From: Alistipes sp.
GTDB lineage: Bacteria > Bacteroidota > Bacteroidia > Bacteroidales > Rikenellaceae
Direction of reading: 5' to 3'
Assembly (NCBI GenBank): GCA_017502025.1
Contig: JAFVVS010000047.1
Span: forward strand, 1 to 37,975
DNA length: 37,975 bases
In this document: piece after piece, positions 1 to 37,975 of the stretch
Layout: the number at the start of each line of letters is the position of its first letter
Numbering within the stretch: position 1 is the stretch's first letter
The notes under the pieces: model-generated
The model's database searches: none
What the model was told of the DNA's origin: nothing
The model's input: only the letters and a program-made list of their open reading frames with translations
Position numbers and translations under genes: made by a program

Positions 1-329
1 AGAAGATAACCTTCGTGGCGCATCCACCGCACTCTTATGCCTACTGCTCCGACACAAATCGCTCGGGGGCAGTGGCGAAATATGTTGCAGGGGTGGATAT
101 GCTCTACCACGAGGCGACATACGGCGCAGCCCACAAAAAGGAGGCGAAGGAGCGAGGTCACGCCACCTCCGAGGATGCGGCAAAGACCGCCGTGGCGGCA
201 GGAGTCAAGAAGTTACTGATTGGACACTTTTCGTCACGCTACAAGGATAAAGAGCCACTTTTGGCAGAGGCGAGAGCAATATTCCCCGAAACCTATATCG
301 CCACAGAGGGGGAGACATTTCGTATATAG
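1..329 (+). CDS. rnz: Ribonuclease Z, C-terminal part (5' end outside window)
   Basis: This is the last ~109 residues of the tRNA 3'-end processing endonuclease RNase Z, a zinc-dependent metallo-beta-lactamase-fold enzyme. The open frame starts at base 3 and the GTG at 15 is an internal valine. Family motifs are visible in order: YCSDT (metal-binding Asp), a YHEATY segment, GHATSEDAA with the conserved His, and IGHFSSRY with the C-terminal zinc-ligand His, then the usual closing LLAEARAIFPETYIA. The gene stops with TAG at 327-329. The next gene on the same strand begins 168 bp downstream, after a hairpin repeat. Identification rests on motifs and their order; only the C-terminal third or so can be seen. 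Confidence 0.9.
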   Translation, partial: KITFVAHPPHSYAYCSDTNRSGAVAKYVAGVDMLYHEATYGAAHKKEAKERGHATSEDAAKTAVAAGVKKLLIGHFSSRYKDKEPLLAEARAIFPETYIATEGETFRI

Positions 330-352
330 ACGAAAAAATGCAAAATGCAAAA

Positions 353-436
353 CCGACGCTGCGGAGCGAGCGCAGAGGGAGCTTGTTCACTTTGCCGAGC
401 CGCAAGGAGGAAAAGCCCTCGAAGAGGGGTTAATGC
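353..436 (+). repeat. Two-hairpin interspersed repeat, copy 1
   Basis: Unit of about 84 bp between rnz and the TrmH-family gene, flanked on both sides by runs of ATGCAAA. Stem I lies at 372-395 (GCAGAGGGAGC against TTCACTTTGC). Stem II lies at 416-428 (CCCTC, GAA loop, GAGGG). The linker carries GGAGGAAAAG and the unit ends in GTTAATGC. Three related copies occur at 1259, 1379 and 3265 (reverse). From 440 to 497 the sequence is AT-rich with repeats of TGAATTT. Confidence 0.8.
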
Positions 437-497
437 AAAATGCAAAATTGAATAAAATAATTCTGAATTTTGAATTCTGAATTTTGAATTTAGTTTT

Positions 498-1223
498 ATG
501 ATTACACGAGCCGAAATAGTTGATATTAAGTCGCTTGCGACCAAGCAGGGTCGTGAGGAGTTGGGGGCATTTATTGCCGAGGGCGAGAAGTTGGTGGGCG
601 AGATTCGCAACTCGTCGCTCCGCATTCGTCGCATCTTGCAGACCAAACCAATTTTTGCCGATGGCGAGATTATCAGCGAGAAGGAGATGGAGCGCATCTC
701 GCAACTCAAAACTGCAAACTCGGTCTTGGCAGTGGTGGAGTTGCCTCGCCACTCACTCGCAAAGGCACAACCTGCGAAGAACCTCGTTTTGGCTCTCGAC
801 CGCATCCAAAATCCGGGCAACCTCGGCACGATTATCCGCCTTGCCGATTGGTTTGGAATCTCGGATATAGTCTGCTCGGAGGATACCGCCGACTGCTTCA
901 ATCCGAAGGTTGTGCAGGCTACAATGGGGGCAATTTTGCGAGTGCGAGTACACTACACAAATCTCTCGCAATGGCTTGCCAACCAGCACAATACAAAGAT
1001 TTACGGAACATTCCTCGAAGGCGAAAATATCTACTCTGCCGAGCTCGACAAGAGCGGTGTGATAGTTATGGGCAACGAGGGTCAGGGCATATCGGCAGAG
1101 GTTGCCGAGACCGTTTCGCACAAGTTGCTTATTCCGCCATACCCTGCCGACCGCTGTGGCTCGGAGTCGTTGAATGTGGCAGTGGCTACCGCCGTTATTT
1201 GCTCTGAATTTAGAAGAAGATAG
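498..1223 (+). CDS. TrmH/SpoU-family RNA 2'-O-methyltransferase
   Basis: 241-residue SAM-dependent 2'-O-ribose methyltransferase of the SPOUT (trefoil-knot) class acting on tRNA or rRNA. The three SpoU motifs are clear: RIQNPGNLGTIIRLAD near residues 97-112, VIVMGNEGQGIS near 187-198, and LLIPPY followed by ESLNVAVATAV at the C-terminal end. The first ~90 residues match an N-terminal substrate-binding domain (FIAEGEKLV) as in RlmB-like proteins. The ATG at 498 follows AT-rich DNA and gives the normal family length. The exact target nucleotide cannot be told from sequence, so no gene symbol is given. It lies between rnz and maf on the same strand, separated from both by hairpin repeats. Confidence 0.9.
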   Translation: MITRAEIVDIKSLATKQGREELGAFIAEGEKLVGEIRNSSLRIRRILQTKPIFADGEIISEKEMERISQLKTANSVLAVVELPRHSLAKAQPAKNLVLALDRIQNPGNLGTIIRLADWFGISDIVCSEDTADCFNPKVVQATMGAILRVRVHYTNLSQWLANQHNTKIYGTFLEGENIYSAELDKSGVIVMGNEGQGISAEVAETVSHKLLIPPYPADRCGSESLNVAVATAVICSEFRRR

Positions 1224-1258
1224 AGCAGAATGCAAAATGCAAAATGCAAAATGCAGAA

Positions 1259-1343
1259 CCGACGACAAACCGAGAGCATAGGGCAAGCTTGCTTGCGCTA
1301 TGCCGAGGTGCGAAGGAGGAAAAGCCTACGAAGTAGGGTTAAT
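1259..1343 (+). repeat. Two-hairpin interspersed repeat, copy 2
   Basis: Same family as 353-436. Stem I at 1276-1303 is longer here (GCATAG, GGCAAGC, TT, GCTTGCG, CTATGC). Stem II at 1325-1337 is CCTAC, GAA, GTAGG. Compared with copy 1, both sides of stem II changed in step, so pairing is kept. It is preceded by four tandem ATGCAAA-type 7-mers at 1229-1255. Confidence 0.8.
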
Positions 1344-1378
1344 GCAAAATGCAGAATGCAAAATGCAAAATGCAGAAC

Positions 1379-1460
1379 TGACGCAGCGGAACGAGAGCAG
1401 AGGGTGCTTGCACACTATGCCGAGTCGCAAGGAGGAAAAGCCCTCGAAGAGGGGTTAATG
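1379..1460 (+). repeat. Two-hairpin interspersed repeat, copy 3
   Basis: Third unit, in tandem with copy 2 and separated from it by ATGCAAA-type repeats (1341-1375). Stem I is at 1397-1420 (GCAGAGGGTGC, TTG, CACACTATGC) and stem II at 1441-1453 (CCCTC, GAA, GAGGG). It ends in GGTTAATGC, 25 bp before the maf start codon, so it probably lies in the leader of maf or the trailer of the methyltransferase gene. Confidence 0.8.
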
Positions 1461-1485
1461 CAGAATGCAAAATTAGAAAAGAACT

Positions 1486-2076
1486 ATGCTATTGCAAGAT
1501 AGACTAAAAGATTATCGCCTTATTCTCGCTTCGGCATCGCCACGCCGTCGTGAGTTGCTGGCTGCGTGCGACCTCGAATTTACCCTTGCCGAGAAGTTCG
1601 AGTGCGAGGAGCGCTACCCTGCCGACCTCGCCACCGACAAGGTTGCCGAGTACCTCTCGCAGCTCAAAAGCAACGCCTATCCGCACACGCTTGGCGAAAA
1701 AGATATACTGCTCACCGCCGACACGGTGGTGATTTTGGGTGATAAGATTCTCGGCAAGCCCCACTCCGAGGAGGAGGCCGTCGAGATGATTTCATCGCTC
1801 TCGGGTGCAACCCACAAGGTGGTTACGGGCGTTACGCTCCGCACCGCAAAGCAGACCATCTCATTCTCGGCAGAGAGCCTTGTGTCGTTCCGCACGCTCG
1901 AAGCCGAAGAGGTACGCTACTATGTAGAAAAGTATCGCCCACTCGATAAAGCGGGCGCATACGGTATTCAGGAGTGGATCGGTTATATCGGCATCGAGGG
2001 TATCGAGGGGTCGTTCTACAATGTTATGGGCCTACCCGTACAACGCCTCTACGCCACACTCAAAGAGTTGATTTAG
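1486..2076 (+). CDS. maf: Maf-family nucleotide pyrophosphatase
   Basis: 196-residue Maf/YhdE-type protein. Maf enzymes hydrolyse non-canonical or free NTPs (dTTP/UTP class) to NMP and pyrophosphate. The N-terminal signature ILASASPRRRELL is intact at residues 9-21. The middle has TADTVVILGDKILGKP, with the catalytic Asp, and the C-terminal part has KAGAYGIQEWIG and SFYNVMGLPV. Length is normal. The ATG at 1486 opens MLLQDRLKDYRLILASASPRR, the usual distance from start to motif. The stop at 2074-2076 is only 3 bp from the stop of the convergent membrane-protein gene, leaving no room for a separate terminator. In many Bacteroidetes maf sits with the kdsC and DUF2520 genes; here those are 16 kb away. 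Confidence 0.93.
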   Translation: MLLQDRLKDYRLILASASPRRRELLAACDLEFTLAEKFECEERYPADLATDKVAEYLSQLKSNAYPHTLGEKDILLTADTVVILGDKILGKPHSEEEAVEMISSLSGATHKVVTGVTLRTAKQTISFSAESLVSFRTLEAEEVRYYVEKYRPLDKAGAYGIQEWIGYIGIEGIEGSFYNVMGLPVQRLYATLKELI

Positions 2077-2079
2077 AGC

Positions 2080-2676
2080 TTATTCCGTCTTTCGTAATTC
2101 CTCTATTTGGCGCAGCAAGTCCTCGGCTGTGCGGAGTGTTCGTTTGTGGATACGCAGACCAATTATTCCACCGATGATTCCGCCAAAAATGGCACTGCAA
2201 CTGATGGTCAAGAGCAGGGTAAAATCCTCCTGTGCCATATTCAGATAGATCTCGTACTCCATCCAGCCAAACCATACTATCAGCAGAGGAATTGACCAAT
2301 AGTGCCAACTTTTGTAGATTTTGCGCATTCGTGCCACCTCGGTATAGACCGTTACCAAATCGCCCGAGTAGATATCTCGCTTGCGAAGGCGGTAGTGGCT
2401 CAAAAACATCGCCACAAAGCAGATGAAAAAGAGCGCCGAGGTTGCAATACAGAAGGCGGTCGAGTGACCTATTCTCTGGAAATTGAGATATCCCAACGGC
2501 ATCATTATCAGGCAGATGACACCAATCCAAATGGCTTGACCATTTATTCTGGAAAGCTTGCCCGACATCGCCTCTTTGAGTAGGCGGTCGTTGATAATCT
2601 CCTGTGTATCGAGTTGCTTTTTGAGCGTTGCAAGTTGCTCACGCATCTCCAAAATCTCGTTTATCTCGTTGTTCAT
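2080..2676 (-). CDS. Membrane protein paired with the ECF sigma factor (putative anti-sigma)
   Basis: 198-residue protein with an N-terminal charged helical region (about 1-45, heptad-like, MREQLATLKKQLDTQE) and four likely transmembrane helices: near 48-66, 73-93, 122-142 and 150-172. The C-terminal tail is charged (AEDLLRQIEELRK). It starts 12 bp after the sigma factor gene and must be co-transcribed with it. Position and topology suggest that it holds the sigma factor at the membrane until a signal arrives. No zinc-binding ZAS motif or FecR domain is visible, so this role is inferred from context only. It ends 3 bp from maf, in convergent orientation. Confidence 0.7.
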   Translation of the reverse strand: MNNEINEILEMREQLATLKKQLDTQEIINDRLLKEAMSGKLSRINGQAIWIGVICLIMMPLGYLNFQRIGHSTAFCIATSALFFICFVAMFLSHYRLRKRDIYSGDLVTVYTEVARMRKIYKSWHYWSIPLLIVWFGWMEYEIYLNMAQEDFTLLLTISCSAIFGGIIGGIIGLRIHKRTLRTAEDLLRQIEELRKTE

Positions 2677-2688
2677 AGGTCAAAAAGT

Positions 2689-3171
2689 TTATTCGTTCGA
2701 CATATTTTTCAGCTGCTCCCGTATGCGCACAAGGCGTACCGAGACATTTTTTGCGGATATTCCGACAATGGCACCAATCTCCTCGTAGGAGAGGTTTTCG
2801 AGCCACAACAGAATAATTGCTCGGTCGAAAACGCCCAACTTGCCGATACGACTGCGTAGCATCTGCACCTGACGGGTGTCGTCGTTGGTGTCGGCAAAGA
2901 GGTCTATCTTCATATCGAGGCGCACCGAGTCGGCCCTACGGCGCTTTTTGCGGTCGGCACTTATGCAGGTGTTGAGCGATATGCGGTATATCCACGAGCG
3001 CAGTGCACTCTCACCTCGGAACGAGTCGAGCCCCTGCCATAGGGCTATCAACACCTCTTGGAAAAGGTCCTCGACCTCCTCTCGGTCATCGGAGAACATA
3101 TAACAGACCGTGTAGATGGTGGTCTTGTTCTCCCGCACAATTTTGGCAAACTCTTTTTCGGAAATCTTCAT
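2689..3171 (-). CDS. ECF-family RNA polymerase sigma factor
   Basis: 160-residue sigma-70 protein with only regions 2 and 4, the mark of the extracytoplasmic-function class. Region 2 is seen at about 20-85: VEDLFQEVLIALWQGLDSF (core-binding region 2.2) then SALRSWIYRISLNTCISADRKKRR (2.3-2.4, -10 recognition). Region 4 is at about 105-155, with YEEIGAIVGISAKNVSVRLVRIREQL as the helix-turn-helix. The ATG at 3171 gives normal length. A TAnnTTTG box lies at 3221-3214 on the same strand. The downstream membrane protein is its likely regulator. Target promoters cannot be told from the window. Confidence 0.93.
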   Translation of the reverse strand: MKISEKEFAKIVRENKTTIYTVCYMFSDDREEVEDLFQEVLIALWQGLDSFRGESALRSWIYRISLNTCISADRKKRRRADSVRLDMKIDLFADTNDDTRQVQMLRSRIGKLGVFDRAIILLWLENLSYEEIGAIVGISAKNVSVRLVRIREQLKNMSNE

Positions 3172-3213
3172 TTTTAGGGTTGCTTTTTACCTATTAGACG
3201 CATAACCATACTA

Positions 3214-3221
3214 CAAAACTA
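3214..3221 (-). promoter_or_regulatory. -7 promoter box of the sigma factor gene
   Basis: TAGTTTTG on the minus strand matches TAnnTTTG. It would start RNA near 3208, giving a leader of about 37 nt before the ATG at 3171. No good upstream TTG box is seen, so activation, for example by the sigma factor itself, is possible. Confidence 0.5.
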
Positions 3222-3240
3222 CAAAAAAATTCGGAAAAAT

Positions 3241-3264
3241 GGGGGGGGGTAGGGGGATTAGGGG
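3241..3264 (+). repeat. G-tract cluster, possible G-quadruplex
   Basis: Nine Gs, TA, five Gs, ATTA, four Gs. The long tract can supply two runs of four, giving four G-runs with loops of 1, 2 and 4 nt. It lies 20 bp upstream of the sigma gene promoter box. The tract is also prone to slippage, so its length may vary among cells or be a sequencing error. Confidence 0.45.
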
Positions 3265-3347
3265 CGTTAATCCTGCTACGCAGGCTTTTCCTCCTTCGCA
3301 CCTCGGCATAGTGTGCAAGCACCCTCTGCTCTCGGTTTGTCGTCGGT
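3265..3347 (-). repeat. Two-hairpin interspersed repeat, copy 4 (minus strand)
   Basis: Reverse complement of the family at 353, 1259 and 1379. On the minus strand stem I is 3329-3306 (GCAGAGGGTGC, TTG, CACACTATGC) and stem II is 3284-3272 (CCTGC, GTA, GCAGG). Stem II is a third sequence version with pairing preserved. Like the other copies, it points the same way as both flanking genes. Confidence 0.75.
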
Positions 3348-3505
3348 TAGAGGCGTTAGGGGTGATAGGGGTGATAGGGAATTTAGGGAATTTAGAGAGT
3401 TTAGAGAGTTTAGGGATAATTACCTAATAATAATATAATAATATCGAAGACCGTAGCATACCAAAATTTAGAAAGTGCATAGAGCGGAGGAATTTCAACA
3501 ATAAT

Positions 3506-3561
3506 AAATCCTTTCTAACGCCGTAGTATAGTAGACCTATGTGAGGTGTTAGAAAGGATTT
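3506..3561 (+). repeat. Long hairpin with conserved core (family E, copy 1)
   Basis: A 14-bp perfect stem (AAATCCTTTCTAAC at 3506-3519 with GTTAGAAAGGATTT at 3548-3561) encloses a smaller hairpin with the core GTAG-TATAG-TAGAC-CTATG-TGAG. That core recurs at 19430-19557, 28055-28545 and 31423-31546. It lies 36 bp after the corA stop codon and may serve as the corA transcription terminator. Confidence 0.7.
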
Positions 3562-3596
3562 TTAGGGGCAGCAACCGCCCTATATTTGCGCTTTTT

Positions 3597-4580
3597 TTAT
3601 AACCATTTTTTGTAACGAAAATAACCCATTGTCAATCCCGAGGCAAGCACCATCAAACCCAATGCAAAGATATAGCCGAGTGGGATGTCCCAGCCATTTG
3701 GAAGGGTGTAGACCCATTCGAGCTCGGGCATAAGGCGGAAGTTCATTCCGTAGATAGACGCCACGAGGGTTGCAGGCATGAAGACTACTGCTGCGACAGA
3801 GAAAATCTTGACAACCTCGTTCTGCTCGATGTTGATAAGACCGAGAGCAGAGTCCTGGATATAGTCGAGTCGCTGGAATGAGAAGTCGGTATGCGAAATC
3901 AGGGAGTTAACATCCTTGATCATCAGTTGCAGGCGTGGGTAGATATCGTTAGGAAAACGCTCCGAGCGCAAGATGCCCGAGAGGATACGCTGGCGGTCGA
4001 AGATGTTCTCACGAAGCACCATTGTACGCTCCTGCAAGGTGCTGAGTCGCAAGAGGATATCCTTGTCGATGGAGTCCTCCTTGGTGATGGTCTTCGAGAG
4101 AGCCGAAACCTGGCGACCCACCATCTCGACGAGGTCGGCATCGAAATCGATACGCACTTCGAGCAACGAAATGAGGATGTGATAGCCGGTCGAGAAACTG
4201 CGGTAGTTCATCTGCAAGCGTTTCTCAGCCTCACGGAAGGTGCGCATCTCGGCCTGGCGTACCGAGACCAAGACACCCTCATTCGAGAGGATAAACGACA
4301 CAGGCTCGACCTCGAAGCTATCGCCCGTAGGGACAAAGAAGTTCGAGTTCGAGATGATAGCGTTCTCGTGCTCCGAATATTTTGAGGTGGACTCAATCTC
4401 CTCGACCTGCTGTTTGGTTTGGAGGCTTATCTCCATAAAGTTCTCGACAGCCTTCTGCTCCTTGATAGTCGGCTGCACCATATCAATCCAGAGAATATCG
4501 TCGAAGCCGAGATCGTCAAAGAGTTCGGTGTCGGCATTGCGGATAATCTTGTTGTATTGCTTCAAGTAGATAGTAATCAT
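3597..4580 (-). CDS. corA: CorA-family magnesium/cobalt transporter
   Basis: 327-residue divalent-cation channel of the inner membrane. The long N-terminal part is the cytoplasmic domain, ending in a helical stalk. The diagnostic YGMNF signature of the pore is near residue 277, at the end of TM1 (VFMPATLVASIYGMNF), followed by the periplasmic loop PELEW and a second helix (YIFALGLMVLASGLTMGYF) with a basic tail, RYKKWL. Length and topology fit CorA. The ATG at 4580 opens MITIYLKQYNK. It is the second gene of a minus-strand pair with mqnA. The 113-bp gap contains alternative inverted repeats that could regulate it. Confidence 0.95.
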   Translation of the reverse strand: MITIYLKQYNKIIRNADTELFDDLGFDDILWIDMVQPTIKEQKAVENFMEISLQTKQQVEEIESTSKYSEHENAIISNSNFFVPTGDSFEVEPVSFILSNEGVLVSVRQAEMRTFREAEKRLQMNYRSFSTGYHILISLLEVRIDFDADLVEMVGRQVSALSKTITKEDSIDKDILLRLSTLQERTMVLRENIFDRQRILSGILRSERFPNDIYPRLQLMIKDVNSLISHTDFSFQRLDYIQDSALGLINIEQNEVVKIFSVAAVVFMPATLVASIYGMNFRLMPELEWVYTLPNGWDIPLGYIFALGLMVLASGLTMGYFRYKKWL

Positions 4581-4596
4581 CTCTTTTCCATTTTAA

Positions 4597-4613
4597 GAAA
4601 CCTTCTCGGTTTC
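4597..4613 (-). promoter_or_regulatory. Hairpin in the corA leader
   Basis: GAAACC, five-base loop, GGTTTC, 17 bp upstream of the corA start codon. It could affect ribosome access; no T-run follows on the minus strand, so it is not a terminator of mqnA. Confidence 0.45.
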
Positions 4614-4645
4614 AGAGGTTTAACTTCTTTTTTATATGTTCGGTG

Positions 4646-4699
4646 TGTGCTTGGTTGAAGTTTTGTCAAGAGCCCAAGCACATCGGATTACCTTCAACC
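4646..4699 (-). promoter_or_regulatory. Two mutually exclusive inverted repeats between mqnA and corA
   Basis: Hairpin A pairs TGTGCTTGG (4646-4654) with CCAAGCACA (4674-4682). Hairpin B pairs GGTTGAAG (4653-4660) with CTTCAACC (4692-4699), coordinates on the plus strand. They compete for 4653-4654 and cross over, and hairpin B includes the mqnA stop codon (4694-4696). The arrangement resembles a translation-coupled switch, but no ligand or regulator is indicated. Confidence 0.4.
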
Positions 4700-5464
4700 G
4701 GGATTGACCTTTGGCTCAATCTTTAAGCCGTAGTCCCAGAACTTTTTGAGTGCGTTGTGTTTCTGTATATCGAACAAGAAGTCGATATTGCGAGTCAAGT
4801 ATTCGTAGGCGTACTCTCGGTCGGCATAGTCGCTTTCGAGAATCGCCTCGTAGATGTGTTCGATACCAAAGGTGAATGCTGCCTGCAACTCGTCACGCAC
4901 CTCGTATGATACGCCCTTGCGTGCCACCCACACAGCAAATGCGAAAGGCATCTTCGTAGCCTTGTTCCACTCCTCTGCCAAGTCGTAGGTGTAGGCAAAT
5001 TCTCCCTCGTGGTCGAAAACCTTGTCGCCGATGAGCAGGAAGGCGTTGCCCTCCTCGGCATGAGAGAGTTGCGAGTAGTCGCTCATTGCCACCCATTCAG
5101 GCTCGATATGCCACAACTTTTTAGCGAGGAAACCGCACAACTGCACCGATGTTTTGGAGTGGGCATCGAGGTAGATGCGACGCACCCTCTCGATTGGCGA
5201 ATTGGTCATAACAACCACTGTGCGCACCCTGTCGATGGCACCAATGCAATAGTCGGTAACTATCTCTGCATCAGGAAGCGACGGCACCATAGCCGCAGGC
5301 ACAAGCGCAATGTCGGCTTCGCCTTCGAGGAATTTTTGATAGCAGGTAGCAGGGGGTGCAAGCAGTAGTTCGGCACCGAGATTAGCGTGGTGTCGAAGTC
5401 CATAGATGAACGGTATCGTATTCAAATACGACACAGCAATTATTTTTGCGTTTGCACCCATCAT
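4694..5464 (-). CDS. mqnA: MqnA-like chorismate dehydratase (menaquinone, futalosine route)
   Basis: About 256 residues of the periplasmic-binding-protein fold used by MqnA, which dehydrates chorismate to 3-enolpyruvylbenzoate, the first step of the futalosine pathway to menaquinone. Visible motifs are VSYLNTIPFIYGL at the N-terminal end, GEADIALVPAAMVPSL in the first third, and LLIGDKVFDH in the second half. The frame is open further upstream to an ATG at 5578, but the extra 38 residues are basic and unlike the family, and a promoter box (5532-5525) and a leader hairpin (5513-5495) lie inside that extension. I therefore choose ATG 5464 (5461 also possible). MqnA and MqnD are related; the N-terminal motif favours MqnA. 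It is transcribed away from the phage-type cassette. Confidence 0.83.
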   Translation of the reverse strand: MMGANAKIIAVSYLNTIPFIYGLRHHANLGAELLLAPPATCYQKFLEGEADIALVPAAMVPSLPDAEIVTDYCIGAIDRVRTVVVMTNSPIERVRRIYLDAHSKTSVQLCGFLAKKLWHIEPEWVAMSDYSQLSHAEEGNAFLLIGDKVFDHEGEFAYTYDLAEEWNKATKMPFAFAVWVARKGVSYEVRDELQAAFTFGIEHIYEAILESDYADREYAYEYLTRNIDFLFDIQKHNALKKFWDYGLKIEPKVNPG

Positions 5465-5524
5465 CCATTGCTTGCGAACTTTTGGTTTTACTCTTCGGCT
5501 CCTCGAAACGGAGCCTTTATCAGC

Positions 5525-5532
5525 ACAAAGGT
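5525..5532 (-). promoter_or_regulatory. -7 promoter box of mqnA
   Basis: TACCTTTG on the minus strand matches TAnnTTTG, placing the RNA start near 5519 and a leader of about 55 nt before ATG 5464. The leader has a GGCTCC-GTTTCGA-GGAGCC hairpin. The upstream -33 box is weak. Confidence 0.55.
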
Positions 5533-5663
5533 AAGCAAAATTTTTGCTAATCGGGTATTTTTCATAGAAAAAATTCATTTTTTTTCATCGGCACAAATAT
5601 TTCACTATGAGATATTTGCCCGATTTGTTGGGTAAAAAAGATAGAATTTTTTGTTCGCAACTC

Positions 5664-5695
5664 TTGACAACCCCTATTTTCGGGTTATATATTTG
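5664..5695 (+). promoter_or_regulatory. Promoter of the phage-type cassette
   Basis: TTGACA at 5664-5669 and TATATTTG at 5688-5695, with 21 bp between the TTG and the -7 box. This is a full match to the Bacteroidetes housekeeping promoter. It predicts an RNA start near 5702 and a leader of about 150 nt. It is the only strong promoter I see before the cassette. Confidence 0.7.
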
Positions 5696-5722
5696 CACCG
5701 TCAATCGGCGCTAATCGACACA

Positions 5723-5760
5723 AGGTTTTCAACAATCGGCGTTCTGCTGTTAAAAACCTT
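5723..5760 (+). promoter_or_regulatory. Hairpin in the leader of the phage-type cassette
   Basis: AAGGTTTT pairs perfectly with AAAACCTT, and an inner AACA/TGTT pair extends the stem. The left arm lies between two copies of CAATCGGCG. There is no T-run after it, so it is more likely a regulator-binding or RNA-control site than a terminator. Confidence 0.45.
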
Positions 5761-5855
5761 ATCCACACCCCAATTTGCTGACCTTTCGGAACATTTCTCG
5801 TGTTTTCGACAGTCACGAACAATTTATTAACACACTTAACAACATTTTTCAACCT

Positions 5856-6260
5856 ATGAATCGTGCCTTACTATGCGGTGCGATAGAGGGGTTGGTATCG
5901 CAGTACGGCTACCATTTTCATCTGAATGACGAGGCGTACTACCCGACCGTCATCTCTCGCTATCCCGCAGCCTTTATGAGTCAGCCCGAATTCGAGAGTA
6001 TCGAGGGGCGACAACACGGACGAATAAGCTACAAAGTGACACTGCGACTTGCTCACCAAGGGGCAAAACTCGCCCCGGCGGAGCGAAGTGAGCTTCTCGG
6101 TCGGATGGAGCAGGAGCTGATTGAGATCTTTGTCGCCCTCTCGAAGGCGGAGTGCGTGGCGGTGGTAAATGAACTCACCATATCACCCTCGGCTCAGCCG
6201 ATAGATAATCACGGAGCTGTTTCGCTCGAAGCAAAAGCCAATGTAACCACAATCTTTTAA
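5856..6260 (+). CDS. First gene of phage-type cassette; possible tail-terminator/head-tail joining protein
   Basis: 134 residues, alpha/beta, with no signal peptide or membrane helix. Size, position before other tail-type genes and the C-terminal pattern (ELIEIFVALSKAECVAVVNE, then SLEAKANVTTIF) resemble small tail-completion proteins of Bacteroidetes siphophages, but there is no decisive motif. ATG 5856 is chosen because the upstream part of the open frame lies within the untranslated leader; ATG 5775 would add 27 residues. The next gene starts 22 bp downstream. It is co-directional with all genes through 14802. Function is inferred from context. Confidence 0.6.
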   Translation: MNRALLCGAIEGLVSQYGYHFHLNDEAYYPTVISRYPAAFMSQPEFESIEGRQHGRISYKVTLRLAHQGAKLAPAERSELLGRMEQELIEIFVALSKAECVAVVNELTISPSAQPIDNHGAVSLEAKANVTTIF

Positions 6261-6282
6261 CCCTTCAAAAAGCGATTATCAA

Positions 6283-7248
6283 ATGAAGATAGAGAAAATT
6301 TCAGAAAATTTTGCCCCTCTGCACGAGGGCATTCTCTTCGGCATCGACACCGAATGCGAAGAGCCAACCGACATCGAAGTGAAGATTATAGAGATGGCAA
6401 CAGGCGAGGTTGTAGCCACCAAACTGCTCCGCAACACGGTGGCAACAACGATAAATATCGCCCCATATGTGGAGATTTTGACGGAGTATGCCCCCACTAC
6501 ACACCGCCAAACCACCTTCACGGAGGCGCCAACTGCCTCGTATAAGATTTGCGTAGGCGACATCGAATCGGAGGAGGTTGTCGTGTCGGTAAATCGTTGC
6601 AAAATCGGCTCTGCGCCTACCATTGTGGCATCACTTCCCACCACTCGCCATATTGCCCGAGGGGAGAATGACGAGGTGCTGATTAGGGCGGAAAGAGGTA
6701 AGAGTATCCGAGCCGAGATTGCTGCCGATACGGGCGAGTCGCTCCACTTGGAGATCCAGACCGCTTCGGGTATGGCAATACTAACCCTTGCTACCGACGA
6801 CTTCGAGGGAGCGATATCCTCGCTCGATGTTGCACTCTACTGCGAGGAGGAGATCTTCGGCTCGCTCCACTATGCGGTAAAACCCTACCTCAAAACAGCC
6901 ACCCGCCTGGCGTGGTTATCCGACAGCGGAGCGATAGAGCGATACTCGTTCCCGTCATCCTACAAGGCGAAACGCTACGCCAAGAAGAGGGTTATATCGA
7001 CCATTGACGGCGTGAAGGCTTCGCAGTCGCACGCCAAGCAGTTTATCTCGCTCTGCTCCCGCATAGAGCCCCGAGCAACGGTCGAAGCGGTGGCTCAGCT
7101 TGCCTCATCACCGAAGGTGTGGGTGGAGCAGGATGACAGGTGGCAGTTGGTGGAGGTTGTAACGCCCGAAATAGAGTACAACTTCTTTGGCGAGCCGAGT
7201 TTCCTCCACCTCGATGTCTGCTTGTGGCAGAAGGAGGTTGGTCTATGA
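6283..7248 (+). CDS. Phage-type structural protein, likely tail associated
   Basis: 321 residues, acidic in the N-terminal half (many Glu/Asp), apparently beta-rich with repeated short strands, no signal peptide and no membrane helix. The C-terminal third (about 205-320) is more basic (SYKAKRYAKKRVISTIDG). It precedes the large hub-like protein and its TGA overlaps the next start codon in ATGA, indicating translational coupling. In Bacteroidetes phages, genes here encode distal tail or fibre components; I cannot identify a named domain. Codon use looks like the host genes. Confidence 0.6.
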   Translation: MKIEKISENFAPLHEGILFGIDTECEEPTDIEVKIIEMATGEVVATKLLRNTVATTINIAPYVEILTEYAPTTHRQTTFTEAPTASYKICVGDIESEEVVVSVNRCKIGSAPTIVASLPTTRHIARGENDEVLIRAERGKSIRAEIAADTGESLHLEIQTASGMAILTLATDDFEGAISSLDVALYCEEEIFGSLHYAVKPYLKTATRLAWLSDSGAIERYSFPSSYKAKRYAKKRVISTIDGVKASQSHAKQFISLCSRIEPRATVEAVAQLASSPKVWVEQDDRWQLVEVVTPEIEYNFFGEPSFLHLDVCLWQKEVGL

Positions 7249-9614
7249 TAGCGTTATGGATTGACGAGCAGAGGTGCGATATCGACCACCTACCCACCAT
7301 ACCTATCAACTTCGACAGCTCCACCCTGGCCAATGTCGAGGGGTCGAGAAGTGGTCGTGAGATAGAGTTGGTATTGCCTGCAACACCCGCAAACAATGCC
7401 ATATTCGAGGTGTCGTGCGATCCACACGCCACAAAGCGCTTCAATATGGAGCACCACACAGCCCGCATCGAGAAGGAGGGTGTGGAGATCTTCGCAGGAA
7501 CGGCATATCTGCTCGATGCGACGATGAGTAACGGCGCAATCAGCCAATACACCATCCGCATAAGCGAGGGTGGCGCAGAGTGGTTAGATGATGTGGTCTA
7601 TGGCAAGTTATCCGATCTGGATATCCCCTTTTCGGGAGAGTTGAACATTGCGACCATAGCCGAGTCGTGGGAGGGAGAGCGGTCGGTGCGTTTTCTGCCG
7701 GTCTATCGAGGTAACTATCAGCGAGATTACTCCTCGACATCCTCGCTCCCCGTCGAGCGAATGATGCTGACCGACGACTACCACCCATTCATATCGATTT
7801 CCGATATGGTCAAAGCGATGTTTGCAAAGTCGGGCTACACGCTTCGCAGCAACTTCCTCGACAGCGAGTTGGGGCGTTCGCTCTATATGAGTGGCGACTA
7901 CGCTCGCACCGACAACGCCAATGCTAAGGCAAAGTGCGACTTCTTTGCCCGCAGGTCAAAGGAGGGTGTCGCCACCGCCGACCACGCCGGTATGGTATAT
8001 GCCTCGAACGACTTTGCTGCGCACACAATAGGCCCTATTGTCGATACGGCAAACCCCGAAGCGCTCGATAGCAATGGCGTAAAGATGAGCGACACATTCT
8101 GCCTATACAACTCATTCGTCAAGAACGATGCGGGAAACATCTGCTTCAAGCCGAAAGTGGCGTGTAAAGTGGGATTTATGCTCCACCTCGAATACTCCAC
8201 CGAGTATCGCATCCTTTCGAGAGAGCGATTGTGCGGTTTCGACACCTTCGTAGGGTTGAACTCGGAGCAAATTCAGATACCGCTCGCCAACACCTATCAC
8301 GACTACCGAGCGGAGGCACAAGCGAACTTCCAATATCGGGCACTCGTCTTCGACCACACCAAAAATCGCCAATATCGACTATCGGCAACGCTTCCCGATG
8401 GGACAACGGTTGTGGTGCATAATTGGTCCTCTCGCTCGGCATTGATAAACACTCCGTCGCAGGTTCCGACAAGGTTCATTTTGACCTATCGTGATAGCGA
8501 TAGCGACACTTGGGGTCTCTACACCAAGGATTGGGCACTCTATCCGGGGTATATCAACGAAGAGGGAATGGTGGATGTGGTGATGGATGTACGCCTTTCG
8601 CCACAAGATATTTCGGCAGGCGAGAGCTTCGTGCTGGACAAGTTCTGCTTTGGTGGCGCAGAGCAAGGTATGCAGATTAAAGTGGGTACAGGTACCTCAT
8701 TGCGACCATTCTTCACAACCGTGCCTGGCTACAACACAATGTTGGAGTTCAAGGATATCGCCCCTCGCAACATTCGCCAAATAGACCTGCTCACGGCCCT
8801 TGGCGAGATGTTCAACCTCGCCTTCTACACCGACCGCATCCGAAAGGAGTTGCATATCGAGCCATTGGAGTCGCTCTATCACGACGGGGTGGTCGATTGG
8901 AGCAATCGTATCGACCTGTCGGGCGAGATGAGAATAGCGGATGCAAGCATAGATTTGCCACAAGATTTCATCCTCGCCTACCTCGACAACGACCTCGCTA
9001 CGCAGGCGTTTAACAGGGAGAATGCTACCACGCTCGGAAGGTGGAGCTTCCGCAACCCACTCTACGGCACCAAACGCTCGTCGAAGCGACTCGGAAGCAG
9101 ACTCTTTACCACCACTCTCAACACCTCCAACATTCTCGGCAGTGCCCCCTCTGCGTCAATTATGCAGGTGGGAGATATCGGTGGCGAAGAGGAGAACTTC
9201 GAGGTCGCATTCACTCCACGAATTGTCTGCTACAAGGGGATGCGTACTCTGCCCAACGGGGAGAGCTGGGGCATCGCAACACGCATCGACCGCTACCCCT
9301 ATGCCGCCTTTGTCGATGAGGAGAGCATAAATCTCTGTTTCGAGAAGCGCAACAACATCGAGGGGCTCAACCGCTACTATCTGCCTATGCTGCAACGGCA
9401 GCAAGAGAGCCGAAGAGTTACGCTTGACCTCCGTCTTACAACCGCCGAAATTGCCACTCTCTTTACCGCCGATGGTCGAAAACCATCTCTGCGAACACTC
9501 TTTCGCATCAACATTCAGGGAGAGAGTCTGCCATTTCGCCTTGCCAAGATAGAGCATTGGAACGCCGAGAGCAATATCGTGCGATGCACCTTCGAACAGG
9601 AACTTAACAACTAA
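7245..9614 (+). CDS. Large phage tail hub/baseplate-like protein
   Basis: 789 residues starting at ATG 7245, coupled to the previous gene by an ATGA overlap; an upstream in-frame start at 7140 would lie inside that gene. The N-terminal ~110 residues resemble the start of large tail proteins of Bacteroidetes phages (LWIDEQRCDIDHLPTIPI, then SGREIELVLPATPANNAIFE, then FAGTAYLLDA), a hub-type beta domain. The middle contains MVKAMFAKSGYTLRSNFL and, near 530-560, IDLLTALGEMFNLAFYTD, a pattern also seen in hub proteins. There are no membrane helices. It is the largest cassette protein, and no tape-measure protein accompanies it. The hub role is inferred from pattern similarity. Confidence 0.65.
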   Translation: MIALWIDEQRCDIDHLPTIPINFDSSTLANVEGSRSGREIELVLPATPANNAIFEVSCDPHATKRFNMEHHTARIEKEGVEIFAGTAYLLDATMSNGAISQYTIRISEGGAEWLDDVVYGKLSDLDIPFSGELNIATIAESWEGERSVRFLPVYRGNYQRDYSSTSSLPVERMMLTDDYHPFISISDMVKAMFAKSGYTLRSNFLDSELGRSLYMSGDYARTDNANAKAKCDFFARRSKEGVATADHAGMVYASNDFAAHTIGPIVDTANPEALDSNGVKMSDTFCLYNSFVKNDAGNICFKPKVACKVGFMLHLEYSTEYRILSRERLCGFDTFVGLNSEQIQIPLANTYHDYRAEAQANFQYRALVFDHTKNRQYRLSATLPDGTTVVVHNWSSRSALINTPSQVPTRFILTYRDSDSDTWGLYTKDWALYPGYINEEGMVDVVMDVRLSPQDISAGESFVLDKFCFGGAEQGMQIKVGTGTSLRPFFTTVPGYNTMLEFKDIAPRNIRQIDLLTALGEMFNLAFYTDRIRKELHIEPLESLYHDGVVDWSNRIDLSGEMRIADASIDLPQDFILAYLDNDLATQAFNRENATTLGRWSFRNPLYGTKRSSKRLGSRLFTTTLNTSNILGSAPSASIMQVGDIGGEEENFEVAFTPRIVCYKGMRTLPNGESWGIATRIDRYPYAAFVDEESINLCFEKRNNIEGLNRYYLPMLQRQQESRRVTLDLRLTTAEIATLFTADGRKPSLRTLFRINIQGESLPFRLAKIEHWNAESNIVRCTFEQELNN

Positions 9615-9618
9615 AATT

Positions 9619-9903
9619 ATGCAGAACAAACGCAAACTACTTATCTCACTGCTCGATAGAATCGAACAAAACAATCTCACCTCTGCCGTCGAGCAGATGT
9701 GGAACGAGGGATTACTCGACCGCACCGCCGTCGAACGACTCTATATCGAACGAGAGGTCGGTCGCCGAGTGCGTGCCGGCGAGAGCAAGACAAAGGCTAT
9801 CGGGCAGCTCTCCGAGGAGTTATCCTGCTCCTACGAAAAGGTGCGTGCTGCCGTCTATTACAAAAACAAAATTAAGGGTAAAACGAATGGAAACAGTTAT
9901 TAA
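9619..9903 (+). CDS. Small helix-turn-helix protein of the phage-type cassette
   Basis: 94 residues, mostly helical and basic. Residues about 45-80 (GESKTKAIGQLSEELSCSYEKVRAAVYYK) look like a helix-turn-helix in which the second half is the recognition helix, reminiscent of Mor-type activators or small-terminase DNA-binding domains. ATG 9619 is 4 bp after the hub stop codon. Its end overlaps the protease start by 17 bp. It is the only possible DNA-binding protein in the cassette, so it is a candidate for its regulator or for DNA recognition in packaging. It is too short and generic for a firm call. Confidence 0.6.
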   Translation: MQNKRKLLISLLDRIEQNNLTSAVEQMWNEGLLDRTAVERLYIEREVGRRVRAGESKTKAIGQLSEELSCSYEKVRAAVYYKNKIKGKTNGNSY

Positions 9904-10756
9904 AATCACAAACGAAGCCTCCATCTGCACCATCGACATCGAGGGTGTAATCGGGCTCTCCGAGAGCGAACAGTTCGCCCCCACCACCCACAGTATCGCC
10001 ACCTACGAGCGATTGAGCGAGGAGATCGAGCGTATCAAGGCGATTGATGCCGAAGAGGTTGTCGTAAATATCCGCTCGACAGGAGGAGATGTGAATGATG
10101 CAATGCTCATCTATGAGGCTCTCGTTGCACTCAACAAGCAAATCACCACCCGTTGTTACGGTTATACCGCCTCGGCTGCCACAATCATTGCACAAGCAGC
10201 GAGCGTCGGCTGTCGTGAGATTGCCTCCTCGGCGCTATACCTTGTGCATATGTCGAGCAGTGCCATCGAGGGAAATGCCACCGACCTGACCGAGCGAACA
10301 GAGCTCTTAAAGAAGACCGATGAGAGAATTGCATCGCTCTACGCCCTGCGCTCCGGTCGATCAAAGGAGCACTTCGAGGCTCTTATGGCCGAAAATAGCG
10401 GTCGAGGTCGCTGGCTCTCGCCCGAGGAGGTCGTCGAAGCGGGGCTTGCCGACCGAATCATCGGTGGCGAGGAGTTCACAAAGCGAGCAAACCTCTTCGA
10501 GAGGGTTAAGGGGTGGTTTATCCCCTCGAAGCAGGAGCAGAATGAGGTTGCACCAACCTGCGACATAAACATCTTGCACCTGCCCGAGAATACTCTCTCA
10601 TCATCCTCGGCAATAGCCTTCGAAGAGGGGCAGAGCCGTATCAAAAAGAGCTCTATTATGACAAAGGAGGACCCTTCACTCGAAGGTCACGCCCCATCGC
10701 ACAACTCTTTGGCGTATGCCGAAGATGTGCAAAGCATCAAAGCCCGAGGTTTGTAA
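9887..10756 (+). CDS. ClpP-like prohead (head maturation) protease
   Basis: 289 residues. Residues about 1-195 have the ClpP/crotonase-type serine protease fold used by many HK97-like phages to trim the capsid scaffold. The oxyanion region RSTGGDVNDAMLIYEAL is at 63-79, the nucleophile Ser96 lies in YTASAAT, and His121 in LVHMSSS, a Ser-His spacing of 25 as in ClpP. The third triad position looks changed: the segment aligned with the ClpP ERDRFLSA reads GRGRWLSP, with Gly174 where Asp is expected. The C-terminal ~85 residues are low in conservation and could be a scaffold. ATG 9887 overlaps the HTH gene by 17 bp. The capsid gene follows after 48 bp. Confidence 0.8.
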   Translation: METVIKITNEASICTIDIEGVIGLSESEQFAPTTHSIATYERLSEEIERIKAIDAEEVVVNIRSTGGDVNDAMLIYEALVALNKQITTRCYGYTASAATIIAQAASVGCREIASSALYLVHMSSSAIEGNATDLTERTELLKKTDERIASLYALRSGRSKEHFEALMAENSGRGRWLSPEEVVEAGLADRIIGGEEFTKRANLFERVKGWFIPSKQEQNEVAPTCDINILHLPENTLSSSSAIAFEEGQSRIKKSSIMTKEDPSLEGHAPSHNSLAYAEDVQSIKARGL

Positions 10757-10804
10757 TAACCTCGGCAAAAACAACCAAACAACAACTAAAAACACTTTGA
10801 AATT

Positions 10805-11785
10805 ATGATTATCGAAAACTCAAAAACTTACAATGTAAATGAGGTTGAGAACCTCTTTTTCCGTCCATCATTTTGTGGCAAATCGGCCGAGGAGTTGGGT
10901 ATCCGTATCCTCTACAATATGCCTATGCCGACCAAAATTCCGGTATTCTACCACCACAACAGCATCCTCAGAGAGTTCTCGTCGGGCTGGCAGGGCGATG
11001 CCGCAGGCGAGTTGCAGGAGACCGAGATTGCAATGACAAAATTGAAGGCAGAGAATGCCTACTCGGCAGAGACGTACTTCTCTTCGGTGTATGAGTTGCT
11101 CACCAACTCGGCGGAGATCAACCTTGGCGACTTGACCGGTACCGACCTCGAAAAGGCGGAGACCGAGCTCTTCCGTCGTGCAATCTGCGATAGCATCTAC
11201 GCCACAATGTGGTTTGGCGATGAGAGTGGCGACATCTCGGACTTCTCGGGCTTCAACGGATTCTTGCGCAAAATTGTCAATATCAGAGAGGTCGACAACT
11301 CCGAGGCTCCGGTAAGTGTATTGAACGAGGTTGTAGAGTTCTCTATCAAGGAGCTTATGCAGGAGGTTTGGGTACAAGCAACCCCTCACTTGCGAGCCCT
11401 CTCTACCGATGGACAATTGGCATACTTCGTGAGCTCGGACATCTACGATGCCTACCAATTCTATCTCGACGAGAAGGGTTTGGCAAACATCACCGGCGAG
11501 GGAAATGGTCGCCCTATGCTCTACTATCACGGCATTCCTGTGGTGGAGCTCCCGGCGAGTCAGTACGGACTCCACCGTGCGCATTCGTTCTGCATCCTTA
11601 CCGACCGTCGCAACCTTGTCTTGGCATTGAACACAGCCGATTCGCCTGAGAAGGAGATTAAGATGTGGTACAATCCCGACGAGATGGAGAACCGCCAGCG
11701 TGTAGTATTCCTCGCAGGTACGGCAGTTGTCGATCCAGAGCTTGTTTCGGCATATATCTTCGATAACGGAGTAGTATTGTTGTAA
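10805..11785 (+). CDS. Major capsid protein candidate (HK97-like, phage-type cassette)
   Basis: 326 residues directly after the prohead protease, the usual place of the major capsid gene. There is no signal peptide or membrane helix. The order of features fits an HK97-fold coat protein of the kind seen in Bacteroidetes prophages: a flexible N-terminal arm, an extended central domain (KAETELFRRAICDSIYATMW), and a C-terminal part where RPMLYYHGIPVVELP and HSFCILTDRRNLVLAL match the common strand and P-domain pattern before a closing beta segment (DPELVSAYIFDNGVVLL). The stop TAA overlaps the next ATG by 1 bp. Identification is by context and pattern, without a single diagnostic motif. Confidence 0.78.
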   Translation: MIIENSKTYNVNEVENLFFRPSFCGKSAEELGIRILYNMPMPTKIPVFYHHNSILREFSSGWQGDAAGELQETEIAMTKLKAENAYSAETYFSSVYELLTNSAEINLGDLTGTDLEKAETELFRRAICDSIYATMWFGDESGDISDFSGFNGFLRKIVNIREVDNSEAPVSVLNEVVEFSIKELMQEVWVQATPHLRALSTDGQLAYFVSSDIYDAYQFYLDEKGLANITGEGNGRPMLYYHGIPVVELPASQYGLHRAHSFCILTDRRNLVLALNTADSPEKEIKMWYNPDEMENRQRVVFLAGTAVVDPELVSAYIFDNGVVLL

Positions 11786-12267
11786 TGAAGACAACCTCGA
11801 ACTACAAGCCTGTTGGAGGGGTGGAGAGCGTGGCTCTCTACCCCACCGATGCGGTGGTGACGGCACTCTTTTCAAGCGATGGTTGCGAGGTTGAACTCTC
11901 GGGTGTTCCCATCGAGGTGCCACTCTTGGAAGATTGCTCACAATATGAAGAAAAGTCCCATTCGGAGAGGGGCTCAACCTCTGTTTCGCACCTGCTCCAC
12001 CTCGTGGCAGAGAGAGGCAATGCCCAAGCGTGGATGGAGAACGACTTTCTCGAACAGGCAACCTTCGAGGGCTTCGTTGCAGTAATCGCCTTGTGCGACG
12101 GTCGCCACCTTTTGGCGGGATATTCGGCTCTGTTGGGCAATGAGCAGCCACTGCGACTCGAATCCCTCACCTCCACATCGGGTAAATCTCTGGGCGATAT
12201 ACCTTCGGTAACACTACGACTTATGGCGCACGATGCCGACTTCTCGCCCATAATCCACAACATCTAA
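11785..12267 (+). CDS. Cassette protein of unknown function between capsid and portal genes
   Basis: 160 residues, acidic, no signal peptide or membrane segment. It starts in the TAATG overlap with the capsid stop codon, so translation is coupled and the product is probably needed in proportion to capsid. Residues 70-125 (LVAERGNAQAWMENDFLEQA, then FEGFVAVIALCDGRHLLAGY) look like a compact alpha/beta domain. It could be a capsid decoration, connector or scaffold protein. I do not recognise a family. Confidence 0.55.
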   Translation: MKTTSNYKPVGGVESVALYPTDAVVTALFSSDGCEVELSGVPIEVPLLEDCSQYEEKSHSERGSTSVSHLLHLVAERGNAQAWMENDFLEQATFEGFVAVIALCDGRHLLAGYSALLGNEQPLRLESLTSTSGKSLGDIPSVTLRLMAHDADFSPIIHNI

Positions 12268-12280
12268 ACCGACATACAAT

Positions 12281-13507
12281 ATGGAAAAAGCAAAGAGAAA
12301 AAACATAATTTGCACCTCGGCACAAAATAGTGCCGATGCACTCTATGCCCACGCCTCGACACCCGTCGAGAACAAAGCTTTTTGGCGTTGGGGCACCGAC
12401 AACAATCTGCCCGAAGCGTTGGCGCTCCTATCTCGACGCTCGACCGCCCATCGTCGCATCATAAACGACAAGGCGGACTACATCTCGGGCAAGGGATTTA
12501 ACTATGACGGAACGGTGCCGTTGTTGGATAATATTGTGAAGCGGGCAAATGGCGAGGGTGAGTCGTTGCGACAGATTTTGAACAAGTTGGCATTCGACAA
12601 GTCGCTCTTCGGTAACGCCTTTTTGGAGGTGGTGACCGACGAGGAACACAGCTTCCTCTCGCTCTATCACCACGATGCCTCCCACTGCCGCATTGCCAAA
12701 GGCTCGCAACACATACTCCTGCACCACAATTGGCGCAATTTCCGCCCAAGCGAAGCCCTTTCGTTACCACTCTACCCCACTTTCGAAAAGCAGAGCGACG
12801 GCACTCTCCGCTCGATAATCCACTATAAGGACTACGAGCCTATGTTCGAGCACTATGGAGTACCTCAATATATCGCAGGTATGAATGTGTCGGCAATAGC
12901 CTACAAGACCGACCGTTGGAACATCGCCCGATTGGATAACTCGTTCCAACTCTCGGGTGTAATGATGATTGACAATGCGGTCGACAGCGAGGAGGAGGCT
13001 TCGAAGTTGGCTCGTATGGCAGAGCAACGCTTTGCCGGCAAACCTGGTCAGGTAATGTTCATCATCCGTGACGAAAGCTCCGACGATAACTCCCGCTTCA
13101 TACCGCTCGAATCGCAGAACGATGGCGATTGGAAGGCGTTGCACGACCAAGCCACAAGCGATATTGTGGTGGCACACTCGTGGTTTCGCTCGTTGAGTGG
13201 TCTGGACTACTCGACAGGTTTCAGTGCCGAGCGCATTCTGCACGAGTATGAGGTGGCTCTCAACACCGTTATCCTCGGCGAGCAGAGCGAACTCTTGGAG
13301 CCTATAACCCACGCCATAGGCACGATTTTGCAGATAGATTGCTCCTCGCTCGAAATTATCAACCGCCCACCGACACGCTCAAAGCCTGTCTATATGAAGG
13401 TGTGGGAGGCTCGCAAGGCCGACGGCTTGGATTACGACGAGAGCGATGCCGAGCAGCAGAAGTTTCTTGCCGAGTTGGGCAAAAGCACCATTAAATCAGT
13501 TGATTAA
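12281..13507 (+). CDS. Phage portal protein
   Basis: 408 residues, with the features of the dodecameric portal that forms the DNA gate at a capsid vertex: an N-terminal region with FWRWGTDNNLPEALALLSRR and HRRIINDKADYISGKGF, a central part with LNKLAFDKSLFGNAFLEVV and WNIARLDNSFQLSGVMMIDN, and a helical stem or crown toward the C-terminus (SAERILHEYEVALNTVILGE). The opening pattern of checking for a few repeated helices plus a GKGF loop is typical of Bacteroidetes phage portals. ATG 12281 is 13 bp after the previous stop and the next gene follows after 3 bp. A portal normally works with a terminase, which is not in this window. Confidence 0.82.
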   Translation: MEKAKRKNIICTSAQNSADALYAHASTPVENKAFWRWGTDNNLPEALALLSRRSTAHRRIINDKADYISGKGFNYDGTVPLLDNIVKRANGEGESLRQILNKLAFDKSLFGNAFLEVVTDEEHSFLSLYHHDASHCRIAKGSQHILLHHNWRNFRPSEALSLPLYPTFEKQSDGTLRSIIHYKDYEPMFEHYGVPQYIAGMNVSAIAYKTDRWNIARLDNSFQLSGVMMIDNAVDSEEEASKLARMAEQRFAGKPGQVMFIIRDESSDDNSRFIPLESQNDGDWKALHDQATSDIVVAHSWFRSLSGLDYSTGFSAERILHEYEVALNTVILGEQSELLEPITHAIGTILQIDCSSLEIINRPPTRSKPVYMKVWEARKADGLDYDESDAEQQKFLAELGKSTIKSVD

Positions 13508-13510
13508 CCT

Positions 13511-13984
13511 ATGAAAAATCTAATTACGAATGAACAAGTTATTTCGTTGGCTTTCGGCGACGGCGAGTATCTGTCGCCAGAAGTTATCCTCGATTCGGAC
13601 ATCGCTTTGGCAGAAGATCGCTACATTGTGCCGGTGGTGGGAGCAGAGCTACATCAAGCGTTGCTTGACGGCTCTTATCCGACTCTGCTCGACGATTTTG
13701 TCGCACCTGCGCTCGCTATGGCAGTCCGCACAGTAGTTCAACCTGCGCTGAATGTCCGCACAGGTCAGGCAGGGTTGCAAATCTCCTCATCGCTGCGAGC
13801 CGACTCTTCGACCAAAACGGCTATGCAGTCGTTGCAGAAGTCGTTGCGCCTGCGTCGTCAGGCTCTGTTAAGGCGATTGTCGAACCACCTGAAAAACCAC
13901 GCATCGGAGTTTGCCGAATACGACCCAAGCCACGATGCAATGCAAAAATGCTCGATCGATGGAGGCTATATACAGATGCGCTAA
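13511..13984 (+). CDS. DUF6712-like phage head-completion protein
   Basis: 157 residues. The N-terminus MKNLITNEQVISLAFGDGEY followed by ILDSDIALAEDRYIVPVVGA matches the small head-tail connector-type proteins (DUF6712) that follow portal genes in many Bacteroidetes prophages. The protein is all-helical with a basic patch, KSLRLRRQALLRRLSNHLKNH, near 108-128. It starts 3 bp after the portal stop. Its 3' end overlaps the holin start by 26 bp. The connector function is inferred from position and resemblance. Confidence 0.68.
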   Translation: MKNLITNEQVISLAFGDGEYLSPEVILDSDIALAEDRYIVPVVGAELHQALLDGSYPTLLDDFVAPALAMAVRTVVQPALNVRTGQAGLQISSSLRADSSTKTAMQSLQKSLRLRRQALLRRLSNHLKNHASEFAEYDPSHDAMQKCSIDGGYIQMR

Positions 13985-14393
13985 TGGTGCCATTCTCGGC
14001 TTGGCAGCGCTCTTCGCACCGATAAAACCGCTGATTTTGTGCGCCCTATCGTTTATCCTCGTCGACTTCGTAACGGGAGTTCTCGCCTCCCGTTGTGAGG
14101 CGAAACAGAGGGGCGAGCAGTGGTACTTCTCCTCGCACGAGGCGTGGCACACCATCCGCAAAGCTGGTTTTGTATTGCTGACAATCTCGATGAGTTGGCT
14201 TATCGAGTGGTGCATCCTCGACTTTGTGACGCTCAACCTCACCCGCATACTTACGGGGGCGATATGCGGTGTGGAGATGTGGTCATTTTTGGAGAACGCC
14301 TCGGTATTGAGCGATGCCAAGTTGTTCGAGTGGTTGCGCAACTATGTTAAACGAAAAGTAGAGAAGGAGATTGGAGAGTATGAAGATGAGTAG
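13959..14393 (+). CDS. Phage holin (holin family 4/Cph1-type)
   Basis: 144 residues with three hydrophobic segments: near 8-32 (ILGLAALFAPIKPLILCALS, continuing FILVDFVTGVLAS), near 64-84 (AGFVLLTISMSWLIEWCIL), and near 92-110. The D-FVTGVLAS motif after the first helices and the HEAWHTIRKAGF segment are typical of toxin-secretion/phage-lysis holins, which open the inner membrane so that lysozyme reaches the wall. ATG 13959 is chosen; the in-frame ATGs at 13911 and 13938 lie deeper in the previous gene. It is followed by the lysozyme in an overlapping pair, a standard lysis module. Confidence 0.82.
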   Translation: MEAIYRCANGAILGLAALFAPIKPLILCALSFILVDFVTGVLASRCEAKQRGEQWYFSSHEAWHTIRKAGFVLLTISMSWLIEWCILDFVTLNLTRILTGAICGVEMWSFLENASVLSDAKLFEWLRNYVKRKVEKEIGEYEDE

Positions 14394-14802
14394 AGGATTA
14401 CGCAACAACAACCCTGGAAATATCCGCCTCGGGAACTTCCGCTACAAGGGCGAGAGAGCAAAGAGCAGCGACTCGGCATTTCGTCAATTCGAGAGCGTGG
14501 AGTGGGGCTACCGAGCGGTGTTTGTGTTGCTGCACACCTACGCCACAAAGCGAGGTTGCCGCACCCTGCGAACGATGATTAACCGCTATGCTCCGCCTAC
14601 GGAGAACTTCACCGAGGGGTATCTCCGTTGCGTAACAAACGCCACACACCTCTCGCCCGATGAGCCTATTTCGACCACCGACAGAGCTGTGATGACCGCT
14701 ATTGTGGCTGCAATGTCGGCAGTCGAAAACGGCATAAAGGCGAATATGAGGGATGTTTGGCGTGGTTGGGAACTTTTTATTGCAGATTTCTCGGAAAAAT
14801 AG
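14386..14802 (+). CDS. Virion-type lysozyme (structural protein P5-like)
   Basis: 138 residues starting MSRGLRNNNPGNIR, the hallmark N-terminus of the phage structural/lysozyme P5 family of peptidoglycan-degrading enzymes. Further conserved stretches are AFRQFESVEWGYRAVFVLL, INRYAPPTENFTEGYL and VMTAIVAAMSAVENG, the typical length and order. ATG 14386 fits the family; 14380 would add two residues, and both overlap the holin stop codon. No signal peptide is present, so access to the wall would depend on the holin or on packing into the particle. It is the last gene of the cassette; the comEC promoter begins inside its final codons. Confidence 0.85.
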   Translation: MSRGLRNNNPGNIRLGNFRYKGERAKSSDSAFRQFESVEWGYRAVFVLLHTYATKRGCRTLRTMINRYAPPTENFTEGYLRCVTNATHLSPDEPISTTDRAVMTAIVAAMSAVENGIKANMRDVWRGWELFIADFSEK

Positions 14803-14811
14803 TTATCTTTG
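14780..14811 (+). promoter_or_regulatory. Promoter of comEC
   Basis: TTG at 14780-14782 and TATCTTTG at 14804-14811 with a 21-bp spacer, the same spacing as the cassette promoter. The predicted RNA start falls at about 14817-14820, next to or on the ATG, so the mRNA would be leaderless or nearly so. The -33 box lies inside the end of the lysozyme gene. Confidence 0.65.
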
Positions 14812-14819
14812 TGATAACT

Positions 14820-16280
14820 ATGAGGGGCTTTTACGAAAATATTGCAGAGCGTATCGCAAAGATACCTATGGCGATGGTGGTCGTACCATTTGCCGTGGGT
14901 ATCTTTTTTGCTGATGCGGTGCAGAGCCCGATATGGCTCTTATTTCTCGCCTGTGTAGTGTCGCTGATTGGCGTTATCACGCTCACAAAGTGGTGGCAGA
15001 ACTGCGCACTCTTTGCGATGATCTTTGCCGTGGGCGCACTCCTCCACTCCATCTCGTATCGAGGTGAGGTGGAGTACGGAAAACCTGTCGAGATGCTCCT
15101 CAAAGTCGAAACATCGTCTGCCGAGCGTGAGGGTTACACCTCTGCCGAGGCGACGATAGAGCATTGTGCCGATGCCTCGCTCAACACCCGCAAAGTGGTC
15201 GTTTGGGGCGACTCGCTCACCCACTTCCGAGCCGGCGACCGCCTTCGCCTGACCACCCCTATCCGCCCATTCCGAGCCGAGCGAGAGCAGTATGCCCGAC
15301 TGATGCACCACCGAGGCTTTGTGGGCTCGGTGTCTGTAAATCATCGTGCCACCTACGAATATATTCCTGCTGAAAAGCGGACTCTGCACGATTGGGCGGT
15401 CGAGCGACTGCGAGGGGCTATACCCGAGGGCGATGGTCGTGCCGTAGTCTTGGCGATGACCACAGGCGAGAGGGGCGAAATCCGCACAGAACTGCGTCAG
15501 CACTACTCGGCAAGTGGAGCGTCGCACCTCTTGGCAGTGTCGGGCTTGCATATCGGCATTGCCTTTATGCTCGTAAACATCCTACTCCTGCCGTTGGTGC
15601 TGTTGCGCTACGGCAATCTGCTGCGCTCGATTTTGGCAATAGCGTTGATTTGGCTCTATGTGTGGCTCTGCGGTATGTCGCCAAGTGCGGTGCGTGCCGC
15701 CATAATGTTCTCGTTACTGCAATTTTCGCTCTCGTCGTTGCGAGAGTATGCCAGCATAAACATCTTGGCAGGTACCGCCTTTGCAATGTTGGCTCTCGAT
15801 AGCCACCTTCTCTTCGATATCTCGTTCCAACTCTCGTTTATAGCCGTTGCAGGCATTGTTTTATGGGGTATGCAACTTTATTGCATAGCCTCCACCCGCT
15901 TCAAAATCGTCAATACAATCGTTGGAATTATGATTGTCGGCATCGCTTCGACCATAGCGACAATGCCGTTGGTGGCAAACACCTTCTCGACCATCTCGTT
16001 GGTCGGAATTTTGATAAACCCTGCCGTCATTCTTCTCGCCAACATTGTGGTTTTGTCGGGCATCGTGGCGTTGGCATTGCCATTTATGGGCGTGGTGGCG
16101 GAGGTGGCAGCCGAGTGGCAAAACCGAGTGGTCGAGTGGGCGGCATCGTTGCCATACGGACACTTCGACATCGCTATATCGGAGGGTGCGATGTGGGGCA
16201 TATACGCCATATTCGCCATCGTAACACTACTATTTTGGTTGCTACCAAAACGAGAAAAAGAGCAGAAAATTGAGGGATAA
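14820..16280 (+). CDS. comEC: ComEC/Rec2-family DNA uptake channel protein
   Basis: 486 residues of polytopic inner-membrane protein that in competent bacteria carries single-stranded DNA into the cytoplasm. The first hydrophobic helices at 15-60 are followed by a soluble OB-like region and the competence domain. The conserved SHLLAVSGLHIGIAF is near residues 231-245, and LCGMSPSAVRAAIMFSLL follows about 50 residues later. The C-terminal metallo-beta-lactamase domain of long ComEC proteins is absent, which is common in Bacteroidetes. ATG 14820 is chosen because the -7 box lies just upstream; the frame is open to 14757 but that part overlaps the lysozyme gene. The next gene starts 17 bp downstream with its own -7 box. 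Confidence 0.9.
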   Translation: MRGFYENIAERIAKIPMAMVVVPFAVGIFFADAVQSPIWLLFLACVVSLIGVITLTKWWQNCALFAMIFAVGALLHSISYRGEVEYGKPVEMLLKVETSSAEREGYTSAEATIEHCADASLNTRKVVVWGDSLTHFRAGDRLRLTTPIRPFRAEREQYARLMHHRGFVGSVSVNHRATYEYIPAEKRTLHDWAVERLRGAIPEGDGRAVVLAMTTGERGEIRTELRQHYSASGASHLLAVSGLHIGIAFMLVNILLLPLVLLRYGNLLRSILAIALIWLYVWLCGMSPSAVRAAIMFSLLQFSLSSLREYASINILAGTAFAMLALDSHLLFDISFQLSFIAVAGIVLWGMQLYCIASTRFKIVNTIVGIMIVGIASTIATMPLVANTFSTISLVGILINPAVILLANIVVLSGIVALALPFMGVVAEVAAEWQNRVVEWAASLPYGHFDIAISEGAMWGIYAIFAIVTLLFWLLPKREKEQKIEG

Positions 16281-16284
16281 TTAC

Positions 16285-16292
16285 TATCTTTG
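16285..16292 (+). promoter_or_regulatory. -7 promoter box of the methyltransferase gene
   Basis: TATCTTTG, 5 bp before the ATG at 16298. The -33 box is not clear (a TTG at 16270-16272 is too close). If used, it gives a leaderless message. Confidence 0.5.
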
Positions 16293-16297
16293 CCGTG

Positions 16298-17449
16298 ATG
16301 TTTACAAACGAGGAGTTTTCAATATTGTGTAGTGCGGATGTTACCGCCGCCATTCGGGAGAATATTGACCGCAAGCCGACCGATATCGCCCTCGATAGGC
16401 GCATACCTCACGCCTCGGTGGTTGCCACGCAGGTCAAGAATCTGCAAAAGTGTCGCACCAAACTTCCGTCGTACTTTGCCGTGCAGGCGATAGTGCCTAC
16501 ACTCGCCTACGAGCAGTCGTCGAGCGAGGAGTGTGCACTCCGCAAGCAACTCTCGGGCGAGAGCGTTTTGGATTTGACCTGCGGACTCGGTGTCGATGCC
16601 TATGCCCTATCCAAACGATTTAAGCGAGTTGTGACAATCGAGCGTAGTGAGATGGTTGCCGCAGTGGCACGAGAGAATTTCCGCCGACTCGGGGCCGAGA
16701 ATATCGAGGTCGTCTGCTCCTCGGCAGAGGAGTATCTTGCCAACTGCACCGACCACTTCGATTGGTGCTTCTCCGACCCCGACCGTCGTGGAGCAAAAGG
16801 CGAAAAGTTGGTGCGCTTGGAGGATTGTTCGCCCGATGTAGTGGCACTTATGCCGACTTTGCAAAGGGTTGCCGACCGCATCTGCATTAAGTGTTCGCCT
16901 TTGTTCGATGTCGACGAGGCATTTCGCCTCTTTGGTGACTGCTCGGTCGAGACGGTATCGCTCTCGGGCGAGGCGAAGGAGGTGAATATCTACATCGACG
17001 GCTCCTCTCCACGCCTTACTGCCGTAGCAATCGGCATTGGCGAGTTTTCGGCGAGTGTCGAGGAGCGCAATGCGGCAAGGTGGAGCGCAGAGCCGAACGA
17101 CCTCTCGCAATATCGCTATATCACCCTGCCCGATGTGGCGTTGCAGCACACCCGAATGGTGGCTGTGGCGTTCGAGGGCAAGTGCGATGTCTGGTCGAAT
17201 AATGGCATAGCACTATCGGTCGAAAAGCCAACGAATGTTTTGGGCAGAACATTCGAGGTGGAGGCAATATACGAGATTGACAGTGCGTTCAAGAAGATGA
17301 TGCGAGGTCGCAAGGCGGAGATTTATCGTCGTGACTTCCCGATGGCAAACTCCGAAATTTGCAAACGCTATCGCTGCTCGGAGGGTGGCTCCGAGAAGTG
17401 GTGCTTCACACGAATAGGCGAGAATTTTATCGCGATAAAATTTAATTGA
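16298..17449 (+). CDS. Class I SAM-dependent methyltransferase (PG_1098/THUMP-like family)
   Basis: 383 residues. The Rossmann methyltransferase core is seen at about 88-165: VLDLTCGLGVDAYALSKRF is the SAM-binding motif I, VVTIERSEM motif II, and WCFSDPDRRG motif IV, the active-site region. The protein corresponds to the Bacteroidetes family named after P. gingivalis PG_1098, with a ferredoxin-like domain and a THUMP-like C-terminal region, suggesting an RNA substrate. ATG 16298 is preferred to the in-frame GTG at 16295 because of the -7 box just upstream. Substrate is unknown. A 63-bp AT-rich gap of AATTGATAATTG repeats separates it from the next gene. Confidence 0.83.
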   Translation: MFTNEEFSILCSADVTAAIRENIDRKPTDIALDRRIPHASVVATQVKNLQKCRTKLPSYFAVQAIVPTLAYEQSSSEECALRKQLSGESVLDLTCGLGVDAYALSKRFKRVVTIERSEMVAAVARENFRRLGAENIEVVCSSAEEYLANCTDHFDWCFSDPDRRGAKGEKLVRLEDCSPDVVALMPTLQRVADRICIKCSPLFDVDEAFRLFGDCSVETVSLSGEAKEVNIYIDGSSPRLTAVAIGIGEFSASVEERNAARWSAEPNDLSQYRYITLPDVALQHTRMVAVAFEGKCDVWSNNGIALSVEKPTNVLGRTFEVEAIYEIDSAFKKMMRGRKAEIYRRDFPMANSEICKRYRCSEGGSEKWCFTRIGENFIAIKFN

Positions 17450-17512
17450 TAATTGACAATTGAAAATTGATAATTAAAGGTATTTTAATTCTTAATTTTT
17501 CATTTTGAATTT

Positions 17513-18289
17513 ATGAAAATAGTAATTGTTGGTAGCGGAAATGTGGCGGAGTCGTTGGCGCAAGCAGTTGCCGAGGCGGAGGGCTTGGAGTTGGTGCAGG
17601 TTTTTGCCCGCAACGAGGAGCGTGGTCGCAAGGTGGCGGAGTTGGCACACAGCGAGTGGAGCAACAGCGAGCTTGCCGAGGCAGATTTGTATCTCGTTTC
17701 GGTCAGCGATAACGCAGTAGAGGGGTGTGCAAAAAGTTTGCATATCCCCCAAAATGCCGTTATTGCCCATACCGCAGGGTGTTGTCCGATCGATGCACTT
17801 GCTCCGCACACTCATCGTGCGGTATTCTACCCATTCCAGACCTTTTCGGTGGGTCGCAAGGTCGATTTCACGAAGGGTTACATCTTTGTGGAGGGTGTAA
17901 CCGACCACGCCCTACGCACCGTAGAGGAGGCGGCTCACGCCCTTACCGCAAAGGTTTTGCCTGCCGACACTGCACGCCGAGCGGTGATACATCTCTCGGG
18001 AGTGTTTGCCTGCAACTTTGCAAATGCGATGTACGCCAATGCCGCCGAGGTATTGGCAAAGGAGGGGCTTCCGTTCGACATCGTTGCACCCGTAATCGAG
18101 GAGACTGCCAAGAAGGTTGTCGAGTTGCAAGACCCTGCGCAATCGCAGACAGGCCCTGCACGCCGAGGCGACACACAGACACTCGAACGCCACCGCAGGA
18201 TGTTGGCAGAGGAGCCCGAGAAGAGAGAAATATATGACAAAATAAGTGAAGATATATGGCACAGAACAAAAACTTCAAAGAGTTATTAG
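17513..18289 (+). CDS. Rossmann-fold DUF2520 oxidoreductase-like protein
   Basis: 258 residues. An N-terminal NAD(P)-binding fold starts at once with IVIVGSGNVAESLAQAV (GxGNxA at 7-12). The DUF2520 C-terminal helical domain has the characteristic HLSGVFACNFANAMYANAAE near 163-182 and GPARRGDTQTLERH near 217-230. The family resembles F420/NADP-dependent and ketopantoate-type reductases; no substrate has been fixed by the sequence. It overlaps the next gene, kdsC, by 34 bp, so they are co-translated. The pair is a common Bacteroidetes arrangement. Confidence 0.88.
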   Translation: MKIVIVGSGNVAESLAQAVAEAEGLELVQVFARNEERGRKVAELAHSEWSNSELAEADLYLVSVSDNAVEGCAKSLHIPQNAVIAHTAGCCPIDALAPHTHRAVFYPFQTFSVGRKVDFTKGYIFVEGVTDHALRTVEEAAHALTAKVLPADTARRAVIHLSGVFACNFANAMYANAAEVLAKEGLPFDIVAPVIEETAKKVVELQDPAQSQTGPARRGDTQTLERHRRMLAEEPEKREIYDKISEDIWHRTKTSKSY

Positions 18290-18816
18290 CCGATGTTGAG
18301 GCTATCGTCTTCGATGTCGATGGAGTGATGACCGACGGCGGAATTATGCCGTTGGCAGATGGCGATTTCATCCGCAAATACAACGCCAAGGATGGCTACG
18401 CCCTGGCATACGCCGCATCGCACGGCTTCAATATCGGAGTTATCTCGGGAGGCTTCGGCAAGGCGTTGGAGAGCCGTATGAGCCGACTCCACATCGAGCA
18501 CTACTACCTCGGTTGTATGGATAAGATTGCAGCTATCGACGACTTCATCGCAAAGACGGGTGTCAAGCGTGAGAATATAATCTATATGGGCGACGATATT
18601 CCCGATTTGGAGGTGTTGCGCTATGTGGGCATTCCGGTAGCCCCTGCCGATGCGTGCAGCGAGGTGTTGCAGACGGCGGTCTATATCTCGGAGCACAATG
18701 GCGGTGCAGGAGCTGTGCGTGATATCATCGAGCAGGTGTTGCGTGTGAAGGGTATGTGGGCGTTGGACTCGAAGGGTGTCATTGCCGACGATTCGAAGGA
18801 GGTTGCCTCACGATAG
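18256..18816 (+). CDS. kdsC: HAD-family phosphatase, KdsC-like (KDO-8-phosphate phosphatase)
   Basis: 186 residues. Removes phosphate from 3-deoxy-D-manno-octulosonate 8-phosphate in the making of the LPS inner core. HAD motif I is FDVDGVMTDGG at 16-26 (nucleophile and acid/base Asp), the threonine/serine motif II is GVISGG near 59-64, and motif IV is YMGDDIPDLEVL near 115-126. The short length without a cap domain is typical of tetrameric KdsC. A related function on another phosphosugar cannot be ruled out. It overlaps the DUF2520 gene upstream and is 2 bp from the CYTH gene downstream, forming one operon. Confidence 0.87.
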   Translation: MAQNKNFKELLADVEAIVFDVDGVMTDGGIMPLADGDFIRKYNAKDGYALAYAASHGFNIGVISGGFGKALESRMSRLHIEHYYLGCMDKIAAIDDFIAKTGVKRENIIYMGDDIPDLEVLRYVGIPVAPADACSEVLQTAVYISEHNGGAGAVRDIIEQVLRVKGMWALDSKGVIADDSKEVASR

Positions 18817-18818
18817 GT

Positions 18819-19286
18819 ATGCAGGAGATTGAGCGCAAATACCTGACGATTGACGAGTCGTGGCGTGAGGAGGTGAGCCATTCGATGCGCATTGCGCAGG
18901 GCTACCTCTGCTCTCGTCGTGTTACCGCTCGTGTGCGTGTGTGCGATAATAGAGGTATCCTGACCTTCAAGAGCAAGAGCCGAGATGGCGGTTTGAGTCG
19001 CTTTGAGTGGGAGCGCACCATTCCGCTTGGTGTGGCAGAGCGACTGCTCGCCCGTTGCTCGGGGGTGGTCGATAAGGTGCGCCATATTGTCGAGTATGAT
19101 GGTCACACCTTCGAGGTCGATGAGTTCCGAGGCGAGAACGAGGGGCTTGTGGTTGCCGAGGTGGAGCTCTCCGATTGCAACGAGAAGGTCGCCCTACCGC
19201 CCTGGATAGGCGACGAGGTCACGGGCATTCGGTGCTTCTACAACTCGTTCCTCGTGAAGATGCCGTTCAAGAGTTGGAAAAAGTAA
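18819..19286 (+). CDS. CYTH-domain protein (inorganic polyphosphate/triphosphate-binding family)
   Basis: 155 residues. The CYTH signature EIERKYL is at residues 3-9, followed by alternating basic and acidic beta strands: ARVRVCDNRGILTFKSKS and RFEWERTIPL, then VEYDGHTFEVDEFRGENEGL and VVAEVEL. These make the eight-stranded tunnel that binds triphosphates with metal ions. Short single-domain forms often act as inorganic triphosphatases; enzyme activity is not proven here. ATG 18819 is chosen, 2 bp after the kdsC stop; the frame is open upstream to 18756 but that part overlaps kdsC. A terminator follows at 19310. Confidence 0.88.
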   Translation: MQEIERKYLTIDESWREEVSHSMRIAQGYLCSRRVTARVRVCDNRGILTFKSKSRDGGLSRFEWERTIPLGVAERLLARCSGVVDKVRHIVEYDGHTFEVDEFRGENEGLVVAEVELSDCNEKVALPPWIGDEVTGIRCFYNSFLVKMPFKSWKK

Positions 19287-19309
19287 AATAAAATTAGATA
19301 AGACCTATG

Positions 19310-19339
19310 AGACCTATGAGTCTGATGGGTCTTTTTTTA
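19310..19339 (+). terminator. Rho-independent terminator after the CYTH gene
   Basis: AGACCTAT (19310-19317), seven-base loop, ATGGGTCT (19325-19332) with one T-G pair, then seven Ts. Confidence 0.75.
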
Positions 19340-19428
19340 TATCCCCATTAGCCACATTAGTCCCATTGGTCTTATTGGTCACATCTCTAAATTTTAATTT
19401 TGATTTTAAGCAGAATTGCCCACAACCT

Positions 19429-19557
19429 AAAAAATCAGAGATGATTGAGGGAATTTTTTGCCAAACAAAAAGCCCGATGCGCAGCATACTAAAGCGTATG
19501 TGAGCAATCGGGCTATTGAAGTTCTGGTGAAAAATTCACCAATCAGAATGATTTTTT
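19429..19557 (+). repeat. Long three-tier hairpin (family E, copy 2)
   Basis: Outer stem AAAAAATCA/TGATTTTTT, then TGATTG/CAATCA, then GAATTTTTT/AAAAATTC, then AGCCCGAT/ATCGGGCT around the core GCAG-CATAC-TAAAGC-GTATG-TGA. Small internal loops separate the tiers. Its right end includes the stop codon of the MFS transporter gene (19556-19558), so it probably terminates that minus-strand transcript and perhaps the opposite one. Confidence 0.75.
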
Positions 19558-20842
19558 ACTCGGTTGGGATGTCCTTGTTTACATTCTTCGAGCCGATGAG
19601 AGCATAGTAGAGGAGGAATACAAGACCTGCAACGATTACCCAGTAGCTTACGAGGTAGCTGCCTGTCCAGTCAACAACGGCATTCTGAACGAATGGGAGG
19701 ATACCACCACCGCAAACCATTGCCATAAAGATACCTGCGCCCTTCTCGGTGTACTTGCCAAGACCCTCAACTGCGAGGTTGAAGATACCGCCCCACATTA
19801 CAGATGTGCAGAGACCGCAAAGAACGAGCAATGCTGCATTTACAGGGACCTCTGCCAAACCGAAGCCTGCGGTGCCCTTGAATACAGGGAGGCTAACACC
19901 AACCTGTGGCAAGAACATAGCGCCCAAAACGAGTACCAAACCTACGCACGAAACTGCGGTAAGCATACTCTTTGCCGAAACCTTTGCACCGAGAGCAGCA
20001 CCCAAAAGACGACCTACGAGCATAAGCAACCAATAGGTAGCGGTAACTGTTCCTGCGATAGCCTCAGCGCCCGACTCAACATTCAAACCACCATTCTGCA
20101 ACCACTTCTGCAATACATTCGGAATACCTACCTCAACACCTACATAGATGAAGATAGCAACAGCACCGAGTACGAAGTGACGGAACGACATTGGGCCATA
20201 CTGCGACTTCTCCTCAACCTTTGCACCTACGGTTGGGTTCTCAGGAATCTTGGTGAGCAAGATTACAACGAATGCAACAGCGAAGATAGCCAACGCAATC
20301 CACATCAATGGGAATACATCGCTGATCTGAGCCTTTGCAATGCTTGGTACGAATACACCTGTGAGGAAGATTACGGCAGTACCCATCAACGAGTTGAACG
20401 AGCCACCTACCTGAACGAGCTGGTTACCACGGTTACCACCGCCTCCGAGCTTGTTCAACATTGGGTTAACCACGATGTTGAGCATACACATCGAGAAACC
20501 TGCTACGAAAGCACCCAAGAGATAGATGCCGAATGCGGTGTTGCCGGTCAACTTACCTGCAACAAACTGAATTGCAACGCCGATGAAACCAACTGCAACA
20601 GCGGTCAAAGCGGTGAACTTGTAACCCTTCTTCTGCAAGAGGTTACCGGCAGGAATACCCATTACGGCGTATGCAATAAAGTTGCACAACACACCGAGAG
20701 TACCCATCCAGTTAGCAACCTGGAACTGGTTTTTGAGGATATCGCCCATTGGCGATGCAAGGTTTGTGACGAACGAAATCATACCGAAGAGCAAGATGCA
20801 CACGATGATTGCCGGCACATTCGAGTTTTGTTTTTGTGTCAT
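19556..20842 (-). CDS. MFS sugar transporter (FHS/FucP-like family)
   Basis: 428 residues with about twelve hydrophobic segments from AIIVCILLFGMISFVTNLA near the N-terminus to AGLVFLLYYALIG at the end. The family pattern is clear: MGDILKNQFQV after TM1, GIPAGNLLQKKGYKFT between TM2 and TM3 (variant of the MFS loop), and MCMLNIVVNPMLNKLGG in the first half, all typical of fucose:H+ symporter-like sugar carriers of Bacteroidetes. The sugar cannot be predicted. It is 42 bp downstream of the polyprenyl synthase gene on the same strand. Its stop codon lies in a long hairpin. Codon choice is more biased than in neighbours, suggesting high expression. Confidence 0.85.
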   Translation of the reverse strand: MTQKQNSNVPAIIVCILLFGMISFVTNLASPMGDILKNQFQVANWMGTLGVLCNFIAYAVMGIPAGNLLQKKGYKFTALTAVAVGFIGVAIQFVAGKLTGNTAFGIYLLGAFVAGFSMCMLNIVVNPMLNKLGGGGNRGNQLVQVGGSFNSLMGTAVIFLTGVFVPSIAKAQISDVFPLMWIALAIFAVAFVVILLTKIPENPTVGAKVEEKSQYGPMSFRHFVLGAVAIFIYVGVEVGIPNVLQKWLQNGGLNVESGAEAIAGTVTATYWLLMLVGRLLGAALGAKVSAKSMLTAVSCVGLVLVLGAMFLPQVGVSLPVFKGTAGFGLAEVPVNAALLVLCGLCTSVMWGGIFNLAVEGLGKYTEKGAGIFMAMVCGGGILPFVQNAVVDWTGSYLVSYWVIVAGLVFLLYYALIGSKNVNKDIPTE

Positions 20843-20884
20843 AAAATTTTAGTTTTTATTGGTTAAAAAATAAAGTTTTCCGTT

Positions 20885-21874
20885 TTATCTATCACGCTCG
20901 ACCACATATTCGCACAACGCCAACAACGAGTTGCGATACTCCGTATCCTCGCAAACTGAGAGTGCCGACATCGCTCGTTGCAGGTAGGCCTGCAAGGTCT
21001 CTCGTGCAAGTTCCACGCCTTTATGCTCCTCGACCTTGCGCTGAATGAACGCCACCGACTCTTCGCTCTCGGCGCAGAGTGGCAGGTGGTGCATAATCTC
21101 CGCCTTCTCCTGCTCCGACACACGCTCCAACACCTCGATAAGCGGAAGGGTTATCTTGCGCTCACGCAGATCGTTGGCTGCCGGTTTGCCCGTATTATTA
21201 TTAGGTACAAAATCGAGAATATCGTCGACAATCTGGAAAGCCATACCGAGCATATTACCAAAGGTGCGCATTGCCGCAACCTTATCGGGCGAAGCTCCCA
21301 CCGACAACGCTCCCACCGAGCCACACACCGAGAAGAGGGATGCGGTCTTCTTGTAGATGATATCAAGGTAGTGTTCACGAGAGGTATCCAGCTTGGCTGC
21401 GTGGTCGCTCTGAACGAGCTCACCTTCGCAGAGGGTCGACATCGCACCGATAATATGGGCCAGAAGGTCGTACTGACCGCTCTGCAAACCGATATTCATA
21501 TTGCGTGCGAGGATATAGTCGCCGATAATCACGGCGTTGCGTGACTGCCAACGGGCATTTACCGAGGCCTTGCCACGACGGAGGTTGGACTCATCGATAA
21601 CATCGTCGTGGATAAGCGAAGCCACATGAATCATCTCGACCAGCATAGCCGCCAACATTGTGCGCTTGCCGAAGTTGCCCGTAGCCGAGGTGGCTCCTGC
21701 TGCAAGCATAACCACCACAGGGCGCAACCCCTTACCTCTCGACGAGAGGACATATTCGAGCATATCGCCGATAAGGGTACCCTGCTCCTCGCTGAAATTC
21801 TTGCGAACAAAGGCGTTGAACTCCTCGATTTGCGCCTCTATCGGACGACGAATTTGGTCAAGTGTAGTAGTCAT
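20885..21874 (-). CDS. ispB: Polyprenyl diphosphate synthase (octaprenyl-type)
   Basis: 329 residues, trans-isoprenyl diphosphate synthase that adds isopentenyl units to an allylic diphosphate; in this setting it likely makes the side chain for menaquinone. The first aspartate-rich motif is HDDVIDE near 80-86, with NLRRGKASVNARWQ after it. The second is QIVDDILDF near 214-222. Other landmarks are GKGLRPVVVMLA and the all-helical length. ATG 21874 is chosen over 21925 because the -7 box TATCTTTG lies at 21900-21893, between the two. The gene is divergent from the YfhO gene. Chain length is not determinable, so the symbol is by family only. Confidence 0.88.
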   Translation of the reverse strand: MTTTLDQIRRPIEAQIEEFNAFVRKNFSEEQGTLIGDMLEYVLSSRGKGLRPVVVMLAAGATSATGNFGKRTMLAAMLVEMIHVASLIHDDVIDESNLRRGKASVNARWQSRNAVIIGDYILARNMNIGLQSGQYDLLAHIIGAMSTLCEGELVQSDHAAKLDTSREHYLDIIYKKTASLFSVCGSVGALSVGASPDKVAAMRTFGNMLGMAFQIVDDILDFVPNNNTGKPAANDLRERKITLPLIEVLERVSEQEKAEIMHHLPLCAESEESVAFIQRKVEEHKGVELARETLQAYLQRAMSALSVCEDTEYRNSLLALCEYVVERDR

Positions 21875-21892
21875 AAAAGTCCTATATCCGAA

Positions 21893-21926
21893 CAAAGATA
21901 GTGATTTTTCGAGATAGTTGCCCAAA
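21893..21926 (-). promoter_or_regulatory. Promoter of the polyprenyl synthase gene
   Basis: On the minus strand TTTG at 21926-21923 and TATCTTTG at 21900-21893, spacer 22 bp. It gives a leader of about 13 nt before ATG 21874. It overlaps the divergent promoter of the YfhO gene. Confidence 0.6.
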
Positions 21927-21950
21927 AAATTGAAATTTTTTCTAACTTTG
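21918..21950 (+). promoter_or_regulatory. Promoter of the YfhO-family gene
   Basis: TTG at 21918-21920 and TAACTTTG at 21943-21950 with a 22-bp spacer, 21 bp before ATG 21972. Its -33 box lies within the divergent promoter, so the two promoters probably compete. Confidence 0.6.
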
Positions 21951-21971
21951 AGCGTTATTTAGTGTGCATAT

Positions 21972-24398
21972 ATGGAAAAATTGCAAAATATTTGGCGCAA
22001 AGCACTACCTACGGTGGTGGCTGTTTTGGTATTTGGAGTGGTGTCGGTCATCGGCTTTGCTCCGCAGTTGGAGGGGCGAGTTCTGCCACAACACGACATC
22101 CGCCAATTCGACGGAATGAGTCGTGATATCCGTGAGTGTCGAGCCGACTTCGACGAGGATCCGCAATGGACAGGAGCGATGTTCTCGGGTATGCCCGCCT
22201 ATCAAATCAACATCAAATATCCGGCACAAATCATCAAGCGCACGGTCGATTGGGTGCAGTCGCTCTTTGCAGCACCCGCCTCGATGGTCTTTTTTGCTAT
22301 GTTGTCCGCCTTCGTTATGGCTCTGCTGATGGGAATGTCGGCGTGGGTGGGCATTATCGTGGGTTTGGCATACGGACTCTCGACCTACTTCTTCCTGATT
22401 ATCGGTGCAGGTCACATCACCAAGATGTGGGCTTTGGTATATGCCCCTGCAATGCTCGGCTCGATACACTACACCCTGCGACAGAATATGTGGGTGGGAG
22501 GTGCTTTGACCGCCCTCTTTGCAGCATTGGAAGCGGGAGCAAACCATCCGCAGATTACCTACTACTTTGTCTTGGCTGCGGCGGCACTTTTCATCTCGGA
22601 GTTGGTTTTCGCAATCAAAAATAGGGTATGCAAAAACTTTGCATACCGCACCGTGGTGCTTGTAGGAGCGGCAATTTTGGCTCTTGGAGCAAATTTTGCA
22701 CCACTCTACTACACAATGCAACACACCTCCGACACCACTCGTGGTGGAAGCGCCTTGGCGGTCGAAAACGAGCGTAAAGGGCTCGACATAGAGTATGCTA
22801 CGGTGTGGAGTTACGGCATTGGCGAGAGCTGGAATATGCTTATTCCCGACTTTGTGGGTGGCGACTCGGGTGCGACCTTCTCGAAGGATGGCGAGGTGGT
22901 GGAAGCCCTCAAAGAGTTGGGTGCAAGCAAGCGCAATGCCGAGCAGATTGCACAGCAACTGCCGACCTATTGGGGCGAACAACCCTACACTGCGGGCCCA
23001 ACCTACATCGGAGCGATTGTGATTTTCCTCGCACTGCTCGGACTTCTGCTTGCCGACAACCGCAACCGTTGGTGGGTGTTGGCAGCGACAATCTTGGCGA
23101 TTTTGATGTCGTGGGGCTACCACGCAATGTGGTTTACCGAGTTGTGCTTCAACTATTTACCTCTCTACAACAAGTTCCGGGCTGTTTCGACCGCCTTGGT
23201 GGTTGTGGAGTGGAGCGCACCGCTCTTGGCAGGTATGGCATTGTGGCAACTCTACCAAAAGTGGGAGGATAAAAAGTTCCTCACTCGCAAGATTGCCATT
23301 GCAGCGGGCGTTACCGCAGGCGTATGTCTGATTTTTGCGGTTGCAGGCTCGTCGATACTCGACTTTGGCGAGGAGGCGAGCGTGGCGATGATGGGCGAGG
23401 CGTTTGGCGATGTTGAGATTGGAGCAATCGTTGCCGAGGCTATGGCGGCCGAGCGTGCTTCGATTCTCGCAAGCGATGCTTGGCGTTCGATTGCATACAT
23501 CCTCTTGGCAGCCGGCGTTCTGCTTGGAGCCTTGCGCATCGACCAAAAGTGGCGCACAGGGGCGTTGGCTCTCGTGGCGGTGCTTATTGTTGCCGATATT
23601 CTTCCGATAAATCTGCGCTACCTCCCATACGAAACATTTGTGGAGAAGCGCAACACCCAGATACGACCAACCGAGGCAGATAGGCAGATTATGGCGGACA
23701 AGGAGCTCGGCTACCGAGTATTCAACCTCACCGTTTCGCCATTCAACGACGCTACGACCTCGATGTTCCACCGCTCGATTGGCGGTTATCACGGAGCAAA
23801 GATGGGTCGCTATCAAGACCTGATTGACCACTACCTCTCGAATGGCAACGAGGCAGTGCTCGATATGCTCAACACCAAGTACCTCATAACCAAGGAGGGC
23901 GTTATCGAACGCCCGACAGCCTACGGAGCAGCGTGGTTTGTGGGCAATATGGAGATTGTGGAGAGTGCCGACGAGGAGTTGGCGGCATTGGGCGTGATTG
24001 ACCTTCGCACCACCGCAGTGGCCGAGGTTGGCGCACCACGACCACGCATCGAGGGCGCCGGTGAGATTGAACTCAAAGAGTATCGCCCTAACTATCTCCG
24101 TTACGACTACACCCTCACAGGTGGCAGTGCCGTAGCAGTATTCTCCGAAATCTACTACGACAAGGGTTGGCAGGCCTACCTCGATGGCGAGCCTTGCGAC
24201 TCGTTCCGTGCCGACTACCTGCTTCGTGCAATGGTTCTGCCCGAGGGTCAGCACACCGTAGAGTGGCGGTTCAAGGCTCCAAATTGGAGTTTGACCGAGG
24301 CAATAACGCTTATTTGCTCAATTTTGATTATCTTCGCACTCGTAATACCCGTAATTTTGAAATGTTATGGCAACTGCAAAAAGAGACATATCTCGTAG
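21972..24398 (+). CDS. YfhO-family multi-pass membrane protein
   Basis: 808 residues. YfhO proteins are large polytopic membrane proteins resembling GT-C glycosyltransferases; in some bacteria they glycosylate lipoteichoic acid or other surface polymers. About a dozen hydrophobic segments run from residue 14 to 560. The early extracytoplasmic loop PQHDIRQFDGM and later QWTGAMFSGMPAYQINIKYP are strongly conserved in the Bacteroidetes family, and the C-terminal ~200 residues are soluble with YFSEIYYDKGWQAYLDG-like motifs (here FSEIYYDKGWQAYLDGEP). One further helix closes the protein. Acceptor and donor are unknown. Its 3' end overlaps ftsX by 32 bp. Confidence 0.85.
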   Translation: MEKLQNIWRKALPTVVAVLVFGVVSVIGFAPQLEGRVLPQHDIRQFDGMSRDIRECRADFDEDPQWTGAMFSGMPAYQINIKYPAQIIKRTVDWVQSLFAAPASMVFFAMLSAFVMALLMGMSAWVGIIVGLAYGLSTYFFLIIGAGHITKMWALVYAPAMLGSIHYTLRQNMWVGGALTALFAALEAGANHPQITYYFVLAAAALFISELVFAIKNRVCKNFAYRTVVLVGAAILALGANFAPLYYTMQHTSDTTRGGSALAVENERKGLDIEYATVWSYGIGESWNMLIPDFVGGDSGATFSKDGEVVEALKELGASKRNAEQIAQQLPTYWGEQPYTAGPTYIGAIVIFLALLGLLLADNRNRWWVLAATILAILMSWGYHAMWFTELCFNYLPLYNKFRAVSTALVVVEWSAPLLAGMALWQLYQKWEDKKFLTRKIAIAAGVTAGVCLIFAVAGSSILDFGEEASVAMMGEAFGDVEIGAIVAEAMAAERASILASDAWRSIAYILLAAGVLLGALRIDQKWRTGALALVAVLIVADILPINLRYLPYETFVEKRNTQIRPTEADRQIMADKELGYRVFNLTVSPFNDATTSMFHRSIGGYHGAKMGRYQDLIDHYLSNGNEAVLDMLNTKYLITKEGVIERPTAYGAAWFVGNMEIVESADEELAALGVIDLRTTAVAEVGAPRPRIEGAGEIELKEYRPNYLRYDYTLTGGSAVAVFSEIYYDKGWQAYLDGEPCDSFRADYLLRAMVLPEGQHTVEWRFKAPNWSLTEAITLICSILIIFALVIPVILKCYGNCKKRHIS

Positions 24399-25251
24399 GG
24401 TACGCTTCTCCTACGCCACCGCAACCGTGAGTATGACGCTTGTACTGTTCCTGCTCGGAGCAGTGGGTTTCATTATGGCAAACATCTTCTCCACCACAAA
24501 GCGTATGCGTGAGAGCGTGACGATGATTGTGGAGTTGAAGGATAACCTCTCGGAGGCGGAGCGTGATAGCGTGGCGGTGCGCCTTGCCGAGAGTGAGATG
24601 GTGGCATCGTTGAAGTTTGTGTCGAAGGAGTCGAAGCTCGAAGATGAGGAGTTCAAGCGTGTGTTCGCCGTTGATATCAAGGGCATCTTGGGCGAAAATC
24701 CTCTGCCCGATAGCTACGATGTGACTCTTTCGGCCCTCTCGTCGAACAAGGAGGGGCTCGAAAAGTTTGCCGAGGAGGCTCGCAAAATCGAGGGCGTGTC
24801 GTATGTGACCTATCCGCAGAGCTTTATCGAGGATATGCACTCCACGCTCGACATTATGCAGTTTATAATGGCGGTCTTTGGCGGAGCGTTGCTCGTAGTG
24901 TCATTTGTGCTGCTGAACAACACCGTTCGCTTGTCGGTATATTCGCAACGAGAGTTGATAAACACATTGAAGGCCGTAGGTGCTACGAAGTGGTTTATTA
25001 TGCGCCCATTTGTGGGTCGTAGCGCATTGCAGGGACTCTTGGCGGGTATCATCGCATCGCTCCTGCTCGGAGGTGCGCTCTATGCCCTCGACCACTTTGT
25101 ACCCGGCTTAGGCATCTTCCCTCGTTGGGAGGAGGCCGGCATCTTCGCCGGTGCAATAGTTGTGGTTGGCGTGGTGGTTGCAGTCATCTGCACACTGCCC
25201 GTGGTCAATCGCTTCGTGAATATGAGGGGAAATAAGATTTACCTTTATTAG
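24367..25251 (+). CDS. ftsX: Cell division permease-like protein FtsX
   Basis: 294 residues with the FtsX layout: a short cytoplasmic N-terminus (TAKRDISRRVRFSYATATV), TM1 near 17-37, a periplasmic domain to about 160 (TMIVELKDNLSEAERDSVAV, then LPDSYDVTLS), and three more TM helices (IMAVFGGALLVVSFVLLNN, LQGLLAGIIASLLLGG, and GAIVVVGVVVAVICTLPVV). With FtsE it controls cell-wall hydrolases at division. The motif YSQRELINTLKAVGATKWFI is typical. It overlaps the YfhO gene by 32 bp, while DUF3098 follows, as in many Bacteroidetes. ftsE is not in the window. Confidence 0.92.
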   Translation: MATAKRDISRRVRFSYATATVSMTLVLFLLGAVGFIMANIFSTTKRMRESVTMIVELKDNLSEAERDSVAVRLAESEMVASLKFVSKESKLEDEEFKRVFAVDIKGILGENPLPDSYDVTLSALSSNKEGLEKFAEEARKIEGVSYVTYPQSFIEDMHSTLDIMQFIMAVFGGALLVVSFVLLNNTVRLSVYSQRELINTLKAVGATKWFIMRPFVGRSALQGLLAGIIASLLLGGALYALDHFVPGLGIFPRWEEAGIFAGAIVVVGVVVAVICTLPVVNRFVNMRGNKIYLY

Positions 25252-25352
25252 AGGGAGTTAGAGGTTGTTAGGGGCGTTAGAGGTTGTTAGAGGTTGTTAG
25301 AGAGTTTAGGGAGTTTAGAGAATTTAGAGAATTTAGAGAATTTAGAGAATTT
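25252..25352 (+). repeat. Tandem simple repeats between ftsX and DUF3098
   Basis: GGTTGTTAGAG-type units (25261-25302) are followed by four nearly perfect copies of the 9-mer AGAGAATTT (about 25317-25352). The same kind of repeat occurs at 3353-3420. They look like slippage-prone intergenic DNA; no function is visible. Confidence 0.7.
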
Positions 25353-25389
25353 CCCAGACAAGGTAAATAGATAACAAAAGCAAAAAGAT

Positions 25390-25650
25390 ATGAAAAAAAT
25401 TATCGCAAAATTCAACAATGTGGGCAACAAGTACGATAAGGATATGCCTTTGACTATGCGCAACTATGTGCTGATGATTGTGGGTGCAGTGGTTATAGTT
25501 TTGGGCTTTGTGTTGATGGCAGGCGGTACTGTGGCAACACCGGAGGAGTTCTCCTACGACATATTCTCGTGGAGAAGAATTACCCTCGCCCCAATACTCG
25601 TGGTGGCTGGTTTTGCATTCGAAATCTACGCTATTTTGAAGCGTTTTTAG
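25390..25650 (+). CDS. DUF3098 small membrane protein
   Basis: 86 residues with two transmembrane helices (YVLMIVGAVVIVLGFVLMAG near 28-47 and ILVVAGFAFEIYAIL near 69-83) joined by a loop FSYDIFSWRRITLAP, which is the DUF3098 signature. The N-terminus is basic and cytoplasmic. The family regularly lies next to ftsX in Bacteroidetes, hinting at a part in division or envelope work, but no activity is known to me. A terminator follows at 25701. Confidence 0.88.
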   Translation: MKKIIAKFNNVGNKYDKDMPLTMRNYVLMIVGAVVIVLGFVLMAGGTVATPEEFSYDIFSWRRITLAPILVVAGFAFEIYAILKRF

Positions 25651-25700
25651 GGCACGCAACCACACCTCCCAATGTTAAATAATTGTTAAATTTCGTTTGA

Positions 25701-25728
25701 AGTGTTGTCTGTTTGGGCAACACTTTTT
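25701..25728 (+). terminator. Terminator of DUF3098 that overlaps the next promoter
   Basis: AGTGTTG (25701-25707) pairs with CAACACT (25718-25724), followed by five Ts. The stem contains the -33 TTG of the phosphate transporter promoter. Confidence 0.65.
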
Positions 25729-25735
25729 ATCTTTG
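25705..25735 (+). promoter_or_regulatory. Promoter of the phosphate transporter gene
   Basis: TTG at 25705-25707 and TATCTTTG at 25728-25735, spacer 20 bp. RNA would start near 25741, giving a leader of about 27 nt. The inverted repeat between the boxes could also be an operator. Confidence 0.65.
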
Positions 25736-25767
25736 TAGAAGTGAAATAACCTAAACAAACTCTTTAT

Positions 25768-28014
25768 ATGGGAGAAATTTACTATGTAATGGTCGCAATT
25801 CTTGCGCTCCTCGCCGTATCGGGACTCTATGTTGGCGTCACCAACGATGCGGTAAACTTCCTTAACTCGGCTATCGGTTCGAGAGCTGCAAAGTTCCGCA
25901 CAATCCTTATCGTTGCCTCGGTGGGTATCCTCGTGGGAGCCCTCACTTCGAGCGGTATGATGGATGTGGCACGCCACGGAATGTTCCACCCTGCTTTATT
26001 TACATTCAAGGAGGTGATGATGCTCTATGTGGCGGTGATGTTTGCAAATGTGATCCTGCTCGACCTCTACAACTCACTCGGATTGCCGACCTCGACCACC
26101 GTGTCGCTCATATTCTGTCTGCTCGGCTCGGCGATTGCAGTAGCACTCTTCAAGATTGGTGCAGACCCTAACATCTCCTACTTGGAGTTGGGCAACTACA
26201 TCAACACCGCCAAGGCGATGGGTATCGTTTCGGGTATCCTCCTCTCGGTGATTCTCGCCTTCACGATGGGTACCTTCGTGATGTGGATTTCACGACTCAT
26301 CTTCTCGTTCCGATATGTGAAGATGTTGCGTCGCTTTGGTGCTGTATGGTGCGGAATGTCGCTCACAGCCATCCTCTACTTCGCCCTCTTCAAGGGTTTG
26401 AAGTCGCAACTCGGAGGCACAGCCTTCGTGGCGTGGGTGGATGAGCACCTGCTCATCTCGCTCGGCATTGCGTGGGTATGTTGCGCACTGCTGCTCTTCT
26501 TCTTGCAGTTGTTCCGTGTGAATATCTTGCGTATAACCATCCTCTCGGGAACATTCGCCCTGGCGTTGGCATTCGCAGGTAACGACCTCGTAAACTTTAT
26601 CGGTGTGCCTATCGCAGGTTTGGAGGCATTCACCACAACAAAGGCTGCCGGAGGCGATGTGTCGCTCCTGATGACAGGCTTGGCAGAGCCTACAAAGAAC
26701 GCCAACAACACCATCTATATCGTATTGTCGGGTATCATTATGGTGGCAACACTCTGGACATCTCGCAAGGCGATGAATGTGTCGCAGACCGAGCTCTCGC
26801 TCTCGTCGGCAGGCGATGATGGTGGCAACCAGCAGTTCTCTTCGTCGGTATTCTCTCGTGCCTTGGTGCGTGCTGCGGTAAACACCTCACGCTTCTTCGA
26901 CAAGATTACACCGGAGCCGGCAAAGAAGTTTATCGAGAAGCGTTTCGAGTGGGCCGATATCGAGCATAGTGGCGCACCTTACGATATGATTCGTTCGACC
27001 GTAAACCTCACAACCGCATCGTTGCTTATCGCACTCGGTACCTCGTTGAAGTTGCCACTCTCGACCACCTATGTATGTTTTATGGTGGCTATGGGATCGT
27101 CGTTGGCAGATAAGGCGTGGGGTCGTGAGAGTGCCGTATATCGTATCACAGGTGTATTTACCGTTGTTATGGGTTGGTTTGTGACCGGTTTTGGCGGCTT
27201 CATCATCGCATTCGTACTCGGTTTGTTGCTTATGTGGGGCGATGTTTGGGCATTCGGCGCAATAACACTCCTCGTGGTATATATGTTCATCCACTCGAAC
27301 TTTATGCCTAAAAAGAAGAAGGATGATAACAAGAAGAGCGATGCCGAGGTGCGTGAGAACCTCGTAAATAATACTATGACAGGTGTTTCCGAAACCATTA
27401 AGGCTACCACACGCATCTACAACCGCACCATTGTGGCGTTGATGAAGGAGAATCGCAAGGCGTTGAAGGAGCTTGCAACCGAGGCTGCCGAGATGTACGA
27501 GGAGAAGCGTCGCTTGAAGTACTCTATCGCTACGACTCTGCGTACCACCTACGGCTCGGATTTGAACCTCTCGCTCTACTATGTGCAGATTCTCGACTAC
27601 CTGAACGAGATGACCAAGTCGTTGGTACATATCACTCGTCCTTCGTTCGAGCATATCGACAACAACCACACCGGTTTGAGCCAGATTCAGACCGAGAACC
27701 TTATGTCGATAAATGCCGATGTGAATGAGATCTACTCACGCATTATATATATGTTTACCTCGAATGACTTCTCGACTATCGACGAGGTTTTGACAATGCG
27801 TGACAACCTCTTCGAGCGATTGGCTCAGTCAACCAAGGAGGAGTTGGCTCGTATCACCGCCGGCGAGTCGAACTCTCGTGCCGGAATGTTGTTCCTCGGT
27901 ATTATCTCGGAGACCAAGACTATGGTGTTGCAGTCACGCAACTTGTTGAAGTCTCGTCGCTACTTTATCGAACAGGAGGGACAGGTAATTCGCCAGAAGC
28001 GCATATACGAATAA
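25768..28014 (+). CDS. PiT-family inorganic phosphate transporter with PhoU-like C-terminal region
   Basis: 748 residues. The N-terminal ~505 residues are the PiT permease: GVTNDAVNFLNSAIGSRA near 23-40 and AGNDLVNFIGVPIAGLEAF near 271-289 are the two repeats of the conserved GANDVANA-type signature, each with TM helices around it; LGLPTSTTVSLIFCLLGSA follows the first and LSTTYVCFMVAMGSSLAD the second. After a lysine-rich linker (MPKKKKDDNKKSDAE, about 511-525), ~220 helical residues resemble PhoU-like domains. This long form is common in Bacteroidetes. The gene imports phosphate with Na+ or H+; the C-terminal part may sense or regulate. It has its own promoter. Confidence 0.9.
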   Translation: MGEIYYVMVAILALLAVSGLYVGVTNDAVNFLNSAIGSRAAKFRTILIVASVGILVGALTSSGMMDVARHGMFHPALFTFKEVMMLYVAVMFANVILLDLYNSLGLPTSTTVSLIFCLLGSAIAVALFKIGADPNISYLELGNYINTAKAMGIVSGILLSVILAFTMGTFVMWISRLIFSFRYVKMLRRFGAVWCGMSLTAILYFALFKGLKSQLGGTAFVAWVDEHLLISLGIAWVCCALLLFFLQLFRVNILRITILSGTFALALAFAGNDLVNFIGVPIAGLEAFTTTKAAGGDVSLLMTGLAEPTKNANNTIYIVLSGIIMVATLWTSRKAMNVSQTELSLSSAGDDGGNQQFSSSVFSRALVRAAVNTSRFFDKITPEPAKKFIEKRFEWADIEHSGAPYDMIRSTVNLTTASLLIALGTSLKLPLSTTYVCFMVAMGSSLADKAWGRESAVYRITGVFTVVMGWFVTGFGGFIIAFVLGLLLMWGDVWAFGAITLLVVYMFIHSNFMPKKKKDDNKKSDAEVRENLVNNTMTGVSETIKATTRIYNRTIVALMKENRKALKELATEAAEMYEEKRRLKYSIATTLRTTYGSDLNLSLYYVQILDYLNEMTKSLVHITRPSFEHIDNNHTGLSQIQTENLMSINADVNEIYSRIIYMFTSNDFSTIDEVLTMRDNLFERLAQSTKEELARITAGESNSRAGMLFLGIISETKTMVLQSRNLLKSRRYFIEQEGQVIRQKRIYE

Positions 28015-28054
28015 ATTTTATTTTTAAAGGGCAACTACTGCGTTGCACTGCGAT

Positions 28055-28102
28055 AAACCGCTTGCTCACATAGGCTTGACTATGCTGCGCAAGCGGTTTT
28101 CT
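28055..28102. terminator. Terminator hairpin after the phosphate transporter (family E, copy 3, reversed core)
   Basis: AAACCGCTTG (28055-28064) pairs perfectly with CAAGCGGTTT (28090-28099), followed by TTCTT. The internal core reads, on the minus strand, GCAG-CATAG-TCAAGC-CTATG-TGAG, the family E core. Confidence 0.7.
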
Positions 28103-28161
28103 TGTACGCCTTGTACTTACCTCCTTAAAAAGAAAATTGGCTCAACCTTTCCAAAAAACAA

Positions 28162-28280
28162 AAAATCGTCAATGATTGAGGGAATTTTGTGCCAAACAAG
28201 AAAATCGCCCCGCAGCATACTCGGCGTATGTGAGGAGCGATTTATTGCTGGGTGGTGCAAAATTCACCAATCAGAACCTT
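28162..28280 (+). repeat. Long three-tier hairpin (family E, copy 4)
   Basis: TGATTG (28173-28178) pairs with CAATCA (28268-28273); GGGAATTTTGTGCC pairs with GGTGCAAAATTC; AAATCGCCCC pairs loosely with GGAGCGATTT around the core GCAG-CATAC-TCGGC-GTATG-TGAG. The outermost AAAATCGT arm has no good partner on the right, unlike copy 6. Confidence 0.75.
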
Positions 28281-28290
28281 TCAAAAAACA

Positions 28291-28404
28291 AAAAATCGTC
28301 GATGATGAGATTATTTTTGTGCGAAGCAAGGGAGCGAAAGCGGAGCATACTTGGCGTATGTGAGCATTTCGCTATCCGCCGATTCGTGCAGAAAGAGGTC
28401 ATCA
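28291..28404 (+). repeat. Long hairpin, variant arms (family E, copy 5)
   Basis: TGATGA (28303-28308) pairs with TCATCA (28399-28404); GTGCGAA pairs with TTCGTGC (with two G-U); AGCGAAA pairs with TTTCGCT around the core GGAG-CATAC-TTGGC-GTATG-TGAG. The arms are nearly the same as those of copy 7 at 31423-31546, while the core is that of copies 4 and 6. Confidence 0.75.
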
Positions 28405-28421
28405 GAAAGGCTTCTGCGCTG

Positions 28422-28545
28422 AAAAATCGTCAATGATTGAGGGAATTTTGTGCCAAACAAGAAAATCGCTCCGCAGCATACTTGGCGTATGTGAGGAGCG
28501 ATTTATCGCAGAGTGGTGCAAAATTCACCAATCAGAACGATTTTT
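28422..28545 (+). repeat. Long three-tier hairpin (family E, copy 6)
   Basis: Best-preserved copy. AAAAATCGT (28422-28430) pairs perfectly with ACGATTTTT (28537-28545); TGATTG pairs with CAATCA; GAATTTTGTGCC pairs with GGTGCAAAATTC; AAATCGCTCC pairs with GGAGCGATTT around GCAG-CATAC-TTGGC-GTATG-TGA. Its sequence is over 90% the same as copy 4. Confidence 0.8.
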
Positions 28546-28546
28546 C

Positions 28547-28681
28547 AAAAAAAAATGAGGTCTTCGGAGGTAATTCGACTCACGGGAGAGCACCTCCCGC
28601 AGTCTTAGCGACCATATGTCGCAACCTTCCGATTTCCTCAACCAACCTAAAACTACTAACCTAAAATGAACCTTAAAACTT
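28547..28681 (-). ncRNA. Putative structured small RNA
   Basis: Minus-strand unit of about 135 nt bounded by a promoter (28717-28687) and nine Ts (28555-28547). An unstructured 5' part of ~40 nt is followed by a compact fold: closing stem GAGG (28639-28636)/CCTC (28560-28557); next helix TCGGAAGGT (28632-28624)/ACCTCCGA (28571-28564), eight pairs with one bulged A; then two hairpins, GCGAC-ATATG-GTCGC (28622-28608) and GACT-GCGGGAG-GTGCT-CTCCCG-TG-AGTC (28604-28577). Together they make a three-way junction. No coding frame fits. I do not recognise the SRP RNA, tmRNA or RNase P signatures; a 6S-like or Bacteroidales-specific RNA is possible. Confidence 0.65.
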
Positions 28682-28686
28682 CGCTG

Positions 28687-28717
28687 CAAAGATAAGGGCT
28701 TTTTCGATACTGTGCAA
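28687..28717 (-). promoter_or_regulatory. Promoter of the putative small RNA
   Basis: On the minus strand TTG at 28717-28715 and TATCTTTG at 28694-28687, spacer 20 bp. There is no gene start downstream, only the structured region, which supports a non-coding transcript starting near 28681. Confidence 0.65.
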
Positions 28718-28872
28718 GTTTTTTATTAAAAATTTTTAATTATTTTGTAAAAAATTTTTATGCGGTCTTGTATCTTGCTTATTTTCAGCAGATTGCAATT
28801 TGAAAAAATTTTAACAACTATTTATCGCAAAACGATAACACAACGGGCTTCGACACAAAAACGGAGTAGACA
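28718..28872. other. AT-rich spacer upstream of the GH109-like gene
   Basis: Very AT-rich (TTTTTATTAAAAATTTTTAATTATTTTG-like, non-coding) DNA between the small-RNA promoter and the promoter of the next gene. No frame, hairpin or clear site is visible apart from scattered A/T tracts. Confidence 0.5.
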
Positions 28873-28903
28873 TTGGAGGTTTTGAATTTATTTTCTACCT
28901 TTG
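28873..28903 (+). promoter_or_regulatory. Promoter of the GH109-like gene
   Basis: TTG at 28873-28875 and TACCTTTG at 28896-28903, spacer 20 bp, only 8 bp before ATG 28912. It fixes the start codon: the frame is open to 28873, but that part lies in the promoter. A near-leaderless mRNA is predicted. Confidence 0.65.
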
Positions 28904-28911
28904 TATTTGCT

Positions 28912-30132
28912 ATGAACAGAAAGAGCCTAATAGGTTTTCGTTGCGCTCCCATGGAGCGTGTCCGCATCGGTTTTATCGGTGTCGGAGCACGAGGTGTGCG
29001 TGCAGTAGAGCGAATGGCAAACATCGAGGGCACGGAGATTGTTGCCGTATGCGACTTTATTGAGTTCAACATCGAAAATGCATCGGCTATCGTTACGAAG
29101 TATGGCGGTAACAAGCCAGCTGTATATCTCGGCGAGGAGGGTTGGCGAGAGTTGTGCGAGAGGGAGGATATAGACCTTATATATATAAGTACCGATTGGG
29201 TAAGCCACGCCAATATAGCAATTCACGCCTTGGAGTGTGGCAAGCACACCGCAATCGAGGTGCCCGTAGCAATGTCGGTGGAGGATTGTTGGCGATTGGT
29301 CGATGCTGCCGAGAAGGCGCAACGCCACTGTATGATGCTCGAAAACTGCTGCTACGACGAGTTCGAGTTGGCGACTCTCAATATGGTGCAACAGGGGTTG
29401 TTTGGCGATTTAATGCACGCCGAGGCTTCGTATATCCACGATTTGAGAGAGCGCATTTCGCTCAACGACAACGGTCATCGCCTTTGGAAGAATTGGCAGG
29501 TGGAGTATATGGCGACGCATATCGGTAACTTCTACCCTACCCACGGACTTGGTCCTGTGGCTTTGGCGTTGGGACTCCATCGTGGCGATAGGATGAAGAG
29601 CCTGGTTTCGGTGTCGTCGGATGCGATTGGCGAGGCGGAGACCTTCCGAGGTACGATGAACTCGACAATAATCAAGACCGAGCGAGGTCGCACAATCTTG
29701 CTGCAACACGGCATTGCCCTACCCCGACCATATAGCCGCCACTTCCTGTTGAGCGGTACGAAGGGTTATGTGCAGAAATACCCGGCACCATATATGGCAT
29801 TTGCACCCGATACGACCGATGTGCTCTCGGGCGAGCGATGCCTGGCGCTTACGGAGCAGTACAAGCATCCGTTTGTTGCCGAGTATAAGGAGCGAGGCGT
29901 GGAGATTTGTGGCACACGATGGATTGACTATCTGATGGATAGCCGTCTGATATATTGTTTGCGCAACGGACTGCCGCTCGATATGGATATATACGATGCT
30001 GTGGAGTGGTCGTCGCTGGTCGAGCTGACCGAGCAGTCGGCACTTGCAGGGGGCGCAGTGGTCGAAATACCCGACTTCACCCGAGGAAAATGGGATGAAA
30101 CAGAGGGCTTCAAATTCGCCTTTGCGGAGTAA
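28912..30132 (+). CDS. Gfo/Idh/MocA-family protein, GH109-like (alpha-N-acetylgalactosaminidase type)
   Basis: 406 residues. N-terminal NAD-binding Rossmann fold with VRIGFIGVGARGVRAVERM (GxGxxG near 22-27) and VAVCDF; the oxidoreductase C-terminal domain follows. The segment GNFYPTHGLGPVALALGL near 203-220 is the mark of glycoside hydrolase family 109, which splits alpha-GalNAc by an NAD+-assisted redox mechanism; the His in THGLGP is a conserved active-site residue. Most GH109 proteins carry a Tat or lipoprotein signal, but none is seen here, so it would act in the cytoplasm. A sugar dehydrogenase role is the main alternative. Transcribed singly, between its promoter and a terminator at 30153. 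Confidence 0.83.
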   Translation: MNRKSLIGFRCAPMERVRIGFIGVGARGVRAVERMANIEGTEIVAVCDFIEFNIENASAIVTKYGGNKPAVYLGEEGWRELCEREDIDLIYISTDWVSHANIAIHALECGKHTAIEVPVAMSVEDCWRLVDAAEKAQRHCMMLENCCYDEFELATLNMVQQGLFGDLMHAEASYIHDLRERISLNDNGHRLWKNWQVEYMATHIGNFYPTHGLGPVALALGLHRGDRMKSLVSVSSDAIGEAETFRGTMNSTIIKTERGRTILLQHGIALPRPYSRHFLLSGTKGYVQKYPAPYMAFAPDTTDVLSGERCLALTEQYKHPFVAEYKERGVEICGTRWIDYLMDSRLIYCLRNGLPLDMDIYDAVEWSSLVELTEQSALAGGAVVEIPDFTRGKWDETEGFKFAFAE

Positions 30133-30152
30133 CTTTCGACAACACTACGAAC

Positions 30153-30183
30153 AACTGCATCAAAAATTTGGTGCAGTTTTTTT
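30153..30183 (+). terminator. Terminator after the GH109-like gene
   Basis: AACTGCA (30153-30159), loop, TGCAGTT (30172-30178), then a run of seven Ts. The T-run overlaps the TTTG box of the next promoter. Confidence 0.8.
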
Positions 30184-30211
30184 GTGGTTTGTCATTTTTT
30201 TTGTATATTTG
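30181..30211 (+). promoter_or_regulatory. Promoter of the xer recombinase gene
   Basis: TTTG at 30181-30184 and TATATTTG at 30204-30211, spacer 19 bp, a full consensus match. Leader of about 20 nt before ATG 30237. Confidence 0.7.
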
Positions 30212-30236
30212 TGTAGGTTCGGAATAGGATAAGGCT

Positions 30237-31145
30237 ATGATTGGTGCTTTTATAACACATATTCAGGCCGAAAAACGGTTCTCTGCGCTCACCGTGCGCA
30301 ACTATCGACACGACATCGAGTCGTTTGCGGCTTGGTGTGCCTCGAATACGGGCATTCCGCTCGACAAATTCGACTTTACAAAGGTTACAACAGAGGATAT
30401 ACGGGAGTGGATAATCTACCGTATGGAGCATTGCGAGTTGGGAGCAGCCTCGATGAACAGAGAGCTCTCATCGTTGCGCAGCTTCTATCGCTATTTGCGC
30501 ACTCACGGCGAGATGACACAAGATATTTTTGGTCGCATATCGGCTCTAAAAACTGCACGAAAATTGCCGTCGTTTGTGCCGGAAACACGAATGGAACCAC
30601 TGCTCGAAAATATACGCACCGAGAGCAAAACCGACGACCTCGTAGAGCAGCGTAATGCGCTGATTATCGCACTCTTTTACAGTTGCGGCATCCGCCTTGC
30701 CGAGTTGCAGGGGATGCGCTTCGGGAACATCTCGGCAGACAGAGCGACGCTCCATATCCGAGGTAAGGGCGACAAACACCGAATAATACCCATTCTGCCC
30801 GAGTTGAGCGAACGAATCGAGCGATATATGGGGCTACTTCGAGGGCTGGATATTTCGACATCGGCAGAGGCTCCGTTGATAGTGTCGCCACAGGGTGAGC
30901 CACTCTCCCGATCGACCATTCAGCGTGTGGTGAAAGCGAAGCTGAGCGAGGCGAATGTGCAGGGCAAAAAATCGCCCCACATCTTGCGCCACACCTTTGC
31001 AACACACCTACTGAACAAAGATGCGGATATGCGTGATATACAAGAGCTTATGGGACACTCATCGCTCAAAACGACGCAGTGCTACACACACAACAGCATA
31101 GCGCAATTGCAGGAGGTGTATAGGCGGGCGCATCCGCATAAATAA
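30237..31145 (+). CDS. xerC: Tyrosine recombinase XerC/XerD
   Basis: 302 residues. Resolves chromosome dimers at dif with its partner. The N-terminal SAM-like core-binding domain (1-90) has the usual YRHDIESFAAWC and ASMNRELSSLRSFYRYL. The catalytic domain has the nucleophile and its helpers: Arg in YSCGIRLAELQGM, Lys in IRGKGDKHR, HILRHTFATHLLN (HxxR), LMGHSSLKTTQCYTH with the second His and the Tyr. The protein is complete and of normal length. Its position directly before the hibernation factor gene is standard in Bacteroidetes, so it is a housekeeping Xer and not the integrase of the phage-type cassette. XerC versus XerD is not separable by eye. Confidence 0.9.
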   Translation: MIGAFITHIQAEKRFSALTVRNYRHDIESFAAWCASNTGIPLDKFDFTKVTTEDIREWIIYRMEHCELGAASMNRELSSLRSFYRYLRTHGEMTQDIFGRISALKTARKLPSFVPETRMEPLLENIRTESKTDDLVEQRNALIIALFYSCGIRLAELQGMRFGNISADRATLHIRGKGDKHRIIPILPELSERIERYMGLLRGLDISTSAEAPLIVSPQGEPLSRSTIQRVVKAKLSEANVQGKKSPHILRHTFATHLLNKDADMRDIQELMGHSSLKTTQCYTHNSIAQLQEVYRRAHPHK

Positions 31146-31195
31146 ACGGAAAGCGGAAAACGGAAAGCGGAAAACGGAAAACGGAAAACTTTTTT

Positions 31196-31233
<38 letters not shown>

Positions 31234-31329
31234 ATTAAAGACGAAAGACGAAAGGAATTAGGAGTTAGGAGTTAGGAATTAGGAGTTAAATATCACTAAC
31301 AACCGCTAACAACCGCTAACAGCAAAAAA

Positions 31330-31358
31330 GAAAGCTATGAAATTGGAAATGATTAGAT
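31330..31358 (+). repeat. 29-bp direct repeat, left copy (half of a family E element)
   Basis: Identical to 31414-31442. The right copy forms the left arm of the hairpin at 31423-31546, whereas this copy has no matching right arm nearby. It looks like a truncated element. The sequence contains GAAATTGG and TGATTAG. Confidence 0.75.
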
Positions 31359-31422
31359 ATAAAAATATTCCAAATACCTGATTTCCGACCAGGTAAGAGT
31401 GGAGACTAAAACAGAAAGCTAT

Positions 31423-31546
31423 GAAATTGGAAATGATTAGATGATTTTTGTGCGAAGCGAGGTAGCGAAAGCGCAGTTTACTGATGCGTAAATGAGCATT
31501 TCGCTATCCGATGATTCGTGCAAAAAGGGCTAATCAGAACAATTTC
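31423..31546 (+). repeat. Long three-tier hairpin (family E, copy 7)
   Basis: GAAATT/AATTTC and TGATTAG (31434-31440)/CTAATCA (31530-31536) form the outer tiers. GTGCGAA/TTCGTGC and AGCGAAA/TTTCGCT form the middle. The core reads GCAG-TTTAC-TGATGC-GTAAA-TGAG. Compared with other copies both sides of the core stem changed together (CATAC/GTATG to TTTAC/GTAAA). It ends 28 bp before the hpf start codon. Confidence 0.75.
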
Positions 31547-31574
31547 CATTTATAAACCTTAAAATTTTTGTACT

Positions 31575-31859
31575 ATGGAGGTTAAGATTCAATCAGTTAA
31601 GTTCGATGCGAGCAAGCAGCTTATCGAATTTGTGGAGAAGAAGATGGCTCGATTGGAGCGTTTTGAGGGCAACTCGACAGGTGTTGATGTAACTTTGAAG
31701 TTGGATAAGGACAGCGAGAAGGGAAATAAGTTGGCCCTCGTTGCACTCCATGTTCCAGGCGGAGATATTATTAGCGAGCAGCGTGCTCGCACATTCGAGG
31801 AGGCGGTGGATTTGGCACTCGATGCAGTGAAACGCCAAATCGAAAAGCGCAAGGAGTAA
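31575..31859 (+). CDS. hpf: Ribosome hibernation-promoting factor (HPF/YfiA short form)
   Basis: 94 residues. Binds the 30S decoding region in stationary phase and keeps ribosomes inactive. The family pattern is clear from the start: KIQSVKFDASKQLIEFVEKK (first strand and helix), VDVTLKLDKD, KLALVALHVPGGDIISEQRA (central strands), and FEEAVDLALDAVKRQIEKRK (second helix and basic tail). It is the short form, without the C-terminal dimerization domain. It follows xerC, as is usual in Bacteroidetes. A strong terminator follows at 31883. Confidence 0.92.
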   Translation: MEVKIQSVKFDASKQLIEFVEKKMARLERFEGNSTGVDVTLKLDKDSEKGNKLALVALHVPGGDIISEQRARTFEEAVDLALDAVKRQIEKRKE

Positions 31860-31882
31860 TACAAACATCTATCAACAATCGG

Positions 31883-31916
31883 GGCGACTACTTTGAGGGG
31901 TAGTCGCCTCTCTTTT
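31883..31916 (+). terminator. Terminator after hpf
   Basis: GGCGACTAC (31883-31891), eight-base loop, GTAGTCGCC (31900-31908), then TCTCTTTT. Perfect 9-bp stem. Confidence 0.85.
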
Positions 31917-31922
31917 ACCCCA

Positions 31923-31953
31923 ATTCATTGAAGAAAAACGGGCATTCATTGAA
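31923..31953 (+). promoter_or_regulatory. Two direct repeats ahead of the lipoprotein operon
   Basis: ATTCATTGAA at 31923-31932 and again at 31944-31953, 21 bp apart start to start (two helical turns). The -7 box of the operon is 29 bp further. The spacing suits a dimeric activator, such as a LytTR or OmpR-type response regulator, and no good -33 box is present. Confidence 0.45.
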
Positions 31954-31981
31954 AATATTTTTATATGTAATATAACACCGC

Positions 31982-31989
31982 TATTTTTG
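31982..31989 (+). promoter_or_regulatory. -7 promoter box of the lipoprotein operon
   Basis: TATTTTTG matches TAnnTTTG, 21 bp before ATG 32011. No TTG lies at the right distance upstream, so an activator may be needed. Confidence 0.55.
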
Positions 31990-32010
31990 TCCGATTTAAC
32001 ATGGATAATT

Positions 32011-33822
32011 ATGAGAAAAATCTACTTTGTTGCGGCACTTGCAGCACTCTCTCTTCTTTGCGGTTGTTCGCAGAATATAGAGGGTGTTGATAGCGAGACT
32101 GTCGCTGCGAAATCCGAACTCTCTATCGGTCTGCCAATCGGCATCAGCCGCACGGCAATGAGCGATGAGGGCGAAGCCTCGTGGGTAGAGGGCGACACAT
32201 TCGCACTCTGGGCCGAGAACAGAACGGGTGGTTTCAACATCAATGGTGCCGACTTCACAATGATGTACTATTGGCACTCTTTCTCGTCTGCGGTCTTCAC
32301 CTCGTATGCAAATACTCTTGCCGAGGGCGACTACACCTACTACGCCGTATCGCCAAAGCCGGTATCGATAAACAATCGCAAGGCGACATTCGTTCTCCCT
32401 GCCGAGCAGCAGGGCGATGCAGTTAATGGAGCGCACGACTTTATGGTGGCTACACCTGTAACTGCCGAGGCTCTGTCGAACGAGAAGGTCAATAATCTCG
32501 CTTTGGAGTTCAACCACAAGACTCACCTCTTGAAGTTGGTCATCCCTCAAAACGGCAACCCGTTGAGCGACCCTATCAAGAAGGTGGTGTTCACATTCCC
32601 GACAACTGTGACAGGCGACATCACGATCGATGCAACCACTCCGACGGCTGTGCCAACAATCGCAAACGGAAGCAAGCAACTTATCGTGAATATTCCGCAG
32701 GGCTTCGACGAGGGCGAAACAGCGTGGGCACGCATTGCCGAGGGTAATCTCTCGGGAGTGGTAACCTACTATGCCGTATCGACCATCGGCGAGCGCACCA
32801 CAGATCGCACCTTCAATCTCTCGAAGATGTGCGAGGGCGGACACATAACCCCTCTCTCGCTCACCATTCCGCAGCCAATACCTCCGACCATCTTGCGCTT
32901 TAAGGTTGGCAAGAACTACTTGGGCGAGGCTGTGCAGAAGGTTTCGATTTACGACTACAACGGAGCGTTGGTACAGAGCTTTGCTGCCAATTCGAGCAAC
33001 ACCTACGACATCGTTCAGCACGGCATCTACGAGGATGGTAAGTTCCAAACCTATGCAGGTCAGACCTTCACTGTTCGCTTCGAGAGTGCGAATGCTATCG
33101 TGGAGCAGAAGGTTGCCATTCCTTCGACAATTGCCAAGAACGATGTTAATACCGTCGCTACAATCGATGTTCCTTACCTCTTCTACGAGGACTTCGCCGG
33201 AGTAAAAGACTTCGAGAAGGATGATGCTCGTGTGGATAACCTTATGTCGGCAGACGGAACGCTGTTCAGCACTGCGGTTTCGGGCTGGAATGGAGCACAC
33301 ATCAGAGGTGTAGAGGGCAAGAGCGTTCGTGTAAATGTTCGCCACCAAAGTACTATGGGCGCAACTCGCACGAATGGTCGTCTCGACTCGCCGGCAATGA
33401 AGGGGCTCAAAGCGGGAGCATCCGTCAAGTTGAAGGTAGAATTCGATATGGGTGCCTACGCAAATTCGGGCTACGGAAGCAATAACGACATCTTCTGTAT
33501 GGCAGGAACACACACCTCGTCGGAGAGCTCGACGCTCAACGGTAAGGTTACGACAACCGTTGCCGGAACCGAGATTAACGACTACAATCGTATCCCAGGA
33601 ATGTTCAGCTCACACTGCCTGACAACCGGATACCTCGGCAACAACTACAACAACAATAGTTTTGGTAGTACATTCCCGACCTACTCGTTCACCGCAAGCG
33701 GTTGTACTTCGGCAACACGACTCTGCTGGATTCCTTGCTGCGTGCAAACAACTTGGTTCACATCGGGAAATGCCCACTACTACATCTACATCGACAATAT
33801 CCGAGTATCAATCGCACAATAG
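32011..33822 (+). CDS. Fimbrillin-like lipoprotein with C-terminal extension
   Basis: 603 residues. The signal peptide MRKIYFVAALAALSLLCGC ends in a lipobox with the lipidated Cys, which is why ATG 32011 is preferred to 31987. Residues about 25-290 follow the fimbrillin (FimA/Mfa-like) pattern: SRTAMSDEGEASWVEGDTFA, LAEGDYTYYAVSP, then AEQQGDAVNGAHDFMVATPV, and LALEFNHKTHLLKLVI, as seen in pilins and accessory tip proteins of Bacteroidales. Residues 400-603 form a beta-rich domain starting YLFYEDFAGVKDFEKDDARV, perhaps a jelly-roll. It probably reaches the cell surface. First of four lipoprotein genes; the next starts 14 bp on. Confidence 0.78.
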   Translation: MRKIYFVAALAALSLLCGCSQNIEGVDSETVAAKSELSIGLPIGISRTAMSDEGEASWVEGDTFALWAENRTGGFNINGADFTMMYYWHSFSSAVFTSYANTLAEGDYTYYAVSPKPVSINNRKATFVLPAEQQGDAVNGAHDFMVATPVTAEALSNEKVNNLALEFNHKTHLLKLVIPQNGNPLSDPIKKVVFTFPTTVTGDITIDATTPTAVPTIANGSKQLIVNIPQGFDEGETAWARIAEGNLSGVVTYYAVSTIGERTTDRTFNLSKMCEGGHITPLSLTIPQPIPPTILRFKVGKNYLGEAVQKVSIYDYNGALVQSFAANSSNTYDIVQHGIYEDGKFQTYAGQTFTVRFESANAIVEQKVAIPSTIAKNDVNTVATIDVPYLFYEDFAGVKDFEKDDARVDNLMSADGTLFSTAVSGWNGAHIRGVEGKSVRVNVRHQSTMGATRTNGRLDSPAMKGLKAGASVKLKVEFDMGAYANSGYGSNNDIFCMAGTHTSSESSTLNGKVTTTVAGTEINDYNRIPGMFSSHCLTTGYLGNNYNNNSFGSTFPTYSFTASGCTSATRLCWIPCCVQTTWFTSGNAHYYIYIDNIRVSIAQ

Positions 33823-33836
33823 GAGGAGCACGAGAT

Positions 33837-34577
33837 ATGAAAAAGATACTTTTTGCAATAGCACTTGCCATCGTAGCGACTGCGTGCCACACCTCAGAGG
33901 GTGGCGATGTTCAGTTTGGCAAGATTGCCATCAACGCCACAACCCGAGGCGAGGTGAGCGAAGCAAATACCACCTCGAAAACCGTAATCGACGAGTCGCT
34001 TATTCCTTCGGAGAAGGATTTGAGAGTGGAGATTTCGGGCAATGGCACAACCCAGACCTGGGCAACCTACCCTGAGTTCGAGCAGGCTCTCAACGAGGGC
34101 TTGGTATTCCCTTCGGCTCCGCACACCATCACCCTCTCGTATGGCGAGAAGGGCGTTGAGGGCTGGTCGAAGCCATATTTCGAGGGTATCACCGTGGTGG
34201 AGGTACCAAAGTATGGACTCTCCATCGATGCCAACATTATGGTCGGTGTTGCCAACTCTATTGTTTCGGTCGATACCACCGAGCAGTTCGACGGCTACTT
34301 CCCTACCTCGTCGTTCAAGATTAACGGCGTTGATTGGGATGCCTCGAAGAGCGAGTTGCTCTTTATGAACACCGGCGAGGTGTCGGTCACTTGCGAGGCG
34401 GTACGCACAACAGGCGCACAGGCGACCTTCGAGAGCAAGGTGATGCTGAAAGCTGCAACCCACCACAAGGTGGTGTTCGACCTCTCGACCGCAGGCAAGG
34501 CGGTAGTAAATATAACCTTCGACAACGAGATTGTCGAGACCGTAGAACTCGAATTTGAATTGAATGAAAATGCTTAA
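33837..34577 (+). CDS. DUF4493-like lipoprotein
   Basis: 246 residues with signal peptide MKKILFAIALAIVATAC (lipid attachment at Cys17) and an SEGGD acidic stretch after it, resembling surface-export signals of Bacteroidetes. The body is beta-rich: IAINATTRGEVSEANTTSK, then LRVEISGNGTTQTWATYPEF, then PHTITLSYGEKGVEG, a DUF4493-type domain order (strand, charge, GxY), although more diverged than its neighbours. ATG 33837 is chosen because a strong AGGAGGA lies 10 bp before it, unusual in this phylum. The frame is open upstream to 33702, inside the previous gene. Second gene of the lipoprotein operon. Confidence 0.75.
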   Translation: MKKILFAIALAIVATACHTSEGGDVQFGKIAINATTRGEVSEANTTSKTVIDESLIPSEKDLRVEISGNGTTQTWATYPEFEQALNEGLVFPSAPHTITLSYGEKGVEGWSKPYFEGITVVEVPKYGLSIDANIMVGVANSIVSVDTTEQFDGYFPTSSFKINGVDWDASKSELLFMNTGEVSVTCEAVRTTGAQATFESKVMLKAATHHKVVFDLSTAGKAVVNITFDNEIVETVELEFELNENA

Positions 34578-34581
34578 AGAT

Positions 34582-35904
34582 ATGAAACTTGTAAAATTAA
34601 CAGCAGTAGCACTCTTTGCAGCGCTTTTGGTGGGTTGTAACAACGGAAACCTCTCGTGGGGTGGCGAAGAAAACCCAAATATTTCGAATAAAGGACACCT
34701 CTCTCTATCCGAGATGACGGTAGATTGCCGTATCGACGAGAGCGACCCCGAGGTGGGTGTTTTGAGCACCCGAGCAACCCGTGCATCGGTAGATGTAAGC
34801 AACTTCGACTGCTCGATTATCAACGAAAACAACGAGGTTGTACTCTCGTTCAAGTATAGCGAGCGACCAACCGAGGCTATCGAGTTGGCTACGGGCGACT
34901 ACATCTTCAAGATGGTGTCGGGCGAGGTACCTGCCGCAGCGTGGGAGAGCCCTGTTTATGGCGCAATAAAGCCATTCAAGATTGTGCGTAACGAGACAAC
35001 TACCCTCACCGAGATTGTTTGCTCGTTGATGCAGATTAAGGTCACCGTAACCTATGCTCCCGATTTGTTGGAGCGTCTTGGCGAGAAGACCATCACCACT
35101 GTGTCGGTGGGTGAGAACTCGTTGGAATACACGCTCACGGAGAGTCGTGCAGGTTTCTTCCTCGCACCCGAGGCTGTAAATAGCATCAGCCTCCGCATTA
35201 CAGGTACATACGCTGCCGACAAGGAGAACTTCAAGATTATCGAGATGAACAAGGAGGTGCGTAATGTGAAGGCTGGTCAGCACAGCAAGATTCACTTCTA
35301 CATCGAGAGTGCCGACGAGGGCAATGTAAATGTTGGCGTACAGATTCGTGATTGGGTAACCGACGAGATTATCCCTTGCAATGTTGCCGACCTCGTAAAA
35401 GAGGAGGAGTGGAACGACGGTGGCAATGAGGGTGGCAGCAACCCTCCTGCAACACCTGCCGAGGATCCAAGCATTGTGTGGGATGGACACGACATCTCGA
35501 AGCGCACACCTATCGTTCCAGGCTTGGAGGTAGATCTTCTCGTTTCGGCATCGAAGGGCATCAAGGAGTTCCTCGTAGAGATTAACTCGGAGTCGCTTAC
35601 TCCCGATGAGTTGGCAGGAACAGGTCTTTGCAATGTGCTCAACATCTGCTATCCAAAGCAATCTTACGACTCTCGTACTCCCGACAACTTTATCGATGTG
35701 GAGGATGCTCTCCGAGGCTTAGGCTTTGCCGTAGGCGAGGATGTAGTGAACAAAACCTTCGTAAAGCTCTCGATTACACAGTTTATGGGTGTGTTGAGCG
35801 CAGTTAGTGGTACCTCTCTCAAAAACCACGACTTCGTAATCACCCTTACCGACAACGAGGGCAAGACCACCGTTAAGACATTGATGCTTCAAACAGGAAA
35901 ATAG
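34582..35904 (+). CDS. DUF4493 lipoprotein
   Basis: 440 residues with signal peptide MKLVKLTAVALFAALLVGC (lipobox LVGC). Residues about 30-240 are a DUF4493 domain: DVSNFDCSIINENNEVVLSF, then ELATGDYIFKMVSGE and AAWESPVYGAIKPFKI are the classic stretches. A low-complexity linker (NDGGNEGGSNPPATPAEDP, near 283-301) leads to a second soluble domain of ~140 residues with DISKRTPIVPGLEVDLLV. The ATG at 34564 is also possible (overlapping the previous gene by 14 bp); 34582 gives the cleaner signal peptide. Third gene of the operon. Confidence 0.8.
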   Translation: MKLVKLTAVALFAALLVGCNNGNLSWGGEENPNISNKGHLSLSEMTVDCRIDESDPEVGVLSTRATRASVDVSNFDCSIINENNEVVLSFKYSERPTEAIELATGDYIFKMVSGEVPAAAWESPVYGAIKPFKIVRNETTTLTEIVCSLMQIKVTVTYAPDLLERLGEKTITTVSVGENSLEYTLTESRAGFFLAPEAVNSISLRITGTYAADKENFKIIEMNKEVRNVKAGQHSKIHFYIESADEGNVNVGVQIRDWVTDEIIPCNVADLVKEEEWNDGGNEGGSNPPATPAEDPSIVWDGHDISKRTPIVPGLEVDLLVSASKGIKEFLVEINSESLTPDELAGTGLCNVLNICYPKQSYDSRTPDNFIDVEDALRGLGFAVGEDVVNKTFVKLSITQFMGVLSAVSGTSLKNHDFVITLTDNEGKTTVKTLMLQTGK

Positions 35905-35907
35905 TAG

Positions 35908-37975
35908 ATGATGAAGAGATTATTCAACATAGGTTTGTGGGCGTGCCTTTTGGCATTGGTGTCGTGTATCAACGACCCCAAGGTCAAGGAGCAGGACAAC
36001 ACCCCTTCGGGAGAGAAGGGCGTTGTGTTGTTGAATGTAGCCACACGCACCGTAGATGGCACAACCTTCGACTACATCCTCTCAATCTTCAAGAACGAGG
36101 CGGGCAAGTCGATGCTTGTGCGTAAGTACGACTCCTCGAAGTCGGATATGCAGAAGCCCAAGTACATTTGGTTGTTGGAGGGCAACTACACCGCCGTAGT
36201 GGAGAGCGGAGTTAAGGTCTCGGCAACATTCAACGCTTCGGAGCAACTCTTCCGTGGCGAGGAGCCATTCGTGATTAAGGGTGGCGAAACCACCTCGGTA
36301 GATATCGTTGCTGCGGTGCAGAATATCCCTGTCGAGGTTATCTTCGACCAGACTATCACAGAGGGCTTCCACGAGGGTTACAGCGTGGAGGTTAAGGCGG
36401 ATGATAACGTAAAACTCTCTTATACCGAGAACAAAACGGGCTACTTCGTTATGCCCGAGGGTGTAAATACTCTTAATTGGCACTTTGTCGGCACCTTCGA
36501 GTACGAGGATGGCGAGCAGGTGGCGGTAGATAAGAGTGGCGTAATCGAGAATGTCGAGGCGAGAAAGTCTTATAAACTCTCGTTCAAGTTCTCGAAGGAT
36601 GCAAGCGGTATGTTTGGCGGCTTGACCGCAACCCTGGATGAGAGTATCGAGGAGCGTGACGATCACCTCTCGTTCTCGCCGGACCCTGAGTTGAAGGGCG
36701 TAGGCTTCGATATCAATGCCCACTGCAACTACGCAGGTGGCGAGCGCAAATACCTCGCAACCGCAGCGGCAGAGTTTGTGGGCGTGGCAATTACCGTGGG
36801 TGACACAACCTTCGACCCCGTAAGCGCACCTGTTGCAGGCATAGTGCTTACAGGCTTGAATACGCCACAGCTCTACATCACCCTCTCCGAGGATTTCTTC
36901 TACTCGTTGAATGGCGGAGCGCAGATGATTGAGATGACAGTAACCGACTCGGGTGGTAGCGAGGCACGCAAGGAGCTCTCCTACTCGCTCCCTGGCGTGA
37001 ATGGCTACGACAAGAGCAAGGAGGTATTGGCGTGGGCAGGCTGTTCGTCGACCCTCTCGGCAACAGTCTATGGCGCACCTTCGAAGGTGGAAATTCTCCT
37101 TCGTGAAGGCGAGGAGGAGTGGAAGCGCAGCACCGCATCAATGGGCGAGGAGAATATCTACTCGGTAACGATTGACGGTTTAGAGCCAAGCCACTCCTAT
37201 GAATATGCCCTCTCGGTAAATGACAAGATGGTAGGCAGCCCTCGTCGTTTCACCCTCGCCGGCGGTAACCAAATTCCGAATAGCGGTTTGGAGGATTGGT
37301 GTACGAATGGCGACGGCGTGGCTATTCCATACCACACCGCAAACAACGCCTATTGGTGTACAGGAAACTACGGAACTGCGATTTTGAGTAAGAACATCAC
37401 CAATAGCAGCAGCGATGTTCGCCCAGGCTCGAAGGGTAAGAAGTCTATGTATATGGACTCGGAGTATATCGTGGTGAAGTTCGCCGCAGGAAATGCCTAT
37501 ATAGGCTCATGGGGCGGTATGGACGGAACTAATGCAAAGGTCTATTTCGGTCAGCCATTCGAGTACAACGCCAAGCCAAAGGCTATTCGCTTCTGGGCGA
37601 AGTGGAACTGCGGTACAATCGACAAGGTAAGTAGCAATGTGGGCAAGAAGGGCAATCCAGACCTGTGCAAGATGTTCTGCGCACTGACCACTGACTCGCA
37701 CTTGGTGGATAGTAGCAAAGGCAAGGATACGACATTTAGTCCGAGCGATGCCGATATCAAATCGGGCGACCCACGCTACGACAAGGTTCTCTACTCGGCG
37801 TATATGGACACCACCGAGTCGAACCCCGAGTGGAAGCAGATCGAGATTCCGTTCACATTCTACGGCGACGACCCTAATCAGGTGCCTACGCACATTATGC
37901 TGACATTCACCTGCTCGGGTTATGGCGACTTCTTCGATGGTTCGACCGACTCGTGGTTGTATATCGACGATATTG
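35908..37975 (+). CDS. DUF4493-PCMD lipoprotein (3' end outside window)
   Basis: At least 689 residues, open to the window edge. The signal peptide MMKRLFNIGLWACLLALVSC ends in the lipobox LVSC. Residues ~38-240 are a DUF4493-like domain (VVLLNVATRTVDGTTFDYIL, WLLEGNYTAVVESGVKV). The middle has Ig-like beta stretches (SSTLSATVYGAPSKVEILLR). From residue ~453 the sequence QIPNSGLEDWCTN begins a PCMD domain (putative carbohydrate metabolism domain), continued by KAIRFWAKWNCGT and WKQIEIPFTFYGDDPNQVP, and the stretch SWLYIDDI at the edge is near the usual PCMD end. ATG 35908 is 3 bp after the previous stop. It is the fourth lipoprotein in a row and probably faces the cell exterior. Confidence 0.82.
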   Translation, partial: MMKRLFNIGLWACLLALVSCINDPKVKEQDNTPSGEKGVVLLNVATRTVDGTTFDYILSIFKNEAGKSMLVRKYDSSKSDMQKPKYIWLLEGNYTAVVESGVKVSATFNASEQLFRGEEPFVIKGGETTSVDIVAAVQNIPVEVIFDQTITEGFHEGYSVEVKADDNVKLSYTENKTGYFVMPEGVNTLNWHFVGTFEYEDGEQVAVDKSGVIENVEARKSYKLSFKFSKDASGMFGGLTATLDESIEERDDHLSFSPDPELKGVGFDINAHCNYAGGERKYLATAAAEFVGVAITVGDTTFDPVSAPVAGIVLTGLNTPQLYITLSEDFFYSLNGGAQMIEMTVTDSGGSEARKELSYSLPGVNGYDKSKEVLAWAGCSSTLSATVYGAPSKVEILLREGEEEWKRSTASMGEENIYSVTIDGLEPSHSYEYALSVNDKMVGSPRRFTLAGGNQIPNSGLEDWCTNGDGVAIPYHTANNAYWCTGNYGTAILSKNITNSSSDVRPGSKGKKSMYMDSEYIVVKFAAGNAYIGSWGGMDGTNAKVYFGQPFEYNAKPKAIRFWAKWNCGTIDKVSSNVGKKGNPDLCKMFCALTTDSHLVDSSKGKDTTFSPSDADIKSGDPRYDKVLYSAYMDTTESNPEWKQIEIPFTFYGDDPNQVPTHIMLTFTCSGYGDFFDGSTDSWLYIDDI

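Follow-up and report, generated by a model that had tools for sequence, protein, structure and literature searches.

The gene transfer agent (GTA) of Rhodobacter capsulatus, RcGTA, has its large terminase (TerL) inside the head-tail cluster and possesses a tape measure, whereas in the Alistipes system described here TerL lies apart and no tape measure was recognised in the cassette; the regulators of the two are unrelated. According to the excerpted text of PMC10883770, the genes of RcGTA are, as in our system, spread over loci, five in its case, and DNA entry is aided by ComEC, ComF and ComM. For FpGTA of Faecalibacterium, excerpts of a 2026 report (PMC12946183) describe two operons, separated in one strain by about 125 kb, with operon I in all 12 Faecalibacterium genomes examined by its authors, and particles without a visible tail. 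On the same excerpts, FpGTA and our system, compared by description, both belong to gut anaerobes and both have structural genes and separate lysis genes (PMC12946183). FpGTA comes from another phylum and has TerL beside portal and capsid, whereas here TerL stands alone with an S24 repressor; its particles were demonstrated to hold about 9 kb of DNA, whereas those of the Alistipes system are predicted from its genes (PMC12946183, excerpts). A search of the open-access literature found no earlier report of this system.

Organization of the cassette

The window, the whole stretch of 37,975 nucleotides of Alistipes sp. DNA that was analysed, contains at 5775-14802 eleven consecutive phage-type ORFs, all intact and on the forward strand. 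The first-pass annotation had described them correctly as intact and co-oriented but had counted ten. With the likely ATG starts (start codons were checked), no gap or overlap exceeds 48 bp, within the 50 bp given earlier. The cassette encodes tail proteins, an HTH protein, a ClpP-type protease, capsid, portal, a DUF6712 protein, holin and lysozyme, with one promoter ahead (5664..5696, forward strand; TTGACA..TATATTTGC), which we take to be of the Bacteroidota -33/-7 type. Of 65 loci, 42 carry the pattern TTGAC-N16..28-TANNTTTGC ahead of the cassette, whereas on both strands of their 1.27 Mb it occurs just 49 times in total; the promoter at 5664 is above chance expectation.

The tail genes come first. 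The product of g1 (5775..6260), 134-161 aa long with a likely start at ATG 5856, is tail-terminator-like by position alone and gave no phage family match in the family searches of cassette proteins; 34 of 58 loci have this gene. Both g2 (6283..7248, 321 aa), placed as a distal tail protein by its position, and g3 (7245..9614, 789 aa), likewise assigned by position to the tail hub or tip type, occur in all 58 loci. The g3 profile matches counterparts in the prophages of genomes G411 (1.1e-11) and G395 (8.8e-112), while that of g2 matches its positional counterpart in G411 weakly; g1, g4, g7 and the lysozyme have no match in the G411 prophage. The HTH-like g4 (9619..9903, 94 aa, 39 of 58 loci) may have a role in recognition or regulation. 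Its profile weakly matches (8e-5 to 0.0064) ORFs in four sister loci, which lie immediately upstream of TerL in three of them, while no TerL is seen in the fourth stretch.

The head genes start with g5 (9887..10756), a ClpP-type prohead (head-maturation) protease (Pfam 1.3e-26; phrog_94 1e-36) that scores 97 bits against NCBIfam NF045542, under the cut-off of 120. The major capsid protein g6 (10805..11785) matches phrog_1623 at 3.1e-5, a family also hit by 34 of its 41 homologues (best 2.3e-12), with 10 of the 41 matching the major head protein family phrog_212; it also matches sister capsids at 1.1e-12. To g7 (11785..12267, 160 aa, 34 of 58 loci) no function was assigned; a weak match (8.9e-5) to the gene preceding the portal in a phage contig goes with its possibly being a neck or tube protein. 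The portal protein g8 (12281..13507; phrog_11226, 1.1e-20) is followed by the DUF6712 protein g9 (13511..13984; Pfam 2.2e-9; all 58 loci), a candidate head-tail adaptor, the holin g10 (13959..14393, likely start ATG 13959; Phage_holin_4_1, Pfam 1.3e-10; 46 of 58 loci) and the endolysin or lysozyme g11 (14380..14802; phrog_873, 5.7e-41; 48 of 58 loci). Portal, capsid and g3 had no PDB sequence-search matches at the limits used. Seventeen bp downstream of the cassette begins comEC (14820..16280, forward strand), the host competence DNA channel as named from its translation, which adjoins the cassette in 20 of 58 loci.

As stated earlier, the window has no recognisable gene for a terminase, a tape measure or an integrase (translated ORFs were read, and family searches covered the cassette proteins); TerL lies elsewhere in the genome. 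A tyrosine recombinase at 30237-31145 resembles host XerC/D, judged from its translation alone. PF20155, the sole tape-measure family searched, is sporadic (8 of 63 genomes), and no tape measure was recognised in the cassette, a point against our main reading, in which the particle is probably short-tailed. Tailocins, a class without capsid or portal, were discarded as an assignment because both are present.

The first-pass annotation regarded tail genes before head genes as unusual. This does not hold, as a related Bacteroidales prophage in G411 has the same order, which is ancestral. From the ClpP protease through capsid, two genes and portal to the DUF6712 position, and onward to a long gene, holin and endolysin, the G411 prophage and the Bacteroides phage BS-TP3 (PQ571276.1) are arranged like the cassette. 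Unlike it, both have the gene sets of phages: an integrase is annotated in BS-TP3, and G411 encodes TerS (GP3_package), a TerL of the Terminase_3 type and a likely tape measure.

Conservation and selection

The portal is present, mostly in single copy, in 243 of 268 Rikenellaceae genomes, covering 17 of 22 genera, and in 106 of the 110 of high quality. Gene order is conserved in all 58 testable loci. Holin or lysozyme is absent or short in 16 of the 58, which counts against our main reading. In the least saturated pair (with locus L032) dN/dS is 0.07 for the portal, 0.20 for the capsid and 0.15 for g3, compared with 0.12 for comEC and 0.07 for the gene next to it; these ratios are approximate, since many dS values exceed 1. 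Misaligned or saturated rows were dropped (mqnA versus L033, L034 and L037; g1 versus L034 and L037; g2 versus L040; g4 versus L041). In the rows kept, g2 and g3 lie at about 0.1-0.24, and these whole-gene ratios indicate no overall positive selection. Mean column identity is highest for the portal (76%) among the three cassette proteins aligned, followed by the capsid (60%) and g3 (47%).

Domestication and retention by selection, as proposed at first pass, are well supported by presence, conserved order and low dN/dS, with ratios comparable to those of host genes, and on these grounds together the cassette is not a passing prophage. Neither a sporadic presence with attachment sites nor the relaxed selection of a deleted prophage, the two findings named beforehand as speaking against domestication, was encountered, and the cassette is not flanked by any long perfect direct repeat. 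Features expected of a GTA are present: a cluster of structural genes that comes from a phage and is passed down with the host, as judged from distribution and gene order; purifying selection, on the approximate ratios above; and several loci without integrase or replication genes, an absence judged by reading translations.

A lone terminase locus

A GTA is further expected to have its own large terminase. The same genome carries a lone intact TerL on a separate contig, and its functional link to the cassette would follow from co-occurrence. TerL has the same counts as the portal, 243 of the 268 genomes and 106 of the 110 high-quality ones, and matches phrog_38 (3.1e-86) and TIGR01630 (70.9 bits, above the cut-off of 41.65). 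With its counterpart in Bacteroides fragilis phage B40-8 it shares 50.3% identity over 97%; at 44.9 kb that phage is complete and in this unlike our system, and the comparison covers TerL alone. The motifs PPQHGKS, LDD, ESNNGGRG and D-A-x-D are invariant wherever aligned (39 loci, 37 distinct); we take the first to be the Walker A motif and the last two to belong to the nuclease domain. In a PDB sequence search the one terminase match (8dgc, E 0.028) ranked under 13 repeat-protein matches, which we take as chance. Over six pairs dN/dS is 0.044-0.056 for TerL and 0.040-0.093 for the repressor, which is of a divergent XRE/S24 type. Of 38 distinct loci read, 37 have this repressor next to TerL, and the remaining one is a prophage. 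The locus also carries a small companion ORF (o105). The TerS of a GTA is expected to lack a DNA-binding domain; a TerS-like match was obtained in two of 40 loci (L170 and the prophage L168), and o105 and g4 are TerS candidates.

Another terminase of the genome was rejected as partner, as it sits in a separate phage contig with its own portal-like and capsid-like genes (translations read). A phrog_2 search, whose profile misses the lone TerL of the genome of the window, a member of phrog_38, gave matches in 62 of 63 genomes, mostly weak and in frames of about 340 aa; the weak ones were taken as PhoH instead, as checked in the genome of the window.

Portal and TerL occur together in 232 of the 268 genomes, portal without TerL in 11, TerL without portal in 11, and neither in 14. 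Among high-quality genomes they tend to be jointly present or jointly absent (p 0.006), with exceptions in G161 and G169 (portal without TerL) and G137 and G174 (TerL without portal); the association is inflated by genome incompleteness among the 268 and by shared ancestry among the 110. The loci are apart in most genomes whose coordinates were compared; in G229 and G227 about 4 kb separates them, with both on one strand. The cassette promoter pattern was found in 2 of 40 TerL loci and no promoter common to both was found, which counts against the two-locus system, whose common control would be hypothetical. We infer that both loci stem from a single phage, but the nearest relatives of TerL are in other phages (B40-8), and the TerL of the G411 prophage, whose order matches, is of the Terminase_3 type, so the loci may differ in origin.

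Discussion

The genes, their conservation and selection, the terminase motifs and the co-occurrence of the loci are observed directly. As the probable explanation we consider a vertically inherited, two-locus GTA-like system, derived from a captured temperate phage and now consisting of the cassette and a separate TerL/repressor locus. From its sequence, the system looks like packaging machinery that moves pieces of the cell's own DNA between cells. An ancestor of most Rikenellaceae would have captured a temperate phage, of which two chromosomal loci would have been left and passed on vertically. The cassette (locus A) would provide capsid, ClpP-type protease, portal and DUF6712 adaptor for the prohead, g2 and g3 for a short distal tail, and the lysis proteins, and locus B the large terminase, the small companion ORF and the divergent S24-type repressor. 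Upon damage or stress the self-cleaving repressor would be released, allowing expression, with the repressor presumably regulating locus A as well; the terminase would then fill proheads through the portal with headful pieces of host chromosome, and holin and lysozyme would free short-tailed particles for delivery. On this scheme of capture, packaging and release the system probably works as a GTA, and the earlier guess of a GTA with its terminase elsewhere agrees with the conserved lone TerL beside the S24 repressor; such a particle would pack random host DNA and deliver it to recipients.

The capsid, portal and lysis genes could instead make a PBSX-like particle, which may hold host DNA but would kill relatives and not pass on genes (PBSX is described as non-injecting in excerpts of PMC12946183). 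The portal's sole NCBIfam match is the PBSX portal TIGR01540 (70 bits, below the cut-off of 166), lysis genes occur in most loci, and the tail is less conserved than the portal, as expected of a diversifying tip. The cassette has no recognisable gene for a contractile sheath or a tube, however, and g2 and g3 lack overall positive selection at the whole-gene level, so that we regard such a particle as unlikely. The separation of the loci in most genomes compared, their lack of a shared promoter and the 11 genomes with each gene lacking the other would also suit a DNA-free protein shell, or some other role of the cassette in the cell, TerL then being retained on grounds of its own. Against this, portal and TerL are jointly missing from four genera (labelled g3, g6, g8 and g9; 8 genomes), and among the three aligned proteins the portal, known to serve for the passage of DNA, shows the highest conservation; we hold this explanation to be rather improbable.

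IMG/VR catalogues six cassette copies as viral contigs, two are entered as phage records, and one copy (L114) lacks the ClpP domain, as might be the case if the cassette were a prophage in decay or still able to move, or a satellite, for instance a capsid-forming PICI. Such elements are expected to have an integrase and a sporadic distribution; no integrase or replication genes were recognised, no long perfect flanking repeat was seen, and dN/dS is low. The near-universal, mostly single-copy presence already contradicts this reading, which we give very little credence. Two human faecal records match the cassette (MT838805.1, 72% to the last 89 residues of the portal; MT838736.1, g3 at 36.6%). 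MT838805.1 reads like a piece of an Alistipes-type chromosome and was rejected as packaging evidence; as the collection also holds no TerL match of at least 60% identity, we draw no such evidence from either record.

Returning to the two-locus GTA-like system, we tentatively suggest that it could be the first GTA of the phylum Bacteroidota: nearly family-wide, short-tailed, damage-inducible and split over two loci, with TerL under an S24 repressor. As the cassette directly precedes the DNA-uptake gene comEC in part of the family, we infer a link of comEC to the particle system, and production and uptake may be coupled. It counts against a GTA that Rikenellaceae, one of the families with the highest abundance in total faecal DNA, do not appear with those given for 23 of 25 GTA events in human faecal viromes, in the excerpts of PMC12946183. 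The same excerpts name Bacteroidales among the gut groups with the highest gene exchange rates (PMC12946183). The cataloguing of such loci as viruses in IMG/VR and GenBank phage records is a warning. Present in nearly all high-quality Rikenellaceae genomes, the putative packaging system is amenable to testing in cultured strains and, if our reading is true, would mean that a GTA-like system arose independently in another phylum, here with its terminase split off and with a candidate switch of the SOS type.

The cassette and its retention

The window is a complete contig of a 2.06 Mb genome that is 85% complete. Eleven + strand genes (5775–14802) stand behind a single promoter at 5664 and are bounded by mqnA and comEC. 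Family searches of the cassette proteins support the head-maturation protease, capsid, portal, DUF6712 protein, holin and endolysin, and the libraries gave no convincing match for g1, the tail-type g2 and g3, g4 or g7. Neither within the cassette nor next to it was a terminase, tape measure, integrase or replication gene recognised. Its G+C content is 52.7% (49.3% upstream, 50.8% downstream) and no long perfect direct repeat flanks it, the largest repeat families (20 largest of 50) being imperfect and 32 nt long. A short ORF at 1230–1502, with a host gene on either side, contains repeated MQNAKC-like words.

The cassette is domesticated. Portal matches occur, mostly once per genome, in 243 of 268 Rikenellaceae genomes from 17 of 22 genera, including 106 of the 110 high-quality ones. 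Among the best 80 of 136 related loci found in named genomes, titles give Alistipes or Rikenellaceae for 78, Tidjanibacter for one and a Bacteroidales bacterium for one. Of these, 58 extend far enough to either side of the cassette, and every one keeps its detected core genes (g2, g3, protease, capsid, portal, DUF6712, holin and lysozyme) in the same order. In 41 of the 58, each of the eight covers at least 75% of its profile, the misses being chiefly holin (present in 46) and lysozyme (present in 48); g1, g7 and g4 occur in 34, 34 and 39 loci, respectively. Of 65 loci, 42 have the promoter pattern upstream of the cassette, and the pattern is otherwise rare in these loci. Flanks are variable: 40 of the 80 loci contain corA at some position and 35 contain mqnA. 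Relative to the nearest relative, ten cassette genes have dN/dS values of 0.07–0.24 (comEC, 0.12; the gene after it, 0.07); seven misaligned or saturated rows were left out, and values in more distant pairs are approximate because dS often exceeds 1.

In the window (14803–16280) and in 20 of the 58 loci comEC lies directly 3′ of the cassette, on the same strand and 14 to 220 bp after the last cassette gene, and this adjacency holds even at a comEC identity of only 37–46%. Since RcGTA DNA is taken up through ComEC, according to PMC10883770, this neighbourhood is suggestive.

Cassette copies or parts are also catalogued as viruses, in IMG/VR (L114, L115, L148–L151) and GenBank (MT838805.1, MT838736.1). 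In the L114 copy (1379–2152, 6549–8579) the protease gene is reduced to a C-terminal part, the capsid is extended at its C terminus and g2 is preceded by one more gene, of 257 aa.

Relatives and probable ancestral gene order

The portal profile matches 15 of 392 sampled Bacteroidales genomes, six of them Rikenellaceae, and six of the other nine matches are strong. A Terminase_3-type large terminase (TerL) is present in eight of nine sister stretches checked. Those read are compact elements: their terminase, TerS-like and HTH-like genes diverge from the protease/scaffold, capsid, portal and DUF6712 genes. Four (L137, L139, L141 and L143, from G418, G562 and G406) have lectin-like or fibre-like genes after DUF6712; neither integrase nor tape measure was noticed within the stretches read, and they are possibly another reduced packaging element. 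Portal matches number two in G418 and four in G618.

Of 247 genomes, the g3 profile matches eight, including three Rikenellaceae. Another of the eight is the Bacteroidales genome G411, with a prophage that runs TerS, TerL, smaller genes, counterparts of g2 and g3, a long protein, ClpP protease, capsid, two genes, portal, DUF6712, a long gene and holin. We take the long protein after g3 as the tape measure, though it has no family match. Profiles matched this prophage for g3 (1.1e-11), protease (5.5e-12), capsid (6.9e-5), portal (4.8e-8), DUF6712 (1e-7) and holin (9.3e-9); that of g2 matched it only weakly, and those of g1, g4, g7 and lysozyme did not match it. A short contig of G395 carries protease (2.3e-86), partial capsid (6.6e-42) and g3 (8.8e-112); after g3 comes an open frame of 1,467 codons, likewise taken as the tape measure. 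Bacteroides phage BS-TP3 has the protease-to-endolysin order in common with the cassette. Hence the tail-before-head arrangement, which the first-pass annotation had found unusual, is most likely ancestral. The cassette resembles a phage of this kind that would have lost terminase, tape measure, fibre, integrase and replication genes.

A lone terminase at a second locus

A phrog_2 search of 63 genomes had suggested the absence of a conserved TerL; this was overturned by PF03237, which matches 60 of the 63, mostly once. In the genome under study it has two matches. One is on C13, a separate phage contig binned with this genome, with its own terminase and portal-like and capsid-like genes. The other (C89:17666-19060) encodes a 465 aa TerL whose neighbours on both sides read as host genes; it matches phrog_38 (3.1e-86) and TIGR01630 (above cut-off) and is about 50% identical to TerLs of B. 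fragilis phages. Translations nearby contain low-complexity stretches, as does the short ORF at 1230–1502.

By protein search this TerL occurs in 18 of 22 genera and in 243 of 268 genomes, among them 106 of the 110 high-quality ones. In the order-level sample it matches eight of 218 genomes, including three Rikenellaceae, and the two others examined lie in phage-like gene sets. We read 40 TerL loci, the best 30 of the protein search plus ten chosen stretches, of which 38 are distinct, as L166 coincides with L176 and L172 with L194. The ATPase and nuclease motifs are invariant wherever aligned (39 loci). A divergent XRE and Peptidase_S24 repressor (Pfam 5.6e-14) accompanies TerL at 39 of the 40 (37 of 38 distinct); the sole exception, L168, reads as a prophage, and the L171 repressor is only 32% alike. 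The repressor's Thr-Ala-Gly, Gly-Asp-Ser-Met and Lys positions, which presumably serve LexA-type self-cleavage, are conserved in at least 90%. Of the 39 non-prophage loci, 35 carry a homologue of TerL's small companion ORF, 34 of them directly upstream of TerL.

Do the two loci act together?

Compiled from the separate portal and TerL searches, both genes occur in 232 of 268 genomes, portal only in 11, TerL only in 11 and neither in 14 (p 1.6e-10, inflated by incomplete genomes); for the 110 high-quality genomes the counts are 104, 2, 2 and 2 (p 0.006, inflated by shared ancestry). Both are absent from genera g3, g6, g8 and g9, though g3 and g6 comprise a single genome each. The bit scores of portal and TerL correlate (Spearman 0.63, 40 pairs entered). 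In G229 and G227 both loci are on one strand with about 4 kb between them, and the genes in this interval include some that read as rnhB and an AraC-type regulator. Two results count against a link: a promoter shared by cassette and TerL locus was searched for and not found, and the TerL type differs from that of the G411 prophage. High-quality genome G161 has no TerL match and one in-frame TAG in its portal frame, which may reflect joint decay or an assembly error. In G232 the best of two portal matches is 85% identical and the TerL score resembles those in g20, a distant genus; here the portal contig could have been misbinned.

Most likely, a prohead would assemble around the portal, TerL would pack proheads in trans, g2 and g3 would form a short distal tail, and holin and lysozyme would lyse the cell. 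Judging by the repressor's domains, DNA damage might release it; that it controls the cassette is a guess. The low conservation of the tail proteins would also suit a particle that kills, and makes that reading marginally more likely, though we still consider it unlikely. FpGTA is a precedent: PMC12946183 describes it as a two-operon, apparently tailless gene transfer agent (GTA) of a gut anaerobe. The families which that study names for its GTA events do not include Rikenellaceae, which counts against strong activity in its three donors. A GTA review (PMC11841831) describes multi-locus organisation and a TerS without a DNA-binding domain.

Our search found no earlier account of this putative GTA of Rikenellaceae among the open-access papers that it listed.
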